Assembly: GCF_003947415.1 (NCBI RefSeq)
Contig: NZ_QHKL01000015.1
Span: 1-64,000 of the forward strand
Source: Amycolatopsis sp. WAC 01376
GTDB lineage: Bacteria > Actinomycetota > Actinomycetes > Mycobacteriales > Pseudonocardiaceae
Length of the DNA: 64,000 nt
Direction: 5' to 3'
Shown here in pieces: positions 1 to 64,000 of the stretch; positions within the stretch are counted from its first letter, which is position 1, and every line of letters begins with the position of its first letter. The notes beneath the pieces were generated by a model. The model made no database searches and was not told the origin of the DNA. It saw only the letters and a list, made by a program, of their open reading frames with translations. Position numbers and translations under genes: made by a program.

Positions 1-93
1 CTCGCGAGAGTGGCCGCCGAACTCAACGGCCGCCCCCGCAAAACACTGGACTGGCTTACACCCCAAGAAAAACTCAACCTGCTACTGTCCTAA
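1..93 (+). CDS. IS30-family transposase, C-terminal fragment
   Basis: The window opens inside a reading frame of 30 codons ending in TAA at 91-93. The peptide contains ELNGRPRKTLDWLTPQEKL, the typical C-terminal end of IS30-family DDE transposases (ELNxRPRKTLGWxTP). The 5' part lies outside the window, so it cannot be said whether the element is intact. The stop falls only about 50 bp from the stop of the convergent aldo/keto reductase gene, so the element inserted at the very edge of that gene. Confidence 0.85.
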   Translation, partial: LARVAAELNGRPRKTLDWLTPQEKLNLLLS

Positions 94-100
94 ATAGAGC

Positions 101-140
101 ATGTTGCGACGACCGCATGAATCCGCCAGGCCCTCACTAC
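101..140. mobile_element. Probable right terminal region of the IS30-type element
   Basis: Just after the transposase stop lies GTTGCGACGACCGCATGAAT, which resembles the 3' terminal inverted repeats that follow IS30-family transposase genes in actinobacteria. The partner repeat would be left of the window, so the exact boundary and any target duplication cannot be checked here. Confidence 0.4.
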
Positions 141-143
141 CCG

Positions 144-1001
144 CTAGGCGAGCGCGTCGAGGTCGGTGATGACGTCCGCGGGCAGTTCCAGCTTCGCGGC
201 GGCGACGTTCTCCCGCAGGTGCTGCAGCGAGGACGTACCCGGGATCAGCAGGATGTTCGGCGACCGCTGCAGCAGCCACGCGAGCGCGACCTGCATCGGC
301 GTCGCGTCGGCCCGGCGGGCGCAGTCGTCGAGCACACCGGACTGCAACGGCGTGAACCCGCCGAGCGGGAAGTACGGCACGAACGGGACGCTGATGGCCG
401 CGAGGGCGTCGAGCAGGCCGTCGTTGGCGCGGTTCGCGACGTTGTACTCGTTCTGCACGCAGACGACCGGCGCGATGGCGCGGGCCTCCTTGACCTGCTC
501 CGCCGAGACGTGGCTCAAGCCGAGGTGCCGGATCAAGCCCTGCTGTTGCAGCTCGGCCAGCACCTCGAACGGCTCCGTGATCGAGACCGGGATCGGGAAG
601 ACGCCGTGCTCCCCCGCGAGCCGCAGGTTGACGACGTCGAGCACGTCGACGCCGAGGTTGCGCAGGTTGTCGTGGACCGCGGAGGTCAGTTCCTCCCGCG
701 AGAGCGCCGAAGGCCAGCCCTTGTCCGGAGTCCGCTTCGCGCCGACCTTCGTGACGATGTGCAGCTCGTCCGGGTACGGGTGCAATGCCTCGCGGATCAG
801 CTCGTTGGTCGTGTGCGGGCCGTAGAAGTCGCTGGTGTCGATATGGGTCACGCCCAGCTCGACCGCCTCGCGGAGGACGGCGATCGCGGTTTCGCGGTCG
901 CTCGGCGGCCCCCAGATGCCGGGGCCGGACAGCCGCATGGCGCCGTAGCCCATCCGGCTCACGGTGAGATCGCCGAGAGTGAGGGTGCCGCCTGGGCTCA
1001 T
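144..1001 (-). CDS. Aldo/keto reductase
   Basis: A 285-residue NADP-dependent oxidoreductase of the aldo/keto reductase (beta/alpha)8 barrel family. Visible family features are the N-terminal GYGAMRLSGP stretch, the catalytic Asp/Tyr region DTSDFYGP (about residues 55-62) and the catalytic Lys in HIVTKVG; near the C-terminus LLIPGTSSLQHLRENV matches the cofactor 2'-phosphate binding segment. ATG at 1001 is preceded by AAGGAG. The physiological substrate cannot be inferred. A TetR gene lies directly upstream in the same orientation and could control it; that is inference from position. Confidence 0.88.
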   Translation of the reverse strand: MSPGGTLTLGDLTVSRMGYGAMRLSGPGIWGPPSDRETAIAVLREAVELGVTHIDTSDFYGPHTTNELIREALHPYPDELHIVTKVGAKRTPDKGWPSALSREELTSAVHDNLRNLGVDVLDVVNLRLAGEHGVFPIPVSITEPFEVLAELQQQGLIRHLGLSHVSAEQVKEARAIAPVVCVQNEYNVANRANDGLLDALAAISVPFVPYFPLGGFTPLQSGVLDDCARRADATPMQVALAWLLQRSPNILLIPGTSSLQHLRENVAAAKLELPADVITDLDALA

Positions 1002-1072
1002 GATCGCTCCTTGTGCAAGTGGGTTCGGCTCACCTTATGCAGGTCCGGGCGCCCCGGCGCGTGCGGGAAGGG

Positions 1073-1089
1073 AGCAAGGGACCTTTGCT
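1073..1089. repeat. 17-bp palindromic repeat, copy at TetR 3' end
   Basis: AGCAAGGGACCTTTGCT, imperfect palindrome (8-bp arms, one mismatch, 1-nt centre). It overlaps the TAG stop codon (1088-1090) of the TetR gene read on the minus strand and sits between that gene and the aldo/keto reductase. Member of the dispersed family described in the findings; may act as a terminator or RNA-stabilising hairpin. Confidence 0.8.
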
Positions 1090-1780
1090 ATCGCCCGGGG
1101 CTCTGACCTGCGCGAACGACGAGACCGACCAGCTGGTTGGCCAGCCCTTCGGTCAGCGCGTCGACGAACATGTCGTGGCCGGCGGGCGCTCCGCGTTCGG
1201 CCAGGACCGTCGCCACGGCCTCGCCTGGGTTCGCGTACGGCCACAGTCCCGCGACGAGGATGAAGACCGCCTTCGCGAAGTGTCCGGCCGCTTCGGCCTC
1301 CAACGGGACCCGATCGCGGACGACGTCGGCGAGCCGTTCGGTCCGTTCACCCGCCCGGGTCTTGAACGCCCTGGCGGTCTCCACGGAGATGTTGCGTTCG
1401 AGGACGGCGGCCATCGTGCTGATCAGCTCGCACAGCAGGCGCTGCCGCGAGAGCGACTTCGCGATGACGGTCGCGACGCGCACTTCGCGCTCGTACCCGG
1501 GCTTCGCGGCGTCAGGCGCGCCTAGCTCGCCTTCGAGCTCGTCGAGCCATGCGACCCATATCGAGTCGAGGACTTCCAGGAAGATCGCCTCACGGCTGTC
1601 GAAGTACCGAAGCACGTTCGACTTCGCCAGGCCGACCCGGTCGCTCAGCTCCCGCAAACTGATCCGGGACACGGGCCGCTCGGCCAGGAGCTCGCGCGCC
1701 GCCCCGAGGATCGCCGCGCGCCGGGCCTCCACCTGTTCCGGCCGCCGCGCGCGCTGGAAGTCGGGGGCCACGCGCCGCAC
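1088..1780 (-). CDS. TetR/AcrR-family transcriptional regulator
   Basis: 230 residues. The N-terminal third holds the TetR DNA-binding helix-turn-helix (about residues 21-67: ILGAARELLAE, then SLRELSDRVGLAKSNVLRYF). The rest is the variable helical ligand-binding and dimerisation domain; the ligand is unknown. The start is a GTG at 1780. It lies upstream of and co-oriented with the aldo/keto reductase, so local control of that gene is plausible. Its stop codon is part of a palindromic repeat. Confidence 0.88.
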   Translation of the reverse strand: MRRVAPDFQRARRPEQVEARRAAILGAARELLAERPVSRISLRELSDRVGLAKSNVLRYFDSREAIFLEVLDSIWVAWLDELEGELGAPDAAKPGYEREVRVATVIAKSLSRQRLLCELISTMAAVLERNISVETARAFKTRAGERTERLADVVRDRVPLEAEAAGHFAKAVFILVAGLWPYANPGEAVATVLAERGAPAGHDMFVDALTEGLANQLVGLVVRAGQSPGR

Positions 1781-1800
1781 GGTACCAGACCACCCGGCTG

Positions 1801-2214
1801 TTATTCGGCCTTCGCGGACCTCCGGGCCTGCACCCGCTTGTAACTCCAGATCAGCAACGCGAACAGGATGAGCCCGGAGAGAATCAGGCTCGAACCGGTG
1901 CTCCAGCCGCCGAGCGGCAGCCCGGGCACGAGCCCCCAGACGACCCCCGCGGCCAGCAGCCCCAGCCCGGCCAGCACCGAACCCGCGATGCGCAGCGGCG
2001 ACGAAACACTGTCCTCGGCCGCCTTCATCGCCCTGTCGCGGATCGGATCGACGTACTTCTCCACCACGGGGAACTCCGAGGCCAGCACCAGCAGACCCGC
2101 GAGCACCAGCAGCAGCCCCGGCCCGGGCAGCACGAGTAGCGCGATACCGACCAGCAGGAGAATGCCACCCGCGATCAGGATCAGGACCTGCTTCACGGGT
2201 TTTCCGATGCCCAC
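1801..2214 (-). CDS. PGPGW-type small membrane protein
   Basis: 137 residues with about four hydrophobic helices in two pairs (residues ~8-45 and ~77-128). The first pair contains LVLPGPGLLLVLAGLLVLASEF, of which VLPGPG is the signature of the PGPGW transmembrane family (unknown function). GTG start at 2214 follows GAGGAG at good spacing. It ends 20 bp before the TetR start and may be co-transcribed with it. Membrane location is clear; function is not. Confidence 0.82.
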   Translation of the reverse strand: MGIGKPVKQVLILIAGGILLLVGIALLVLPGPGLLLVLAGLLVLASEFPVVEKYVDPIRDRAMKAAEDSVSSPLRIAGSVLAGLGLLAAGVVWGLVPGLPLGGWSTGSSLILSGLILFALLIWSYKRVQARRSAKAE

Positions 2215-2289
2215 CGTCGTCTCCTCGCCGTCGCCTTTCCCTCGATTGTGCCGGTCGGGCCGGAAACGCGCTGGTCCTGCCGGGTGGCG

Positions 2290-2928
2290 CTAGGAGTTCC
2301 GCCAGAGCGACTCGTGCTCCCGCTGCTCCGGTGGGTCACCCGGGAGCGGCTCGACGGCGCCGGCACGCAGGCCCGCGACGGCGATCGCGACCAGCCGCCG
2401 CCGGACGTTCTCGTCGTGATCCACCTCCGGGACCGGCCCCCGCCTGCTGAACTGACCGATCAGCAGGGAGATGTCCAGGGTCGTGACGTCGCCGCGCAGT
2501 ACCCCGGCGGCATGCGCGCGAGCGACCACCTGACCGGCGAGGTCCTGCGCGATCCCGGTGGCCTGCCACATCTCCTCGGTCGCCTCGATTCGCCCGGCGA
2601 GCGGCGCGAGGGCGCCGAAGCCGAACTCGACGCAGCGCTCGATGTACCTCGTGAGACCTTGCCAAGGATCGTCGACGGCGAGCCCCTCCCGGGCCGCGTC
2701 CGCGACGTGCGTCAAGGAGTCGACGCAGAGCCGTTGCAGCAGTTCGTCCTTGGTGCGGTAACGCCGGTAAAGGCTCCCCATCCCGATCCCGGCGCGTTCG
2801 GCGACCGCCGAGACGGGCGCGTCGAACCCGCGGCTGATGAACACCTCGCGCGCGGCTTCGAGCAGCTTGCGGCTGTTGCGGGCGGCTTCGGCCTGCCGTC
2901 CGCGTCGCGGCGGAGGGGAACTGGTCAT
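2290..2928 (-). CDS. TetR-family repressor, divergent from NmrA-like gene
   Basis: 212 residues. N-terminal helix-turn-helix (about residues 18-65; AAREVFISRGFDAPVSAVAE, then RAGIGMGSLYRRY) and a C-terminal ligand domain typical of regulators next to oxidoreductases. It is divergently transcribed from the NmrA-like gene, and the 86-bp gap holds two copies of a 17-bp dyad, the expected layout for an autoregulating repressor. The ligand is unknown. Confidence 0.9.
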   Translation of the reverse strand: MTSSPPPRRGRQAEAARNSRKLLEAAREVFISRGFDAPVSAVAERAGIGMGSLYRRYRTKDELLQRLCVDSLTHVADAAREGLAVDDPWQGLTRYIERCVEFGFGALAPLAGRIEATEEMWQATGIAQDLAGQVVARAHAAGVLRGDVTTLDISLLIGQFSRRGPVPEVDHDENVRRRLVAIAVAGLRAGAVEPLPGDPPEQREHESLWRNS

Positions 2929-2947
2929 GACCTGATCCTAGCCCTTG

Positions 2948-2992
2948 CGGAGTGATTCGCTCCGATATAGCTTAACGGAGCGAATCACTCCG
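2948..2992. promoter_or_regulatory. Twin TetR operator between divergent genes
   Basis: Two 17-bp imperfect palindromes, CGGAGTGATTCGCTCCG (2948-2964) and CGGAGCGAATCACTCCG (2976-2992), are exact reverse complements, so the pair also forms a larger perfect inverted repeat. The 11-bp spacer contains TATAGCT, a possible -10 element for the rightward gene. Dimer-pair binding by the neighbouring TetR protein is inferred. Confidence 0.75.
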
Positions 2993-3014
2993 ATAAAACC
3001 CGCGAGGAGCTCAC

Positions 3015-3842
3015 ATGTCCCGATCCGAAGTCGTGCTCGTCCTCGGCGCGACCGGCAACCAGGGCGGCGCGACCGCCCGCCACCTGCTCGCCCGCGGCCG
3101 CCGCGTGCACGCGCTGGTCCGCGACGCGGGCAAACCCGAGGCCAAAGAGCTGGCGAGACTCGGCGCGGTCCTGGTCGAAGGCGATCTCGACGCGCCGGCC
3201 TCGCTGCGCGCGGCGATGACCGATGTCGACGGCGTCTTCAGCGTGCAACCCTTGGCATGGGAGGAAGAAACCCTCGCCGCCGAGGTCAGGCGAGGCCGTT
3301 CGGTTGCGGACATCGCCGCGGAAACCGGCGTCGGGCACCTGGTCTACAGCTCGGTCGGAGGCGCCGAACGCGAGACCGGTATCGACCACTTCGAAAGCAA
3401 GGCGGAGATCGAACGGCACATCGCCGCGCTGGGCCTCCCCGCGACCGTGCTCCGGCCGGTGTTCTTCATGAACAACCTGCTGCACTACGCCACCCCGCCC
3501 GCCGGCGAAGACCGCGTACTGGCCCTTCCGGTGGATCCCGCGAAACCGATGCAGATGATCGCCGCCGACGACATCGGGTTCTTCGCCGCGACGGCGTTCG
3601 AGGACCGCGAAGGCCTCCTCGGGCAGGCACTCGAAATCGCGGGCGACGAACTCACCTTCCCCGAGGTCGCGGCGAGCTATGAACGGGTCACCGGGGTCCC
3701 GACCCGCTTCGAACCGAAGCCGATCGAGGAGCGCATGTTCGAATGGTTCGCCGAGAGCGGGTACGCGGCGGACGTCGCGGGGCTGCGGTCGCGCTATCCA
3801 GGACTCACCCAATTCGAGGACTTTCTGCGCGACAACCTCTAG
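3015..3842 (+). CDS. NmrA/atypical SDR-family NAD(P)-binding protein
   Basis: 275 residues. A Rossmann fold starts at once with VLVLGATGNQGGATARHLL, the GxxGxxG dinucleotide site of NmrA-like atypical short-chain dehydrogenases. VYSSVGGAERETGIDHFESK corresponds to the region of the SDR Tyr/Lys pair but lacks YxxxK, as in many NmrA-type redox sensors or quinone reductases. ATG 3015 follows AGGAG. Divergent TetR and twin operator suggest inducible expression. The substrate is unknown. Confidence 0.87.
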   Translation: MSRSEVVLVLGATGNQGGATARHLLARGRRVHALVRDAGKPEAKELARLGAVLVEGDLDAPASLRAAMTDVDGVFSVQPLAWEEETLAAEVRRGRSVADIAAETGVGHLVYSSVGGAERETGIDHFESKAEIERHIAALGLPATVLRPVFFMNNLLHYATPPAGEDRVLALPVDPAKPMQMIAADDIGFFAATAFEDREGLLGQALEIAGDELTFPEVAASYERVTGVPTRFEPKPIEERMFEWFAESGYAADVAGLRSRYPGLTQFEDFLRDNL

Positions 3843-3906
3843 CGAGCTGTCTGTTTCGCGCGAAACCGTTCGTCGGGGTGACGAAAAGACCAGCCAAGGA
3901 GGACTG

Positions 3907-4248
3907 ATGCGCTACCTGTTGCTGATCTGCGGGACCCCGTTCCCCGGTACGGACGACTGCGACGAACCAATGGACGAAAAGACGCAGGTGTGGGTCGACG
4001 AGATGACCGCTCGCGGGGTGCGATTGTCCGGCAGCAGACTCCGGTCGGCGGCCACCGCGACCACCATTCGCCACCGCGACGGCGAACTGCTCGTCTCGGA
4101 CGGGCCCTTCGCGGAGACGAAGGAACAGATCCTCGGCTACGACCTGATCGAGTGCGCCGATCTCGACGAGGCGATCGAGATCGTCTCGACGCATCCGGTC
4201 ACGAAGTTCGCGACCATCGAGATCCGGCCGATCTGGCCGACCCCCTGA
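3907..4248 (+). CDS. YciI-like (DGPF domain) protein
   Basis: 113 residues. It begins MRYLLLICG and contains the DGPFAETKEQILGYDLIEC segment that names the DGPF/YCII-related family, a ferredoxin-like fold often encoded next to ECF sigma factors. No sigma factor gene is adjacent here. ATG 3907 follows AAGGAGG. It may share a transcript with the NmrA-like gene 64 bp upstream. Its stop codon is the first base step of a long perfect hairpin. Confidence 0.87.
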   Translation: MRYLLLICGTPFPGTDDCDEPMDEKTQVWVDEMTARGVRLSGSRLRSAATATTIRHRDGELLVSDGPFAETKEQILGYDLIECADLDEAIEIVSTHPVTKFATIEIRPIWPTP

Positions 4249-4306
4249 AGCGCGTGAAGGCCCCCTTCCCTCGGCTGAGCCGAGGGAAGGGGGCCTTCAC
4301 GCGCTT
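4248..4306. terminator. Long bidirectional terminator hairpin
   Basis: A 29-bp perfect stem (4248-4276 with 4278-4306) and single-base centre, followed by TTTT on the right. The core TGAAGGCCCCCTTCC recurs in the hairpin at 21002-21060. It separates the convergent YciI-like and FMN reductase genes, so a two-way terminator role is likely. Confidence 0.85.
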
Positions 4307-4331
4307 TTACCGCGCCCACCTGCGAAGTGAT

Positions 4332-4348
4332 AGCAAAGGTCCCTTGCT
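4332..4348. repeat. 17-bp palindromic repeat at FMN reductase 3' end
   Basis: AGCAAAGGTCCCTTGCT. The flanks GTGAT/TCAC lengthen the stem. It overlaps the TGA stop (4348-4350) of the FMN reductase gene read on the minus strand. Same dispersed family as at 1073. Confidence 0.8.
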
Positions 4349-4932
4349 CACTCCCCCGCGCGCAGCAGCTGCTCGAACGGCACGAACCCGCTGTCCGGAG
4401 CCGCGTCCGTCCCCTCCGACGACAACCGGGCAGCCAGCTCCCGCCCAGCCCGCGAAGCCCGCGTGTCCAGATCTCCTGGAGACGCCCAGTCCGACGAAGC
4501 CGCGTACACCGCCGTCGCGACAGGCTCGGCGCGAAGGTAGGCGAAGAGCGGACGCAGCGCGAAGTCGAGCACCAGCGAGTGCCGTTCGGTTCCGCCGGTG
4601 GCGCCGATCAGCACCGGTTTCCCGTCGAGCGCCTTCTGGTCCAGCACGTCGAAGAACGACTTGAACAGTCCGCTGTACGACGCGGTGAACACCGGCGTCA
4701 CGGCGATCAGGCCGTCCGCGGCGGTCACCGTGTCGATGGCCGCACGCAGGGCCGGGGAAGGGAATCCGGTCAGCATGTTCTTCGTGACGTCGATGGCCAG
4801 GTCGCGGAGTTCGATCACCTCGATCTCCACATCCGGCAGCGCGGTGGAAACCGCCGCGGCGAGTTTGTCCGCGAGCAGCCGGGTCGAGGACGGCTGGCTC
4901 AGTCCCGCGGTCACGACAGCGATCGTCGTCAT
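4348..4932 (-). CDS. NADPH-dependent FMN reductase (CE1759-type)
   Basis: 194 residues of flavodoxin-like fold. The start MTTIAVVTAGLSQPSSTRLLAD carries the FMN-phosphate loop, and GLIAVTPVFTASYSGLFKSF is the conserved flavin-binding region of this reductase family. Reduced FMN is probably passed to the luciferase-like monooxygenase encoded directly upstream, with which it shares an ATGA overlap (4929-4932). This two-gene pairing is known as CE1758/CE1759 in actinobacteria. The monooxygenase substrate is unknown. Confidence 0.9.
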   Translation of the reverse strand: MTTIAVVTAGLSQPSSTRLLADKLAAAVSTALPDVEIEVIELRDLAIDVTKNMLTGFPSPALRAAIDTVTAADGLIAVTPVFTASYSGLFKSFFDVLDQKALDGKPVLIGATGGTERHSLVLDFALRPLFAYLRAEPVATAVYAASSDWASPGDLDTRASRAGRELAARLSSEGTDAAPDSGFVPFEQLLRAGE

Positions 4933-6008
4933 GCCAACACCTCCGAAGCTGAAAGCGAAGCGTGCGTAGGCGCTTCAGGCACGTGCGCCGGACGAAGCGA
5001 GTCAAGTTCCTTGCGCAGCACCGGAATCACGTGCTCGCCGAGCAGATCGAGCTGTTCCAGCACGGTCTTCAGCGGCAGTCCGGCGTGGTCCATCAGGAAC
5101 AGCTGACGCTGGTAGTCGCCGAAGTGCTCGCGGAAGGTCAGCGTCTTGTCGATCACCTCTTGCGGGCTGCCGACGGTCAGCGGCGTCTGCTCGGTGAACT
5201 CCTCCAGCGACGGCCCGTGCCCGTACACCGGCGCGTTGTCGAAGTACGGCCGGAACTCCCGCACCGCGTCCTGCGACTTCGGCCGCAGGAACACCTGGCC
5301 GCCGAGCCCGACGATGGCCTGGTCCGCCTTGCCGTGCCCGTAGTGCTCGTACCGCTCGCGGTACAGGTTGATCAGCGACTGGAAGTGCTCCTTCGGCCAG
5401 AAGATGTGGTTCGCGAAGAACCCGTCGCCGTAGTAGGCGGCCTGTTCCGCGATCTCCGGGCTGCGGATCGAGCCGTGCCACACGAACGGCGGGACACCGT
5501 CGAGCGGCCGCGGGGTCGAGGTGAACTCCTGCAGCGGCGTCCGGAACTTGCCGGACCAGCTGACCACGTCCTCGCGCCACAACCGGTGCAGCAGGTGGTA
5601 GTTCTCGATGGCCAGCGGAATGCCCTGCCGGATGTCCTGCCCGAACCACGGGTACACCGGTCCGGTGTTGCCGCGGCCCATCATCAGGTCGACGCGGCCG
5701 TCGGCGAGGTGCTGGAGCATCGCGAAGTCCTCGGCGATCTTCACCGGGTCGTTCGTGGTGATCAGCGTGGTCGAGGTGGAAAGGATGATCTTCGACGTCT
5801 GCGCGGCGATGTAGCCGAGCATCGTCGTAGGCGAAGAAGGCACGAAGGGCGGGTTGTGGTGCTCGCCGGTCGCGAAGACGTCGAGGCCGACTTCTTCGGC
5901 CTTGAGCGCGATGCGCACCATCGCCTTGATCCGCTCGTACTCGCTGGGCGCCTCCCCGGTGGCCGGGTCGGTCGTCACATCGCCCACCGTGAAGATTCCG
6001 AACTGCAT
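4929..6008 (-). CDS. Luciferase-like flavin monooxygenase (CE1758-type)
   Basis: 359 residues of the bacterial luciferase-like (LLM) TIM-barrel family. Typical features are VFATGEHHNPPFVPSSP, DGRVDLMMGRGNTGPVYPWFG and LTVGSPQEVIDKTLTFREHFGD, the last being the flavin-domain helix. It oxidises an unknown substrate with FMNH2 and O2, presumably supplied by the overlapping FMN reductase. It is the first gene of the two-gene operon. Confidence 0.92.
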   Translation of the reverse strand: MQFGIFTVGDVTTDPATGEAPSEYERIKAMVRIALKAEEVGLDVFATGEHHNPPFVPSSPTTMLGYIAAQTSKIILSTSTTLITTNDPVKIAEDFAMLQHLADGRVDLMMGRGNTGPVYPWFGQDIRQGIPLAIENYHLLHRLWREDVVSWSGKFRTPLQEFTSTPRPLDGVPPFVWHGSIRSPEIAEQAAYYGDGFFANHIFWPKEHFQSLINLYRERYEHYGHGKADQAIVGLGGQVFLRPKSQDAVREFRPYFDNAPVYGHGPSLEEFTEQTPLTVGSPQEVIDKTLTFREHFGDYQRQLFLMDHAGLPLKTVLEQLDLLGEHVIPVLRKELDSLRPAHVPEAPTHASLSASEVLA

Positions 6009-6038
6009 GACCTGCTCCCTGGGCCGGGGTTACGTTGC

Positions 6039-6050
6039 TTGAGCGTTCAA
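6039..6050. promoter_or_regulatory. Possible operator before the LLM/FMN reductase operon
   Basis: TTGAGCGTTCAA, a dyad with perfect 4-bp arms around GCGT, sits 30 bp upstream of the LLM start and also faces the GH76 gene. The length and AT-rich ends suit a MarR or similar winged-helix site, but no such regulator gene is nearby. Confidence 0.35.
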
Positions 6051-6119
6051 CCTCACGCGCGCAAGAAGTATTCCAGACCATCGGCGCGAGCTGAAAGGGT
6101 GACTTGATCGGCCGGGAAA

Positions 6120-7568
6120 GTGACCGCGCCCACACTCGAATCCATGTGGCTCACTTCCCTGCTTGTGACAACGTTGACATTCGCTCTCACACCGGCCACC
6201 ACTACGCCCGAACCCACCGTCGCGGCCACGATCTGCGCCAAGTACTGCGACAGCCGCGACCCGGCATTGGCCGTCGGCGAAAGAAGACCCGGCACCGCGA
6301 CGGTCTGGGGCCGCGGCATCACGCTGCACCTCTCCGACGGCGACGACATGGGCTGGGCCAGCGTCGGCAACGGCGACCCCGGCGACGAAGTCTGGCTCGA
6401 CCGCTCCTTCGATGGCGGCCGCACCTGGGCAGGCGACAGCCGGATCGGTGACACGAAGATTCCCGCCGGTCAACGCGGCTGGCGGACCCTGATGTTCAAC
6501 GTCGACGACCCCGCCACCCACCGTTTCGGCGCCCTTCGCGCCTGCGGGAAGGCGAGCAACCGGCCGGAAATCGCCTGCACGTCGTGGTTCCGCACCACGG
6601 TCGCCGCGAACGACCGCGCCGAAGCGGCGGCGACCGCGCTCATGCAGTTCTACGACAACAGCACCGGCCTTTGGCAGACCACGGGCTGGTGGAACTCGGC
6701 CAACGCGCTCACCGCGATCCTCGACTACAGCACCCGCACCGGTTCGCCGAACTACCGCTACGCCATCGCCAACACCTTCGACCGCAACCGCGGCGACAAC
6801 TTCACGAACGAGTACATCGACGACACCGGCTGGTGGGCGCTCGCCTGGATCCGCGCCTACGACCTCACCAACGATCGCCGCTACCTCGACACCGCCGTCA
6901 TCGCGGCGAACTACATGTACGCCTACCGCGACGGGACCTGCGGCGGCGGACTCTGGTGGTCGACGGCGAAGACGTACAAGAACGCCGTCACCAACGAGCT
7001 GTACGTCAAGGTGGCCGCGTCACTGCACAACCGGCTCCCCGGCGACACCGTCCAGCTCGCGCGGGCACGCGAGGTCTGGGACTGGTTCCGCGCGAGCGGC
7101 ATGATCAACGGCGCCGGCCTGATCAACGACGGGCTGAACTCCTCCTGCGCCAACAACGGGCAGGCGGTCTGGAGTTACAACCAGGGCATCGTCCTCGGCG
7201 CGCTGGTCGAACTGAACCGCGCCACCGGTGACGCCGCCCTGCTCACCCGGGCCCGCCGGCTCGCGGACGCCTCCACCACGACGTCGCTACTGCACGCGAA
7301 CGGCATCCTGCGCGACCCGTGCGAGTCCGGCGACTGCGGCGCCGACGGGCCGTCGTTCAAGGGCGCGTACGCCAGGGGACTCGGCGAGCTCGACCGGGCG
7401 CTGGCAGGCAGGCCGTACCGCGCTTACCTGACCCGGCAGGCGAACTCGACGATCGCGAACAACCGCACGTCGCTCGATCAGCACGGCCTGCGCTGGGCCG
7501 GGCCGGTCGACAAGATCGACGCCGCCCGTCAGCACAGCGCGCTGGAGGTCCTCACAGCAGCTCTTTAA
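6120..7568 (+). CDS. Secreted glycoside hydrolase family 76 protein
   Basis: Up to 482 residues; a start at ATG 6144 would give a cleaner signal peptide (MWLTSLLVTTLTFALTPATT) and may be the true one, as neither start has a strong ribosome site. After an N-terminal region of about 140 residues comes an (alpha/alpha)6 domain with EYIDDTGWWALAWI, which holds the Asp-Asp catalytic pair of GH76 alpha-1,6-mannanases. Later WSYNQGIVLGALVEL is also typical. Exported and probably acts on mannan-type polymers. It overlaps the convergent cyclase-like gene by 17 bp. Confidence 0.88.
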   Translation: MTAPTLESMWLTSLLVTTLTFALTPATTTPEPTVAATICAKYCDSRDPALAVGERRPGTATVWGRGITLHLSDGDDMGWASVGNGDPGDEVWLDRSFDGGRTWAGDSRIGDTKIPAGQRGWRTLMFNVDDPATHRFGALRACGKASNRPEIACTSWFRTTVAANDRAEAAATALMQFYDNSTGLWQTTGWWNSANALTAILDYSTRTGSPNYRYAIANTFDRNRGDNFTNEYIDDTGWWALAWIRAYDLTNDRRYLDTAVIAANYMYAYRDGTCGGGLWWSTAKTYKNAVTNELYVKVAASLHNRLPGDTVQLARAREVWDWFRASGMINGAGLINDGLNSSCANNGQAVWSYNQGIVLGALVELNRATGDAALLTRARRLADASTTTSLLHANGILRDPCESGDCGADGPSFKGAYARGLGELDRALAGRPYRAYLTRQANSTIANNRTSLDQHGLRWAGPVDKIDAARQHSALEVLTAAL

Positions 7569-8493
7569 GCACCGGGTCCGGAACATGCAGCCAGGCGCGG
7601 ACCTCGGTCTCCTTCTCGTGCACGAGCACCTGCCGGTAGCTCATCGTGTCGAGCCCGGGGCCGCCCTGGTCCTGGACGTCCTCGTGGAACCGGTCCGAGA
7701 CGAGCACCACCACGGGCGACTCGTCCGGCGCCGCGGCGAGCGCGTCCCGCAGCACCCGCGAATCGAGCAGCCGGGCGAGCAGCACCTTCGGCCGCCCCGT
7801 CACGCCGTACTCGTCGAGCGCGATCTCGCCGGCGTGGATGGCCACCCGCACCCGGATCCGCAGGCCGGGCTCGGTGACCACGTTGTACCTGGCCAGTTCC
7901 GCGGTCAGCCGGGAAACCAGCGGGTACACCAGGCGGAACTTCGGGAAATGCGGCGGGACCACGACGATCATGCCGTCGCCGGTGTCGCGCTTCAGGCAGG
8001 CATCCCAGGCGATCCCGCTGGCCTCGAAGGCTTCGGCCAGCAGGCCGAAGAGCATCCGCCGGACTCGCACGAAGATCTCGCTGCTGCGCCCGACCTGGCC
8101 GAATCCGGCGATGTCGATCGAGAACAACCCGCAGTGCATGCCGGACTCGACCCACGCCGTCTGCGGCGGATAGAGGATCTTCTTCCGCAGCAGCGCCAGG
8201 TGGACGCAGGCCACGGTGACGAAGAGCATCGTGCCGAAGAGCCAGGCGAACGACAGCATCGCCTCCGACTCGCCCTCCATCGCCGCCCGTTCGAGCAGGA
8301 ACGTCATCCCGACGGCGACACCGCCATAGCCCAGCACGAACAGCCAGAGAACCGCGCGCCGCAACCGGATCGCGGCATGCGCGACCGGGATCAACGCGAG
8401 CATGCCGAACGACCCGACGACCACCACGAAATACCAAAGACTCACGACGCGTTGTGCGGTCGAGACGCGTGTGGGACCGACTCCGACGGTCAC
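7552..8493 (-). CDS. Membrane protein with class III cyclase-like domain
   Basis: 313 residues from a GTG at 8493 (GGGGGG upstream); the open frame extends further but the extra part does not look coding. About four membrane helices (residues ~16-105) precede a cytosolic nucleotidyl-cyclase-like domain: SIDIAGF (metal Asp 127), KRDTGDGMIVV (metal Asp 173), IRVRVAIHAGE and GRPKVLLARL. In active class III cyclases the last motif has Asn-x3-Arg; here Leu replaces Asn, so full catalytic activity is doubtful. It may be a cyclic-nucleotide sensor or a divergent enzyme. It overlaps the GH76 gene tail by 17 bp. Confidence 0.72.
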   Translation of the reverse strand: MTVGVGPTRVSTAQRVVSLWYFVVVVGSFGMLALIPVAHAAIRLRRAVLWLFVLGYGGVAVGMTFLLERAAMEGESEAMLSFAWLFGTMLFVTVACVHLALLRKKILYPPQTAWVESGMHCGLFSIDIAGFGQVGRSSEIFVRVRRMLFGLLAEAFEASGIAWDACLKRDTGDGMIVVVPPHFPKFRLVYPLVSRLTAELARYNVVTEPGLRIRVRVAIHAGEIALDEYGVTGRPKVLLARLLDSRVLRDALAAAPDESPVVVLVSDRFHEDVQDQGGPGLDTMSYRQVLVHEKETEVRAWLHVPDPVLKELL

Positions 8494-8723
8494 CCTGTTC
8501 CCCCCGTCACCCTGTGACACCGGGAACGATAACGCCTCATCCACGCCGCTAGGAAGCCGCTTTCCCCAGCCGTGACCCGGCCACCGGGACGGCGTGATCC
8601 GCCACACCGGGGGCTCGGGAGGACGAAGCTGTCGGAGGGGACGGATATCCTCCAGTACGGTGTCGCGTTGAACACCACCTCCACGAGCTAGTTCGCGAGC
8701 CATGACTCCAGGAGAAGTACCCA

Positions 8724-10775
8724 GTGACTGCTGAGACCCTGTACGGGGCCGACGACCTGACGCATCTCGAGGGTCTGGAAGCGGTCCGCAAGCGCCCCGG
8801 GATGTACATCGGCTCCACCGACAGCCGAGGCATCAACCACCTGTTCTCGGAGGTCGTGGACAACTCGACCGACGAAGGTGTGGCCGGTCACGCCACGAAG
8901 ATCGTGGTCACCCTGCACGCCGACGGCAGCGTCCAGGTCGACGACGACGGCCGCGGCATCCCCACCGGCACCCACGCCAAATCCGGTCTGTCCGGTGTCG
9001 AGCTGGTGCTGACGAGGCTGCACGCCGGCGGCAAGTTCGGCGGCTCGGGCTACAAGACCTCCGGTGGTCTGCACGGCGTCGGCGCTTCGGCGGTGAACGC
9101 GCTGTCGCACCGCTTCGACGTCACGGTGAAGCAGAACGGCAAGGTCCATCAGATGTCGTTCGCGCACGGCGTCCCCGGCGTGTTCGACGGGCCAGGCCCG
9201 AAGGCCAAGTTCACCCGCACGTCCGGGCTGAACGTCACCGGGAAGATGAAGCGCGGCGAGCGCTCGGGCACGTCGATCCGGTACTGGTACGACTCGCGCT
9301 ACTTCGAGACCGGCTCTTCGCTCGACGTCGAAGGTGTCCGCACGAAGATGCGCAACACCGCCTTCCTGGTCCCCGGCGTCACTTATGTACTGCGCACCGC
9401 CGTCGACGATTCGATCAGCGAAGAGACCTTCCACTTCCCCAACGGCCTCGCCGACATGGTCGACTTCCTCGCCCCGGCCAGCGAGAAACCCGTCTGCGGC
9501 ACGCTGATCATCAACGGCGAGGGCACGTACAAGGAGAACGCGGCCGACGCCAACGGTGTCATGCAGTCCAATGTGGTGCGTCACGCGGAGATCGAGGTCG
9601 CGCTGCGCTGGGGCACCGGCTACGAGCGCACGGTGGAGTGCTTCACCAACACCATCCGCAACGTGCACGGCGGCACGCACCGCCGCGGTTTCGACCGCGC
9701 GGTGCTGAAAGCCTTGCAGGACGCCATTTCCAAAACCCGCGGGCTGCTCAAGCCCAAGGAGGACATGCCGACCGTCGAGGACGTCCTCGAAGGGATGACG
9801 GCGGTCGTCCACGTCCGGCTGCCGGAGCCGCAGTTCACCTCGCAGACCAAGGACGAGCTGTCCACCGCCGGGATCACCCGCGTCATCCAGGGCGTCGTCG
9901 ACAAGCACATCCGGTCCTGGACCGAGGAGCGCAAGACCAAGTCCGAGGCGAAGGTCGTGCTGCAGAAGGTGGTCGACGCGGCACGCGTGCGGCTCACCCA
10001 GAAGCAGCAGAAGGACGCCGCCCGGCGCAAGACCGCGCTCGAAGGCGCGGCCATGCCGCCGAAACTGGTCGACTGCCGCACCACCGGTGTCGCCCGCAGC
10101 GAACTGTTCCTCGTCGAGGGTGACAGCGCGCTCGGTTCGGCGCGGATGGCGCGCGTGTCGGAGTACCAGGCGCTGCTTCCCTTGCGCGGCAAGATCCTCA
10201 ACGTCCAGAAGGCGTCGCTCGGCGACACCTTGAAGAACGCCGAGATCGCCTCGATCGTGCAGGTGCTCGGCGCGGGCAGCGGGCGCACGTTCGACCTGAC
10301 GACCATGCGCTACGGCCGGGTGATCCTGATGGCCGACGCGGACGTCGACGGTTCGCATATCCGCACACTGCTGATCACGCTGTTCGCCAAGTACATGCGG
10401 CCGGTGATCGAGGACGGCAGGCTCTACGCCGCGATGCCGCCGCTGCACAAACTGGTCACCAAGGGCCGTAACCCGGAAACCCATTTCACCTTCAGCCAGA
10501 AGGAGATGGAGACCAAGTTCGCGGAGCTGGAGCGGGCTGGCAAGCAGATCATCACGCCGGTGCCGCGGTTCAAGGGTCTCGGCGAGATGGACGCCGACGA
10601 ACTGTGGGACACCACGATGAACCCCGCCACCCGCTCGGTCCGCCGCATCACCCTCGACGACGTCGAAGCCGCGGAGAACGCGCTCGAACTGTTGATGGGC
10701 GAGAAGGTCGAACCGCGCCGCAACTGGCTGGTCGAATCCTCCGACCGGGTCGACCGCGAAGCCATCGACGCCTGA
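8724..10775 (+). CDS. parE: DNA topoisomerase IV subunit B (ParE)
   Basis: 683 residues, ATPase subunit of a type IIA topoisomerase that unlinks replicated chromosomes. The GHKL ATPase region shows EVVDNSTDEGVAGH (Glu43, Asn47), DGRGIP and GGLHGVGASAVNALS. The TOPRIM domain has FLVEGDSALGSARMARV (~residue 460) and LMADADVDGSHIRTLL (~537). The 683-residue length, EGDSALGSA rather than EGDSAGGSA, and pairing with a ParC-like subunit favour ParE over the dnaA-linked GyrB. The GTG start follows AGGAGAAG. It lies 29 bp from parC. Confidence 0.88.
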   Translation: MTAETLYGADDLTHLEGLEAVRKRPGMYIGSTDSRGINHLFSEVVDNSTDEGVAGHATKIVVTLHADGSVQVDDDGRGIPTGTHAKSGLSGVELVLTRLHAGGKFGGSGYKTSGGLHGVGASAVNALSHRFDVTVKQNGKVHQMSFAHGVPGVFDGPGPKAKFTRTSGLNVTGKMKRGERSGTSIRYWYDSRYFETGSSLDVEGVRTKMRNTAFLVPGVTYVLRTAVDDSISEETFHFPNGLADMVDFLAPASEKPVCGTLIINGEGTYKENAADANGVMQSNVVRHAEIEVALRWGTGYERTVECFTNTIRNVHGGTHRRGFDRAVLKALQDAISKTRGLLKPKEDMPTVEDVLEGMTAVVHVRLPEPQFTSQTKDELSTAGITRVIQGVVDKHIRSWTEERKTKSEAKVVLQKVVDAARVRLTQKQQKDAARRKTALEGAAMPPKLVDCRTTGVARSELFLVEGDSALGSARMARVSEYQALLPLRGKILNVQKASLGDTLKNAEIASIVQVLGAGSGRTFDLTTMRYGRVILMADADVDGSHIRTLLITLFAKYMRPVIEDGRLYAAMPPLHKLVTKGRNPETHFTFSQKEMETKFAELERAGKQIITPVPRFKGLGEMDADELWDTTMNPATRSVRRITLDDVEAAENALELLMGEKVEPRRNWLVESSDRVDREAIDA

Positions 10776-10804
10776 TTTCGCTGCTATTCAAGGAGCTTTG
10801 AGCA

Positions 10805-13291
10805 ATGGCACGCCGTAAGGGCACCACCACCAAGGTCGACCCCTCCGCGTTCGACAAGCCCGGCGCGAACGTCTTCGACAACTCGCTGAAGACGGAGATC
10901 GAGGATTCGTACCTGGAGTACGCCTACTCGGTCATCCACTCCCGGGCGCTCCCGGACGCGCGGGACGGGCTGAAGCCGGTGCACCGCCGGATCATGTACT
11001 CGATGAACGAAAACGGCTACCGGCCGACGCACGCGTACGTGAAGTCGTCCCGCGTGGTCGGCGACGTGATGGGCAAGTACCACCCGCACGGCGACACGGC
11101 GATCTACGACGCCATGGTCCGGCTCGCGCAGGACTTCTCGCTCAACGTCCCGCTGGTCGACGGGCACGGTAACTTCGGCTCGCCCGACGACGGCCCGGCC
11201 GCCTCCCGATACACCGAGGCGCGGCTGTCCCCCGAAGCGATGCTGCTGGTCGGCGAACTCGGCGAGGACACCGTCGACTTCCGGCCCACCTACGACGGTT
11301 CGCTCGAAGAGCCGACGGTGCTGCCCGCGGCGTTCCCGAACCTGCTGGTCAACGGCACTTCCGGGATCGCGGTCGGGATGGCGACCAATATGATCCCGCA
11401 CAACCTGACCGAGGTCATCGGCGCGGCGCGGTGGCTGATCAACCACCCGAACGCCACCCTCGACAAGCTGATGGAGTTCGTCCCGGGCCCCGACCTGCCG
11501 ACCGGCGGTTCGCTGCTGGGCCTCGACGAGGTGCGCCGCGCGTACGAAACCGGCCGTGGCGTCGTGCGCATGCGCGCCAGCGCCGAAACCGGTCCGCTCG
11601 AGGGCAGCCGCGGCCGCCAGGCGATCACGGTCACCGAACTGCCGTACGGCGTCGGCCCGGAGAAGGTGATCGAGAAGATCACCGACGAGGTCAACAAGTC
11701 CAAGCGGCTCACCGGGATCGCCGACGTCAAGGACCTCACCGACCGCGAGAACGGCACGCGGCTGGTCATCGAATGCAAGGTCGGCGTGAACCCGCAGGCA
11801 CTGCTCGCGGATCTGTACCGGCTCACGCCGCTGGAGCAGTCCTTCGGTATCAACAACCTGGTGCTGGTGGACGGGCAGCCGCGGACGCTGGGGCTCAAGG
11901 CGCTGCTGGAGGTCTTCCTCAGCCACCGCTACGAGGTCGTCACCCGCCGCACGCGCTACCGGCGCCGCAAGCGTGAAGAGCGGCTGCACCTGGTCGACGG
12001 TCTGCTGATCGCCCTGCTCAACATCGACAAGGTGATCAAGCTGATCCGCGAGAGCGACAACGCCGCGGCCGCGAAGGACGGCCTGATGAAGCGGTTCAAG
12101 CTCTCGGAGATCCAGGCGACCTACATCCTGGACACCCCGCTGCGACGGCTCACGAAGTACGACCGGATCGAACTCGAGGCGGAGCAGGACAAGCTGCGCG
12201 AGGAGATCGCCGAACTGTCGAAGATCCTCGACGACGAGTCGGTGCTGAAGAAGGTCGTCTCGGCCGAGCTGGCCAAGGTCGCCAAGGACTCCCCCACCGA
12301 ACGCCGCACCGCGCTGATCGACGGTGACCTCAAGGAGGTCCTCGCCGCGTCGAAGCCGTCCGGTCCGCTGGAGGTCGCCGACGATCCGTGCCAGGTGATC
12401 CTTTCGGCCACCGGGCTGGTCGCGCGGACGGCGGCGGAATCGGAGGAAGCGTCGGAAGTGCGTCGCCGCAACGGTCGCGTCAAACACGACTCGGTGTCCG
12501 CGGTGGTCCATTCGACCGCACGCGGCCAGGTGCTGCTGGTGACCAACCGCGGCCGCGCGTTCAAGACCGACGTGCTGCCGCTGCCGGTGCTGCCCGAGCA
12601 GGCGGGCACCGTCTCGCTGCGCGGTGGGATGGCCGCGAAGGAACTGGTACCGCTGGAGAAGGGCGAGCGTGTCATCGGCCTGGCTCCGCTCGGCGATCAG
12701 GCGGCCGGCTCCCCCGGTCTCGCGCTCGGCACGAAACACGGTGTCGTGAAGGTGTGCGCGCCGGAATGGCCCGTCCGCTCGGACGAGTTCGACGTGATCA
12801 GCCTGAAGGACGGCGACGAGATCGTCGGCGCCACCTGGCTCACCGACGGCGACGAGACGCTGGCGTTCCTGTCGTCCGAAGCGTCCCTGCTGCGCTACCC
12901 GGCTTCGCTCGTGCGGCCGCAGGGCCTCAAGGGCGGCGGCATGGCCGGGATCACCGTGCGCGGTGAAGCGGAAGTGGTCTTCTTCGGCGCGATCCGCACC
13001 GACGACGCCGAACACGGCGAGCCGATGGTCGTCACCGCGACCGGCGCGAGCGTGAAGGTGACCCCGTTCAGCGAGTACCCGGCCAAGGGCCGGGCGACCG
13101 CCGGTGTCCGGGCCCAACGGTTCCTCAAGGGCGAAACGCGGCTCGTCGTGGGCTGGATCGGCCCGCGCCCGGCCGGCGCGTCGCGCACCGGTGACCCGGT
13201 GGAACTCCCGGAGGCCGACGTCCGGCGCGATGGCTCCGGCCACGCGCACCCGGGCCCCGAGGTCGTGGGCCACCTGATCGAACGCAGCTGA
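10805..13291 (+). CDS. parC: DNA topoisomerase IV subunit A (ParC)
   Basis: 828 residues, DNA-cleaving subunit partnering Par[21 protein letters not shown] and [17 protein letters not shown] form the breakage-reunion core. Tyr136 in [10 protein letters not shown] is the expected catalytic tyrosine. In the quinolone-determining stretch Thr98 stands where E. coli GyrA has Ser83, and Asp102 matches Asp87. The C-terminal ~320 residues show the repeated beta-pinwheel pattern ([21 protein letters not shown]). It is the second gene of the parE-parC operon. GyrA remains an alternative name, but context supports topoisomerase IV. Confidence 0.86.
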
Positions 13292-13312
13292 CCCCGCACT
13301 CACGTGACGGAA

Positions 13313-13434
13313 GCCGTAACTCGCGTGATTGGAGCCGTAACTCGCCCGCGACGCGAGTTACGCGCTCAATCACGCGAGTTACGGCTCCAGACACCCGAGT
13401 TACGGCTCCAGACACGCGAGTTACGGCTCCAGAC
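13313..13434. repeat. 21-bp tandem array with inverted left-hand copies
   Basis: Three head-to-tail 21-bp units (13372-13392, 13393-13413, 13414-13434) share CGAGTTACGGCTCCAGAC with one substitution in the second. To the left, GCCGTAACTCGCG (13313-13325) and GGAGCCGTAACTCGC (13331-13345) are opposite-strand copies, so the whole array can fold into a branched hairpin between convergent parC and the acyl-CoA dehydrogenase gene. Confidence 0.85.
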
Positions 13435-13481
13435 ACGCGTGATCCGGATCCGGGCACGCGAGAGCTCGGGCCCGAAGTGGT

Positions 13482-13527
13482 AGCAAAGGTCCCCTGCTCT
13501 CTCGGGTGATAGCAAAGGTCCCTTGCT
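13482..13527. repeat. Tandem pair of the 17-bp palindromic repeat
   Basis: Two same-direction copies: AGCAAAGGTCCCCTGCT (13482-13498, one change) and AGCAAAGGTCCCTTGCT (13511-13527), 29 bp apart. They end 3 bp before the stop codon of the acyl-CoA dehydrogenase gene. Same dispersed family as at 1073. Confidence 0.8.
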
Positions 13528-13530
13528 CCC

Positions 13531-14763
13531 TCAGCGGCCCAGCAGACCCTTCGCGATGTGCGTCACCTGGATCTCGTTGCTTCCCGCGTAGATCATCAGC
13601 GACTTCGCGTCCCGCGCCAGCTGCTCCACCCGGTACTCCGCCATGTACCCGTTGCCGCCGAACAGCTGCACGGCCTCCATCGCGACCTCGGTGGCCGCCT
13701 CCGACGAGTACAGCTTCATCGCCGAAGCCTCGGCGAGCGTCGGCATCTTGCCCGCGCGCAGCGTCTCGATCAGCTGGAACACCATGTTCTGCACGTTGAT
13801 CCGCGCGACCTCCATCTTCGCCAGCTTGAGCTGGATCAGCTGGAAGCGCCCGATCTCCTGGCCCCACAGCTTCCGGTTCTTCGCGTAGTCCACGCAGAGC
13901 CGGTGGCATTCGTTGATGATCCCGAGCGCCAGCGCCGCGACCCCGATCCGCTCGACGGCGAACCCGGACTTCACCTCGGCCTTGCTGTCGCCATCACGGC
14001 CGGTCTCGGATTCGCCGAGCAGCCTGTCCCGCCCGAGCCGGACGTCGCTGAAGAACAGCTCGCCGGTCGGCGACGACATCATGCCCATCTTCTTGAACGG
14101 CTTGCCCTGCGTGAGCCCGGGCATGCCCTTGTCCAGCACGAACGTCAGCACCTTGCGATCGCGGACGGCGGCACCGTTGCCGTCGTCGAGCTTCGCGTAC
14201 ACGATGATCGTGTCGGCGTACGGGCCGTTGGTGATGAACGTCTTCTGTCCATTGAGGACATATTCGTCGCCGTCGCGCCGCACGGACGTCTTCATCCCGC
14301 CGAAAGCGTCCGAACCGGAGTCGGGTTCGGTGATCGCCCAAGCGCCGACCTTCTCGAACGTCACCAGCGCGGGCAGCCAGCGTTCCTTCTGCGCCTGCGT
14401 GCCCTTGGTCAGGATCGTCTGCGCGGTCAGCCCGATGCTCACGCCGAGCGAAGCGACGATGCCGAGGCTGACCCCGGCCAGTTCGCTCACCGCGATGAGC
14501 GCCATCGCCTCCTGCCCGCCGAACGCGAGACCACCACCACCGCCACCGCCACCGCCACCGGAGCCACGGTCCTTGGACAGCAGCTTCGACACCGATTCCC
14601 GCGCGAGCACGTCGATGCCGAAGGACGCGAACATCTTGCGGATGATGTCGTACGGCGGCAGCGTCCCGCTTTCCAGCGCGTCGAGCTGCGGCCGGATCTC
14701 CTTGTCGATGAACTCCCGGATGGTGTCCCTGATCAGCAGCTCGGTTTCGGACCACTCGATCAT
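13531..14763 (-). CDS. Acyl-CoA dehydrogenase with a poly-glycine loop
   Basis: 410 residues starting at MIEWSETELLIRD (ATG 14763). Acyl-CoA dehydrogenase family: WAITEPDSGSDAFGG and the FAD-contacting LNGQKTFITNG, then LFGGNGYMAEYRVEQLARDAKSLMIYAGSNEIQ, with Glu in the C-terminal catalytic position. It oxidises an acyl-CoA to the enoyl-CoA. Ten glycines in a row (residues 69-78) interrupt the N-terminal helical domain and are coded by a GGY microsatellite at 14531-14560. Last gene of a five-gene operon; an ATGA overlap joins it to the SDR gene. Confidence 0.9.
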   Translation of the reverse strand: MIEWSETELLIRDTIREFIDKEIRPQLDALESGTLPPYDIIRKMFASFGIDVLARESVSKLLSKDRGSGGGGGGGGGGLAFGGQEAMALIAVSELAGVSLGIVASLGVSIGLTAQTILTKGTQAQKERWLPALVTFEKVGAWAITEPDSGSDAFGGMKTSVRRDGDEYVLNGQKTFITNGPYADTIIVYAKLDDGNGAAVRDRKVLTFVLDKGMPGLTQGKPFKKMGMMSSPTGELFFSDVRLGRDRLLGESETGRDGDSKAEVKSGFAVERIGVAALALGIINECHRLCVDYAKNRKLWGQEIGRFQLIQLKLAKMEVARINVQNMVFQLIETLRAGKMPTLAEASAMKLYSSEAATEVAMEAVQLFGGNGYMAEYRVEQLARDAKSLMIYAGSNEIQVTHIAKGLLGR

Positions 14764-15629
14764 GGCAGCCTCGCGGCGATGTCGTCGATCTCCCAGGCGG
14801 TTTCGGTTTCGATCACCTTGACGTCGTGCCAGCCCGCGAGTTCGGAGATCGCGCCGCCCTGCACCGCGAACACCTTGCCGGTGAGCGGGCACTTCTCGGT
14901 CGCGAGGTAGGCCACCAGCGGCGAGATGTTGGCGGGCGAGAACGCGTCGAACTCCCCTTCTTCCACTTCCTGCGCGAAGATCGCGCCCATGCCCGGCGTC
15001 GCCAGGGTGAGCCGCGTGCGCGCGATCGGCGCGATCGCGTTGACCCGCACGCCGTAGCGTTCCAGTTCCTCGGCGGCGACCAACGTCAGCGCGGCGATGC
15101 CCGCTTTCGCCGCGCCGTAGTTCGCTTGCCCCGCGTTCGGCAACGTGACCCCGGACGCCGACGCGGTGTTGATCACCGAGCCCGCCACACGCTCGCCGGC
15201 CTTGCTCGCCGACTTCCAGTACGCGGCCGCGTGCCGCAGCACCGCCGCGTGCCCCTTCAGATGCACGGCGATCACGGAATCCCACTGGGACTCCTCCAGT
15301 CCGGCGATGAACGCGTCGCGCAGGATGCCCGCGTTGTTCACGACGACGTCCAGCCTGCCGAACTCGCCCACCGCTTGCGCGACCAGTTCCTCGGCGCCCG
15401 CCCAGTCGGCGACGTTGGCCGTGTTCGCCACGGCTTTGCCGCCCGCCGCGCGGATCTCGTCGACGACCTCCTGTGCCGGGCCGGTGTCGGCCCCGCTGCC
15501 GTCGTTCGCCCCGCCGAGGTCGTTGACCACGACGCTCGCGCCCTCCCGTGCGAACAGCAACGCGTGCTCGCGGCCGATCCCCCGGCCGGCACCGGTGATG
15601 ACGGCGACCCGCCCGTCGAGTGCTCCCAT
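14760..15629 (-). CDS. SDR-family oxidoreductase
   Basis: 289 residues. Classic short-chain dehydrogenase: VITGAGRGIGREHALLFAREG (NAD(P) site), NNAGILRD, the catalytic Ser in SVINTASASG and YGAAKAG with Tyr/Lys. VVVNDLGGANDGSGAD indicates NAD preference of the type seen in multifunctional beta-oxidation dehydrogenases. The likely role is 3-hydroxyacyl-CoA oxidation in the same pathway as the flanking MaoC hydratase and acyl-CoA dehydrogenase. Confidence 0.9.
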   Translation of the reverse strand: MGALDGRVAVITGAGRGIGREHALLFAREGASVVVNDLGGANDGSGADTGPAQEVVDEIRAAGGKAVANTANVADWAGAEELVAQAVGEFGRLDVVVNNAGILRDAFIAGLEESQWDSVIAVHLKGHAAVLRHAAAYWKSASKAGERVAGSVINTASASGVTLPNAGQANYGAAKAGIAALTLVAAEELERYGVRVNAIAPIARTRLTLATPGMGAIFAQEVEEGEFDAFSPANISPLVAYLATEKCPLTGKVFAVQGGAISELAGWHDVKVIETETAWEIDDIAARLP

Positions 15630-15639
15630 GGCTTTGCTC

Positions 15640-16485
15640 CTACTCCGCGAATTCCGCGAGACCGTCTTTGATCACGACGGTTTCGCCGACGGTGGTCTCG
15701 AACGCGTAGCTTCCGCCACCCGCGCTCCAGATGGACGTGGTCAGGTCTTGCCCGGGAAGCACCGGTTTGGCGAACCGCACGGCGAACCGCTTCAGTCTGT
15801 CCACATCGGACCCGGCGACCTCGGTCAGCAACGCCCACGAGGTGAACGCCATGGTGCACAGGCCGTGCGCGATGATCCCCGGCAGTCCCGAATCCTTCGC
15901 GACCTCTTCGTCGAGATGGATGGGCATGGGGTCGCCGGCGGCGGGCGCGTACCGGTACGTCTGGTCGTCGTCGACGTGCTGGTTCACCTTCGCCACCGGC
16001 GCCTGCGAACGTAGATCTTCGTCGAACTTGTGCTCCGGCCCGAGCTCGCCCCGCGTCTCGCCGGTGTCGAAACCGCGCACGAACAAGGTCACGTACTGCT
16101 CGTTGACCAGGTCGCCGTCTTCAGTGCGGCATTCGAGGTGGATGGTGCCGCGCGTGCCGTTCGACAAGCCTTCGTAGCCCGTCATCCGCGCCCGCGAAAC
16201 GAGCTTGTCGCCGGGGCGGATCGGCCGGTGGAACCGGAATTCCTGTTCCCCGTGCACGATCCGGCCGAACAGCCCGACCGGGACGACCTCCAGCGCGGGT
16301 TCCATCAGCGACTCGAACACCGGCACGATCGCGAACACGGGGCTCGCGACGTCTCCGGCGAGATGCGCCGGGATCGGGTCGTTGGTGGCCTTCGCGTACT
16401 CGATCAGCCGCTCGCGGGTCACCTCGAACCGGGACTCCTCGGTCCACTTGCCGAGGCCGTCGGGGTCGAACCGCTCCTCGGTCAC
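15640..16485 (-). CDS. MaoC-family enoyl-CoA hydratase
   Basis: 281 residues containing two hot-dog halves. The C-terminal half has YRYAPAAGDPMPIHLDEEVA and GIIAHGLCTMAF, the hydratase-2 motif whose Asp and His activate water. It hydrates trans-2-enoyl-CoA to the (R)-3-hydroxyacyl-CoA. The GTG start at 16485 overlaps the SRPBCC stop (GTGA), and the SDR gene starts 10 bp after its stop, so the set is translationally linked. Confidence 0.9.
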   Translation of the reverse strand: MTEERFDPDGLGKWTEESRFEVTRERLIEYAKATNDPIPAHLAGDVASPVFAIVPVFESLMEPALEVVPVGLFGRIVHGEQEFRFHRPIRPGDKLVSRARMTGYEGLSNGTRGTIHLECRTEDGDLVNEQYVTLFVRGFDTGETRGELGPEHKFDEDLRSQAPVAKVNQHVDDDQTYRYAPAAGDPMPIHLDEEVAKDSGLPGIIAHGLCTMAFTSWALLTEVAGSDVDRLKRFAVRFAKPVLPGQDLTTSIWSAGGGSYAFETTVGETVVIKDGLAEFAE

Positions 16486-16913
16486 GCGACCAGCGCCTTG
16501 AAATTCTCGAGGGAGGCGTCGAGGTTCTTCTTGCCGTCCTTCTCGACGGCCTTGCCGAGCGCGCCGACGATCATCTGGCCGGCGAACTCCGCGTTGATGC
16601 TGGCGAGCGATCCGTCGCCGGACGCCTCCACGGTCAGCTCGAACTTGACCTTCACCCCGGCCATCCCGGTTCCGGAGATCGCCAGCTTCGACGGCGCCTC
16701 GAACTCGTCGACCGTCCAGGTGATCGTGTTCGGCATCCCGAGCATCGTGACGACCTCGGAAGCCTGCGCCCCCTTGGAGAATTCGGCCGGAACGTCACCC
16801 TTCCACTTGGTGTGGATGGTCAGCCACTTCTCGAAGTTGTTGGGGTTGGAGAACTCCGCCCACACCTTGTCGGGAGCGGCGGGGAGTTCGACGGAGGCAC
16901 TGATCTTGCCCAT
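16482..16913 (-). CDS. SRPBCC-family protein (Rv0910-like)
   Basis: 143 residues with the START-like lipid-binding fold pattern: MGKISASVELPAAPDKVWAE, FEKWLTIHTKWKG and a C-terminal amphipathic helix. It resembles the Rv0910 group, annotated in places as a toxin without a clear mechanism. Here no antitoxin-like partner is adjacent; placement inside a lipid-catabolic operon suggests ligand binding or delivery instead. Confidence 0.8.
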   Translation of the reverse strand: MGKISASVELPAAPDKVWAEFSNPNNFEKWLTIHTKWKGDVPAEFSKGAQASEVVTMLGMPNTITWTVDEFEAPSKLAISGTGMAGVKVKFELTVEASGDGSLASINAEFAGQMIVGALGKAVEKDGKKNLDASLENFKALVA

Positions 16914-16933
16914 GGTTCGTCCTTTCGGTGGGA

Positions 16934-18124
16934 TCAGCGCTCGGCGCGCTGGTAGGCGGTGACGACGGCGGCGCCACCGAGTCCGATGTTGTGCTGCAGC
17001 GCGGCCTGGACGCCGTCGACCTGGCGTTTGTCCGCGGTTCCGCGCAACTGCCAGGTCAGTTCGGCGCATTGCGCGAGGCCGGTGGCGCCGAGCGGGTGCC
17101 CCTTGGAGATCAGCCCGCCCGACGGGTTGACGACCCATTTGCCGCCATAGGTGGTGTCCCCGGAGTCGACGAGCTTCCCGGCTTCCCCTTCGGCGCAGAG
17201 TCCCAGCGCTTCGTAGAGCAGGAGTTCGTTGGCGGAGAAGCAGTCGTGCAGTTCGATGACCTGGAAGTCTTCGGCGCCGAGCCCGGCCTGGTCGTACACC
17301 TGGCGGGCGGCCTGGACGTTCATGTCGTAGCCGATGATGTTCTTCGCGGTACCGTCGAAGGTGCTGGCGAAGTCGGTGGTCATCGCCTGCCCGACGATCT
17401 CGACGGCCTGCTCCGCCAGCCCATGCGAGTCCACAAAGGACTCGCTGGCGAGGATCGCCGCGCCGGACCCGTCCGAGGTCGGCGAGCACTGGAGTTTCGT
17501 GAGCGGGTCGTAGATCATCCGCGAGTCGAGGATGTCCTGCAGTGAATAGCTTTCCTGGAACTGCGCGTACGGATTGTTCACCGAGTGCCGGTGGTTCTTC
17601 TCGCCGATCTTGGCGAAATGCTCGGCGGTGGTGCCGTAGGTCTTCATGTGCTCGCGGCCCGCCGCGCCGAACATCCACGGCGCCGGCGGGAAGAGCACCT
17701 CGGAGATCTCCGCGAGCGCCTGGAGGTGCCTGCCCATCGGCTGCTCGCGGTCGTCGTAGGTGGAGCCGAGCGATCCCGGCTGCATCTTCTCGAAACCGAG
17801 CGCGAGCGCGCAGTCCGCGCGGCCGCCCCGGATCGCTTCCGCGGCGAGGTACAGCGCGGTCGACCCGGTCGAGCAGTTGTTGTTGACGTTGACGACCGGG
17901 ATCCCGGTCATGCCCAGTTCGTAGACCGCCCGCTGTCCCGAGGTCGACTCTCCGTAGACGTAACCGACGTAGGCCTGCCGCACCTCGTCGAAGGAGATCC
18001 CGGCGTCTTCGAGCGCCTTGGTCCCGGACTCCTTGGCCATCTGCGGGTAATCCCAGTCCTCACGACGTCCGGGTTTCTCGAACTTCGTCATGCCCACGCC
18101 GACGACGTACACCTTGTTGGCCAC
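16934..18124 (-). CDS. Thiolase-family lipid-transfer protein (SCP-x type)
   Basis: 396 residues from GTG 18124 (AAGGAG, 7-base spacing; GTG 18127 is an alternative). Thiolase fold with nucleophilic Cys in [15 protein letters not shown], then [13 protein letters not shown] and [14 protein letters not shown], the second active-site Cys/His regions. This class (lipid-transfer protein/SCP-x thiolase) acts in breakdown of steroid side chains and branched lipids. First gene of the five-gene operon, behind a palindromic promoter region. Confidence 0.87.
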
Positions 18125-18168
18125 CACGACGCTCCTTGTCCGTTGCCGGGTCGCTGCTGCCACTGAAG

Positions 18169-18186
18169 ATACAGACAGGACTGTAT
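18169..18186. promoter_or_regulatory. Dyad upstream of the lipid-catabolic operon
   Basis: ATACAGACAGGACTGTAT has perfect 6-bp arms (ATACAG/CTGTAT). A further half-like ATACAGGTCTG follows at about 18201. A TetR-type repressor site is likely; its regulator is not encoded next door. Confidence 0.55.
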
Positions 18187-18307
18187 TTATCAACCCTTAC
18201 ATACAGGTCTGAACGGATGTTACTTACGGCACGGTGCGTGTCAGGTGACGCAGACAGGCGGCTCTCACCCCCGTTAAACAGGGCGAACACACTCACAGGG
18301 GGATTCG

Positions 18308-19255
18308 ATGAAACGTACGAGCTTGGTCCTGACAGCCGCCGTCGCCGTGGGATTGCTGTCGGCAGGCACCGCGTCGGCGACCGACTGGACGATGAGTTAC
18401 CTGCCGGTGCCCTACGGCACTGTCCAGGTAGTGGCCACCGACGGGGCCGGAAGCTACGCGGGACACTCCGAATACGGCTTGCTCACCTGGTCGGGTGGAA
18501 CCGTTCAGAACCACGGCATCCCGGCAGGCTACGACAGGGTCGTGACCGTGGACGAGAACGCGTCGGGGTCGATTCTCATGGACAGCTACGCGAATCCGAC
18601 CCGGACTTACCGTTCGTTCGTCTTCGAGAACGGCGGCTTCCAGCTTCTGGGGAAGGTGCCGAACTACGCCCAGACACGGGTCGTCGGCATGAACGACCGC
18701 GGCGACGTCGTCGGCTCCGTGCACAACGACCCGCGATTCGGTTCCTGGGCGGCGATCTGGCCCGCGGGCGACCGCGCGCACCCGGTACTGCTGGACAGCC
18801 CGCCGCTGCTCCACCCGGTGGACATCGACCACGACGGCACGATCCTGATGCAGGAACAGGGCGGCGGCACCTGGCTCTGGAAGGACGGCGTGGCGCGGCA
18901 ACTCGTCCTCCCGGAGGGTGTCCGCGAAGCACGCGCCCTCGCGATCCGGGACGGCAAGGTGCTGGCCAGTGTCCAAGGAGGCGACCGGCTTTGGACGACC
19001 TACGACACCTCTGTTCCGGTGCCGGACTCCATGACCGCGGTCTCGCTCAACAGGTCGGGACTCGTCACAGGTTGCTTGAGGACCCCGGACTTCTCCACCG
19101 TTCCCGCGGTGTGGTCGCCGGGCGGCGCGGTCGAGACGCTTCCCGCGCCTTCTCCCGGCTGCGGCGCCCTCGTGGGCGAGAACGGCGAGGTCATGGGCTC
19201 CGTGCGGGATGACAGCAGCCCGAACCACGAACCCGTGGTGTGGCGCCGTGGCTAA
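18308..19255 (+). CDS. Secreted protein with HAF-like repeats, unknown function
   Basis: 315 residues. A Sec signal peptide (MKRTSLVLTAAVAVGLLSAGTASA) with cleavage after ASA. The mature part repeats a short beta pattern around W-x-G and V-x-G-M-N-x-x-G (VVGMNDRGDVVG, AVSLNRSGLVTG, VGENGEVMG), resembling extracellular HAF-repeat proteins predicted to form propellers. ATG 18308 follows AGGGGG. No catalytic residues recognised. It ends 9 bp before the RraA-like gene. Confidence 0.7.
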   Translation: MKRTSLVLTAAVAVGLLSAGTASATDWTMSYLPVPYGTVQVVATDGAGSYAGHSEYGLLTWSGGTVQNHGIPAGYDRVVTVDENASGSILMDSYANPTRTYRSFVFENGGFQLLGKVPNYAQTRVVGMNDRGDVVGSVHNDPRFGSWAAIWPAGDRAHPVLLDSPPLLHPVDIDHDGTILMQEQGGGTWLWKDGVARQLVLPEGVREARALAIRDGKVLASVQGGDRLWTTYDTSVPVPDSMTAVSLNRSGLVTGCLRTPDFSTVPAVWSPGGAVETLPAPSPGCGALVGENGEVMGSVRDDSSPNHEPVVWRRG

Positions 19256-19264
19256 AGTCGGGAT

Positions 19265-19972
19265 ATGGATCCCGAGGAGCTTCGGCAGCGGTTCTCCCAG
19301 CTGACCACCGCGCATCTGACCGACGGCTGCGTCCGCGCCGGCGTCCCGGTCCGACGGGCGCCCGCCGGCACGCACGCGGTCGTGCCCGGCGGCCGCGTGG
19401 CCGGGCGGGCCACCCCCGCCCGGCACGTCGGCAGCGTCGACGTCTTCCTGGAGGCGTACGAAACCGCGAACCCCGGCGACGTCCTCGTCGTCGACAACGG
19501 CGGCAGGCTCGACGAGAGCTGCGTCGGGGACCTCGCGGTCCTCGAAGCGGAAGCGGCCGGGCTGAGCGGCGTCGTCATCTGGGGGCTGCACCGCGACACG
19601 GCCGACATCAAGAAGATCGGGCTGCCGGTGTTCAGCCTCGGCTCGATCCCGACCGGTCCGCTCTCGGTCTCCGTCCGCCCGGACGGCGCGCTCGAATCGG
19701 CCGTCGTCGGGGACTGGACGGTGACGCGAGAAGACCTCGTGTTCGGCGACGAGGACGGCGTCCTGTTCATCCCGGCCGACCGGGCGGACGAGGTCCTGGA
19801 CCGCGCCGAGGCCATCCGCGACACCGAGCGGCTCCAGGCCGACCGGATCCGCTCCGGAGAGTCCCTTCGCGAGCAGGTGCGCTTCGCCGACTTCCTCGCG
19901 GAGCGCGCGAAGTCGCCTTCGCTGACGTTCAGGGAACACCTGCGCGCGGTGGGCGGCGCCATCGAGGAGTAG
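19265..19972 (+). CDS. RraA-family protein
   Basis: 235 residues. Central GDVLVVDNGGRLDESCVGDL and GVVIWGLHRDTADI match the RraA/HMG-aldolase fold; in lyases of this family the Arg-Asp of the second motif binds substrate and Mg2+. It could be an aldolase or decarboxylase rather than the RNase E inhibitor of E. coli. A C-terminal helix-rich extension of about 60 residues is present. TAG stop at 19970-19972 lies in a palindromic repeat. A LysR gene follows. Confidence 0.82.
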   Translation: MDPEELRQRFSQLTTAHLTDGCVRAGVPVRRAPAGTHAVVPGGRVAGRATPARHVGSVDVFLEAYETANPGDVLVVDNGGRLDESCVGDLAVLEAEAAGLSGVVIWGLHRDTADIKKIGLPVFSLGSIPTGPLSVSVRPDGALESAVVGDWTVTREDLVFGDEDGVLFIPADRADEVLDRAEAIRDTERLQADRIRSGESLREQVRFADFLAERAKSPSLTFREHLRAVGGAIEE

Positions 19973-19987
19973 CAGGGGACCTTTGCT
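19971..19987. repeat. 17-bp palindromic repeat at rraA-like 3' end
   Basis: AGCAGGGGACCTTTGCT, one change from consensus, overlapping the TAG stop of the RraA-like gene by two bases. Same dispersed family as at 1073. Confidence 0.75.
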
Positions 19988-20048
19988 TCCGCTGGAGCCA
20001 CGAGCCCTTTGAAACCGGAAACTCACCGGGATCGATAACCTGAATATT

Positions 20049-20933
20049 ATGGAACTGCGGGATATCGAGATCTTCCTGGCGCTGGCCGGCGAACTGCATT
20101 TCGGCCGCACCGCGGAACGCCTGCACGTCTCGCAGGCACGGGTGAGCCAGACGATCAAACAGGTGGAACGCCGGATCGGCGCACCACTGTTCGCCCGCAC
20201 CAGCAGGCGGGTCCGGCTCACGCCGATCGGCGAACGGCTGCGGGACGACCTCGGCCCCGCCTACCGCGCGCTGCACGAAGGCATCGACCGCGCCGTCGCG
20301 GCCGGGCGCGGGATCGGCGGCGTGCTGCGGCTGGGCTTCGAGGCGCCCGGCGTCGCCGATCTGACCGACGACCTGCTGGATCGCTTCCGGCAGCGCTACC
20401 CGGACACGGAACTGCTCATCCGCGAGGCCGATTTCGCGGACCCGGTCGCGATGCTGCGCTCGGGTGAGATCGACGTGCTGGTGACGCTGCTCCCGGTCGA
20501 CGAACCCGAACTGACGACCGGACCGGCCGTGCACACCGAACCGATGGTGCTCGCGGTGTCGTCGAAACACCCTTTCGCGCGACGGAAATCAGTCACCCTC
20601 GACGACCTCGCCCGCGACACCGTCCTTCGCGCGGCGCATCCGCCGGAGCCGTACTGGATCGAGGAGCCACGCCAGTGGCTGACACCGGCCGGCCACCCCG
20701 TGACGCGAGGCAAGCCCTTCGCGACGTTCCAGGAACTGCTCGCCGCGATCGCCACCGGCGCCGGCATCTGCCCGCTCGCCGCACACGCACAGGAGTACTT
20801 CAGCCACCCGCGAATCCGCTTCGTGCCCTTCGCCGGTTCACCCGACGTCGAGTGGGGCCTCGTCTGGCCGCGCTCCGCCGAGACAGCCCGCGTACAGGCC
20901 TTCGCGGCCGTCGCGTCCGCTTCGCTTCCCTGA
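20049..20933 (+). CDS. LysR-family transcriptional regulator
   Basis: 294 residues. An N-terminal winged helix (MELRDIEIFLALAGELHFGR, AERLHVSQARVSQTIKQVE) and a C-terminal periplasmic-binding-like effector domain. Its targets may include the adjacent RraA-like gene, but it is co-oriented rather than divergent, so this is weak. Followed by one palindromic repeat copy and a long terminator. Confidence 0.92.
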   Translation: MELRDIEIFLALAGELHFGRTAERLHVSQARVSQTIKQVERRIGAPLFARTSRRVRLTPIGERLRDDLGPAYRALHEGIDRAVAAGRGIGGVLRLGFEAPGVADLTDDLLDRFRQRYPDTELLIREADFADPVAMLRSGEIDVLVTLLPVDEPELTTGPAVHTEPMVLAVSSKHPFARRKSVTLDDLARDTVLRAAHPPEPYWIEEPRQWLTPAGHPVTRGKPFATFQELLAAIATGAGICPLAAHAQEYFSHPRIRFVPFAGSPDVEWGLVWPRSAETARVQAFAAVASASLP

Positions 20934-20946
20934 ACTACGGGACGAG

Positions 20947-20963
20947 AGCAAGGGACCTTTGCT
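20947..20963. repeat. 17-bp palindromic repeat after the LysR gene
   Basis: AGCAAGGGACCTTTGCT, consensus sequence, 13 bp after the LysR stop and before the large hairpin at 21002. Confidence 0.8.
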
Positions 20964-21001
20964 ATCGCCCGGCCGCGCACCCCGCGCCGCGCCCCCGCTC
21001 C

Positions 21002-21060
21002 AAGTACATGAAGGCCCCCTTCCTGTACCTAGGCGCAAGGAAGGGGGCCTTCATGTACTT
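21002..21060. terminator. Long bidirectional terminator hairpin
   Basis: A 23-bp perfect stem (21002-21024 with 21038-21060) and 13-nt loop between the convergent LysR and DsbA-like genes. It shares ATGAAGGCCCCCTTCC with the hairpin at 4248-4306, so both belong to one repeat family. Confidence 0.85.
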
Positions 21061-21067
21061 CAAGAAA

Positions 21068-21862
21068 CTAGCCGACGACCTTCTTCACCCAGTCCGCCTC
21101 GAGCTTCACGACCTGCCCGTTCGCGGTGACGGTCGGCGTGCCGAAGCCGGGTCCGTTGCCGAAGTCCTGCTGCAGCGCCGGATCCGTCGAGATCTTCTTG
21201 TACGCGTCCTGGATCTGCTGCTCGTAGGCGCCGCCGTTGACCGCCATCGCGAAGGCCGGGTCGGTGATGCCGACGTCCTGGCCGAGCTTGATCAGCTGCG
21301 CCTTGTCGAACCCGCGGCCGCCTTCTTCCGGCTGGTCCTTGAACAGCGCGTCGTGGAAGGCGAGGAATTTGCCAGCGTCGGCCGCGGCGAGCGAGGCGTT
21401 GGCGGAGTCCAGCGAGTAGCCCGGCGGGTCGGAACGCTGGTTGAGCATCGGCAGCATGTGGTACCGGACCTGCAGGGTCCCGTTGTTCACCTGCTCCTCG
21501 ATCTGGCCCTTGAACGACTCTTCGAACTGCTTGCAGACCGGGCACAGGAAGTCGGCGTAGATGTCGATGGACTTCTTCGCGTCGGGCTTGCCGACGACCA
21601 CGGCGGCCCCGTCACGTTTCTCCACGACACCGGGCGCCGAGGCGGTCGGTTGTGCCCCGATCACCTTGCCCTCGGTGCTGTCCTTGCTGGACGTCGTCCA
21701 GATCACGCCACCGATCACCAGCGCGGCGAGCACGACCACCGCGACGGTGATCGCGACGACCTTCTTCTTGTCGCCGCCCGCGACGCCCCTGGCCTGTGCC
21801 ACCGAGCGCGACGCGGTCTGCTGCTGCTTGCGTTTCCGAGCGTTGCGCTCAGCTCCACCCAC
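21068..21862 (-). CDS. Membrane-anchored DsbA-like thiol oxidoreductase
   Basis: 264 residues. A charged cytosolic tail, one membrane helix (~36-56), then an extracytoplasmic thioredoxin fold with the active site CPVC in IYADFLCPVCKQFEE and cis-Pro in GFGTPTV. It probably forms or shuffles disulfides in exported proteins. GTG start at 21862. The upstream MauE-like membrane gene ends 2 bp before, suggesting a redox pair. Confidence 0.9.
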   Translation of the reverse strand: MGGAERNARKRKQQQTASRSVAQARGVAGGDKKKVVAITVAVVVLAALVIGGVIWTTSSKDSTEGKVIGAQPTASAPGVVEKRDGAAVVVGKPDAKKSIDIYADFLCPVCKQFEESFKGQIEEQVNNGTLQVRYHMLPMLNQRSDPPGYSLDSANASLAAADAGKFLAFHDALFKDQPEEGGRGFDKAQLIKLGQDVGITDPAFAMAVNGGAYEQQIQDAYKKISTDPALQQDFGNGPGFGTPTVTANGQVVKLEADWVKKVVG

Positions 21863-21864
21863 GA

Positions 21865-22386
21865 TTATTCGTTCCCTTCAGCGATACCCACATAGTCGTC
21901 GTCGTCGGGGGCTTGAGAGTTCCCGAGCCAACCGTCCACGGCCGTCCTGGTCCGCGGCCGCACGATCAGCCAGACACCCAATAGCGCGAACCCGAGGTCC
22001 CTGGCGATCTCCTGCGGATACCTCGTCTGATCCGCGGCGATCTGACCGCCACCGCCGAAGCAGCCGCAGTCGATGCTCAGCCCGCGCGCCCAGGATTGGG
22101 CGATCGCGGCGATGAGCACCGCGAGCAGCAGCACCGACAGCACCGACACCCACCGGGTCACGAACCCGGCGAGCAGGAACAGGCCGAGCGCCAGTTCGGC
22201 GAGCGGCATCCCGATCGCGACCGGGCGGACGAGCCCGTCCGGCAGGACATCGAAAGCCTGGACCGCGATGTAGGTCTGTCCCGGATCGCTGATCTTCAGC
22301 GCTCCGGAAACCAACCAGACGGCGGCCAGTCCGAGCCGGGCGAGTGTGCCCACGGCGTCGAGTACGACTTGGGGCGGTCTACGCAC
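21865..22386 (-). CDS. MauE/DoxX-like redox membrane protein
   Basis: 173 residues with four predicted membrane helices. It carries ARLGLAAVWLVSGALKISDP, typical of MauE/DoxX proteins, and a paired-cysteine motif DCGCFGGGG after helix 3. MauE-type proteins relay electrons to thioredoxin-fold partners; the immediately downstream DsbA-like gene is the probable partner. The paired genes resemble VKOR-DsbA pairs of other actinobacteria in logic, not in sequence. Confidence 0.82.
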   Translation of the reverse strand: MRRPPQVVLDAVGTLARLGLAAVWLVSGALKISDPGQTYIAVQAFDVLPDGLVRPVAIGMPLAELALGLFLLAGFVTRWVSVLSVLLLAVLIAAIAQSWARGLSIDCGCFGGGGQIAADQTRYPQEIARDLGFALLGVWLIVRPRTRTAVDGWLGNSQAPDDDDYVGIAEGNE

Positions 22387-22444
22387 GGGCCTAGGCTAAC
22401 CGTCGACCCTGAGAACAACGTGAGGCGGCGGACGGAGGCACCCG

Positions 22445-23272
22445 ATGAGGGGACGCGGCCTGCTGGTGGCCTGTTTGATGCTGGTCACAACGGCGGCATG
22501 CTCCCAAGAGGCCGGTCCGTCGGATTCCCTCGTCGTGCGCGCCGTCGGGTCCAACAAGCTCACCATCGGCATCCGCTTCGACCAGCCGGGACTCTCCAAA
22601 CGGACGATCGACGGCCGGTACGTCGGTTTCGACGTCGATGTGGCGAAGTACATCGCGAGTGAATTGGGTGTGGACGAGGATCACATCACCTGGCACGACA
22701 GCAAGCCCTCGTCCCGCGAGACGGATATTACGTCCGGGACCACGGATCTGATGGTGGCGACCTACTCGATCACCGAGAAACGCAAACAGACGGTCGCCTT
22801 CGCCGGGCCCTATTTCGACACCGGCCAGGATCTGCTCGTCCGCCTCCGGTCGACCGACATCACCGGTCCCGAGAACCTCAACGGCCGCAAGCTGTGCGCC
22901 GTGGGCGGCACCACCTCCGCCGAGCAGGTGCGCGACAAGTTCGCCCAAGCCGTCCAGCTCGTCGAGTACCCGCGCTATCAGGACTGCGTCACGGCCTTGC
23001 TCGCGGGACAGGTGGACGCGGTGACCACCGACGACGTCATCCTGGCCGGTTACGTGGCGCAGAACCCGGAGTTGCTGAGGGTCGTCGGCAAGCCGTTCTC
23101 AAAGGAGAAATACGGTGTCGGCCTGCGCAAGGACGACACCGAGGGCCGGACCGCGGTGGCCAGGGCGATCCAGAAGATGATCTCGTCCGGGGAGTGGCTC
23201 GCCTCGCTGAACCGCAACATCGGCCCGTCCGGTTACCGGATCCCGCCTCCGCCGCAGGTCACCGAGCAGTGA
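22445..23272 (+). CDS. Glutamate/amino-acid-binding lipoprotein
   Basis: 275 residues. A lipoprotein signal ends LVTTAACS. The mature part is a type II periplasmic-binding domain of the GlnH group: LTIGIRFDQPGLS, YVGFDVDVAKYIA, TDLMVATYSITEKRK, AGPYFDTGQDLLV and AVTTDDVILAGY. It would bind glutamate or a related amino acid outside the membrane. No permease or ATPase gene is adjacent, so it works with distant components or as a sensor. ATG 22445 follows GGAGG. Confidence 0.9.
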   Translation: MRGRGLLVACLMLVTTAACSQEAGPSDSLVVRAVGSNKLTIGIRFDQPGLSKRTIDGRYVGFDVDVAKYIASELGVDEDHITWHDSKPSSRETDITSGTTDLMVATYSITEKRKQTVAFAGPYFDTGQDLLVRLRSTDITGPENLNGRKLCAVGGTTSAEQVRDKFAQAVQLVEYPRYQDCVTALLAGQVDAVTTDDVILAGYVAQNPELLRVVGKPFSKEKYGVGLRKDDTEGRTAVARAIQKMISSGEWLASLNRNIGPSGYRIPPPPQVTEQ

Positions 23273-25659
23273 CCCTTCCCGATCTGCCGGTTCGCGCCGT
23301 CCTGCCCGAACTCGAAGCCGCTCTCGACGCGCACGGCACCGCGGTGCTCGTCGCGCCCCCTGGCACCGGCAAGACCACCTTGGTGCCGCTCGCGCTGGAC
23401 AACGGCGAAGGCCGGGTGATCGTCGCCGAACCGAGGCGCCTGGCTGCCCGCGCCGCGGCCGCACGGATGGCGTCCCTGCTGGGCGAACGGGTCGGTGAGA
23501 CAGTCGGCTATTCGGTCCGCGGGGACCGGAAGGTGTCGTCTTCCACCCGGATCGAAGTGGTGACGTCGGGGTTGCTGGTCCGGCGGGTGCAGGGCGATCC
23601 CGAACTGAGCGGGGTTTCGACCGTCCTGCTCGACGAATGCCACGAGCGGCATCTCGACGCGGACCTGTTACTCGCGCTGTTGCTGGATGTGCGCGCCGGT
23701 TTGCGGGACGACCTGCGCCTGCTCGCGACGTCCGCCACCGTGGCCTCCGGACGGCTGGCCGCGCTGCTCGGGGACGCGCCGGTGATCACCGCGCACGCGA
23801 GGACTTATCCGGTCGACGTCTCGTACTCCCCGCCCGCGCGCGGCGAGCGGGTCGAGGCGACCGTCGCCCGCGTGATCCACAAAGCACTGTCCGAAGGGGA
23901 CGGTGACGTGCTCGCCTTCCTGCCTGGCGCCGGCGAGATCGCCAGGGTGAGCGGTCTGCTCAGCGGTCTGGACGCCGATGTGCTGCCCCTGCACGGACGG
24001 CTTTCGGCGGCGAGCCAGGACGACGCGTTGCGCCCGCGCGCCCGCCGCCGCGTGGTGCTGTCGACATCGGTCGCCGAGTCCAGCCTGACCGTTCCGGGCG
24101 TGCGCGCGGTGGTGGACTGCGGTCTGTCGCGCGTGCCCCGTGTCGATCATCGGCGCGGCCTGCCGGGGCTGGCCACGGTCCGCGTTTCGGCCGCGGTCGC
24201 CGAGCAGCGCGCCGGCCGTGCCGGACGCGAGGCGCCAGGCCGTGCGTACCGGTGCTGGGCGGCGCACGAACAGGGTTCCCTGCCCGCCTACCCCGAACCC
24301 GAAATCCGGACGGCCGAACTGGCGCGATTCGCGTTGGAGCTGGCGTGCTGGTCCACTCCGGACGGTTCCGCCCTCTCGTGGTGGGATCCGCCCGGCGAAG
24401 GCGCGCTGGCCGCCGGTCGCGCGTTGCTGACCACGCTCGGGGCGACCGCGGAAGACGGGACGGTCACCGAACGCGGCCGGAAAATGGCCGGGCTGGGCCT
24501 GCATCCGCGGCTGGCGAGGGCGTTGCTGGACGGCGCGGCGCGGACCAACGCGCGTTCGGCGGCCGAAGTCGTCGCACTGCTCGACAGCGGTGGCACGCTG
24601 ACCGACCTCGAAGCCGAACTGCGGCGAGTGCGCGGCGACGAGCGCTGGAAGCGTGATGTGCGGCGGCTTTCCAAGCTGGTGCCCGACGGCGGCAAGGCAT
24701 CCGATCCGGCGCTGGTCGTCGCGCTCGCGCATCCCGAGCGGCTGGCACGACGACGTTCCGCGGGGACACCGGTGTACCTGATGGCCGGTGGGACGGCGGC
24801 CGAACTTCCGCGCGGCAGCGGACTGGCCGACGTCGAATGGCTGGCGGTGGCCGAAGCGACCAGGGATCCCGGCCGCGCGCAGGGCATCATCCGGCTGGCC
24901 GCGCCCGCGGACGAGGACCTCGCCGTACGCGCGGCGCCGAATCTGGTGTCCTCTGTGGACGAAGTGCACTGGTCTTCGGGTGACGTCGTGGCGCGTTCGG
25001 TGCGGCGGCTCGGGGCGATCGTGCTGTCGGAGAAACCGTTGCGCTCGCCCGCGCCGGACGCGATCCGCGCCGCACTGCTGGACGGCTTGCGCACCGAAGG
25101 GCTCGGCCTCCTGCGATGGCCGGAGGACGGGCGGCGACTGCGCGAACGGCTGGCGTTCCTGCATCGAGTGCTGGGCGCGCCTTGGCCCGCGGTCGATTCG
25201 ACGACACTGTTGTCCACTTTGGACAGATGGCTCGACCTCGGGACGGCGCGCCGACGGTCGGATCTGGCTTCACTGGACGCGGGCGCCGCCCTGCGCGGAC
25301 TGCTGCCCTGGCCCGAAGCGTCGCGTTTGGACAAACTGGCGCCGGATCGGCTGGAGGTGCCGTCGGGTTCGCGGATCCGGGTCGACTACTCGGGCGAGCA
25401 GCCGGTGCTGGCCGTGAAACTGCAGGAGACCTTCGGCTGGCTCGCGACGCCGGAGCTGGCGGGCGTTCCCGTCGTACTGCACCTGCTGTCACCCGCCGGA
25501 CGGCCCGCCGCAGTCACCGCCGATCTGGAATCGTTCTGGCGCAACGGTTATGCGGCAGTGCGTGCCGATCTCCGCGGCCGCTACCCGAAGCATCCCTGGC
25601 CGGAAGACCCGCTGAACGCCGCGCCCACCCGGCGAACCACCCAACGCCGGATGTCATGA
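23269..25659 (+). CDS. hrpB: ATP-dependent helicase HrpB
   Basis: 796 residues from GTG 23269, overlapping the lipoprotein stop by four bases. Superfamily 2 DEAH/RHA helicase: APPGTGKTTLVPLAL (Walker A, ~29-41), LLDECHERHLDADLLLALLL (DEAH variant DECH, ~121-140), STSVAESSLTVPGVRAVVD (motif V) and EQRAGRAGREAPGRAYR (motif VI). HrpB proteins are ~800-840 residues with a C-terminal HrpB domain, which fits. Role in RNA metabolism is not settled for the family. Its stop lies inside a long hairpin. Confidence 0.92.
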   Translation: MTLPDLPVRAVLPELEAALDAHGTAVLVAPPGTGKTTLVPLALDNGEGRVIVAEPRRLAARAAAARMASLLGERVGETVGYSVRGDRKVSSSTRIEVVTSGLLVRRVQGDPELSGVSTVLLDECHERHLDADLLLALLLDVRAGLRDDLRLLATSATVASGRLAALLGDAPVITAHARTYPVDVSYSPPARGERVEATVARVIHKALSEGDGDVLAFLPGAGEIARVSGLLSGLDADVLPLHGRLSAASQDDALRPRARRRVVLSTSVAESSLTVPGVRAVVDCGLSRVPRVDHRRGLPGLATVRVSAAVAEQRAGRAGREAPGRAYRCWAAHEQGSLPAYPEPEIRTAELARFALELACWSTPDGSALSWWDPPGEGALAAGRALLTTLGATAEDGTVTERGRKMAGLGLHPRLARALLDGAARTNARSAAEVVALLDSGGTLTDLEAELRRVRGDERWKRDVRRLSKLVPDGGKASDPALVVALAHPERLARRRSAGTPVYLMAGGTAAELPRGSGLADVEWLAVAEATRDPGRAQGIIRLAAPADEDLAVRAAPNLVSSVDEVHWSSGDVVARSVRRLGAIVLSEKPLRSPAPDAIRAALLDGLRTEGLGLLRWPEDGRRLRERLAFLHRVLGAPWPAVDSTTLLSTLDRWLDLGTARRRSDLASLDAGAALRGLLPWPEASRLDKLAPDRLEVPSGSRIRVDYSGEQPVLAVKLQETFGWLATPELAGVPVVLHLLSPAGRPAAVTADLESFWRNGYAAVRADLRGRYPKHPWPEDPLNAAPTRRTTQRRMS

Positions 25660-25706
25660 AAGGGTCGTTCAGGACATCTTTTGTCCTGAACGACCCTTTC
25701 ATGACA
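25652..25706. terminator. Long bidirectional terminator hairpin
   Basis: A 25-bp perfect stem (25652-25676 with 25682-25706), 5-nt loop TCTTT, between convergent hrpB and the ion-transporter-like gene. The hrpB TGA stop (25657-25659) is within the left arm. Sequence family differs from the two TGAAGGCCCCC hairpins but design is the same. Confidence 0.85.
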
Positions 25707-25721
25707 CCTTCCGGTGACCGC

Positions 25722-26510
25722 TCAGTCCATCAACTGGTGCTGAGGCCGTGTCGGCAGTTGCGCCGCCAGTTCCTCGTCGTCCTCACGTTCGTTCAACCCC
25801 AGCTGCACCGCGCTCCGGATCTGCTCCCGGTTCTCCCGCACCACATGCGCGAAGAACTCGTCGGTGCGCGGATCGGTCAGCACCTCGAGGATCACGCGCA
25901 TCGCGGTGTCGATCACCGAACGCACCACCTCGTCGTGGAACGGCAGCTTCGAAAGCCGTCCCGCCTGCGGATCGTTCTTGAGCTTCTCGGCGATGATCCC
26001 TCGCAGCAGCGACTGGTTCTCCCCGAGTGAGCGCGCGAGGTTCTGCGGATAGTTCCCGGTTTCCAGTACCTTCACGACCTCGTCGAGCACCGCGATCGTG
26101 ATCGGCTTCTTGATCGCCAGCACGATCGGCCGCGAAAGCCGTTCGACCAGCCGCTGCGTGAACCGCTCCCCGAACGCGCGGTCCGCCGTACGGACGAGCC
26201 GCACCAGCACCACGACGATCCGCAGCAGCCGGAACCCACGCAGCGCCGGATGCGCGATGGGGATCATGCCGAGGATCTCGTACCAGTTGCGCAGCGGGAA
26301 CCGCTTCTCCCAGCCTGCGCGCCGCCACCGCCACAGGAATTCCAGCGCGAAGATCCCGCACACCGTCGTGTCGATGATGAAGACACGATGCGCCGTCTCC
26401 TCCGAATGAGGGAAGAACGTCACGTAGGCGAGCAACCCGACGGAGAACACGGCGAGTACGAGCATCACCAGGTCGAGCGGATTCACGCGCCGTTGTTCGC
26501 GGGTGGTCAT
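25722..26510 (-). CDS. Ion-transporter-like membrane protein lacking a pore
   Basis: 262 residues. Three to four membrane helices (~13-31, 42-60, 75-88, 90-110); the fourth, RGFRLLRIVVVLVRLVRT, has regularly spaced Arg as in the S4 voltage sensor. After this there is no S5-pore-S6 segment or selectivity filter. Instead a ~130-residue soluble helical region follows (RLVERLSRPIVLAIKKPITI, HDEVVRSVIDTAMRVILEVL). Probably a voltage-sensor-like module of unknown output. ATG at 26510. Confidence 0.65.
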   Translation of the reverse strand: MTTREQRRVNPLDLVMLVLAVFSVGLLAYVTFFPHSEETAHRVFIIDTTVCGIFALEFLWRWRRAGWEKRFPLRNWYEILGMIPIAHPALRGFRLLRIVVVLVRLVRTADRAFGERFTQRLVERLSRPIVLAIKKPITIAVLDEVVKVLETGNYPQNLARSLGENQSLLRGIIAEKLKNDPQAGRLSKLPFHDEVVRSVIDTAMRVILEVLTDPRTDEFFAHVVRENREQIRSAVQLGLNEREDDEELAAQLPTRPQHQLMD

Positions 26511-26645
26511 GGCGCCGATTGTGCCTTTCCGCGGTGACTCGTGCCGAGCGGCACCTGTCGAAAGTAAGGGATGGCCGATGACTTCAGGGCAATGCCCTCG
26601 GGTGTCCCCGCGTCGGAGGATTCAGGGACACGAAGGAGGACGCGG

Positions 26646-27563
26646 ATGATCACGCTTCGAGGACTCACGAAGCGCTATGGCGAGAAGACGGTGGTCGACG
26701 GGCTGACGTTCGCCGTCGAGCCGGGCAAGGTGACCGGTTTCCTCGGTCCCAACGGCGCGGGCAAGTCGACGACCATGCGGATGACGCTCGGCCTCGACTC
26801 GCCGAGCGCGGGTGAGGTCCGGATCGGCGGCAAGACGTACGCGGACCTGCGGTCTCCGCTGCGCGAGGTCGGCGCGCTGCTCGAAGCCAAAGCGCTGCAC
26901 CCGGGACGGAGCGCGGGCAAGCACCTCCTCGCCATGGCGCGCAGCAACGGCATCCCGGCGAGCCGGGTGGACGAGGTGCTCGCGACGGTCGGCCTCACCG
27001 ACGTCGCGGGCAAACGAGCCGGGACGTTCTCGCTCGGCATGGGGCAGCGGCTCGGGATCGCCGGCGCGCTGCTGGGCGATCCGGGGGTGCTGATGTTCGA
27101 CGAACCGGTCAACGGCCTCGATCCCGACGGCGTCCGCTGGGTGCGGCAGCTGATGCGCTCGCTCGCGGAAGAGGGCCGCACGGTTTTCGTGTCGAGCCAT
27201 CTGATGAGCGAGATGCAGCTGACCGCCGACAGGCTGGTCGTCATCGGCAAGGGAAAACTGCTCGCCGACGCACCGGTCGACGAATTCATCGCGGGCAATT
27301 CGCGGACGTCGGTCGCGGTGCGGGTGCCCGCTCCCGCCGACCTGCGCACACTCGAACAGCGACTGCATGCGCTCGGCGCGACCACGGAATCCGATCGGGA
27401 CGAACTGATCGTGCACGACCTGCCCGTGCACCTCGTCGGCGACGCGGTGCACGAACTCGGGATCCGCGTGCACGGGCTGGCCGAACGGACCGCGTCACTG
27501 GAACAGGCGTACATGGAACTGACCGCTTCTTCGGTCGAATACGGAACGGGAGTCGCGGCGTGA
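26646..27563 (+). CDS. ABC transporter ATP-binding protein
   Basis: 305 residues from ATG 26646 (AGGAGG ahead). Walker A GPNGAGKST, signature FSLGMGQRLGIAGALL, Walker B GVLMFDEPVNGLDPDG and His-loop SSHLM. Drug/bacitracin-export type subfamily. The C-terminal ~90 residues are the extra domain of such exporters. First of three overlapping genes: GTGA to the hydrolase, then ATGA to the permease. Confidence 0.93.
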   Translation: MITLRGLTKRYGEKTVVDGLTFAVEPGKVTGFLGPNGAGKSTTMRMTLGLDSPSAGEVRIGGKTYADLRSPLREVGALLEAKALHPGRSAGKHLLAMARSNGIPASRVDEVLATVGLTDVAGKRAGTFSLGMGQRLGIAGALLGDPGVLMFDEPVNGLDPDGVRWVRQLMRSLAEEGRTVFVSSHLMSEMQLTADRLVVIGKGKLLADAPVDEFIAGNSRTSVAVRVPAPADLRTLEQRLHALGATTESDRDELIVHDLPVHLVGDAVHELGIRVHGLAERTASLEQAYMELTASSVEYGTGVAA

Positions 27564-28594
27564 AGTCACTCATGGTCCTGGTGGCGGTGATCGCCGGCCT
27601 GCTGGGGGTGCCGGCGGCCGCGTCGGCGGCACCGCAACTGTCGCTGCCCGCGCCGGGCGGCCCGCTCCCGATCGGCCTGCGCACACTGCACCTCACCGAT
27701 CAGGGGAGAGCCGACCCCTGGGTGCCCGAAAAGCGGCGCGAACTGATGGTCAACGTCTGGTACCCGGCGGTTCCGCTCGGACGCTCGCCGCTGTACATGA
27801 CCAAGGCCGAATCTGCGGCGGCCGTCGCCGGGCGGAAACTCGACCTGCCGCCGGACACGCTGAGCAAGGTGCGGGTCCACACCCGCGAGAACGCGCCCGC
27901 CCTGCCAGGACGACGTCCGCTGGTGCTGCTTTCGCCGGGCGCGGGCAACAACCGGATCACCCTGACCTCGGTGGCCGAACACCTTGCCGCACAAGGTTTC
28001 GTGGTCGCCGGGATCGATCACGCCTATGAGGCCTGGGCGACGGAGTTCCCCGACGGGCTGCGCCAGTGTGTCGCCTGTGGACGATCGGATGACCCTTGGC
28101 CCGCCGCGATCGCGAACCGCGCGATCGACACGACGTTCGTCGTCGACACCCTGCTGAAGGACCGGCGCTGGTCGATCGACGCCACGAAGATCGGGATGGC
28201 CGGTCACTCGGCCGGGGGTTCGGCGACCGCCACCGCGATGGCCGCCGACCGGCGGATCAAGGCGGGCGTGAACGTCGACGGCCCGTTCTTCGGCATCGCC
28301 TCCCTCGACCGGCCGTTCCTGCTGCTGACCAGCCCGACCGGCGAAAAGTACTACCGCACGTCCTGGAACGAGACCTGGCCGCGGCTCACCGGGCCGAAGG
28401 AACAGGACCTGGTCGAGGACAGCGGCCACTCGTCGGTGACGGACGCGGCGATCCTGGTCGACCAACTGGGGCTGCGGCCGCACCTCCCGCCGACCGAGAT
28501 CGAGAACCAGTACGGCTCGATCGATTCGTGGAAGGCGCTGGACTTCTTCCGGGACCGGCTGACCGGCTTCTTCAAGCAGTGGAGCGCACGATGA
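27560..28594 (+). CDS. Secreted alpha/beta hydrolase (PAF-acetylhydrolase-like)
   Basis: 344 residues with a Sec signal peptide (MKSLMVLVAVIAGLLGVPAAASA). Alpha/beta hydrolase fold: oxyanion region RPLVLLSPGAGNNR, nucleophile GMAGHSAGGSATA, probable acid in AGVNVDGPFFG and His in EDSGHSSVTD. This matches the platelet-activating-factor acetylhydrolase/chlorophyllase-like group. It is embedded between an ABC ATPase and its permease by 4-bp overlaps, which is unusual for a secreted enzyme. Confidence 0.86.
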   Translation: MKSLMVLVAVIAGLLGVPAAASAAPQLSLPAPGGPLPIGLRTLHLTDQGRADPWVPEKRRELMVNVWYPAVPLGRSPLYMTKAESAAAVAGRKLDLPPDTLSKVRVHTRENAPALPGRRPLVLLSPGAGNNRITLTSVAEHLAAQGFVVAGIDHAYEAWATEFPDGLRQCVACGRSDDPWPAAIANRAIDTTFVVDTLLKDRRWSIDATKIGMAGHSAGGSATATAMAADRRIKAGVNVDGPFFGIASLDRPFLLLTSPTGEKYYRTSWNETWPRLTGPKEQDLVEDSGHSSVTDAAILVDQLGLRPHLPPTEIENQYGSIDSWKALDFFRDRLTGFFKQWSAR

Positions 28595-29337
28595 ACACGA
28601 TATCTTCGGAATGGACCAAGTTCTGGTCGGTCCGGTCCACCTGGTGGTGCCTGATCAGCGGACTCTTCCTGATGCTCGCCTACTCCGGCGCGCTGGGCCT
28701 GGCCGCGAACGCCGGCGTCGAACGCTCGATGGCTCCGCACGCCGTCGTGGCCGGAGCGGCGTTCTATCTCACGCAGTTCGCCGTGGTCGCGCTGGCGACG
28801 CTGTTCATCACGAGCGAGTACGCCAGCGGCAGCATCCGCTCGACCCTGCAGTGGGTCCCGGTGCGGAACCGGGTCCTCGCCGCGAAATCGGCCGTCCTGC
28901 TGCCGGTGCTGTTCGGCTACGGCGTCCTGAACACCCTCGCCGGCGTGGCGATCTCGGCGCCGCTGATCCCCGACCGGGACTCCTCGGTGGGCGAGGTCCT
29001 CGCGACCTCGGCGGGCATGGGCGGCTACTTCGCGCTGCTGGGCCTGCTCTGCCTCGGCCTCGGGACGGCGCTGCGGAGCACCGCGGGGACGATCGTGACG
29101 GTCTTCGTGCTGCTGGTGATGATCCCGATGTTCGCCGGTTCGCTGGGCGGGGAAGACATCGTGAACTACTTCCCCGGCTTCGCGGGTGTCAACGCGATGG
29201 TGACCTCCGGCCAGCCGAACCCGATCTTCGGCGGCGTCTCGCCCTACGCGCCTTGGGTCGGCATCGCGCTCTGTATGGCGTGGGCGGCGGCCGGTCTGGT
29301 CACCGGCTCCACGGTGCTGCGGCGGCGCGACGCCTGA
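28591..29337 (+). CDS. ABC transporter permease
   Basis: 248 residues, six hydrophobic segments, of the ABC-2 type: MNTISSEWTKFWSVRSTWW and FITSEYASGSIRSTLQWVPVR are typical of single-domain permeases paired with bacitracin-type ATPases. Two such chains plus two ATPase chains would form the exporter. Its stop is 5 bp before the first hairpin of the composite repeat element. Confidence 0.88.
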   Translation: MNTISSEWTKFWSVRSTWWCLISGLFLMLAYSGALGLAANAGVERSMAPHAVVAGAAFYLTQFAVVALATLFITSEYASGSIRSTLQWVPVRNRVLAAKSAVLLPVLFGYGVLNTLAGVAISAPLIPDRDSSVGEVLATSAGMGGYFALLGLLCLGLGTALRSTAGTIVTVFVLLVMIPMFAGSLGGEDIVNYFPGFAGVNAMVTSGQPNPIFGGVSPYAPWVGIALCMAWAAAGLVTGSTVLRRRDA

Positions 29338-29579
29338 GGGAGAGCAAGGGACCTTTGCTCTCGTTTGTCTCGACATCGAGAGAAGCGAGAGCAAAGGTCC
29401 CTTGCTCCCTTTCCGCAGGTGACCGTGTGGGTTTCGGGACGTCAGATGTCCCAAAATCCACACGGTCAGTACGCATCGCTACGCGCAGTACAAGGTGTGT
29501 GGATATAGGGACACTCAACATCCCTATATCCACACACCCCCCGCCCGCCGAGGGGCGCGATAGCAAAGGTCCCTTGCTC
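29337..29579 (+). repeat. Composite hairpin repeat element, copy 1
   Basis: Ordered parts: 17-bp repeat copies at 29343-29359 and 29390-29406 facing each other (21-bp perfect arms with TCTCGACATCGAGA inside); a 20-bp-arm hairpin 29421-29467; a link AGTACGCATCGCTACGCG; an 18-bp perfect hairpin GGTGTGTGGATATAGGGA (29494-29511 with 29521-29538); a further 17-bp repeat at 29562-29578. The same order occurs inverted at 41976-42209. Lies between convergent genes. Confidence 0.85.
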
Positions 29580-29617
29580 CCCAACGCCACAAAACCACAG
29601 GTCAGCGCACCGGCGAT

Positions 29618-29634
29618 AGCAAAGGTCCCCCGCT
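29618..29634. repeat. 17-bp palindromic repeat at TetR 3' end
   Basis: AGCAAAGGTCCCCCGCT, two changes from consensus. It contains part of the TAG stop (29633-29635) of the minus-strand TetR gene. Confidence 0.75.
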
Positions 29635-30178
29635 ACCCCGCCACCCCGAGCCCCGCCAAAACCTCCCGCGCCCCTCGCGTCAGCTCCTCCAGACCGGGCG
29701 GCCGCAGCGAGCCGGTCCCGGCCAGCGCGTCGAAGACCGTCCCGTCCAGCCACGCGACGAGCACCCGCGCGTGCCGCTCCGGCTCCGCCGATCCGCATCC
29801 GGCGAGCACCTCGGCGCATCGCCGCCGGATGACCAGTCCCCCGCGGTCGTAGGCCTCGCGCAGCTCCGGCCGCCGCGTCGCCTCCAGCGCGAATTCGTAT
29901 CGCGCGAGCATCCGCGTCCGCCCGTTCGTGATCGCCGCGTGGGCGAACCCCGCCACGTACTCGGCCAGCCGTCCGGGCGGCGGATCGAGGGTGACCTCGT
30001 CGAGTTCGACCATCCGCGAGATCGCCAGCTCCAGCAGCGCCGCCCGCGTCCGCGCGTAATACGAGGTCGAGCCCGACGGCAGCCCGGCGAACCGGTCGAC
30101 GGCGCGATGTGTCAGCCCCCGCATCCCTTCGGCCGCGATCACCTCGATGGCCGCGTCCCCGATCGTCGCCTTTCGCAC
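29633..30178 (-). CDS. TetR-family repressor, divergent from FAD monooxygenase
   Basis: 181 residues from GTG 30178. N-terminal helix-turn-helix GDAAIEVIAAEGMRGLTHRA followed by VDRFAGLPSGSTSYYARTR (TetR with the SGSTSYY recognition-helix pattern). No ribosome site precedes the GTG, so translation may be leaderless. Divergent from the monooxygenase gene with a twin operator in the 43-bp gap. Confidence 0.86.
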   Translation of the reverse strand: MRKATIGDAAIEVIAAEGMRGLTHRAVDRFAGLPSGSTSYYARTRAALLELAISRMVELDEVTLDPPPGRLAEYVAGFAHAAITNGRTRMLARYEFALEATRRPELREAYDRGGLVIRRRCAEVLAGCGSAEPERHARVLVAWLDGTVFDALAGTGSLRPPGLEELTRGAREVLAGLGVAG

Positions 30179-30179
30179 T

Positions 30180-30212
30180 CTACAAGTGTAGTAGTACTCT
30201 ACAAATGTAGAG
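30180..30212. promoter_or_regulatory. Twin operator, TetR/FAD monooxygenase gap
   Basis: CTACAAGTGTAG (30180-30191) and CTCTACAAATGTAGAG (30197-30212; perfect 7-bp arms) share the dyad CTACA-NN-TGTAG with centres 19 bp apart. They fill the space between the divergent starts, so binding should block both promoters. Confidence 0.75.
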
Positions 30213-30221
30213 GAGGTCGAC

Positions 30222-31343
30222 ATGCGCAAAGCGATCGTGATCGGCGGAGGAATCGGCGGACTGAGTGCCGCCATCGGGTTGCACAGCATCGGCTGGGAGG
30301 TCACCGTCCTCGAACAGGCGCCGGAACTCACCGCCGTCGGCGCAGGCATCTCCCTGTGGCCGAACGCCCTGCGCTCACTCGAAACACTGGGCGTCCACCC
30401 CCGCACCCTGAGGGAACAGTCGTCCGGCGGTCTCCATGACCGCGAAGGCCGCCGCATCACCCGTTGGGACGCCGAAGCGTTCCGCCGTCATCACGGCCGC
30501 CCGCTCGCCGCCATCCACCGCGCGGACCTCATCGGCTCACTCCGCGACGCCCTGCCCGAAGGCTGCGTCCGCACCGGCGTCGAGGTCACGAGCCTCGACG
30601 ATCTCGACGCCGCCGTCATCGTCGCCGCGGACGGAATCCACAGCACCGCCCGCAAACAACTCTGGCCACGGCATCCCGAACCGGTCTACAGCGGCAGCAC
30701 GGCCTTCCGCGCGGTGACCACCCTCCCTCACCCCACAGAACTCAGCACGAGCTGGGACGACGGCGCCGAGATCGGCGTCATCCCGCTGCACGACGGCCGC
30801 GTCTACTGGTGGGCGAGCTACGTCGCCGAAGCGGGAATCCGTTACGAGGACCCGAAGGCGTATCTGCGGAACCGCTTCGGCAGCTGGCACGAGCCCATTC
30901 CCGAGCTCATCGACGCGACCACGCCGGAGACGCTGCTCCACCACGATCTCCACCTGCTCGGCACTCCCCTGCCGACGTACGTCAAAGGCCGCGTCGCGCT
31001 CCTCGGCGACGCGGCCCACGCGATGCCGCCGTTCCTCGGCCAAGGCGGCTGCCAGGCGATCGAAGACGCCGTCGTCCTCGCCGCCGCGCTGAGCACCACC
31101 GAAGACGTCGACGCGGCACTGAAGAGTTACGACGAACAGCGCCGCCCACGCACCCAAGCGGTCGTCAAATCCTCCGTGCAGGCGGGAAAAATGGGCCCAC
31201 AGTTGAGGAACACGCTCGCCGTGGCCGTCCGCAACGGCGTGTTCCGCCTGCTGCCCGGCGCGCTCACCGCCCGCATCGGCGCCGGGGTCAGCGGCTGGAC
31301 GCCTCCGGTTCCCCGCCGACCAGCCCCGCCTCGTACGCGGTGA
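30222..31343 (+). CDS. FAD-dependent monooxygenase (group A)
   Basis: 373 residues. FAD site IVIGGGIGGLSAAIGLHSIG, DG region VIVAADGIHSTARKQLW and GD motif GRVALLGDAAHAMPPFLGQGG define a p-hydroxybenzoate-hydroxylase-type flavoprotein. It would hydroxylate an aromatic or similar substrate with NAD(P)H and O2. ATG 30222 follows AGGAGG. The divergent TetR and twin operator imply induction by a small molecule. Its 3' end overlaps the convergent response-regulator gene by 56 bp. Confidence 0.9.
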   Translation: MRKAIVIGGGIGGLSAAIGLHSIGWEVTVLEQAPELTAVGAGISLWPNALRSLETLGVHPRTLREQSSGGLHDREGRRITRWDAEAFRRHHGRPLAAIHRADLIGSLRDALPEGCVRTGVEVTSLDDLDAAVIVAADGIHSTARKQLWPRHPEPVYSGSTAFRAVTTLPHPTELSTSWDDGAEIGVIPLHDGRVYWWASYVAEAGIRYEDPKAYLRNRFGSWHEPIPELIDATTPETLLHHDLHLLGTPLPTYVKGRVALLGDAAHAMPPFLGQGGCQAIEDAVVLAAALSTTEDVDAALKSYDEQRRPRTQAVVKSSVQAGKMGPQLRNTLAVAVRNGVFRLLPGALTARIGAGVSGWTPPVPRRPAPPRTR

Positions 31344-31962
31344 TCGCGGCCTGCACGCGGTTTCGCGCGCCGAGCCGGTTGAGGATGGTGCTCACGTAGG
31401 CCTTCACCGTGCCCTCGACCACGAACAGCTTGGCCGCGATGTCCGCATTGGACAGTCCGGAACCCAGCAGTGCCAGCACTTCCTGTTCACGCGGGGTCAG
31501 CTTGCCGATCAGCGCCCGCGCCTCCTCGGCGCGGGACACCTGGTTGCCGGAGAAGCGGGCGATGACCCGCTGCGCGACCTTCGGCGAAAGGAACGCCGCA
31601 CCGCCCGCGACCGCGTGGATCCCGGACAACAGTTCGCGCGGATCACCGGATTTCAACAGGAAACCACTCGCGCCGAGCCCCAGCGCGCGCTCGATGTAGG
31701 CGTCCTCGCCGAACGTGGTCAGCATGATCACGCCGATCTCGGGCAGCAGCCGCCGGATCTCCTCCGCCGCCTTGAGCCCGTCCATGACCGGCATCCGGAT
31801 GTCGAGGAGCACGACGTCCGGCCTGGTCGCGCGCGCCTGCTCGACGGCGGCACGGCCGTCTTCGGCCTCCGCGACCACTTCGATCCCGGCGTCCGCCGCC
31901 AGGATCGCCGACACACCGGCGCGGATCATCGCCTCGTCATCGGCCAGCACCACCCGGATCAT
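31288..31962 (-). CDS. NarL/FixJ-type response regulator
   Basis: 224 residues. Receiver domain with acidic pocket VVLADDE, phospho-acceptor Asp54 in VVLLDIRMPVMDG and Lys in GFLLKSGDP; C-terminal LuxR-type helix-turn-helix LTPREQEVLALLGSGLSNADIAAKL. Pairs with the kinase encoded directly upstream (26-bp overlap). Target genes unknown. Confidence 0.93.
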   Translation of the reverse strand: MIRVVLADDEAMIRAGVSAILAADAGIEVVAEAEDGRAAVEQARATRPDVVLLDIRMPVMDGLKAAEEIRRLLPEIGVIMLTTFGEDAYIERALGLGASGFLLKSGDPRELLSGIHAVAGGAAFLSPKVAQRVIARFSGNQVSRAEEARALIGKLTPREQEVLALLGSGLSNADIAAKLFVVEGTVKAYVSTILNRLGARNRVQAAITAYEAGLVGGEPEASSR

Positions 31963-33559
31963 CCGGGTTCCCCCTTTGCTCGTCTTCGGTGATCAAGTCC
32001 TTCGCCACGAGTTTTCCCTCGGCGAAGCACAGCCGGTAGGCCTCGTAGTTCAAGTTGAACACGGTGCGCTCGGTGCCGTAGTACTCGCACGTCGCCCCCG
32101 CGGGCACCGGGGGCTCCACCACGCGCGGCCGGGCGATCCGCTGGCCGCCGGGCAGCACGGCCGCGATCTCCGCCCGTGACTGGCCGATCCGGATCTTGTC
32201 GTAGTCGCCACCGGCGAGTACGGAGCCGTACCACTGGACGAGGAACACCACCCCGCTGATCCCGACCACCAGGCCGAACAGCCCGATCGGCACGACGACC
32301 GCCTGGATCAGGCTGCGCCGGACGTCACGGCGGGCACGTTCCAGTTCCCTGGCCGACAGGGACTGCCCGACCTCGGCGTCCATTGCCGCCTGACTCTCCG
32401 GGGATTCCTCCGACGGTGCCGCGTCGTGCGGCAAGGTCGCGCTGACCTCGAATCCGCCTTCGTGCGGTCCTGCCCGAAGGGTGCCGCCGACCAGCCGGAC
32501 CCGCTCGCGCAGCCCGATCAGCCCGCGCCTGCCCGAAGCCCGGCCCGGCAACGGCCCCGCGGGCGGCGCGGCATTGGTGACCACGACGTCCGTCCGCCCC
32601 GCCGACCGTACGACCCGGACGGTGACGGCGGCACCCGGCGCGTGTTTCACCACGTTCGTGACCGATTCCTGGACCACGCGGTACGCGGCGCGGTCGACCA
32701 TCTGCGGTTCGCCGTCGAACGGTGCGTCCACAGAGGACTCGATCAGCACACCGGACGCCCTGGTCCGGTCGAGCAGCTCGTCGATGCTCTCGTGCACCGG
32801 CTCGGTCGGCGCGTCGTCCTCGCGCAGGACCCCGATGATCTCGCGCAGCCGTTCGGTCGCCGTCGCGGCGCTTTGTCGCAGGTCACCGGCGGCCTGCCGC
32901 TGCTGCTCGTCGAGCCCGCCCGCGACCTCCAGCGCCGCCGCGCGCACCGCGATGAGGCTCAGCTCGTGGCCCAGCGAGTCGTGCATGTCGCTGGCGATCC
33001 TCGTCCGTTCACGCAGCCGCGCGCGATCGGCGATGAGGCGCTGACGGCTCTCCATCTCCTCGGCGCGGCGCCAGCCGTCACGCGCCATGTCCTCGCGCTG
33101 CCGGATGTAGCGGCCCAGCAGCCACGGCGTCACCGACGCGAAGACCAGGATGCCGAGCAACGCGCCCCAGGCCGAGAAGCCGTCCTCGCTCCAAAGCAGC
33201 GCCACCGGGACCGCGATCACGGAAACGATCGTGAAAAGGCGCAGCATCGGCTTCGCGACCGGTTGCCGGTAGCCGGCGAGGTAACTCACCGCGACGAGGA
33301 GGAACCCTTCCCAGATCGGCACCCGGCCACCGAAGCTGCCCAGCACGATGAAACTCGCGATCATGGCGATGGCGAGCGAGACCAGCGGGTACCGGCGCGA
33401 CACCGCGATCGCGGCTGTGGTCGCGGTGAGCCCGAAGAGCAGTTCCCAGTGCTTCGTGCTGGATCCGGCGTCGATGGTCACCCAGCCACAGAGCCCGAGC
33501 CACAGCGCGACGTCCATGACCAGCCGCCGCCCGCGCCGCACGGGCTCCTCTCCGTCCAT
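31937..33559 (-). CDS. Sensor histidine kinase with a C-terminal exported domain
   Basis: 540 residues from ATG 33559. Residues ~15-150: five to six membrane helices. HisKA_3 dimerisation box with phospho-acceptor His193 (ASDMHDSLGHELSLIAVRAA); HATPase with VVQESVTNVVKHA and GRRGLIGLRERVRLVGG. Unusually, the chain continues: a further membrane helix (~417-443) and ~95 residues predicted outside the membrane, with YDKIRIGQSRAEIAAVLPGG, reminiscent of SmpA/BamE-type 'G-x-s-xx-ev' modules, and two Cys (491, 511). This tail may sense cell-envelope signals. The divergent small gene at 33657 lies 97 bp away. Confidence 0.85.
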   Translation of the reverse strand: MDGEEPVRRGRRLVMDVALWLGLCGWVTIDAGSSTKHWELLFGLTATTAAIAVSRRYPLVSLAIAMIASFIVLGSFGGRVPIWEGFLLVAVSYLAGYRQPVAKPMLRLFTIVSVIAVPVALLWSEDGFSAWGALLGILVFASVTPWLLGRYIRQREDMARDGWRRAEEMESRQRLIADRARLRERTRIASDMHDSLGHELSLIAVRAAALEVAGGLDEQQRQAAGDLRQSAATATERLREIIGVLREDDAPTEPVHESIDELLDRTRASGVLIESSVDAPFDGEPQMVDRAAYRVVQESVTNVVKHAPGAAVTVRVVRSAGRTDVVVTNAAPPAGPLPGRASGRRGLIGLRERVRLVGGTLRAGPHEGGFEVSATLPHDAAPSEESPESQAAMDAEVGQSLSARELERARRDVRRSLIQAVVVPIGLFGLVVGISGVVFLVQWYGSVLAGGDYDKIRIGQSRAEIAAVLPGGQRIARPRVVEPPVPAGATCEYYGTERTVFNLNYEAYRLCFAEGKLVAKDLITEDEQRGNPDDPGGAGR

Positions 33560-33608
33560 CACAGACCTGGACGCTACAAGCCGTGACGAGCAGTCCGCCA
33601 TGGACGAA

Positions 33609-33625
33609 AGTAAAGGTCCCCTGCT
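33609..33625. repeat. 17-bp palindromic repeat in a divergent promoter region
   Basis: AGTAAAGGTCCCCTGCT, two changes from consensus. It is one of few copies at gene 5' ends, between the kinase start and the small gene at 33657. Confidence 0.65.
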
Positions 33626-33656
33626 TTCCCAGCCCGATGAGGCATGATGATCCACC

Positions 33657-33866
33657 ATGGCCGAGCGCACACTCACCGGTCAGCTAGGCGGTCCTGTCCC
33701 GGCAGGCATCGAAGCGCTGGCCGACAACGAGAAGCAGGACCTCTCCGACGCGCTGCGCGACGCGCGCCACCGTCAGGCCAAGGCCTTGGCCGAAGCGGGC
33801 GAAGAGGGCCTGAAGTACGTACCCGCGCTTCTGCGGGGCACCGTTCGCAAGGTGGTTGGCCTGTGA
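33657..33866 (+). CDS. Small conserved-looking protein, unknown
   Basis: 69 residues, hydrophilic and helical (ADNEKQDLSDALRDARHRQAKALAEAGEEGLKYV), ending LLRGTVRKVVGL. No family recognised. It shares a GTGA overlap with the next gene, so the two products are probably made together and may interact. Confidence 0.65.
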   Translation: MAERTLTGQLGGPVPAGIEALADNEKQDLSDALRDARHRQAKALAEAGEEGLKYVPALLRGTVRKVVGL

Positions 33867-34621
33867 CCACCGAAAACTTCGCCTCGCGGGCGGAGATCCT
33901 CAAACTCGCCCGCGTCCTCGGCACCACTCCTGAGCGGCTCGCTTATCTGGAGAAGGTGGACGCCGCCGAACTCCAGGCGTTCCGCGAGCAGGTCACGGAC
34001 ACGCTGTTCGACGCCAACCGCGCCGCACTCGAGCGGATGGCGATGGCGAGCAAGCTCGTCCCGAGCCCGATCCTCGCGAAGATCGCCGAGAAGGTCTTCG
34101 GCCCGCTTCTGTGCGCGCGGATCGCCGGACTGGTGGACGTCTCCCGGGGCGTCGACGTCGCGAAGCGGCTGAAGCCGCCCTTCCTGGCCGACGTCGCGGC
34201 CGAACTGGACCCGCGCCGCGCGAGCGCGATCATCGGGCGGATCCCGCTCGACACCGTGGTCGCGGTCGCCGGTGAACTCGTGCGCCGCGAGGACTGGATC
34301 ACCGTCGGCCGGTTCGTCGGCCACCTGCCCGATCCGACGGTACGCAGGGCACTCGACGTCATCGGCGACGAGGCACTGATCCGGATCGCGTTCGTCCTCG
34401 ACGACAAGAACCGGATCGATCACGTCCTCGGGCTGCTCTCCGAAGCCCGGTTCCGCGGCCTGCTGCGGGTCGCGGCCGCCGACGAGGACCTGTGGCCGCC
34501 GGTGCTCGACCTGCTCACCCACCTGAGCGAGAAGCGGGTCGAGCAGTGGTCCCACCTGCTCGGCGAACTCCCGTCCGAGCTACGCCTGCGCGTCGAGGAA
34601 ACCCTCGGCCGAGCCTCCTGA
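33863..34621 (+). CDS. Helical-repeat protein, unknown function
   Basis: 252 residues from GTG 33863. No signal peptide or membrane helix. The second half is a run of short paired helices (LDPRRASAIIGRIPLDTVVA, VRRALDVIGDEALIRIAFVL) like the HEAT/MgtE-N superhelical pattern, often used for protein contacts. No catalytic motif. Function unknown; the overlap with the 69-residue gene is the main clue. Its last bases are duplicated 427 bp downstream. Confidence 0.65.
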   Translation: MTTENFASRAEILKLARVLGTTPERLAYLEKVDAAELQAFREQVTDTLFDANRAALERMAMASKLVPSPILAKIAEKVFGPLLCARIAGLVDVSRGVDVAKRLKPPFLADVAAELDPRRASAIIGRIPLDTVVAVAGELVRREDWITVGRFVGHLPDPTVRRALDVIGDEALIRIAFVLDDKNRIDHVLGLLSEARFRGLLRVAAADEDLWPPVLDLLTHLSEKRVEQWSHLLGELPSELRLRVEETLGRAS

Positions 34622-35059
34622 ACTCAGCGGGGAGAGCAAGGGACCCGGCAGAGTCGCATAACTGCTGGTCGGCTCCGCCGCCATAGCGGGACAAGGCGAA
34701 CGTGCCGTGGTGGACCCGACAGGAGCGGGCTCCCGCAAGGAGCCTCACCCGGCTCTTGACTGTCCACAAGGGACCCTTTACGACACAGAAGTGCCCGATT
34801 TGGGTGACTTGCACGGTTTCACGAGGGGGTCGTGAGTGATTTGTGTCGTTCTAACCCTCATTGCCACTCACGACCCCCCACGAAACCGCACATAGCGGCA
34901 TCAATCGGACACTCAATCGTCCGGCGGTGTCCCTTGTGGACACTGAAGCCCCACCGGCGCCCAGAAACAAGCCCCACCACCGGCACATGCGGCCCCGCGA
35001 CAGTGCAGGAACAGTCGCCTGACTGCAGACCCCGGCCGAGCCTCCTGAACTCAGCGGGG
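34606..35059. repeat. 27-bp direct repeats bounding an inserted segment
   Basis: The end of the helical-repeat gene, including its TGA and the next 11 bases (34606-34632), recurs identically at 35033-35059. Both copies run into the 17-bp palindrome: the left one is cut after AGCAAGGGACC (34635-34645), the right one is complete (35061-35077). The ~430 bp between look like an insertion or unequal recombination at the palindrome. No gene is seen in it. Confidence 0.8.
34761..34942. mobile_element. MITE-like inverted-repeat unit
   Basis: Exact 14-bp terminal inverted repeats TGTCCACAAGGGAC (34761-34774) and GTCCCTTGTGGACA (34929-34942) enclose a nested hairpin (34814-34838 with 34865-34888, about 24 paired bases). 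At 182 bp and with no coding capacity it has the shape of a miniature inverted-repeat element. No clear target duplication was seen at its ends. Confidence 0.5.
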
Positions 35060-35060
35060 G

Positions 35061-35077
35061 AGCAAGGGACCTTTGCT
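35061..35077. repeat. 17-bp palindromic repeat at hutI 3' end
   Basis: AGCAAGGGACCTTTGCT, consensus, 1 bp from the hutI stop codon (35079-35081). Confidence 0.8.
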
Positions 35078-35078
35078 A

Positions 35079-36242
35079 TCACTTTGAGGCGAAACCACTG
35101 GTCAGCAGCTTCCCGCGACGCCACACAGCGGTCGTCAGCGGCACTCCGGGCCGATACGCGAGGTGCGTGACCGAAGGCGCCTCCAGCACCTGAAGGTCGG
35201 CACGCGCCCCAGGCCGCACGAAGCCCACGTCGTCCCTCCGCAGAGCCCGAGCGCCGCCCGCCGTCGCCGACCAGACGGCCTCCTCGATCGTCATCCGCAT
35301 CTGCAGCACCGCGGTCGTGACGCAGAACGCCATCGACGTCGTGTACGAGCTGCCCGGGTTCGCGTTGCTCGCCAGCGCGACCGTCGCCCCCGCGTCCAGG
35401 AGCCGCCGCGCCGGCGCCAGCGGCTGCCGGGTCGACAGGTCACACGCCGGCAGAAGGGTCGCGACAGTGTCCGAAGCAGCGAGAGCCTCGACGTCCGCTT
35501 CGCTCAGGTACGTGCAGTGGTCGACACTCGCGGCCCCCAGTTCGACGGCAAGCCGCACCCCGGGCCCCTCCCCCAGCTGGTTCCCGTGCACCCGCAGACC
35601 GAGCCCGCGTTCCCGCGCCGCCTTCAGCACCCGCGCGGACTGCGCCTCGTCGAAAGCGCCGGTCTCGCAGAACACGTCCGCCCATCGCACGAGCGGCGCC
35701 ACCGCGTCGAGCATGTCGCCGCACACCAGGTCCACATAGGACTCCGCGTCCGCGCCCGGCGGCACCAGATGCGCGCCGAGGAAGGTGACCTCGTCGGCCA
35801 CGTCGGCGGCGATCCGCGCCGAGCGCACCTCGTCTTCGACGTTGAGCCCGTATCCGGTCTTCGTCTCCAGACACGTCGTGCCCTGCTTCGCCGCTTCGTC
35901 GACGTGACGCCGCAGGTTCGCCGCGAGCTGCTCGTCGGAAGCCGATCGCGTCGCGTCGACGGTGACCGCGATCCCTCCGGCGCTGTACGCCTTCCCTGCC
36001 ATCCGTGCCTCGAACTCCGCCGTCCGGTCCCCGGCGAACACGAGGTGCGTGTGGCTGTCCACCCAGCCGGGCAGCACCGCGCGGCCGTCGACGTCGATCC
36101 GCTCGTCCGCGTCGGGCGCGTCCGCCGCCGAACCGGCCCAGGCGATCGTCACGCCGTCGACGACAACGGCCGCGTCACGGAGTTTGCCCAGCTCGGCGTC
36201 GTTCGTGGTGAGCTCGCCGATACCCGTGATCAGGACTGCCAC
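35079..36242 (-). CDS. hutI: Imidazolonepropionase HutI
   Basis: 387 residues. Metal-dependent amidohydrolase that opens 4-imidazolone-5-propanoate to N-formimino-L-glutamate, third step of histidine breakdown. Metal ligands: DSHTHLVFAGDR (HxH), VHGNQLG, VDHCTYL and the Asp/Asn stretch LASNANPGSSYT. ATKTGYGL-type segment appears as ETKTGYGL. GTG start overlaps hutF by 13 bp. Last gene of the hut operon. Confidence 0.94.
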   Translation of the reverse strand: MAVLITGIGELTTNDAELGKLRDAAVVVDGVTIAWAGSAADAPDADERIDVDGRAVLPGWVDSHTHLVFAGDRTAEFEARMAGKAYSAGGIAVTVDATRSASDEQLAANLRRHVDEAAKQGTTCLETKTGYGLNVEDEVRSARIAADVADEVTFLGAHLVPPGADAESYVDLVCGDMLDAVAPLVRWADVFCETGAFDEAQSARVLKAARERGLGLRVHGNQLGEGPGVRLAVELGAASVDHCTYLSEADVEALAASDTVATLLPACDLSTRQPLAPARRLLDAGATVALASNANPGSSYTTSMAFCVTTAVLQMRMTIEEAVWSATAGGARALRRDDVGFVRPGARADLQVLEAPSVTHLAYRPGVPLTTAVWRRGKLLTSGFASK

Positions 36243-37525
36243 AATGCCTCGATCTCCTTGGCCAAGACCGTTTCCGGCCGGTCGATCAGCTGATGCGCGC
36301 CATCGCGGACGATCTCACGCCCGGCGACGACGACATCCCGGACGTCCGCGCCGGAGGCGGCGAAGACCACCCCGGACGGCTCGATCCCCGCGGTCCGCAC
36401 CGACCCGAGGCCGACCGTGACCAGGTCCGCGCCCGCCCCCACAGCGAGCTCGCCGACCTCGTCCCAGCCGATCGCGCCGTGATCCGCCGCCGCCGCGAGC
36501 AGTTCCTCGGCGGTGAACCGGCCGCGTTTCTCGCTGGCGAGCCGCTCGTTCAGTTCCAGCGCTCTGGTCTCTTCGAACGCGTCGACGACGGCGTTGCTGT
36601 CGCTGCCGAGCGACAGCCGCACGCCCGCGTCCAGCAACGTCCGCGCGGGACCGATGCCGTCGCCGAGATCCCGTTCGGTCGTCGGGCAGAAGCAGGCACG
36701 ACTCCGCGCCGCGCCGAGTTGCTTGACGTCGTCCGCGGTCAAATGCGTCGCGTGCACCGCGGTGAGCCGCTCGCCGAGCACGCCGCGGTCGTGGAGCAGC
36801 CCCGTCGGCGTCCGGCCATAGGCCGCCAGGCACTGCTCGTTCTCGGCCCGCTGCTCGGAAAGGTGGATGTGCAGCGGACCGGTCCCACGATCCACTTCGG
36901 ACAGTTGATCTTCGGGAACGGCGCGCACGGAATGGATCGCGCCACCCACCCGGAACTTCTCGTCTTCCCGCAGCTCGCCGACTCGCCGCGCCCAGTGCGC
37001 CGCGGAACCGTCGGAGAACCGCCGTTGCACCTCGTCGGGCTCGACGCCGATGCCGCCCGCGAGGTAGCACGTGTCGAGCAACGTCAGCCGGATCCCGGCG
37101 TCCCTGGCCGCCTGCCGCAGCGCCTCGCCCATCGCGTTCGGCTCGGCGTAAGGCTTTCCGCCCGGCGCGTGGTGCAGGTAGTGGAACTCGCCGACACTCG
37201 TGTATCCGGCCAGCACCATCTCGGCGTAGACCCCACGCGCCAGCCGGTGGTACGAGTCCGGATCGAGCCGCGACGCGAGCAAGTACATCCGCTCGCGCCA
37301 CGTCCAGAAGGTCCCGCGGTCATGGTGCGTCCGGCCGCGCAGCGCACGATGGAACGCGTGCGAGTGCCCGTTGGCGAAGCCCGGCAGGGTCAGTCCACTC
37401 AGGACAGTTCCTTCGCGAGACGCGTTCGCCGTCACGGAAACGATCGTCCCGCCGTCGACCTCGATCCGGACGGCATCGGCGATCCCATCCGGCAACCAGG
37501 CCCGTTCACACCAATATGTCGTCAT
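36230..37525 (-). CDS. hutF: Formimidoylglutamate deiminase HutF
   Basis: 431 residues from ATG 37525. Amidohydrolase that converts N-formimino-L-glutamate to N-formyl-L-glutamate and ammonia. Motifs: GFANGHSHAFHRALRGRTH (HxH metal site, wholly typical of HutF), PLHIHLSEQRAEN, AVHATHLTADD and LSLGSDSNAVVD. HutF implies the two-step route that needs a formylglutamate hydrolase; the next gene upstream is the candidate. Confidence 0.94.
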   Translation of the reverse strand: MTTYWCERAWLPDGIADAVRIEVDGGTIVSVTANASREGTVLSGLTLPGFANGHSHAFHRALRGRTHHDRGTFWTWRERMYLLASRLDPDSYHRLARGVYAEMVLAGYTSVGEFHYLHHAPGGKPYAEPNAMGEALRQAARDAGIRLTLLDTCYLAGGIGVEPDEVQRRFSDGSAAHWARRVGELREDEKFRVGGAIHSVRAVPEDQLSEVDRGTGPLHIHLSEQRAENEQCLAAYGRTPTGLLHDRGVLGERLTAVHATHLTADDVKQLGAARSRACFCPTTERDLGDGIGPARTLLDAGVRLSLGSDSNAVVDAFEETRALELNERLASEKRGRFTAEELLAAAADHGAIGWDEVGELAVGAGADLVTVGLGSVRTAGIEPSGVVFAASGADVRDVVVAGREIVRDGAHQLIDRPETVLAKEIEALWQS

Positions 37526-38714
37526 GTCGACAGTTTCTCCAGGACTTCCGCGAGCGCGCGGGCACCGTGGTCGACGTCCGCCGCCTCGGAGAACTCCTCC
37601 GGGGAATGGCTGATCCCGGTCGGATTGCGCACGTAGAGCATCCCGGACGGGACGAATCCGGCGAGGATCGCGGCGTCGTGCCCGGCGCCGGTCGGCAGCT
37701 CCGGCGGTCCGCCGAGCCAGGTGCCCAGGTCGCGGCGCAGCGCGTCGTCGAAGACCACGTCGTCCGAGTACGACTCCCTGGTGACCTCGACGCGACAGCC
37801 TTCCTGCCCGGCCGCCTCTTCGGCCAGCTTCGCGATCTCCGCGACCAGTTCGGGCGTGTCCGTGCCCGGCACCCGCGCGTCCAACCACAGGTCCACAGTG
37901 GACGCGATGACGTTGGTTCCGCCCGGCACCGGCACAAGCCTGCCGACGGTGGCCCTGGCGTCGGCGGTCGCCTTCGCCAGTTTCCGCACGGCGAGGACGG
38001 TCTCGGCCGCCGGGATCATCGGGTCACGACGATCACCGATCAGCGTCGCACCGGCATGGTTTCCCTGTCCCTGGAAGGAGAACCGCCATCGGCCGTGGGC
38101 GATCACCGTACTCCCGACGGCGACCGGCGAGCCGAGATCGATCAACCCGCGCCCCTGCTCGACGTGCAGTTCGAGGAACCGCCCGATCAGGCCGAGTCGC
38201 TCGGAGTCCCGGCCGATCCGATCGGGATCGAGGCCGGATTTCGCCGCCGCTTCGGCGAACGTGACGCCGTCCGGATCACGCAGGCCGCGCGCCTTGTCCG
38301 CGTCGATGGTCCCGGTCAGCAGCCGCGAGCCGAGGCACGGCACGCCGAAACGGCCGCCCTCCTCTTCCGCGAAGACCACGACGGCGAACGGTTTGGCGGG
38401 GCGGAATCCCTTGGCCTGCAAGATCTCCACCGCGTCGAGTGCGCTCGCGACCCCGAGCGGGCCGTCGAAGGCGCCACCACCGGGCACCGAATCGAGGTGG
38501 CTCCCGGTGACGACGGCGTCCGGTCCGGGGGTGCCCCACCAGGCCCAGATGTTGCCGTTGCGATCGGTCTCGACACCCAGCCCCAGCCGTCCCGCGCGCT
38601 CGACGAACCACGCGCGCAGTTCGGTCTCGGCCGCGTCGAAGGCGTGGCGGGAGTAACCGCCGCGCTTCGGGTCGCGGCCGACGTCCGAGATCTCCCCCAG
38701 CAGCGAGGACGCGG

Positions 38715-38718
<4 letters not shown>
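37522..38718 (-). CDS. M20-family amidohydrolase (allantoate amidohydrolase-like)
   Basis: 398 residues. Zinc hydrolase of the M20/AAH group: [21 protein letters not shown] (metal His/Asp), [19 protein letters not shown] (Glu pair), [11 protein letters not shown] and GISHSPEEF. Family members cleave N-carbamoyl or N-acyl bonds. No hutG is present, and this gene sits inside the hut operon with 4-bp overlaps on both sides, so it may act on N-formyl-L-glutamate. That role is inferred. Confidence 0.88.
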
Positions 38719-40367
<1,649 letters not shown>

Positions 40368-40371
40368 GGGC

Positions 40372-41898
40372 TCAGACCTCCAGTTGGGCCGCGGCGAGGA
40401 CGGCACCCGACGCGACGAGTTCTTCGGCGGCGGCGATCTCCGGCGCCAGATGACGGTCGGGGCCGGGGCCCTCGACCTTGGTGCGGACGAGATCCCGGAC
40501 CCGGCCGGTGACCGGCGACGGGACCAGGGGCGCGCGCATGTCGAGTGCCCGCGCGGCGGTGAGCAGTTCGATGGCGAGGACGGTGTTGAGCCCCTCGACG
40601 GCCTTGCGCAGCTTGCGCGCGGCGGACCAGCCCATGGAGACGTGGTCCTCCTGCATCGCGCTGCTCGGGATCGAATCGACCGACGCCGGCACCGCGAGAC
40701 GCTTGAGTTCGCTGACGATGGCCGCCTGCGTGTACTGCGCGATCATGTGACCCGAATCGACGCCGGGGTCGAACGCGAGGAACGGCGGCAGGCCGTGCGA
40801 ACGAGCCTTGTCAAGCATCCGGTCGGTGCGGCGCTCGGCGATGCTGGCGACGTCCGCGAGCGGGATGGCGAGGAAGTCGAGCACGTACGCGACCGGGGCG
40901 CCGTGGAAGTTACCGTTCGACTCGACGCGGCCGTCGGACAGCACGACCGGGTTGTCGACCGCGGAGTGAAGCTCACGCTCAGCGACGAGTTCCGCGTGCG
41001 TGAGGCTGTCGCGTGCGCCGCCGTGCACCTGGGGCGAGCAGCGGAGGGAGTACGCGTCCTGGACGCGGTTGCAGTCCGGACCGCGGTGGCTCTCGACGAT
41101 CTTCGAGTCCTGAAGCGCCGTCCACATGCGCTGGGCGCTCCGTGCCTGCCCGGGGTGCGGGCGCAGCGCCTGGAGATCGGCGGCGAAAGCGCGATCGGTA
41201 CCGAGGAGCGCCTCGACGCTCATCGCCGCGGTGATGTCGGCGGTGTCGAGAAGCTTGCGCAGGTCGGCCGCGGCGAGCAGGAGCATGCCGAGCATGCCGT
41301 CAGTCCCGTTCGTGAGGGCGAGGCCCTCCTTCTCCGCGAGAACGACCGGCTCGATGCCAGCGTGCTTCAGCGCGACGCTTGCCTGGACGACTTCGCCGTT
41401 GTACTCGACTTCACCCTCTCCCATCAGCGCGAGCGCGACGGCGGCGAGAGGCGCGAGGTCGCCGGAGCAGCCGAGGGAGCCGTACTCGTGGACGAGCGGG
41501 GTGATCCCGGCGTTGAGCAGGGCCGCAAGCGCTTGCGCGGTCTGCGGCCGGATACCGGTGTACCCACTGGCGAGAGTGCGGAGACGCAGCAACATCAGCG
41601 CGCGCACGACCTCGGTCTCCACGACCGGCCCCGCGCCCGCCGCATGCGACCGGATCAGCGACCGCTGCAGGGCGGTGCGGCGCTCGAGCGGGATGTGCCT
41701 GGTCGCGAGCGCCCCGAAGCCCGTCGAAACGCCGTACGTCGGCGTCTCGGCGTGGGCGAGGTCGTCGATGTGCTGACGCGTCGCGGCGAGGTTCTTCTCG
41801 GCCGCTTCGCTGACCGCGACGGGCGAGTGGTCACGGGCGACCGCGACGACCTGTTCGGGCCGAAGCGGTTCGGAGCCCAGAAGTACGGTTTCCGGCAT
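40372..41898 (-). CDS. hutH: Histidine ammonia-lyase HutH
   Basis: 508 residues from ATG 41898. Deaminates L-histidine to urocanate. The MIO cofactor arises from a tripeptide that is Cys144-Ser-Gly here ([13 protein letters not shown]) rather than Ala-Ser-Gly; Cys variants are known in actinobacterial Hut[12 protein letters not shown] carries the catalytic Tyr. First gene of the hut operon, divergent from an IclR regulator. Confidence 0.95.
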
Positions 41899-41950
41899 AG
41901 CCCCATTGGACAACGCCATGCCCGCTGGTGGGCGGCCCCAACCGGTGGTT

Positions 41951-41970
41951 GTGTCTGGTATCCAAGACAC
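41951..41970. promoter_or_regulatory. Dyad upstream of hutH
   Basis: GTGTCTGGTATCCAAGACAC: perfect 6-bp outer arms GTGTCT/AGACAC, 52 bp upstream of hutH. A likely operator for the hut operon, perhaps for the divergent IclR protein or a GntR-type regulator elsewhere. Confidence 0.55.
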
Positions 41971-41975
41971 GCACG

Positions 41976-42209
41976 GCGATAGCAAGGGTCCCTTGCTATC
42001 GCGGGCGACGGAGGTGTGTGGATATAGGGACGTTGAGTGTCCCTATATCCACACACCCTGTACTCCGCGTAGCGATGCGTACTGACCGTGTGGATTTTGG
42101 TGCGTTGGATGACCAGAAATCCACACAGTCACCTGCGGAAAGAGAGCAAGGGACCTTTGCTACCGCTTCTCTCGACGTTGAGAGAAGCGATAGCAAAGGT
42201 CCCTTGCTA
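41976..42209 (-). repeat. Composite hairpin repeat element, copy 2 (inverted)
   Basis: Same parts as at 29337-29579 in reverse: a perfect version of the 17-bp palindrome (AGCAAGGGTCCCTTGCT 41981-41997, 13-bp arms with GCGAT/ATCGC); 18-bp perfect hairpin 42013-42030 with 42040-42057, whose 9-nt loop is the complement of copy 1's save one base; the link; a hairpin at 42084-42131; and facing 17-bp copies 42145-42161 and 42192-42208 forming a 29-bp arm with one mismatch. It fills the hutH-iclR divergent promoter region. Confidence 0.85.
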
Positions 42210-42236
42210 CCGCGCCGAGCGAAACAGGAGGTCAGC

Positions 42237-43022
42237 ATGGGTGAGAGCAGCGAAGTACCGGCTCTGCGACGCGGCCTCGGCATCCTTCGGGCCCTGGCCG
42301 CCCGGCCGGGTCCGGTGTCGGCGGCCGCGATCGCGCGCGAACTCGGTCTCCCGCGTTCGACGACGTATCACCTGCTCGCCGAACTGGAGGCCGCCGGTTT
42401 CGTGGCTCACTTGCACGCCGAGCGCCGGTACGGCCTCGGCATCGCCGCGTTCGAGCTCGGCTCGGCCTACCTTCGGCACGATCCGCTGGAACGGCTAGCG
42501 GTCCCGCTGCTGCGCAAACTCGCGGACCGGGTCGGCCACACCGCGCATCTCGGCGTGCTGCACGGCAACGAGTCGCTCTACCTGGTGAAAGAACGCCCAA
42601 CGCGCCCGGAAACCCTGGTCACCGAGGTCGGCGTCCGGCTGCCCGGGCAGCTCACAGCGTCGGGCAGGGCGATACTGCGGCACCTGCCGTCGCCGCACGT
42701 ACGCGCGCTCTTCCCGGCCGCGTCGGCGTTCGTGCTGCGCACCGGTCGCGGCCCGCGCACCCTCGCCGAACTACGCCGAACGCTGAACGCGGAGGGCAGG
42801 CTCGGCTGGGCGGTCGAAGACGGTCACGTCACCGAAGGATTCGCCTCGGTGGCTTGCCCGGTCTTCGACCACGGCGGCCGGCCGATGGCCGCGATCAGCG
42901 TGACCCTCCGCCACCTCTGCCCGGGGGCCGAGGGATGCGAGGAGACTTGGCCCGACCTCGCCGAAGAGGTCCGCCTGACCGCGGCCGAACTGACCACCCG
43001 GATCGGGGGTCAGGTGCGCTGA
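42237..43022 (+). CDS. IclR-family regulator, probable hut regulator
   Basis: 261 residues from ATG 42237 (AGGAGG). N-terminal winged helix (LGILRALAARPGPVSAAAIA, RELGLPRSTTYHLLAELEAAG) and C-terminal IclR effector domain (LTASGRAILRHLP, GFASVACPVFDHGGRPMAAI). Divergent from hutH, hence a plausible regulator of histidine use; the ligand would be histidine or urocanate by inference. Confidence 0.9.
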   Translation: MGESSEVPALRRGLGILRALAARPGPVSAAAIARELGLPRSTTYHLLAELEAAGFVAHLHAERRYGLGIAAFELGSAYLRHDPLERLAVPLLRKLADRVGHTAHLGVLHGNESLYLVKERPTRPETLVTEVGVRLPGQLTASGRAILRHLPSPHVRALFPAASAFVLRTGRGPRTLAELRRTLNAEGRLGWAVEDGHVTEGFASVACPVFDHGGRPMAAISVTLRHLCPGAEGCEETWPDLAEEVRLTAAELTTRIGGQVR

Positions 43023-43225
43023 GCGTGCTTCTTCTGGACTCCCTCGAGCCCGAGCATCGCCAGTAGTTCGGCGCAGTCGAGTGCGTCCGAAGAGTGCCCG
43101 GCGACGGTCCTTGCGGCCCTGCCGTTCTGCACGGTGAGGCGGATTTCTTCTTCAGCCCGCACACCTGCCATGCGGCTCTGGTCTTCTGCGGGATCGGGAC
43201 GACTGGAATGCCTAGCCCAGGTCAT
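43010..43225 (-). CDS. Small hypothetical protein
   Basis: 71 residues if starting at ATG 43225 (AAGAAGG ahead). The core VRLTVQNGRAARTVAG-type pattern (here IRLTVQNGRAARTVAGHSS, then DALDCAELLAMLGLEG) looks like a genuine small conserved protein, not GC-rich noise. It overlaps the iclR 3' end by 13 bp. Function unknown. Confidence 0.5.
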   Translation of the reverse strand: MTWARHSSRPDPAEDQSRMAGVRAEEEIRLTVQNGRAARTVAGHSSDALDCAELLAMLGLEGVQKKHAQRT

Positions 43226-43360
43226 CTGCCACCTTCTTCCGGCCCTCCGGCGACACGGGGTCGGTTCGAAAGAGGGCCATGGTCGGACACTCAGCATGAC
43301 ATCCCACCCCGCGGCAGTTCCCGGCGCGGGTGAATTGAGACAAAAATGATCTAGTTTCCA

Positions 43361-44098
43361 CTACTCTCCGTGATTCAAAAAGGACTCGAGCCGGGCATTG
43401 AACGGCTCGCCGACGTCGGGCACCAAATGCCCCATCCCTGTCACGCGATCGCGGACCGCACCGGTCCTGTTCGCGATCGCGTCGGCGATGATCTCGTACT
43501 CCGGCCGGTGGTCACCGGTGATCACGAGCATCGGGAAACCGGCCGAGGCCAACGCATCGAGCGGTAGCTCCGCGTCTCCCGGCGGCCGCATCCCGATCAG
43601 GGCACGAGCCCCGCGCCGCAGTGTTTCCGGCACCGGATCCGGGATCGGCAGTGGCACACCGGCAAGCGGGAAGAAGACCTCGAAGACCTCGCGAGGATCT
43701 TCCAGCGAGCCGGCGAGGAGCCGCCTCAGTTCGGCGTCCCACGCATCGACGACCTCGTGACCACGAACGACCCCGGCCGCGGGCGGCTCGACCACGGTGA
43801 GCGTCCGGACCATCTCCGGCCGCCGCGCGGCGGCGAGCATCGCGACGATCGCGCCGTAGGACAGCCCGACCAGATGCGCGGGCTCGTCGAGCACCTGCTC
43901 CGCGATCAGTTCGGCGTCGACCTCGAAATCCTGCACTCCTTCCGGCGATTTCCCGTGACCGAGCCGGTCCGGCGCGAGCAACGTCCACCGCTCGGTCAAC
44001 GGACGCTGAGCCCGCCACGCTTCCCTGCCGCCGAGCAGCACACCGTGCACGAGAACGACGCGCGGGCCGGATCCCCACCGATGCACATGAAGCCGCAT
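43361..44098 (-). CDS. Alpha/beta hydrolase
   Basis: 245 residues. Compact alpha/beta hydrolase: RVVLVHGVLLGG oxyanion strand, LAPDRLGHGKSP, nucleophile in AHLVGLSYGAIVAML (GxSxG variant GLSYG) and catalytic His in TGMGHLVPDV. Cytosolic. The substrate cannot be told. Confidence 0.88.
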   Translation of the reverse strand: MRLHVHRWGSGPRVVLVHGVLLGGREAWRAQRPLTERWTLLAPDRLGHGKSPEGVQDFEVDAELIAEQVLDEPAHLVGLSYGAIVAMLAAARRPEMVRTLTVVEPPAAGVVRGHEVVDAWDAELRRLLAGSLEDPREVFEVFFPLAGVPLPIPDPVPETLRRGARALIGMRPPGDAELPLDALASAGFPMLVITGDHRPEYEIIADAIANRTGAVRDRVTGMGHLVPDVGEPFNARLESFLNHGE

Positions 44099-44441
44099 GG
44101 TCCCGACCCTATTCGCCGAAACGGGATCGACCTATGTCCGTAAGTGCATGATGTGCCGTCTCAGTGTCCCGGCAGGGGTGAATTCAGGCAGTCCGCTTTG
44201 GACGATTTGGACCTTTCCCTTCGCTGTAGTGGATGAGCCGCCGCCTCTCTCGGTGGACGTCTTCGGAAATGCATCTTCGCTGGCCACAGCCCCAACACTA
44301 CACCTGATCGAACAGACGTGCGAGCCCGAATGTCTCAGTGAGGAAAGAATCCAAAATGCACGCGCAGAGAGAGCAGCGAAGCGTGCTTAAAGGCGCGAAG
44401 AACCGTAAGTCGCTTTAAGCGCCTTCGCACCCGTACATGAA
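44099..44441. other. Intergenic stretch, no convincing gene
   Basis: 343 bp between the hydrolase start and the tmRNA terminator. A 97-codon plus-strand frame exists (44097-44390) but has poor actinobacterial codon bias and no ribosome site. A GCTTAAAG/CTTTAAGC dyad lies near 44387-44421. Base composition is lower in GC than flanks. Confidence 0.5.
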
Positions 44442-44475
44442 GAAGCGGCCCTACCCCGAGGGGCAGAGCCGCTTC
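44442..44475 (-). terminator. ssrA terminator
   Basis: GAAGCGGC (44442-44449) pairs with GCCGCTTC (44468-44475), with CCCC/GGGG inside, 10 bp past the mature tmRNA 3' end. The position fits a rho-independent terminator for ssrA. Confidence 0.75.
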
Positions 44476-44485
44476 CGTCGACCAG

Positions 44486-44855
44486 TGGAGGTGCCGGGAA
44501 TTGAACCCGGGTCCTCTGGCGTATCACCAGGACTTCTCCGTGCGCAGTCCGCTATGTCTCTACTTGGCCCCTTCAGTCACGCGAACAAGCTGAAGTGACG
44601 AGCCCAGCCACTGTTTGTTTCCCAACCACACCCCGTAGCCGAGTGTGGCGGTAAGCCTCCTAGCTGATGCCGGTGACCGGGTCGGAGGCGACCCCGGACC
44701 GACAGAGTTGCTCTACTGCTTAGGCAGCAAGGGCGAACTCGCGCTGGCTCTTAGGCTCGGCGCTTATTGGTTTGCGATGACGCTTACGGTGGTCTCTCGC
44801 CTGCACCGGCACGCTTCTCCTGATTCAACGTCCAAAGTCGAAACCGTTCACCCCC
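44486..44855 (-). ncRNA. ssrA: Transfer-messenger RNA (tmRNA)
   Basis: About 370 nt. The 5' end GGGGGUGAACGGUUUCGAC and 3' end CCCGGGUUCAAUUCCCGGC-ACCUCCA form a 7-bp acceptor stem and T-arm; CCA is not encoded. The resume codon follows AUAAGC and the tag reads AEPKSQREFALAA then UAA, ending in the usual ALAA degron. Rescues stalled ribosomes with SmpB (gene at 50216-50698). Confidence 0.95.
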
Positions 44856-45010
44856 TTGTGGGATACAACCTCTACATCATAACTCGGACGGCAACCGGGT
44901 TATTCCCGCAGGTGGGGCTAGCCCCACCGGGGAGATGCCCGCGGGCACCATGTCGCCTGCCCCGCCTGAGGGAAGATGCTGGTCTCCTCGCACCAGAGAG
45001 GAGCACGACC

Positions 45011-45688
45011 ATGAGTGCGCTAGCGGCCGAGCGGGAGCTGAGCAGGTCCGATCCGTCGTTCGGCGGCTCGCTGGTCTACCTGCTGATGAACCTGCCGATG
45101 GGCATTGTGGCGTTCGCGCTCCTGATGTCGTTCTTCTGGGTGGGCATCGGCACGGCGGTCGTCTGGATCGGGTTGCCGATCCTCGCGCTGGTGATCCTGT
45201 CGGTCCGCGGGGCGGCCCGGATGGAGCGCGCCAGGGTGTACGCGCTGCTCGATCGCTACATCGACCTGCCGTACCTGCCGTTGCCCGACGCGGGCCAGAC
45301 CGTGCGGTGGAAGGCGCGGCTGAAGGACGCCTCGACGTGGCGCGACCTCGGCTATTTCTTCCTGCTCTTCCCGCTCGGGATCATCGAGTTCGTGCTGGTC
45401 ACGGTGTTCTGGTCGACCAGTCTCGGCCTCGCGGGCCTGCCGATCTACTACCGCTTCCTGCCTGGCGGCGAGTACCGCTTCCCGACCTGGGAAAACGCCT
45501 GGTTCACCGTCGATTCGACGGTCTCGGCGCTGCCTTGGGCCGCTCTCGGAGTGCTGTGCATCGCCCTGTCGGTAGCGTTGACGAAGGCGCTGGCGGGCTC
45601 GCATGCCCGGCTGGCGACGGCGCTGCTCGGGCCGACCCGCGCCCAGCGCCGCCGTCTGGAGGATTCATGGGGCGAGGTTCACGGATGA
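45011..45688 (+). CDS. Membrane sensor-domain protein
   Basis: 225 residues from ATG 45011 (GAGAGGAG ahead). Four helices with the 'Sensor' domain pattern also found at the N-terminus of the next gene: GIGTAVVWIGLPILAL, ASTWRDLGYFFLLFPLGIIE and a C-terminal LLGPTRAQRRRLE. It lacks kinase domains. It ends in an ATGA overlap with the kinase gene, suggesting a regulatory subunit for it. Confidence 0.82.
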   Translation: MSALAAERELSRSDPSFGGSLVYLLMNLPMGIVAFALLMSFFWVGIGTAVVWIGLPILALVILSVRGAARMERARVYALLDRYIDLPYLPLPDAGQTVRWKARLKDASTWRDLGYFFLLFPLGIIEFVLVTVFWSTSLGLAGLPIYYRFLPGGEYRFPTWENAWFTVDSTVSALPWAALGVLCIALSVALTKALAGSHARLATALLGPTRAQRRRLEDSWGEVHG

Positions 45689-46824
45689 CGATCGACCAGC
45701 AGGTACAGCAGGTGGGGATTCCTCGGCCGCGGCCGTTGCGGTCGATCGTCTACATGATCGTCAGCTTCGTGTTCCGGCTGCTTCAGTTCGTTTTGATCGT
45801 CGTGGGCCTGGCGGTCGGCATCGCGACGGCGGTGGTGTGGGTCGGTTTCCCGATCCTCATGGCCACGACCAACTTCATCCGCTGGTCCGCCGACCGGGAG
45901 CGGGGCTGGGCGCGGACGATGCTCGAGACTCCGCTGGGACCGATCGAGCGGCTCCCCGTCGAGGGGCTTCCGCTGGTCAAGCGCTGGCTGACCCGGCTGA
46001 CCGACGCGACGACGTGGCGCGACCTCGCCTACCTGATGGCGGCGTTCCCGCTGGCCTGCCTGGAGCTCCCGATCGCGATCGCGTCGATCGTGCTGCTGCC
46101 GATGGCGATCTGGGTCACCCCGTGGCTCGGCTGGCTGCACGGCAACCTGGCGTACTCGCTGCTCGGCCCGAACCGCACGCAGCGGCTGGAGCAGAAGGCC
46201 GAACGGTTGCAGTCGTCGCGGGCACGAGGGGTCGACGCCGCCGAGGCCGAGCGCCGCCGCATCGAACGTGACCTGCACGACGGCGCGCAGCAGCGCCTGG
46301 TCGCCGTCGCGATGAGTCTGGGCCGTGCGAAGTCGAAGTTCGACAACGACCCGGACGCCGTGCGCGAGTTGATCGACGAAGCGCACCTCGACGCCAAGCT
46401 CGCGGTATCGGAACTGCGCGATCTCGCCCGGGGCATCTACCCGGCCGTGCTCGGCGACCGCGGCCTCGACGCCGCCTTGTCCGCACAGGCCGCGAAGTCG
46501 CCGATCCACGTCGATGTCGAAGTGAACGTCGAGCCGAGGCCGCCGGCGGCGGTCGAGTCGACGGCGTACTTCATCGTCGGCGAGACGCTGACGAACATCG
46601 CGAAGCATTCGGGAGCGACCGAAGCGGGTGTGAAGGTGTGGCGCACCGACTCGATGGTCATCGTCGAGATCACCGACAACGGGCACGGTGGCGCCGAAGT
46701 CCGGCCAGGTGGCGGCCTCGCCGGGCTCGCCGACCGGGCGGCCACGATCGACGGTGTGATCACCGTCGTCAGCCCGCCCGGCGGTCCGACGGTGATTCGT
46801 GCGGACCTGCCGTGCCAATGGTGA
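45685..46824 (+). CDS. Sensor histidine kinase (HisKA_3)
   Basis: 379 residues. N-terminal sensor domain with four helices (~22-160; AVVWVGFPILMA, ATTWRDLAYLMAAFPLACLE), duplicating the fold of the preceding protein. Then HisKA_3 with His198 in RRIERDLHDGAQQRLVAVAM, and HATPase with VGETLTNIAKHSGAT and GGGLAGLADRAATIDG. A short hairpin separates it from its response regulator. Confidence 0.92.
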   Translation: MTIDQQVQQVGIPRPRPLRSIVYMIVSFVFRLLQFVLIVVGLAVGIATAVVWVGFPILMATTNFIRWSADRERGWARTMLETPLGPIERLPVEGLPLVKRWLTRLTDATTWRDLAYLMAAFPLACLELPIAIASIVLLPMAIWVTPWLGWLHGNLAYSLLGPNRTQRLEQKAERLQSSRARGVDAAEAERRRIERDLHDGAQQRLVAVAMSLGRAKSKFDNDPDAVRELIDEAHLDAKLAVSELRDLARGIYPAVLGDRGLDAALSAQAAKSPIHVDVEVNVEPRPPAAVESTAYFIVGETLTNIAKHSGATEAGVKVWRTDSMVIVEITDNGHGGAEVRPGGGLAGLADRAATIDGVITVVSPPGGPTVIRADLPCQW

Positions 46825-46869
46825 CCAGCTCGTGAGTGAATAGGCTCTGCCATTCACTCACGACGCTGG
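46825..46869. promoter_or_regulatory. Intercistronic hairpin between kinase and regulator
   Basis: TCGTGAGTGAAT (46830-46841) pairs with ATTCACTCACGA (46852-46863), extended by CCAGC/GCTGG with a 1-base bulge. It starts one base after the kinase stop and ends 7 bp before the regulator ATG, so it could set relative expression. The CGTGAGTG core recurs in the hairpin at 34814-34888. Confidence 0.65.
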
Positions 46870-46876
46870 GGGCAGC

Positions 46877-47518
46877 ATGCGGGTTGTCATCGCCGAAGAC
46901 GCGGTTCTGTTGCGCGCGGGGGTGATCCGCCTCCTCGCCGACGAGAACATCGAGACCGTCGCGGCCGTGGACAACGGCGACGACCTGCTGCGCGCGGTCA
47001 AGGAGCACCGGCCGGATCTCGCGATCGTCGATGTACGGATGCCGCCCACCTTCACGGACGAGGGTCTGCGGGCGGCCCTGGGCGCTCGCGAGGTCATCCC
47101 GGGGCTGCCGGTTCTCGTGCTTTCCCAGTACGTCGAGGAGAGCTACGCCGTCGAGCTGCTGTCCGGAGGCGCGGGCGGAGTCGGTTACCTGCTCAAGGAA
47201 CGCGTCGCGGACGTCGGGGACTTCCTCGACGCGGTCAAGCGGGTCGCCGGCGGCGGTACGGCCATCGACCCGGACGTCATCGCCCAGCTGATGGCACGAG
47301 GCCGCAAGAACCCCCTCGACGCCCTCACGGCCCGCGAGTCCGAGGTGCTGGGGCTGATGGCGCAGGGCCTGTCGAACACCGCGATCGCGAACTCGCTCGT
47401 CGTCTCGCACGGCGCGGTCGAGAAGCACATCGGCAACATCTTCGCGAAGCTCGGCCTCGAAGCGAGTTCGGTGGAACATCGCCGGGTCCGCGCGGTGCTC
47501 ACTTACTTGGGTCGCTGA
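46877..47518 (+). CDS. NarL/FixJ-type response regulator
   Basis: 213 residues. Receiver with IAEDAVLLRAG, Asp52 in LAIVDVRMPP and Lys in GYLLKERVAD; LuxR-type helix-turn-helix LTARESEVLGLMAQGLSNTAI. Pairs with the upstream kinase. ATG 46877 follows GGGGG. One palindromic repeat copy lies after its stop. Confidence 0.93.
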   Translation: MRVVIAEDAVLLRAGVIRLLADENIETVAAVDNGDDLLRAVKEHRPDLAIVDVRMPPTFTDEGLRAALGAREVIPGLPVLVLSQYVEESYAVELLSGGAGGVGYLLKERVADVGDFLDAVKRVAGGGTAIDPDVIAQLMARGRKNPLDALTARESEVLGLMAQGLSNTAIANSLVVSHGAVEKHIGNIFAKLGLEASSVEHRRVRAVLTYLGR

Positions 47519-47531
47519 CCTGGGGAAAGAG

Positions 47532-47548
47532 AGCAAGGGACCTTTGCT
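47532..47548. repeat. 17-bp palindromic repeat after response regulator
   Basis: AGCAAGGGACCTTTGCT, consensus, 13 bp after the stop. Confidence 0.8.
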
Positions 47549-47662
47549 ATCACTCCCCGGGCCGCTCCACGAAGCAGCCCGAGTAGCTCTTGGTGGCGAA
47601 CCCGTCACTCACCTAACATGGGCAGACTGTTGGTGAGCGACGAGCCGAACCGAGGAGGACCC

Positions 47663-47914
47663 ATGACCGGCAGGCCCTCCCACAGCGTCCGCTTCTTCGG
47701 CGGGCCCCTCGACGGCCGCGTCCAGGAACTCGGTGACACCGAACCGGTCGCGGGCACCGTCCTCAAGCATGTCCATCTGCACGACGGGCCGAAGATCGAG
47801 ACCCGGTACGAACTCGGCCGCGCCAAGGACGACTGCTGGGAATTCCGGCTGTGCTCCGCCCCGGTCCCGGAGCCCGCGCCGCGGCCCGAACCCGAGCCGG
47901 ATGGCGTGGGGTAG
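47663..47914 (+). CDS. Small hypothetical protein
   Basis: 83 residues from ATG 47663 (CGAGGAGG ahead). SVRFFGGPLDGRVQEL is a motif of a small actinobacterial/phage-like family of unknown function; the C-terminus is Pro/Glu-rich (PEPAPRPEPEPDG). No partner gene is evident. Confidence 0.65.
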   Translation: MTGRPSHSVRFFGGPLDGRVQELGDTEPVAGTVLKHVHLHDGPKIETRYELGRAKDDCWEFRLCSAPVPEPAPRPEPEPDGVG

Positions 47915-48007
47915 GGAAAACTCCACCTTCCGAGGGCGAAAACAGGAAGATCGATACGGCGGCCCGCACCGCTGTTTTCGCGGCCCTGAAGCACCAGGCT
48001 CTTTTCC

Positions 48008-49333
48008 ATGCACACGAGCCAGAAGCAGGGCCGGGACAGGTTCCTGGACATCGTCCGAGCGGTCGCGATCCTCGCGGTCGTCGTTCAGCACTGGGGAATG
48101 CCGGTGCTCTCGTACGCCGACGGCCATCTCTCGACCGGGAACGCCCTCGCGACGCCCGGCTGGTGGGTCATCACCTGGCTCAGTCAGGTCATGCCGCTGG
48201 TCTTCTTCGCGGGTGGCGCGGCGAACCTGATCTCGCTGAGCCGCGCGGAAAGTTCCCGCTCCTGGCTCGCGGCCCGGCTCAAGCGGCTGATGATCCCGGT
48301 GCTGCCGCTGGTGGCCGTCTGGCTGTTCGTCCCGGACATCCTGCGCGGGATGGGCATTCCGGAGCAGCCGTTGCAGGTGGGCGGCGCGATCGCCGCGCAG
48401 CTGCTGTGGTTCCTGGCCGTGTACGTGCTCACCGTGCTGCTCACCCCGCTGATGGCCGCCGCGCACCGGCGCTGGGGCCTCAAGGTCCCGCTCGTGATGC
48501 TCGCCGCCGCCGTCCTCGTCGACGTCGCCCGCTTCAACGACCTCGGCCTGATCGGTTTCGCGAACGCGATCTTCGTCTGGATGGCCGTGCACCAGCTCGG
48601 TTTCCACTACACGCAGGGCCGTCTCGGCTCGATGAGCCGCAACGCCGCGTTGGGCATGTCCGCCGCCGGTTTCGGTATCACCGCGCTGATGGTCGCGTTC
48701 GGTCCGTATCCCGCCAGCATGATCGGCATGCCGGGCGCCCCGGTGTCGAATATGAGCCCGCCGACCGTGCTGCTGGCCTTCCTCGCGATCGGCCAGATCG
48801 GGCTCCTGCTGGCCTTCAAACCGCAGCTGAACGCACTCGCCGCCCGGCCGAATCTCGACACCGCCCTGAAGTGGATCGGCCCGCGGTTCATGAGCGTCTA
48901 CCTGTGGCACATGCCGGCCCTGATCGTCGTCTCCGGTGTCGCGGTCTACGGCCTGGGTTACGAGACCCCAGAACCGGGTTCCGTGCTGTGGCTGACGATG
49001 GTCCCGGCCTGGCTCGGCGCCTGCGGGCTGGTGCTCTTCGGCCTGCTGCGGCTGTTCGCCCGGTTCGAAACACAGAGCTCCGGCCCGGCCTCGACGGCGC
49101 ACACGCCTCAGCTGGTCGTGGCCGGCCTGGCGATCGCCGGAGGCCTGCTCGGTCTCGCCGCGCACGGTTTCGCCCCGCTGAGCGACGGTCTCGCGCAGGG
49201 CCCGGTGCCGTGGGTGGCGCTGGCGACGGGCGGATTCCTTTTGGCGGGCAAGCAGATCCCGGTCACGGAACTGGGGACGCGGCTGCTCGGCCGCGCCGTC
49301 TCGGTCACCGAGGTGGCGCAGCTCAAACGCTGA
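48008..49333 (+). CDS. Acyltransferase-3 family membrane protein
   Basis: 441 residues, about ten membrane helices. It opens RDRFLDIVRAVAILAVVVQHWG, the acyltransferase-3 signature with active-site His, followed by RLKRLMIPVLPL. VYLWHMPALIVV late in the chain is also typical. It would move an acyl group across or on the membrane to a sugar or lipid acceptor. The start has no strong ribosome site. Confidence 0.87.
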   Translation: MHTSQKQGRDRFLDIVRAVAILAVVVQHWGMPVLSYADGHLSTGNALATPGWWVITWLSQVMPLVFFAGGAANLISLSRAESSRSWLAARLKRLMIPVLPLVAVWLFVPDILRGMGIPEQPLQVGGAIAAQLLWFLAVYVLTVLLTPLMAAAHRRWGLKVPLVMLAAAVLVDVARFNDLGLIGFANAIFVWMAVHQLGFHYTQGRLGSMSRNAALGMSAAGFGITALMVAFGPYPASMIGMPGAPVSNMSPPTVLLAFLAIGQIGLLLAFKPQLNALAARPNLDTALKWIGPRFMSVYLWHMPALIVVSGVAVYGLGYETPEPGSVLWLTMVPAWLGACGLVLFGLLRLFARFETQSSGPASTAHTPQLVVAGLAIAGGLLGLAAHGFAPLSDGLAQGPVPWVALATGGFLLAGKQIPVTELGTRLLGRAVSVTEVAQLKR

Positions 49334-50219
49334 GCAGTTTGGCGGGGGTGTCGTGCAGCACCGCCCGCAGGAACGGCTCACCCAGGCGATCGTCGGCTGC
49401 CCAGCCGGCGATCGCCTGCAGCTGTGTGGCGTACGAGTACGGGATGTTGGGGAAGTCGGTGCCGAGCACGACGCGATCCGGGAACTCCGCCAGCAGGTCG
49501 GCCCAGTCCGGCGGAAGCGGGTTGCCGCGCGAGGTGAAGTCCACGCCGACCATCGTGGTGTCGAGGTACACGCGCGGATACTTCCTGGCCAGCTCGAACG
49601 CGAAGTCGATCTCCGGCATACCCGCGTGTGCCAGGACCAGCGTCAGATCCGGATGCCGCACCAGGATCTCTTCGAACAACCGTAGCCCGGTGTAGGCACC
49701 CTTCAACGGACCGTGTCCACAGTGGACGACCACGGGGACACCTGCGTCCGCCAGCGCGCCCCAGACGCCGTCCAGCAGCTCGTCACGCGGGTCGTAGGCG
49801 CCGACCTGGACGTGCGCCTTGAAACAGCGCGCACCCGCCCGCAACGCACCGTCCACAACGGACAATGCCGAGGGTTCCGGGTAGAACGTGCCCGTCGGCA
49901 CGGCGTCCGGGACGCGTTCGGCGAACTCCAGCGCCCACGACGTCAGCCATTCGGCCATCCCGGGCTTGTGCGGATAGACCAGCGGCGCGAACTTGCGCAC
50001 GCCGAAGGACCGCAGGGTTTCGATGCGTTCTTCTTCCGACGTGCGGTAGTGCACCGGCCAGGCCATGCCGTAGTGCTCTTCGGCCTGGTCGAAGTAGGCC
50101 CACACCTTGTCCATGACCGGTTTCGGCAGGAAGTGCAGGTGCAGGTCCACGAGCCCGTCGATGCCCAGGGCCGAGATCCAGTCAGGGATCTCGGCGTCCG
50201 AAGCGGGCCCGTGGATCAA
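49323..50219 (-). CDS. Amidohydrolase-2 family protein
   Basis: 298 residues if started at TTG 50219, which overlaps the smpB stop as TTGA. TIM-barrel amidohydrolase: [14 protein letters not shown] (HxH), [25 protein letters not shown] and [11 protein letters not shown] (Asp). Members act as hydrolases or decarboxylases (ACMSD-like). It overlaps the end of the convergent acyltransferase gene by 11 bp. The substrate is unknown; linkage to smpB looks positional. Confidence 0.82.
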
Positions 50220-50698
50220 TCGTTGTACCGGCCCTTCAGCGCCCGGCCCAAGGCCCGGCTGATGGTGCGCTCCGCGTCGCGCTTGGAGATGTCCTGCCGC
50301 TTGTCGTAGGACTTCTTGCCCTTGGCCAGCGCGATCTCGACCTTGACCTTGCCGTCCTTGAAGTACATCGACAGCGGGACCAGGGAAAGCCCGCTCTCCT
50401 TGGTCTTGCCGATGAGCCGCTCGATCTCCTGGCGGTGCAATAGCAGCTTCCGGGTGCGGCGCGGCGTGTGGTTCGTCCACGTGCCCTGCACGTACTCCGG
50501 GATGTGCACGTTGCGCAGCCAGACCTCGCCGTCGTCCACCGTGGCGAACGCGTCGGCCAGCGATGCCCGTCCTTCACGCAGGCTCTTCACCTCGGTACCG
50601 ACGAGCACGAGACCGGCTTCGTAGGTATCGAGGATGGAGTAATCGTGGCGAGCCTTGCGGTTCGACACGATCACCTTGTGTCCACGTTCCTTGGGCAT
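50216..50698 (-). CDS. smpB: SsrA-binding protein SmpB
   Basis: 160 residues, normal length. [33 protein letters not shown] and the conserved C-terminal tail [20 protein letters not shown] identify SmpB, which brings tmRNA to stalled ribosomes. ftsX lies 52 bp upstream; ssrA is 5.4 kb away. This follows the actinobacterial prfB-ftsE-ftsX-smpB order. Confidence 0.97.
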
Positions 50699-50750
50699 AG
50701 CGGCGACTCTACGTGAGTTTCTGTGTTCGGGCAGGTGGTTATCGGGGCGG

Positions 50751-51644
50751 CTAGTGGCGCACGTACAGGCGCAGCGTCACGTAGCCGGTGATCGCGGAAA
50801 TGATGACCGAGACGGCGAGCAGGATCGGCGCCACCGGGAACAGCAATTCGAGCATGCCGACCGCGGGGAACACGTCCCCGGTGAGCACCAAGTCGAGCAA
50901 CAGCACCTTGGTGAGCACGAGGAACACGATGCCGATGATCGCACCGACCAGGCCGGCGACCACCGCCTCCAGGAGGAACGGCAGCTGCGTGTACCAGCGG
51001 GTCGCGCCGACCAGCCGCATGATGCCGACCTCGGTGCGCCGGGTGAACGCCGACACCTGGATCGTGTTGGCGATCAGCAGCAGCGCGGCGATGGCCATGA
51101 TCAGCGCGGCGCCGAAGGCCAGGTTCCGCACACCGTTGAGCGCGTTGAACACGCGGTCCAGTGCCTTCTGCTGGTCGTCGACCTTGCTGACGCCGGGTTT
51201 GCCGGTGTACTCCTGGATGATCGCCTGGCTGCGCTCGGGGTTCTTCAGCTTGACGTGCAGCGACGCGGGCAGCGCCTCCGGTCCGGTCAGTGCGAGCAGT
51301 TCGGGCTGGCTCTCGAACATCTTCTTGAACCGCTCGTAGGACTGCTCGCGGTTCTCGAACACGACCGACTCGACGCCGTCGTTGCCCTGCAGGTCCTGGC
51401 GCAGCGCCTGGCAGGCGGACTGCGAGCAGTTCGGGTCACCGGAGCTGATGTCGTTGACCAGATAGACCGAAACCTCGACGTCGGCGAGGAAGTTGGCCTT
51501 CATCTTGTCGATCGTGCCGACGGCCAGCAGGCCGAAGCCGAGCATGGCGAGGGAGACCGCGGTGGTGAGGATCATCGCGATGGTCATCGTGACGTTCCGG
51601 CGCAAGCCGGTGACTACCTCGCTGAAGACGAAACTGGCGCGCAT
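50751..51644 (-). CDS. ftsX: Cell division protein FtsX
   Basis: 297 residues with four membrane helices and a large outer loop between helices 1 and 2 (residues ~45-165) that holds two Cys in [15 protein letters not shown]. Together with FtsE it forms the ABC-type complex that controls peptidoglycan hydrolases at division. The C-terminal half has the FtsX/MacB pattern [20 protein letters not shown] (here [20 protein letters not shown]). Confidence 0.96.
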
Positions 51645-51695
51645 CGGGGTTGATGTCCCTTGGAAGTCGTGGGTAACGGAGGAGGGCGGGGCCGG

Positions 51696-52385
51696 TCAGC
51701 GGCCGATGCCGTAGACGCCTCGGGCGTCGTCACGGATGACCTTGCCGAGCTGGAGCTCGACGACCCTGCGCCGCATCGAGTCCACGATCGAATGGTCGTG
51801 GGTGGCCATCAGCACCGTCGTGCCGGTGCGGTTGATCCGCTCCAGCAGCAACATGATGTCCTGGCTGGTGTCGGGGTCCAGGTTCCCGGTCGGCTCGTCG
51901 GCGAGCAGCACGAGCGGGCGGTTCACGAACGCGCGGGCGATCGCGACGCGCTGCTGCTCACCACCGGAAAGTTCGTTGGGGAGACGGTCGGCCTTGCCGT
52001 CGAGGCCGACGAGTTCGAGCACCTCGGGCACGACCTTGCGGATCGTGGGGCGCGGCTTGCCGATGACTTCGAGCGCGAACGCGACGTTCTCGGCGACGGT
52101 CTTGTTCGACAGCAGACGGAAGTCCTGGAAGACGCAGCCGATGGTCTGCCGCAGACGCGGCACCCGGCGGCGGGCGAGCTTGGCGACGTCGAAGTTGGAG
52201 ACCATCACGCGACCCTTGCTCGGCACCTCTTCGCGCAGCAGGAGACGCAGGAACGTCGACTTCCCGGACCCCGAGGGACCGATCAGGAAGACGAACTCAC
52301 CTTTGTCGATCTCGACCGACACCCTTTCGAGGGCGGGACGGGTCGAGGTCTTGTAGACCTTGGAAACCTCTTCGAGCCGGATCAC
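51696..52385 (-). CDS. ftsE: Cell division ATP-binding protein FtsE
   Basis: 229 residues. Walker [12 protein letters not shown], signature [17 protein letters not shown], Walker [18 protein letters not shown] and His loop [22 protein letters not shown] start is typical. It drives FtsX 51 bp downstream. Upstream toward prfB lies a 24-bp-arm inverted pair of the 17-bp palindromes. Confidence 0.97.
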
Positions 52386-52446
52386 GGTTCGGCATACTAC
52401 CCATGCCCGCCGTTAAGCCCGGGTAGCCCGGTCCCGGCGGCCAAGC

Positions 52447-52505
52447 GAGCAAGGGACCTTTGCTATCACTCTCTCCCGGAAAGTGATAGCAAAGGTCCCT
52501 TGCTC
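52447..52505. repeat. Facing pair of 17-bp palindromes with 24-bp arms
   Basis: Copies at 52448-52464 and 52488-52504 face each other. With their flanks they form a 24-bp perfect stem (52447-52470 with 52482-52505) and 11-nt loop. It lies between prfB and ftsE, 62 bp upstream of the ftsE start and 16 bp after the prfB stop, so it likely ends prfB transcription or limits read-through into ftsE. Confidence 0.8.
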
Positions 52506-52520
52506 TCTCACGCAGGGTTG

Positions 52521-53624
52521 CTACGCGGCTCCGGACTGCTTGCGCCAGCGGATGCCCGCCTCGAGGAAACCGTCGATATCGCCGTCGAGCACGGACGACG
52601 GGTTGCCGACCTCGAACTCGGTCCGCAGGTCCTTGACCATCTGGTACGGGTGCAGCACGTAGGAGCGCATCTGGTTGCCCCAGCTGGAGCCGCCGTCCTT
52701 GAGCGCGTCCATCTCGGCGCGCTCCTCCTCCTTCTTCCGCAGCAGCAGCCGCGCCTGGAGGACCTTCATCGCCGCCGCCTTGTTCTGCAGCTGCGACTTC
52801 TCGTTCTGGCACGACACGACCACGCCGGTCGGGAGGTGTGTGATCCGCACCGCCGAGTCCGTCGTGTTGACGCTCTGGCCGCCGGGGCCGGACGAGCGGT
52901 ACACGTCGACACGAATGTCCTTCTCGGGGATGTCGACGTGGTCGACCTCCTCGACCTCGGGCATCACCTCGACGTGCGCGAAGGAGGTCTGGCGGCGGCT
53001 CTGGTTGTCGAACGGCGAGATGCGCACCAGCCGGTGCGTGCCCTGCTCGACCGAGAGCGTGCCGTAGACGTAGGGCGCCGTCACCTTGAACGTGGCGGAC
53101 TTGATGCCCGCCTCTTCGGCGTAGGAGATGTCGTAGACGTCCGTCGGGTAGCCGTGGCGCTCCGCCCACCGCAGGTACATCCGGAGCAGCATCTCGGCCC
53201 AGTCGGCCGCGTCGACACCGCCCGCTTCGGACCGGATGGTGACCACTGCGTTCCGCGGGTCGTATTCACCCGACAGCAGGGTGCGGACCTCGAGCCCGTC
53301 GATGTCCTTGGTGAGCGCCGTGAGCTCGGACTCGGACTCGGCCACACTGGCGGAGTCGCCCTCGGCCTCGGCCAGCTCGTAGAGGACGCCCAGGTCGTCG
53401 AGCCGCTGCCGCAGCTCGGAAATGCGTCGCAGCTCACTCTGCCGGTGGGACAACTGGCTGGTGACCTTCTGCGCCGCTTCCGGGTCGTCCCAGAGGTTCG
53501 GGCTGGATGCCTGTTCCTCCAGCTCGGCCACCTGGGCACGCAGCGCATCCAGGTCCATCACCGACTCGATCTGCTTCAGCTTGCCGGCCAGGTCCTTCAG
53601 TGCCGCATCGAACTCATCACTCAC
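52521..53624 (-). CDS. prfB: Peptide chain release factor 2
   Basis: 367 residues from GTG 53624. RF2 identity comes from the anticodon-like SPF tripeptide (203-205) in [20 protein letters not shown]; peptidyl-tRNA hydrolysis from GGQ (248-250) in [20 protein letters not shown]. It reads UAA and UGA stops. There is no in-frame TGA near the start, so the autoregulatory +1 frameshift of E. coli prfB is absent. Confidence 0.96.
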
Positions 53625-53690
53625 GTCGGCCAAGGTTACGGCAAAACCCACGACCGGTTGCGGGGAACCGGCCGTGGGCACCTGTCCGGG

Positions 53691-54191
53691 TCAGGACTGG
53701 GGGATGGAATCCAGCAGTTTCAGTGCCGCTTTCGCCTGCGCCTGAGCGAACTCGGCGACAGCCTTGGCGTAGGGGCCGTCGGCGGCCTTGGTGGCGACCT
53801 TGGCTTCGTCGAGCTGCTGGGTGTAGCTGGTGCGCGCCGACTCGAGCAGCGCCGAGCGCTGCTTCACCGTCAGCGAACCGGCGTGCACGAGACGCAGGAT
53901 CAGCGGGCTGCGGAGGTGGTCAGGGCCGGCTTCGGAAGTCAGCCACGTCTTGAACGCCTTCTTGCCCGCCGCGGTGATGAGGTACTGCTGGCTCGACCGC
54001 GGGCCCTGCTTGCCGAGGCGGACGAGGCCCTCCTTCGACAAGGCGGGGAGCTCCCGGTACACCTGGCTGCGGGTCACGCTGAAGAAGGCGCCGAAACGCT
54101 CACCCGCCCCCGCGACCAGTTGCCCGCCCGTGGCGGGACCGTCGTGGAGAAGACCGAGCAGTGCGGCGGCTGTTGCATTCAATTCGGACAC
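53691..54191 (-). CDS. PadR-family transcriptional regulator
   Basis: 166 residues from GTG 54191. N-terminal winged helix: AALLGLLHDGPATGGQLVAG, VTRSQVYRELPALSKEGLV and the wing GPRSSQQYLITAAGKKAF. C-terminal helical dimerisation region. PadR proteins repress detoxification or metabolic genes; no target is adjacent. Two copies of a 12-bp dyad sit just upstream of its start. Confidence 0.88.
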   Translation of the reverse strand: MSELNATAAALLGLLHDGPATGGQLVAGAGERFGAFFSVTRSQVYRELPALSKEGLVRLGKQGPRSSQQYLITAAGKKAFKTWLTSEAGPDHLRSPLILRLVHAGSLTVKQRSALLESARTSYTQQLDEAKVATKAADGPYAKAVAEFAQAQAKAALKLLDSIPQS

Positions 54192-54221
54192 GTACTCTAC
54201 GGTCCCACTTTTCGGAACCTG

Positions 54222-54255
54222 TGTCCACTGTGGTCAGCACATCTGTCCATTGTGG
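54222..54255. promoter_or_regulatory. Twin dyad upstream of padR
   Basis: TGTCCACTGTGG (54222-54233) and TGTCCATTGTGG (54244-54255) are 22 bp apart, two helical turns, and each holds a CCAC/GTGG-type palindrome. They lie 31-64 bp upstream of the PadR start, so autoregulation is likely. Confidence 0.6.
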
Positions 54256-54423
54256 CTAGTGATATGCGCTCATTCGGCCCAACGGACTACGCCTGTCCAC
54301 AAAGGACCGGACACGCTGCGCGACCGGCGACGGCCACGGACAGCGGCACACGTCCCCGTCCCGGCCGACAACAGCGGGTGATCGCCCTGAAGGGGGCACA
54401 GGGCACGGAACCGGAAAAGAAGA

Positions 54424-54458
54424 AGCGCGGATCTGCGATTTCCGCAGATCCGCGCTTC
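54424..54458 (-). terminator. Terminator of the first initiator tRNA gene
   Basis: A 15-bp perfect stem (54424-54438 with 54444-54458), 5-nt loop; on the minus strand it is followed by TTCTTTTCC. It begins 12 bp past the tRNA 3' end. Confidence 0.85.
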
Positions 54459-54469
54459 GTTTTCTCTGT

Positions 54470-54543
54470 AGCGGGGACAGGATTTGAACCTGCGACCTCT
54501 GGGTTATGAGCCCAGCGAGCTACCGAGCTGCTCCACCCCGCGT
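54470..54543 (-). tRNA. Initiator tRNA-fMet (CAT), copy 1
   Basis: 74 nt without encoded CCA. Anticodon CAT; anticodon stem with three G-C pairs (CTGGGCTCATAACCCAG), a 5' CGCGGGG acceptor whose first base does not pair: the marks of an initiator tRNA. Identical to the copy at 56975-57048. Confidence 0.95.
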
Positions 54544-54627
54544 CGTTGTGTTAATAGATTACATGGGGGCGAAACCCGGTTTCAGGGGGGGTACCCCTTA
54601 ACTCGGCAAAGGGTACTTGACCTGCCT

Positions 54628-55221
54628 TTATGACACGACTTTGTCATCCAGCCAGCCGAAGACGCCGTCGAGGACCATGGTCAGCCCGTCGCTGAACCTG
54701 CCCTCGACGTCCTCGTCGAAGACCCATGCCGTGGGCGTGGTGTCGTAACGAGGGTCGCGTTCGCCCGGAATCGGATAGACGGCCTGCTCTTCGATGGTGA
54801 AACCGACGACATAGCTGTAGACGGTGAACAACGCCCGGCCGGCCAGGTGCGGAGCGAGCCCCGCGTCGACGCGTCCTTGAAACGGATTGTCACCGAGAAG
54901 GCTGTCATCGGTAAGGAAAGTCCCGGAGAAGACCTTTGCCCCGTCACGGTAAGCAAGCATCATCCGGCGTAAACCCCGAGATGCCAGCTCGAGCGAGCCC
55001 CGCTCCCCCAAGCCTTCCGGCACCCGGCCCGGCATCGCGTCGGCGTACATCAGCGTCGCCATCTCGTCGAGCAGCTCCTGCTTGTTCTTCACGTGCCAGT
55101 ACAGCGCGGGCGCCTTGACGCCGAGTTCCTGCGCGATCAGGCGGAGCGTCAGCCCGTTGAGCCCGACGTCGTTGAGCAGCCGGAGCCCGGTGCGGACGAT
55201 GTCCTGCCTGGTCAGACCCAC
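54628..55221 (-). CDS. TetR-family repressor (tetracycline-repressor type)
   Basis: 197 residues from GTG 55221 (GAAGG ahead). N-terminal VGLTRQDIVRTGLRLLNDVG, GLTLRLIAQELGVKAPALYWH is the TetR-class helix-turn-helix; C-terminal TetR_C-type ligand domain (FTVYSYVVGFTIEEQAVY). Divergent from an FAD monooxygenase with two operator dyads between them, paralleling tetR/tetX or rifampicin-monooxygenase style control. The ligand is unknown. Confidence 0.9.
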   Translation of the reverse strand: MGLTRQDIVRTGLRLLNDVGLNGLTLRLIAQELGVKAPALYWHVKNKQELLDEMATLMYADAMPGRVPEGLGERGSLELASRGLRRMMLAYRDGAKVFSGTFLTDDSLLGDNPFQGRVDAGLAPHLAGRALFTVYSYVVGFTIEEQAVYPIPGERDPRYDTTPTAWVFDEDVEGRFSDGLTMVLDGVFGWLDDKVVS

Positions 55222-55256
55222 ATTCAACCTTCTTCCCGTGAGAACGTCTTGACAAT

Positions 55257-55305
55257 TTAACGATGTTAAGTGCACGCTGGGCGCAGGTCAATTTAACGAC
55301 GTTAA
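55257..55305. promoter_or_regulatory. Twin TetR operators
   Basis: TTAACGATGTTAA (55257-55269) and TTAACGACGTTAA (55293-55305) are 13-bp near-perfect dyads with centres 36 bp apart in the 92-bp gap between divergent TetR and monooxygenase genes. The second ends within the monooxygenase ribosome site (AAGGAG). Confidence 0.78.
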
Positions 55306-55313
55306 GGAGTGGT

Positions 55314-56762
55314 ATGAACAACCTGGGGACGGACGTGATCGTGGCCGGGGCGGGCCCCACCGGGCTGATGCTGGCCCACGAACTCGCGCTCGCCGGTGTC
55401 GATGTCGTGGTACTGGAACGGCTTCACGAACGCACAGGACTGTCGAAAGCGCTGAACGTGCAGCCTCGCACCGCGGAAATGCTGGCGCTGCGCGGACTTC
55501 TGGACGGCGTCGAGGAGCGTTCGTACGCGACGGTGCAGGACGGACATTTCGCGATGATCCCCGTCGACTACGACGGATGGGACACTCGATTCCCTTTCCA
55601 GCTGGGCATTCCGCAGGCCCAGGTCGAGGAGTACCTGGAGGAACGGCTGGCCACACAAGGAACGAAGGTGATCCGGGGTGCCGAAGTAATCGATTTCGTA
55701 CAGGACAAGGACTCTGTTTCTGTCCGGTACCGAACAGACAGTGGCGAAAACCGGCTGCACGCGAAGTTCCTCGTCGGCTGCGACGGCTCTCGCAGCGTTG
55801 TACGCAAAGGACTCGGTGTCGACTTCCCCGGTGTGGACGGTGAAGGCTTCGGCGTGGTCGCGGACGTCCTGTTCGACAAAATCCCTGACGGTGCGCAAAA
55901 ACAGTGGCGAACGATGCGGAACATCGGGCAGCCGACCGGCGCGACCACGTTCAAAGGCCTGATTCCGTTGGGAGAACCCGGTCTCTACCGCTTCGTGTAC
56001 GGCGACCGGGCCTCGCGGCCGGCGGACATCCGGTCGGCCATCTCCCACGACGAAGTCAGGCAGGCACTGCTCGACTCGTACGGCGACTCCGCGACCGTGT
56101 CGGAAATCCGCTGGGCGTCACAGTTCTCCGACGCCGCGCGGCAGGCGGAGCACTACCGCGTCGGGCGGGTGCTGCTGGCGGGCGATGCCGCGCACATCCA
56201 CTTCCCGGCCGGCGGCCAGGGATTGAACCTCGGCGTACAGGACGCCATGAACCTGGGCTGGAAGCTCGCTGCGACAGTGCGCGGCTGGGCCGGTGACGAC
56301 CTGCTGGACACGTACGAGGCCGAACGGCACCCTGTCGGCGCCCAGGTACTGCACAACGTCGCCGCCCAACTGGGGCTGACTCCGCGGTCTCACGAGTCTC
56401 GCGCGCTTCGGGACTTTTTCGCTGAACTGACCAAGCTGCCCGAGGTGAACCGGTACCTGGCGGGCATGGTCTCGGGTCTCGGGATCCGCTACCCGACCTA
56501 CGGGACGTCGCACCCGGCACTCGGCACGCGGCTCAACGACCAGGACGTCGCCACAGAGGCCGGTCCGCTTCGCCCGAGCACGCTCTTCCACACCGGCGAC
56601 TTCGTGCTCCTGACGACCACTCAGGCCCACGTCGACGCCGCCCGGGCCCACTCGCCGCGCCTGACCGTGCAGCTCGTCACCGGCCTGCCGTGGCCCTCCA
56701 CTGAGGCCGTCCTGTACCGCCCCGACGGCTACGCCTGCTGGGTCGCTGCCCCCACGCGATAG
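55314..56762 (+). CDS. FAD monooxygenase, aromatic/rifampicin-hydroxylase type
   Basis: 482 residues from ATG 55314 (AAGGAG). FAD site DVIVAGAGPTGLMLAHELAL, DG motif FLVGCDGSRSVVRKGLGV, GD motif GRVLLAGDAAHIHFPAGGQG, then LNLGVQDAMNLGWKLA. It carries the C-terminal thioredoxin-like extension of polyketide hydroxylases and rifampicin monooxygenase. With an inducible TetR switch it may inactivate an aromatic drug. Substrate not determinable. The stop codon TAG overlaps a palindromic repeat. Confidence 0.88.
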   Translation: MNNLGTDVIVAGAGPTGLMLAHELALAGVDVVVLERLHERTGLSKALNVQPRTAEMLALRGLLDGVEERSYATVQDGHFAMIPVDYDGWDTRFPFQLGIPQAQVEEYLEERLATQGTKVIRGAEVIDFVQDKDSVSVRYRTDSGENRLHAKFLVGCDGSRSVVRKGLGVDFPGVDGEGFGVVADVLFDKIPDGAQKQWRTMRNIGQPTGATTFKGLIPLGEPGLYRFVYGDRASRPADIRSAISHDEVRQALLDSYGDSATVSEIRWASQFSDAARQAEHYRVGRVLLAGDAAHIHFPAGGQGLNLGVQDAMNLGWKLAATVRGWAGDDLLDTYEAERHPVGAQVLHNVAAQLGLTPRSHESRALRDFFAELTKLPEVNRYLAGMVSGLGIRYPTYGTSHPALGTRLNDQDVATEAGPLRPSTLFHTGDFVLLTTTQAHVDAARAHSPRLTVQLVTGLPWPSTEAVLYRPDGYACWVAAPTR

Positions 56763-56833
56763 CAAAGGTCCCCCGCTCCCCCGGCGATACCAAAGGTCCC
56801 TTGCTCCCCCGGCGACACCAAGGGTCCCCCGCT
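56761..56833. repeat. Three tandem copies of the 17-bp palindrome
   Basis: AGCAAAGGTCCCCCGCT (56761-56777, overlapping the monooxygenase TAG stop), ACCAAAGGTCCCTTGCT (56789-56805) and ACCAAGGGTCCCCCGCT (56817-56833), spaced 28 bp. Flanking GGCGAYA is shared. The later copies have lost perfect palindromy. Confidence 0.75.
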
Positions 56834-56859
56834 ACCTCGGGCACCTGCGCAACCGAACG

Positions 56860-56916
56860 CCCGGGGGTCCAGGGGGCGGAGCCCTCCTGGCGGGGTCCGG
56901 GGGTTCGACCCCCGGG
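56860..56916. repeat. GC-rich intergenic inverted repeat
   Basis: CCCGGGGGTC (56860-56869) pairs with GACCCCCGGG (56907-56916) around GGGGGCGGAGCCCTCCTGG and CCGGGGGTTCGACCCCCGG. The latter mimics a T-arm but there is no tRNA. This GGCGGAGCCC type of repeat is common in actinobacterial genomes. Confidence 0.6.
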
Positions 56917-56928
56917 TGAAATACGAAA

Positions 56929-56965
56929 GAGGCCCGTGTTCGCGTTTTCCGCGAACACGGGCCTC
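56929..56965 (-). terminator. Terminator of the second initiator tRNA gene
   Basis: A 16-bp perfect stem (56929-56944 with 56950-56965), 5-nt loop, with TTTCGTATTTC on the minus-strand side; 10 bp past the tRNA. Stem sequence is unrelated to that of the first copy's terminator. Confidence 0.85.
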
Positions 56966-56974
56966 CATCCTCTG

Positions 56975-57048
56975 TAGCGGGGACAGGATTTGAACCTGCG
57001 ACCTCTGGGTTATGAGCCCAGCGAGCTACCGAGCTGCTCCACCCCGCG
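56975..57048 (-). tRNA. Initiator tRNA-fMet (CAT), copy 2
   Basis: Same 74-nt sequence as at 54470-54543: anticodon CAT, three G-C pairs in the anticodon stem, unpaired first acceptor position. CCA not encoded. It lies 67 bp after the UPF0182 stop and may partly share its transcript. Confidence 0.95.
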
Positions 57049-57115
57049 TCGTAGCACCTACCTTACGCCTGTGTTTCCAGCAGGCGCAAAGCAGGTGCCC
57101 TTTAGGTAACCGACG

Positions 57116-60109
57116 TCACCCTCCGGGCTGGCCGGAGGTCGGCGGCGCACTGGCCGCCGGCGGGCTGGCCTTGGCCGACTCGTAAGCCTTGGAAGCTGCT
57201 TCGAGGGCGGCCAGGGCGGCACCCTGGTCGGCGTAGTTGCCGGATTGCTGGGCGGCGCGGAACTTGACCCAGGCGTCGTGCATGTCGCCCGCGGCCTTGT
57301 CGAGCGCCGGGTTGCCGCTGGCAGGCGGCTGCGGTGTCGTCGTGCCCGGCGGCGGAGCCGTCGGGCCCGGCGTTTCACCGCTCTGCGGCGGTTTGACCCC
57401 GGAGCCGGTGCCCGCGCCGAAGACCTGGTCGAGCGCTTCGTTCAGTGTCGGCGCGAAACCGATCTTGGTGCCGTAGGAGACGAGGACGCGGGCAAGCTGC
57501 GGATAGCTCAGCTGGTTCCGTTGCCGGATGTAGACCGGTTCCACGTAGAGGAAACCGTTGGCGACGGGCAGCGTGATCAGGTTTCCGTAGGTGACGGTGA
57601 CGTTCGGGTTGTTGAACAGCGTCCGGTCCTGTGCGACCCGCGGGTCACTTTGGAATCTGTTCTGGACCTGCACGGGCCCGTCGACCTGGGTGGATCCACT
57701 CGCCCCTGTCGGCAGTCTCAGGACCCGCATTCGCCCGTAGTCTTCGGGATCCGAAGACACCGACATCCACGCCGCCAGGTACTGCCGTTGGAGACCGGTC
57801 AGCGAACTGGTGAGCTGGAACCGCGACTTGGTGTCGCCCGGCGCGGTCGCCAGGACGTAGTAGCCGGGCTGGTTGGCGATCCCGGAGGCCGACGCGTTCA
57901 CGCCACCTTCCTGCGTCGGGTCCTGAGGAACGCTCCAGAAGGCCTGCTGAGCGTAGAACTCCGCGGGGTTGTTCACGTGGTACTTCGAGAGGAGTTCCCG
58001 CTGCACCTTGAAGAGGTCTTCGGGGTAGCGGAAGTGCGACCGCAGATCCGGAGAGATCTCGCTGCTCGGCTTGACCAGGCCCGGGAAGACCTTCTTCCAG
58101 GCGTTGAGCACCGGTTCGTTGTCCTCGACGCCGTACAGGGTGACGGTGCCGTCGAACGCGTCGACGGTGGCCTTGACCGAGTTGCGGATGTAGTTGATCG
58201 AGGAGTTCGCCTGGCGCGTGGTGCCCGTGAGCGAGTCGTTGGTCGCCTGGCCGAGCTGGGTCTGCTGGGCGTACGGGAAGTTGTTCATCGTCGTGTAGCC
58301 GTCGACGATCCACTTGATCTTGCCATCGACGACCGCCGGGTACGGGTCGCCGTCGAGGGTCAGCCACGGGGCGATCTTGGCGACCCGGTCCCGCGGTTCG
58401 CGGTTGAACATGATCTTGGATCCGTCGCCGATGGCGTCGGAGAAGAGAATGTTCCGCTCTCCGTACTCGGCGGCGAAGACAAGCCGGTTGAACCAGTTGT
58501 CGATCGGCACGCCGCCGGAACCCTTGTAGATGTAGGCGCGGTCGACGGCGGTGTCGTATTCGCCGGGCGCCTGCCCTGCCTTGCCGCCGACGATCGCATA
58601 CGCGGCGTCGGTCGCGAGCTCGCCGTAGTAGATGCGAGGCTCGTCCACCTTGATGCCCGGCTTGTTCGGGTCGGTCGAGCCGGCGCCTGCCGGGTTCTGG
58701 GTGTCGCTGGTGGTGGCGATCGGGTAGCCGCCGTCGGAGTTGGCGTCCTTCAACGCGCGGTCGATCGTGTTGGCCGGCGCGGCGACGAAGCCGTTTCCGT
58801 GCGTGTAGACGAGGTGCTTGTTGATCCAGTTCGTCTGGTTGCCGGTGAGACCTTCGGTCTTGATCTCCTTGGCGGCGACGATGTAGTCCTGCGTGACACC
58901 GTTGAGGGTGTAGCGGTCGATGTCCAGCTTGGACGGGAAGCCGTAGAAGTTCTCACGGCCGACGCGCTGGGTGAAGGTGTCGCTGAGGACGTTCGGGTCG
59001 AGCAGCCGGATGTTCGGGACCGTCCCCTTGTCCGCCTTGATCTCCGCGGAGGTCGCCTCGGACTTGCCGGTGTAGTCCTTGTACTCGACGTTGGTCAGGC
59101 CGAACGCCTGACGGGTCGCGTCCATGTTGCGCTGGATCGACGCGGATTCCTTCTCGTTCGCGTTGGGCTTCACGGAGAACTGGTCGAGCACCGCGGGCCA
59201 CGCGACGCCGACGAGGACGTTCGACAGGATCAGCAGCACCAACGCGATCGCGGGCAGCTGCAGGTTGCGCAGGAACGCACCGGCGAAGAACGCGACGGCG
59301 CAGATCACCGAGATGCACAGAAGGATCAGCTTCGCGGGCAGGACCGCGTTCAGGTCGGTGTAGGTCGCACCGACGAACAGCGGCGCTCCCCGGTCCGAGA
59401 GCAGCAGGTTGTAGCGGTCGAAGAAGTATTCGACAGCCTTCAGCAGCACGAAGATGCCGATGGTGATGGCGAGCTGGGCGCGGGTCGGGCCGGCGAGCTG
59501 GCCGCCCTTACCCGCGAGCCGGATGCCGCCGAAGATGTAGTGCGAGATCAGCGCACCGAAGAACGCGATGACGACCGAGATGAACAGCCAGCCCAGGATC
59601 CAGTTGTAGAACGGCAGGTCGAAGGCGTAGAAGCCGACGTCGTTGCCGAATTCGGGATCGGTCTGACCGAACGGTGTGCCGTTCAGGAACAACTGCACGA
59701 CCTGCCAGTCGCTCTGCGCGGACGCGCCGGCGATGAGCCCGGTGAGCACCGGGATACCGATGCCGAACAGCCGGATCCGGCCGACGATCGCCGACCGATA
59801 GCGCGCGAGCGGGTCGTCGTTGCCGGAAATCGGCACGAAGACGGGCCTGGCCCGGTACGCGATCATCAAACTGACCGCGAGCGAACCTCCCACCAAGAGC
59901 CCTACGGCGAAGAACAAGACGACACGGGTGATCAACACCGTGCTGAACACCGTCCGGGCGCCGACCTCGCCGAACCACAACCAGTCGACGTAGGTGTCCA
60001 GCAGTCTCGCGCCCAGCAGGAGGGCCAAAATGACTACGGCGGCGATGATGAGCAGTATCCGGCTGCGCCGGGACAGCTTCGGCAGGCTCACGGGGGGCCG
60101 AGTGGCCAC
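57116..60109 (-). CDS. UPF0182-family large membrane protein
   Basis: 997 residues from GTG 60109. Seven N-terminal membrane helices (~15-310), then a large extracytoplasmic part with FYGFPSKLDIDRYTLNG, HLVYTHGNGFVAAPAN and IYYGEL: the UPF0182 (COG1615) pattern, found as Rv0064/Rv3193c in M. tuberculosis. The end is a low-complexity Pro/Gly/Thr tail and a final helix. Function unknown; the family is close to universal in actinobacteria and placed next to the protease genes below. Confidence 0.93.
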   Translation of the reverse strand: MATRPPVSLPKLSRRSRILLIIAAVVILALLLGARLLDTYVDWLWFGEVGARTVFSTVLITRVVLFFAVGLLVGGSLAVSLMIAYRARPVFVPISGNDDPLARYRSAIVGRIRLFGIGIPVLTGLIAGASAQSDWQVVQLFLNGTPFGQTDPEFGNDVGFYAFDLPFYNWILGWLFISVVIAFFGALISHYIFGGIRLAGKGGQLAGPTRAQLAITIGIFVLLKAVEYFFDRYNLLLSDRGAPLFVGATYTDLNAVLPAKLILLCISVICAVAFFAGAFLRNLQLPAIALVLLILSNVLVGVAWPAVLDQFSVKPNANEKESASIQRNMDATRQAFGLTNVEYKDYTGKSEATSAEIKADKGTVPNIRLLDPNVLSDTFTQRVGRENFYGFPSKLDIDRYTLNGVTQDYIVAAKEIKTEGLTGNQTNWINKHLVYTHGNGFVAAPANTIDRALKDANSDGGYPIATTSDTQNPAGAGSTDPNKPGIKVDEPRIYYGELATDAAYAIVGGKAGQAPGEYDTAVDRAYIYKGSGGVPIDNWFNRLVFAAEYGERNILFSDAIGDGSKIMFNREPRDRVAKIAPWLTLDGDPYPAVVDGKIKWIVDGYTTMNNFPYAQQTQLGQATNDSLTGTTRQANSSINYIRNSVKATVDAFDGTVTLYGVEDNEPVLNAWKKVFPGLVKPSSEISPDLRSHFRYPEDLFKVQRELLSKYHVNNPAEFYAQQAFWSVPQDPTQEGGVNASASGIANQPGYYVLATAPGDTKSRFQLTSSLTGLQRQYLAAWMSVSSDPEDYGRMRVLRLPTGASGSTQVDGPVQVQNRFQSDPRVAQDRTLFNNPNVTVTYGNLITLPVANGFLYVEPVYIRQRNQLSYPQLARVLVSYGTKIGFAPTLNEALDQVFGAGTGSGVKPPQSGETPGPTAPPPGTTTPQPPASGNPALDKAAGDMHDAWVKFRAAQQSGNYADQGAALAALEAASKAYESAKASPPAASAPPTSGQPGG

Positions 60110-60265
60110 TGCACACGCTCCTGGTTTGGTGAACTTTTCGCTGGGGCGCGCGTACCGCGTGCGGCCCCTGATGCTCTAACTCTACGGATGCCGTCGGAAG
60201 TTCCCGGAACCCGCCCAAACCGGACTCGGAAGGCCGCCGCTCCGGCCGCCTGGAACGATGTGCCA

Positions 60266-60814
60266 ATGGCATCGAGTGAGCAGCAGGGCGTGGCCGGCCT
60301 GGCCCGCGAAGTCGAGGAGTTCGTCGCCTCCGGAGGATGGGATCAGCCGCCGCAGTTGTTCGCGCTGGTCCCTACCGCGGCACTGCTGGACGAACAGCCC
60401 GAACTGGCCGGTCAGCTCGACACGTCGGCCCCGCTGACGCCGGTCGCCCAGGAGGCGCTGCCGGAGGGTGACCTCGGTGAAGCGCTGGCGCAGATCGCGT
60501 GGCCCGATCTGGTGCTGGGATGCGCGCTCGCGCAGGAGATCATCGTGCTGCCGCCGGACGCCGAAGCCGAGCTTCCGGTCGTCCCCGAGACCGATGCCGA
60601 ACGCCTGCGTCAAGCGGCCGCCGACCACCCGCGCCGTACCGAAGCCCGGCTCGTCGCCGCTGTCCTGCGGGATGGCGCCGGAGCGTGCGTCATGCGGCTT
60701 CGCGGTGCCGGGCAGTCCGAAGAGCCCGGTGATGTCCCTGTCGACGAGATCATCGAGAACCCGGAGTTGGCTCCCAACCTGCTCGAAGCCCTGAGGGCGA
60801 CTTTTCTGCCCTGA
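60266..60814 (+). CDS. PPA1309-family protein
   Basis: 182 residues from ATG 60266 (in-frame GTG 60260 is an alternative). FALVPTAALLDEQPELAGQL, GDLGEALAQIAWPDLVLGCA and ACVMRLRGAG match the actinobacterial PPA1309 family of unknown function. Soluble. Divergent from UPF0182 with a 156-bp gap; this neighbourhood is conserved in actinobacteria. Confidence 0.85.
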   Translation: MASSEQQGVAGLAREVEEFVASGGWDQPPQLFALVPTAALLDEQPELAGQLDTSAPLTPVAQEALPEGDLGEALAQIAWPDLVLGCALAQEIIVLPPDAEAELPVVPETDAERLRQAAADHPRRTEARLVAAVLRDGAGACVMRLRGAGQSEEPGDVPVDEIIENPELAPNLLEALRATFLP

Positions 60815-60826
60815 CCTGCGAAAGAG

Positions 60827-60891
60827 AGCAAGGGACCTTTGCTATCGCCGGCCTCAAGAGTCGAGCCGGGCGATACCAAAGGTCCCTTGCT
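60827..60891. repeat. Facing pair of the 17-bp palindrome
   Basis: AGCAAGGGACCTTTGCT (60827-60843) and ACCAAAGGTCCCTTGCT (60875-60891) face each other between convergent PPA1309 and PDZ/Lon-like genes. They form a long imperfect stem with GCGAT flanks. Confidence 0.78.
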
Positions 60892-60901
60892 CCCCCGGCG
60901 G

Positions 60902-62008
60902 TCAGCAGGAGGCGGTGGGCCGTCCCGCCTTGAGGTTCTCGAGCTGCGCGATCGCCTCGTCCAGCGTGGCCACCTTGATCAGGTTCAGGCCATCGGGCGC
61001 GGCGGTCTTCGCCTCGGCGCAGTTGTGCGCGGGCACGAGGAAGTCGGTGGCGCCGGCCTCGCGGGCGCCGACCACCTTGAACGAGATGCCGCCGATCGCA
61101 CCGACGACACCCTTCTCCGAGATCTCGCCCGTCCCGGCGATATGCCTGCCACCGGCGAGGTCGCCGGGCTCCATCTTGTCGACGATCGCGAGCGCGAACA
61201 TCAGGCCCGCCGACGGGCCGCCGACATCCTGCAGCGAGATCTTCACGTCGAAGGGGACATCGGCGCGGTCCACTGCCGTCAGTCCCATGAAGCCTTCCGG
61301 GCCGTCCGGCCGCTGCGCGAGCGTGAGCGGCACGGTGCGTTCGGCCTGCCCATCGGACTTGAAAGTGATCTGGACGGTCTGTCCGGGCTTCGTCCCGTTC
61401 AGCGCGGCACGCACGTCGGTCGCTTCCTTGACCGTCTGCCCGTTGACCACCAGGAGCCGGTCCCCCGGAGCGAGCACCTTGTCGGCCGGACTGCCGGAGA
61501 CGATCGTTTTCGCGAGCACCTTCACCGGGGACTTGCGGCGCAACGCGGCGACCTGAGCAGCGGTCTGCGAGTCCTGCAGCTGCTGGATGTTCTCCTGCCG
61601 GACCTGCTCGTTGGTTTCGCCCGGCTTGAAATACTCCTCGCGCGGCGCCAGCGCGTACCGGCCACTCGCCCAGAGCCCGAGCGCGTTGAACAGCGTGATA
61701 CCACCATCGCGCAGGGAGACGGTCGTCATCCGCAGCTCGCCGGAGGTCTGGAAGATCTCGTGCCCGTTGACCTGGATCACGGACTGTCCGGCGGCGTCCT
61801 TGCCGAGCGTGTCGTAGGTCGGTCCGGGGCTGATCGCCACGTACGGCACCGGGATGAAGAACCCGACCAGCGCGAAGGCGACGAACAACGCCCCGCTGAC
61901 CAGCAGCGTCCAACCGCGCCGGGTCAGTCGCCGCTCGGAGCGGTCCTGGTCACTCGCGGAGCCCGCACGGCTCCGCGCTGCTGTGGTCTGCTCCGAGGGC
62001 TCTGTCAC
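60902..62008 (-). CDS. PDZ/Lon-like membrane serine protease
   Basis: 368 residues. One N-terminal membrane helix (~34-52), a PDZ domain (~160-230; VSGSPADKVLAPGDRLLVVNG) and a Lon-type (S16) proteolytic domain with Ser266 in DVGGPSAGLMFALAIVDK and Lys311 in GGISFKVVGAREAGATDF, the Ser-Lys dyad. It lacks an ATPase, so it is an ATP-independent envelope protease. Similar to Rv3194c, beside UPF0182 in mycobacteria too. Confidence 0.9.
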   Translation of the reverse strand: MTEPSEQTTAARSRAGSASDQDRSERRLTRRGWTLLVSGALFVAFALVGFFIPVPYVAISPGPTYDTLGKDAAGQSVIQVNGHEIFQTSGELRMTTVSLRDGGITLFNALGLWASGRYALAPREEYFKPGETNEQVRQENIQQLQDSQTAAQVAALRRKSPVKVLAKTIVSGSPADKVLAPGDRLLVVNGQTVKEATDVRAALNGTKPGQTVQITFKSDGQAERTVPLTLAQRPDGPEGFMGLTAVDRADVPFDVKISLQDVGGPSAGLMFALAIVDKMEPGDLAGGRHIAGTGEISEKGVVGAIGGISFKVVGAREAGATDFLVPAHNCAEAKTAAPDGLNLIKVATLDEAIAQLENLKAGRPTASC

Positions 62009-62109
62009 GCGTGACAGCGTACGGTGACTGTGTTCGCTTCTCGGTGAAGGCCACGCTCATCACTCCACTTGACGAGCTCTGGATCCCATGACCCGCGTAC
62101 GGTGGTGCC

Positions 62110-63459
62110 ATGAGCAAACCCCCGTTCGGCTTCGGACCGCCCGATCCCGACAAACGAGGCGAGAACGAGCCGTCGGACTCCGGCGGCCAGCCCTCCGGCG
62201 CCGAGGCCTTCAATCAGCTCGGTCAGATGCTCAGCCAGCTGGGCCAGATGCTCAGCCAGGCCGGCAGCTCGACCGGACCGGTCAATTACGACCTGGCGAA
62301 ACAGATCGCGTTGCAGAACCTCAGCAGCAGTGACGACAGCGACGTCAAGCTCGGCTTTTCGTCATCCAGCGGCGGCGATTCGAGCACGGCCGTCCGTGAT
62401 GCCGCCCATCTGGCAGAGCTGTGGCTCGACGCCGCGACGATCCTGCCCGCCGGAGCAACGTCGACCGTCGCATGGTCCGCGCGCACCTGGGTCGAGAAGA
62501 CCCTGCCCACTTGGCAGCGCCTCTGCGACCCCGTCGCCCAGCAGGTCTCGGGCGCGTGGGTCCAGGCCCTGCCCGAGGAGGCCAAGCAGGCCGCCGGCCC
62601 GCTCCTCTCGATGATGGGGCAGATGGGCGGGATGGCCTTCGGCTCCCAGCTCGGTAACGCCCTGGCTCAGTTGGCTTCCGAAGTGCTCACCTCCACCGAA
62701 GTCGGTCTCCCGCTCGGCCCCGCGGCCACCTCCGCGCTGCTGCCGGCGAACATCGAGAAGTTCATCGAGGGCCTGGAGCTGCCGACCAGCGAGGTGCTGG
62801 TCTTCCTCGCCGCGCGCGAGGCCGCCCACCAGCGGCTGTTCGCCCACGTTCCCTGGCTGCGGCAGCGACTGCTGGCCACCGTCGAGGAGTTTGCGAGCGG
62901 TATTTCCGTCGACACCTCGGCGCTGGAACAGCTCGCGGGCCAGATCGACCCGTCGAACCCGGCCAGCATCGAAGAAGCCATGTCCTCCGGCCTGCTCGAA
63001 CCCCAGACCTCGCCCGAGCAGAAGGCGGCGCTGAACCGCCTGGAGACCCTGCTCGCGCTGGTCGAAGGCTGGGTCGACGTCGTGGTCGCCGAGGCGATCG
63101 GCGACCGCCTTCCGGGCGCGGACGCGCTCCGGGAGACGCTGCGCCGCCGCCGCGCCACAGGCGGCCCGGCGGAGCAGACCTTCGCCACCTTGGTGGGCCT
63201 CGAGCTCCGGCCCAGGCGGATGCGGGCGGCTTCCTCGCTGTGGAAGCTCGTCGGCGACCAGCACGGCATCGAGAAGCGGGACGGCCTCTGGTCCCACCCC
63301 GACCTCATGCCGACCGCCGAGGACCTCGACGAGCCGCTCGACTTCTCCGAACGTCTCGGCGACGGCGAGTCGACGCTGGAAGGCATCGACCCGATCGCCG
63401 AGATCGAACGCACCGAGCGCGAGAAGAACAAGCCCAAGGACGACGAAGACAACAGCTGA
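62110..63459 (+). CDS. DUF2342/zinc-protease-like protein (TIGR03624 type)
   Basis: 449 residues. Gln-rich N-terminus (QLGQMLSQLGQMLSQAG), then the zincin-like core FLAAREAAHQRLFAHVPWLR (~residues 232-251) and LETLLALVEGWVDVVV. The first motif reads REAAH rather than HExxH, as in its family, so protease activity is unproven. Divergent from the PDZ/Lon gene; matches Rv3195 placement. Confidence 0.87.
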   Translation: MSKPPFGFGPPDPDKRGENEPSDSGGQPSGAEAFNQLGQMLSQLGQMLSQAGSSTGPVNYDLAKQIALQNLSSSDDSDVKLGFSSSSGGDSSTAVRDAAHLAELWLDAATILPAGATSTVAWSARTWVEKTLPTWQRLCDPVAQQVSGAWVQALPEEAKQAAGPLLSMMGQMGGMAFGSQLGNALAQLASEVLTSTEVGLPLGPAATSALLPANIEKFIEGLELPTSEVLVFLAAREAAHQRLFAHVPWLRQRLLATVEEFASGISVDTSALEQLAGQIDPSNPASIEEAMSSGLLEPQTSPEQKAALNRLETLLALVEGWVDVVVAEAIGDRLPGADALRETLRRRRATGGPAEQTFATLVGLELRPRRMRAASSLWKLVGDQHGIEKRDGLWSHPDLMPTAEDLDEPLDFSERLGDGESTLEGIDPIAEIERTEREKNKPKDDEDNS

Positions 63460-63465
63460 GGCACG

Positions 63466-64000
63466 TCAGTCCTCCGCCGCGATGCCCCAACCGGCGGCGG
63501 AGGACAGACCCTCCAGGTAGCCGATGGCGCGTTCGGTCTTGGGATAACGGCGAACGAGCTCCCAGAACGCCGCGTTGTGCCCTGGTTCTTTCAGATGTGC
63601 GAGTTCGTGCACGAGGACGTAGTCCAGCACCCATCCCGGCACCCGGCGCAGGCGATCACTGACCCTGATCGTCGCGTCGACCGGCGTGCAGGACGCCCAC
63701 CTCGTCCGCATCGGCGGGACCCAGCGAACGCTCGCGGGTATCGCCTTTCCGTCCAGATACTTCGCCGAGAGCACGGCGCAGCGCGCCAGCAGTGCCTCGT
63801 CGGAGGCCTTCGGCGGCGAGGCCTGCCGCGGGCCCTTGCGCAGCAGTTTGCGCTGCATCTCGGCTACCCAGTGCTTCTCCTCGGCCCGGGTCATCCGGGC
63901 AGGGATCAGCACGACGAGGGTGTCCTCGTCCCAGTACGCGGTGACGGTCCGGTGACGGCGTTGGCTACGCCGTACCTCGACCTTGTGTTCGGGAGTGTCC
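63466..64000 (-). CDS. YgjP/M48-type metallopeptidase, 5' end outside window
   Basis: At least 178 residues; the frame stays open to the window edge (VEVRRSQRRHRTVTAYW is part of it), so an internal ATG at 63912 is not the true start. WASCTPVDATIRVSDRLRR and the zinc site VHELAHLKEPGHNAAFW identify the YgjP-like WLM/M48 metallopeptidase family. It converges on DUF2342 with 6 bp between stops. Confidence 0.9.
   Translation of the reverse strand, partial: DTPEHKVEVRRSQRRHRTVTAYWDEDTLVVLIPARMTRAEEKHWVAEMQRKLLRKGPRQASPPKASDEALLARCAVLSAKYLDGKAIPASVRWVPPMRTRWASCTPVDATIRVSDRLRRVPGWVLDYVLVHELAHLKEPGHNAAFWELVRRYPKTERAIGYLEGLSSAAGWGIAAED

Follow-up and report, generated by a model that had tools for sequence, protein, structure and literature searches.

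The window, by which we mean the whole 64,000-base stretch of DNA analysed here, holds two hairpin clusters that are separated by 12.6 kb and inverted to each other. The first (copy A, at locus A) sits where the genes for an ABC-2 permease, whose stop lies at 29337, and for a TetR-type regulator converge. The second (copy B, at locus B) is flanked by two divergent genes, which encode an aromatic amino acid lyase and an IclR-type regulator. A preliminary description had placed the clusters at 29337-29579 and 41976-42209, with the same parts in the same order and the second copy reversed as a whole. Our analysis confirmed both clusters and the claimed order of parts, and in copy B (41981-42208) the order as well as the orientation of the parts is reversed relative to copy A (Table 1). 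Alignment of the two copies gave 86% over query bases 7-242. In agreement with the proposed lack of coding capacity, our own gene finder predicts no gene over either copy.

Table 1 Positions of the repeat parts at loci A and B (window coordinates)
Feature	Position	Strand	Basis or remark
P>, 17-bp near-palindrome AGCAAGGGACCTTTGCT	29343..29359	+	5 nt past ABC-2 permease stop codon
P-loop-P hairpin: two inverted P, CTCTCGA/TCGAGAG tip	29342..29407		Fold
P<, second P, inverted	29390..29406	-	P scan
D hairpin, GACCGTGTGG stem	29420..29468	+	Fold
Link TACGCATCGCTACGCG joining D and E	29470..29485	+	Sequence comparison
E hairpin, GGTGTGTGGATATAGGGA stem	29494..29538	+	Fold
P<, third P, direct repeat of 29390-29406, far side of D-E	29562..29578	-	P scan
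P< variant at stop codon of convergent TetR-type gene	29618..29634	-	2 mismatches
Copy B P, 1 mismatch, nearly symmetric	41981..41997		P scan
Copy B E hairpin	42013..42057	-	Sequence comparison
Copy B link	42066..42081	-	Sequence comparison
Copy B D hairpin	42083..42131	-	Alignment
Copy B P>	42145..42161	+	P scan
Copy B P-loop-P hairpin	42145..42208		Fold
Copy B P<	42192..42208	-	P scan

Several of the parts required a more precise definition. The three 17-bp palindromes initially reported were found as P sites, but P falls short of a perfect palindrome by one imperfect pair. The reported CTCTCGA spacer hairpin is present as the tip of a longer hairpin formed by two inverted P (P-loop-P). The reported 18-bp perfect stem belongs to the E hairpin and holds for copy A, where one change beside the loop ends the stem at 18 pairs, but not for copy B, which has 19. 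The D and E hairpins look like variants of one hairpin. The 243 bases of copy A fold at -154.4 kcal/mol, compared with -78.3 (sd 4.4) for 200 shuffles (z -17), and the + strand of 29338-29411 folds at -62.7 kcal/mol. P gave 37 strand matches in the window (up to 3 mismatches) against 0.07 expected, representing 22 distinct sites. Two further P-loop-P hairpins with different loops lie at window 60826-60892 and 52447-52505. Other long hairpins occur in or beside gene gaps at window 4248, 21002, 25652, 2948, 54422 and 56929; the hairpins at 4248, 21002 and 25652 follow gene ends, and their stems recur elsewhere in the sampled sequence.

Copy number, taxonomic spread and placement relative to genes

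A search with the whole unit returned many copies in the host genome and in sister species, not only the two in the window. In the host (9.07 Mb in 30 contigs searched), 12 places, window copies included, align with 149 or more of the 243 bases, and matches of any length number 97. At an E-value of 0.001 the unit matches 24/80 Amycolatopsis genomes, namely 19 genomes of one clade, defined by carrying the locus A gene with an identity of 89% or higher, and five with 1 to 8 matches at E-value 1e-7 or weaker. A plasmid search with the whole unit gave no match. The exact E hairpin was scanned in a GTDB-wide contig collection, from which the host's own record may be absent, and was detected in 67 stretches, all of them from Amycolatopsis and from species that include A. 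orientalis, A. azurea, A. thailandensis, A. roodepoortensis and A. keratiniphila. The E pattern is present in 17/80 genomes. P was scanned within the genus. Its pattern occurs 105 times in the host, 78 to 113 times in each of the 19 clade genomes and 28 times in a single genome outside the clade (G004), and it is absent from the remaining 60 of the 80 genomes; the reversed pattern, used as a control, gave 0 apart from one site in one genome. P, D and E were also found apart, with D and E in either order. The P sites are clustered, with 18/105 host pattern sites inside the 64-kb window against 0.74 expected. The dnaA gene was located in 8 genomes, and in seven of these, assemblies of one or two contigs, A and B lie ~1.2 to 2.5 Mb from it (rounded sizes, circularity assumed); this position did not account for the P cluster. 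Titles and abstract openings in a literature search named no such repeats in Amycolatopsis. In G004 degenerate P form tandem arrays with a 30-base period made up of the 17-base P and 13-base variable spacers (L244 747-913; also L242, L243 and L245).

Placement relative to genes was evaluated in 852,577 host bases, a sample that is biased because it was chosen mainly around matches and in which genes were called by our own gene finder alone, unchecked against annotation. The 156 long hairpins of this sample comprise 64 in convergent gaps, 67 in tandem gaps, 14 in divergent gaps, 6 at a gene edge, 4 at the end of a stretch and 1 in a gene, and their density per kb of gap is 3.69 for convergent, 1.27 for tandem and 0.50 for divergent genes. 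Hairpins other than P, D and E (110 in total) divide into 47 convergent, 45 tandem, 7 divergent and 11 other, while the 46 P, D and E hairpins divide into 17 convergent, 22 tandem and 7 divergent. Within tandem gaps, 53/67 hairpins lie nearer the upstream stop. The long hairpins fall into 14 families with at least two members plus 31 singletons, and a GGGAC-7 nt-GTCCC tip is common to several families.

The sampled P sites lie mostly between genes or at a stop, again as judged by our own gene finder. Classification was possible for 72/74 sites, 38 of which lie within 40 bases of exactly one stop codon (median 12.5 bases), 33 near no stop and 1 near two. The two strands of P differ in predicted stability (-14.3 vs -11.0 kcal/mol), the stronger form having a G-U where the other has an A-C pair. 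At single stops the G-U form is on the sense strand in 31/38 sites and on the opposite strand in 7 (binomial p 1e-4). This orientation preference suggests a role in RNA, but an insertion bias could also produce it. Regarding the traits of intrinsic terminators, P provides a GC-rich hairpin at the gene 3' end; a U-tract, taken as at least 5 T in the 8 bases past the stem, follows in only 3/68 P sites. A terminator scan found 8 matches against 4.6 (sd 2.3) expected, with a terminator-like match at 29340-29362 on the P of locus A. The mosaics are probably 3'-end hairpins, and P would probably serve termination or 3' protection; a terminator role is not obvious at locus B, which lies between divergent genes. 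The enrichment in convergent gaps and near upstream stops could also mean that these hairpins are ordinary bidirectional terminators under vertical inheritance, in which case the likeness of the loci would stem from an old duplication plus convergence, with no exchange.

Hairpin content of fixed sites across the clade

Loci A and B were read in the 19 clade genomes, with contents set by eye and P sites recounted. P is present at both loci in 19/19 genomes, and the hairpins beside it differ. At locus A, D-E occurs in 8/19 genomes, three of which also carry hairpin K. Among the other 11, K is found in four, M in one, N in one and the combination of M, E and K in one; the last four have none of these. 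At locus B, D-E occurs in 10/19 genomes (its D part interrupted by an N in G014), G076 has E alone, G038 has M, and 7 genomes have nothing more. Filled A sites carry P on both sides of D-E in 8/8 cases, all in direct orientation. Filled B sites carry P on both sides in 10/10 and in direct orientation in 7/10, the exceptions being nearly symmetric P in G000 and G007 and an opposite-orientation P beyond the N in G014. No P was found at locus B in 11/11 outgroup loci. The gap measures 84 to 109 bases in 7 of them; in the other 4 it spans 193 to 197 bases and contains another nested hairpin element. This nested element (L176, L178, L179 and L183) has GTGCGTC...GACGCAC hairpins and CCAATGTGGC-like repeats. 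The 11 outgroup loci read at locus A likewise have no P within 300 bases, and several of them hold other hairpins by eye, which is in keeping with vertically inherited terminators.

Further sites vary in a comparable manner. Locus C was found in 18/19 genomes and read over 400 bases (17 readable, G063 partial). D-E is found there in four genomes (G000, G045, G060 and G074) and D without E in G076; the remainder have other hairpins or just P. At least seven clade genomes, namely G007, G014, G015, G020, G024, G034 and G060, have a further D-E or E at a distance of 2.6 to 2.8 kb from locus C (for example G007:C27:78009 and G014:C1:8358377; around L205-L219). In G013 (L220) a short GCGCCAC-type tandem run adjoins hairpin K at locus C. 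The L011 site carries P-D-E-P in the host only, and 18/18 other genomes are without P in the 330 bases read. We do not claim a 30-bp repeat around this insertion as a target duplication, as its copies differ at 4/30 bases and the inverted repeat is missing on the right side. The L023 site, read at 17 loci (not found in G035, split in G015), holds D and E without P in the host, E alone in G045, and different hairpins or none in the others. The ~240-bp composite can consequently not be upheld as a single mobile unit, since its parts P, D and E are also found separately and the hairpins in the slot beside P vary by species.

The states of loci A and B are linked. D-E is present at both in 8 genomes, at A only in 0, at B only in 2 and at neither in 9, so that 17/19 genomes agree (Fisher p 0.0007, in a test that ignores the tree). 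G076 and G038 were scored as neither; G076 has E without D at both loci, and G038 has the same other hairpin at both. These states are scattered on the flanking-gene tree, in which 6/21 inner branches are well supported and 7 open. Both loci differ together between G000 and G063, G035 and G038, G014 and G026, G060 and G024, and G007 and G002; in G020 and G034 only one locus differs. The tendency of A and B to hold the same content fits exchange between P-flanked sites. Part of the correlation may be genome-wide, because all four genomes with D-E at locus C belong to the 8 with D-E at A and B. Against this, D-E lies 2.6 to 2.8 kb from locus C in other genomes, and three of those have none at A.

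Sequence distances were compared in the 7 genomes whose D-E could be read at A as well as at B, G014 being left out because of the N. The A-B distance averaged 0.162 within the same genome and 0.212 between different genomes, with 16/5040 pairings as good. This likeness comes mainly from G060 (0.06) and G035 (0.08), the 2/7 genomes in which the same-genome partner is nearest; in the other five, the B of some other genome is at least as close, and for G074 and G007 the orthologues are far closer than A and B of the same genome. The P-loop-P dyads at A and B displayed no within-genome excess likeness (4642/20000 permutations, 8 genomes), and homogenisation of the E stem allele by species was not seen (2045/5000 permutations). 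The unit had originally been suggested to be mobile or gene-converting. Its within-genome A/B likeness fits exchange at a weak to moderate level, but not the exchange of one 240-bp unit, and we read the overall pattern as occasional exchange, not steady homogenisation.

These results speak against ordinary terminators that are only inherited vertically. Many loci share the same stems, close genomes differ in D-E at fixed sites, A and B resemble each other within genomes, and the L011 site is filled in the host alone. We consider vertical inheritance with convergence an improbable explanation.

Stem covariation and a TA-flanked inverted-repeat unit

Two outcomes run counter to the refutation proposed in the preliminary description: the copies number more than two, and the covariation check found one strongly covarying, compensatory position, pair 11/35 of the E stem. 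This pair is A-T in 42, T-A in 15, G-C in 2, C-G in 1 and unpaired in 2 of the 62 distinct hairpins among 108 collected, in counts that are not independent events because the set includes orthologues. The position is thus paired in 60/62 distinct hairpins, by four pair types, against 55% expected with independent arms, under a scan pattern that left both sides of this pair free and most other pairs fixed. Most other E pairs lie near the expectation without covariation (overall 1114/1178 cells paired vs 1073 expected), the D stem has 1186/1440 cells paired vs 1153 expected, and D pair 15/33 is C-A in 44/72 distinct copies. In several genomes the locus B stem is ATAT, AAAT or ATTT, each faced by its matching partner, but G045 has an unmatched pair there. 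The E stem flips do not prove selection on RNA. Template switching is expected to give symmetric flips of this kind, for instance from A-T to T-A (PMC8794818), and PMC3116915 describes compensatory changes as common in REPINs. The template switching of the former source, which creates and mends hairpins, resembles the present case in its paired symmetric stem changes; the changes described here were deduced from aligned copies rather than from reconstructed events.

The very stable fold and the covarying E pair might suggest that D-link-E is a conserved two-hairpin functional RNA with its own promoter. Several results disagree with this. The link is poorly kept, D pair 15/33 is frequently C-A, and D and E are found apart and in either order. 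Rfam gave 8 matches up to E-value 1 in 28900-30000, none at gathering score, and the best of them (mir-2041, E-value 3e-8, 48 bits against a cut-off of 70) lies on P-loop-P and not on D-E. A promoter scan found 0 where only 0.4 were expected and so has little power. We regard a functional D-link-E RNA as very improbable. MicroRNA families account for 6/8 of the Rfam matches at locus A; these are sub-threshold and were taken as chance likeness of perfect hairpins.

A subset of D-E copies lies within a different structure. Subfamily-2 host copies, which have a different link (L012, L015, L016, L025, L027 and L032), adjoin inverted ends like GGCCGTGTCCTGCAAGT. Among 18 pattern matches to such ends in the loci scanned, 10 were taken as real by their surroundings, two of them in A. 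azurea (L069), and 9/10 are flanked by TA. Of the host copies, L016 and L025 show both ends. The interiors of L025 and L012 match the 3' terminus of the gene on the left at locus C, together with P and D-E, and in L025 the match includes the stop codon; L015 and L016 are without the gene piece. Judging by this gene piece, one D-E lineage was seemingly picked up with a gene end and then dispersed by a putative non-autonomous transposon. A ~160-base unit with the same inverted ends and TA on both sides lies at 5524-5685 of A. azurea L069.

MITEs are bounded by terminal inverted repeats, and the subfamily-2 copies resemble them in lying between inverted repeats next to TA. A transposase acting on these repeats could therefore be proposed to spread the whole composite, with P, D and E as mere passengers, and the matching interiors of L012 and L025 are compatible with such a process. 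The window copies differ from MITEs: the sole window match to the ends (up to 2 mismatches), at 21401, is located inside a gene, so copies A and B are without them. In addition, P, D and E also occur outside the inverted-repeat unit, the gene piece is absent from L015 and L016, and no parent insertion sequence was found in a plasmid search, which gave weak hits only. Spread as a MITE alone appears rather unlikely.

Proposed exchange of hairpin cassettes and comparison with known systems

We lean slightly towards an account in which the repeats are dispersed hairpin mosaics of the A. orientalis group, with P at transcript ends and cassettes exchanged between P-flanked sites. P is a REP-like hairpin, often placed just 3' of a stop codon and in the orientation whose sense RNA would form the stronger (G-U) hairpin, and it probably acts at transcript ends through termination or 3' protection. 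Two inverted P make up a REPIN-like dyad, and D-link-E is a two-hairpin cassette with P on either side. Cassettes beside P would be gained, lost and replaced with the flanking genes unmoved, through an exchange between P-flanked sites by recombination or template switching, the enzymes, route and direction of which we infer. Either template-switch correction or selection may keep the arms matched. Some D-E copies would also be carried, after a presumed capture, inside the TA-flanked inverted-repeat unit together with a gene end and P.

A broader version of this account, which we offer only tentatively, is that P sites are genome-wide slots, where P would be both a 3'-end hairpin and a recognition or homology site, and each cassette would travel as one or more hairpins with one P. 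Since the P frame is self-inverted, copying between loci could then take place in either orientation. If the slot reading is true, terminator-like hairpins would be swapped like array cassettes without an integrase or a RAYT. This lineage combines REPIN-like dyads, many long hairpins and frequent hairpin replacement at fixed gene ends, although a search of 8 genomes found no Y1 gene, and its 19 close genomes with filled, empty and replaced sites constitute a natural experiment on hairpin spread, symmetry and exchange.

REP-like repeats are usually explained by RAYT transposases, and Y1 subclass 1.1 is the IS200 type. The resemblance to BIMEs and REPINs that was proposed at the outset is borne out by the build of the repeats, but REPIN membership fails on the transposase in the 8 genomes searched. 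REPINs, as presented in PMC3116915, are extragenic near-palindromes of high copy number that occur in clusters and in inverted pairs forming a hairpin. P-loop-P likewise places two inverted REP-like sequences with a spacer in one hairpin, and P is mostly extragenic and numerous in the host and in every clade genome. True REPINs, with the P dyad as a miniature element moved in trans by a RAYT and D and E as other REPIN groups, would account for these features and for the compensatory changes. The search for a cognate RAYT gave PF01797 (Y1_Tnp) matches in 0/8 clade genomes searched, with a control that was positive in 5/14 known genomes, and the Actinobacteridae in the sample of PMC6006769 have only Y1 subclass 1.1 members. 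Furthermore, a foot bearing the GTAG tag (GCTAC) was present in just 9/68 P sites, and GCTATCGC in 28/68. The present repeats also differ from REPINs in having other hairpins beside or between the P sites. We judge true REPINs to be distinctly improbable, and as the RAYT test fails in the 8 genomes searched, the family is classed as an extragenic palindromic mosaic and not as a REPIN.

The BIMEs of enterobacteria are mosaics of alternately oriented palindromic units with other motifs between them. The repeats described here have the same alternation of palindromic units and interspersed motifs; unlike in BIMEs, the intervening modules are long hairpins that belong to several families and vary between species at one site. 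Our best reading of these sequences is that they represent RAYT-less REP/BIME-like mosaics with exchangeable cassettes.
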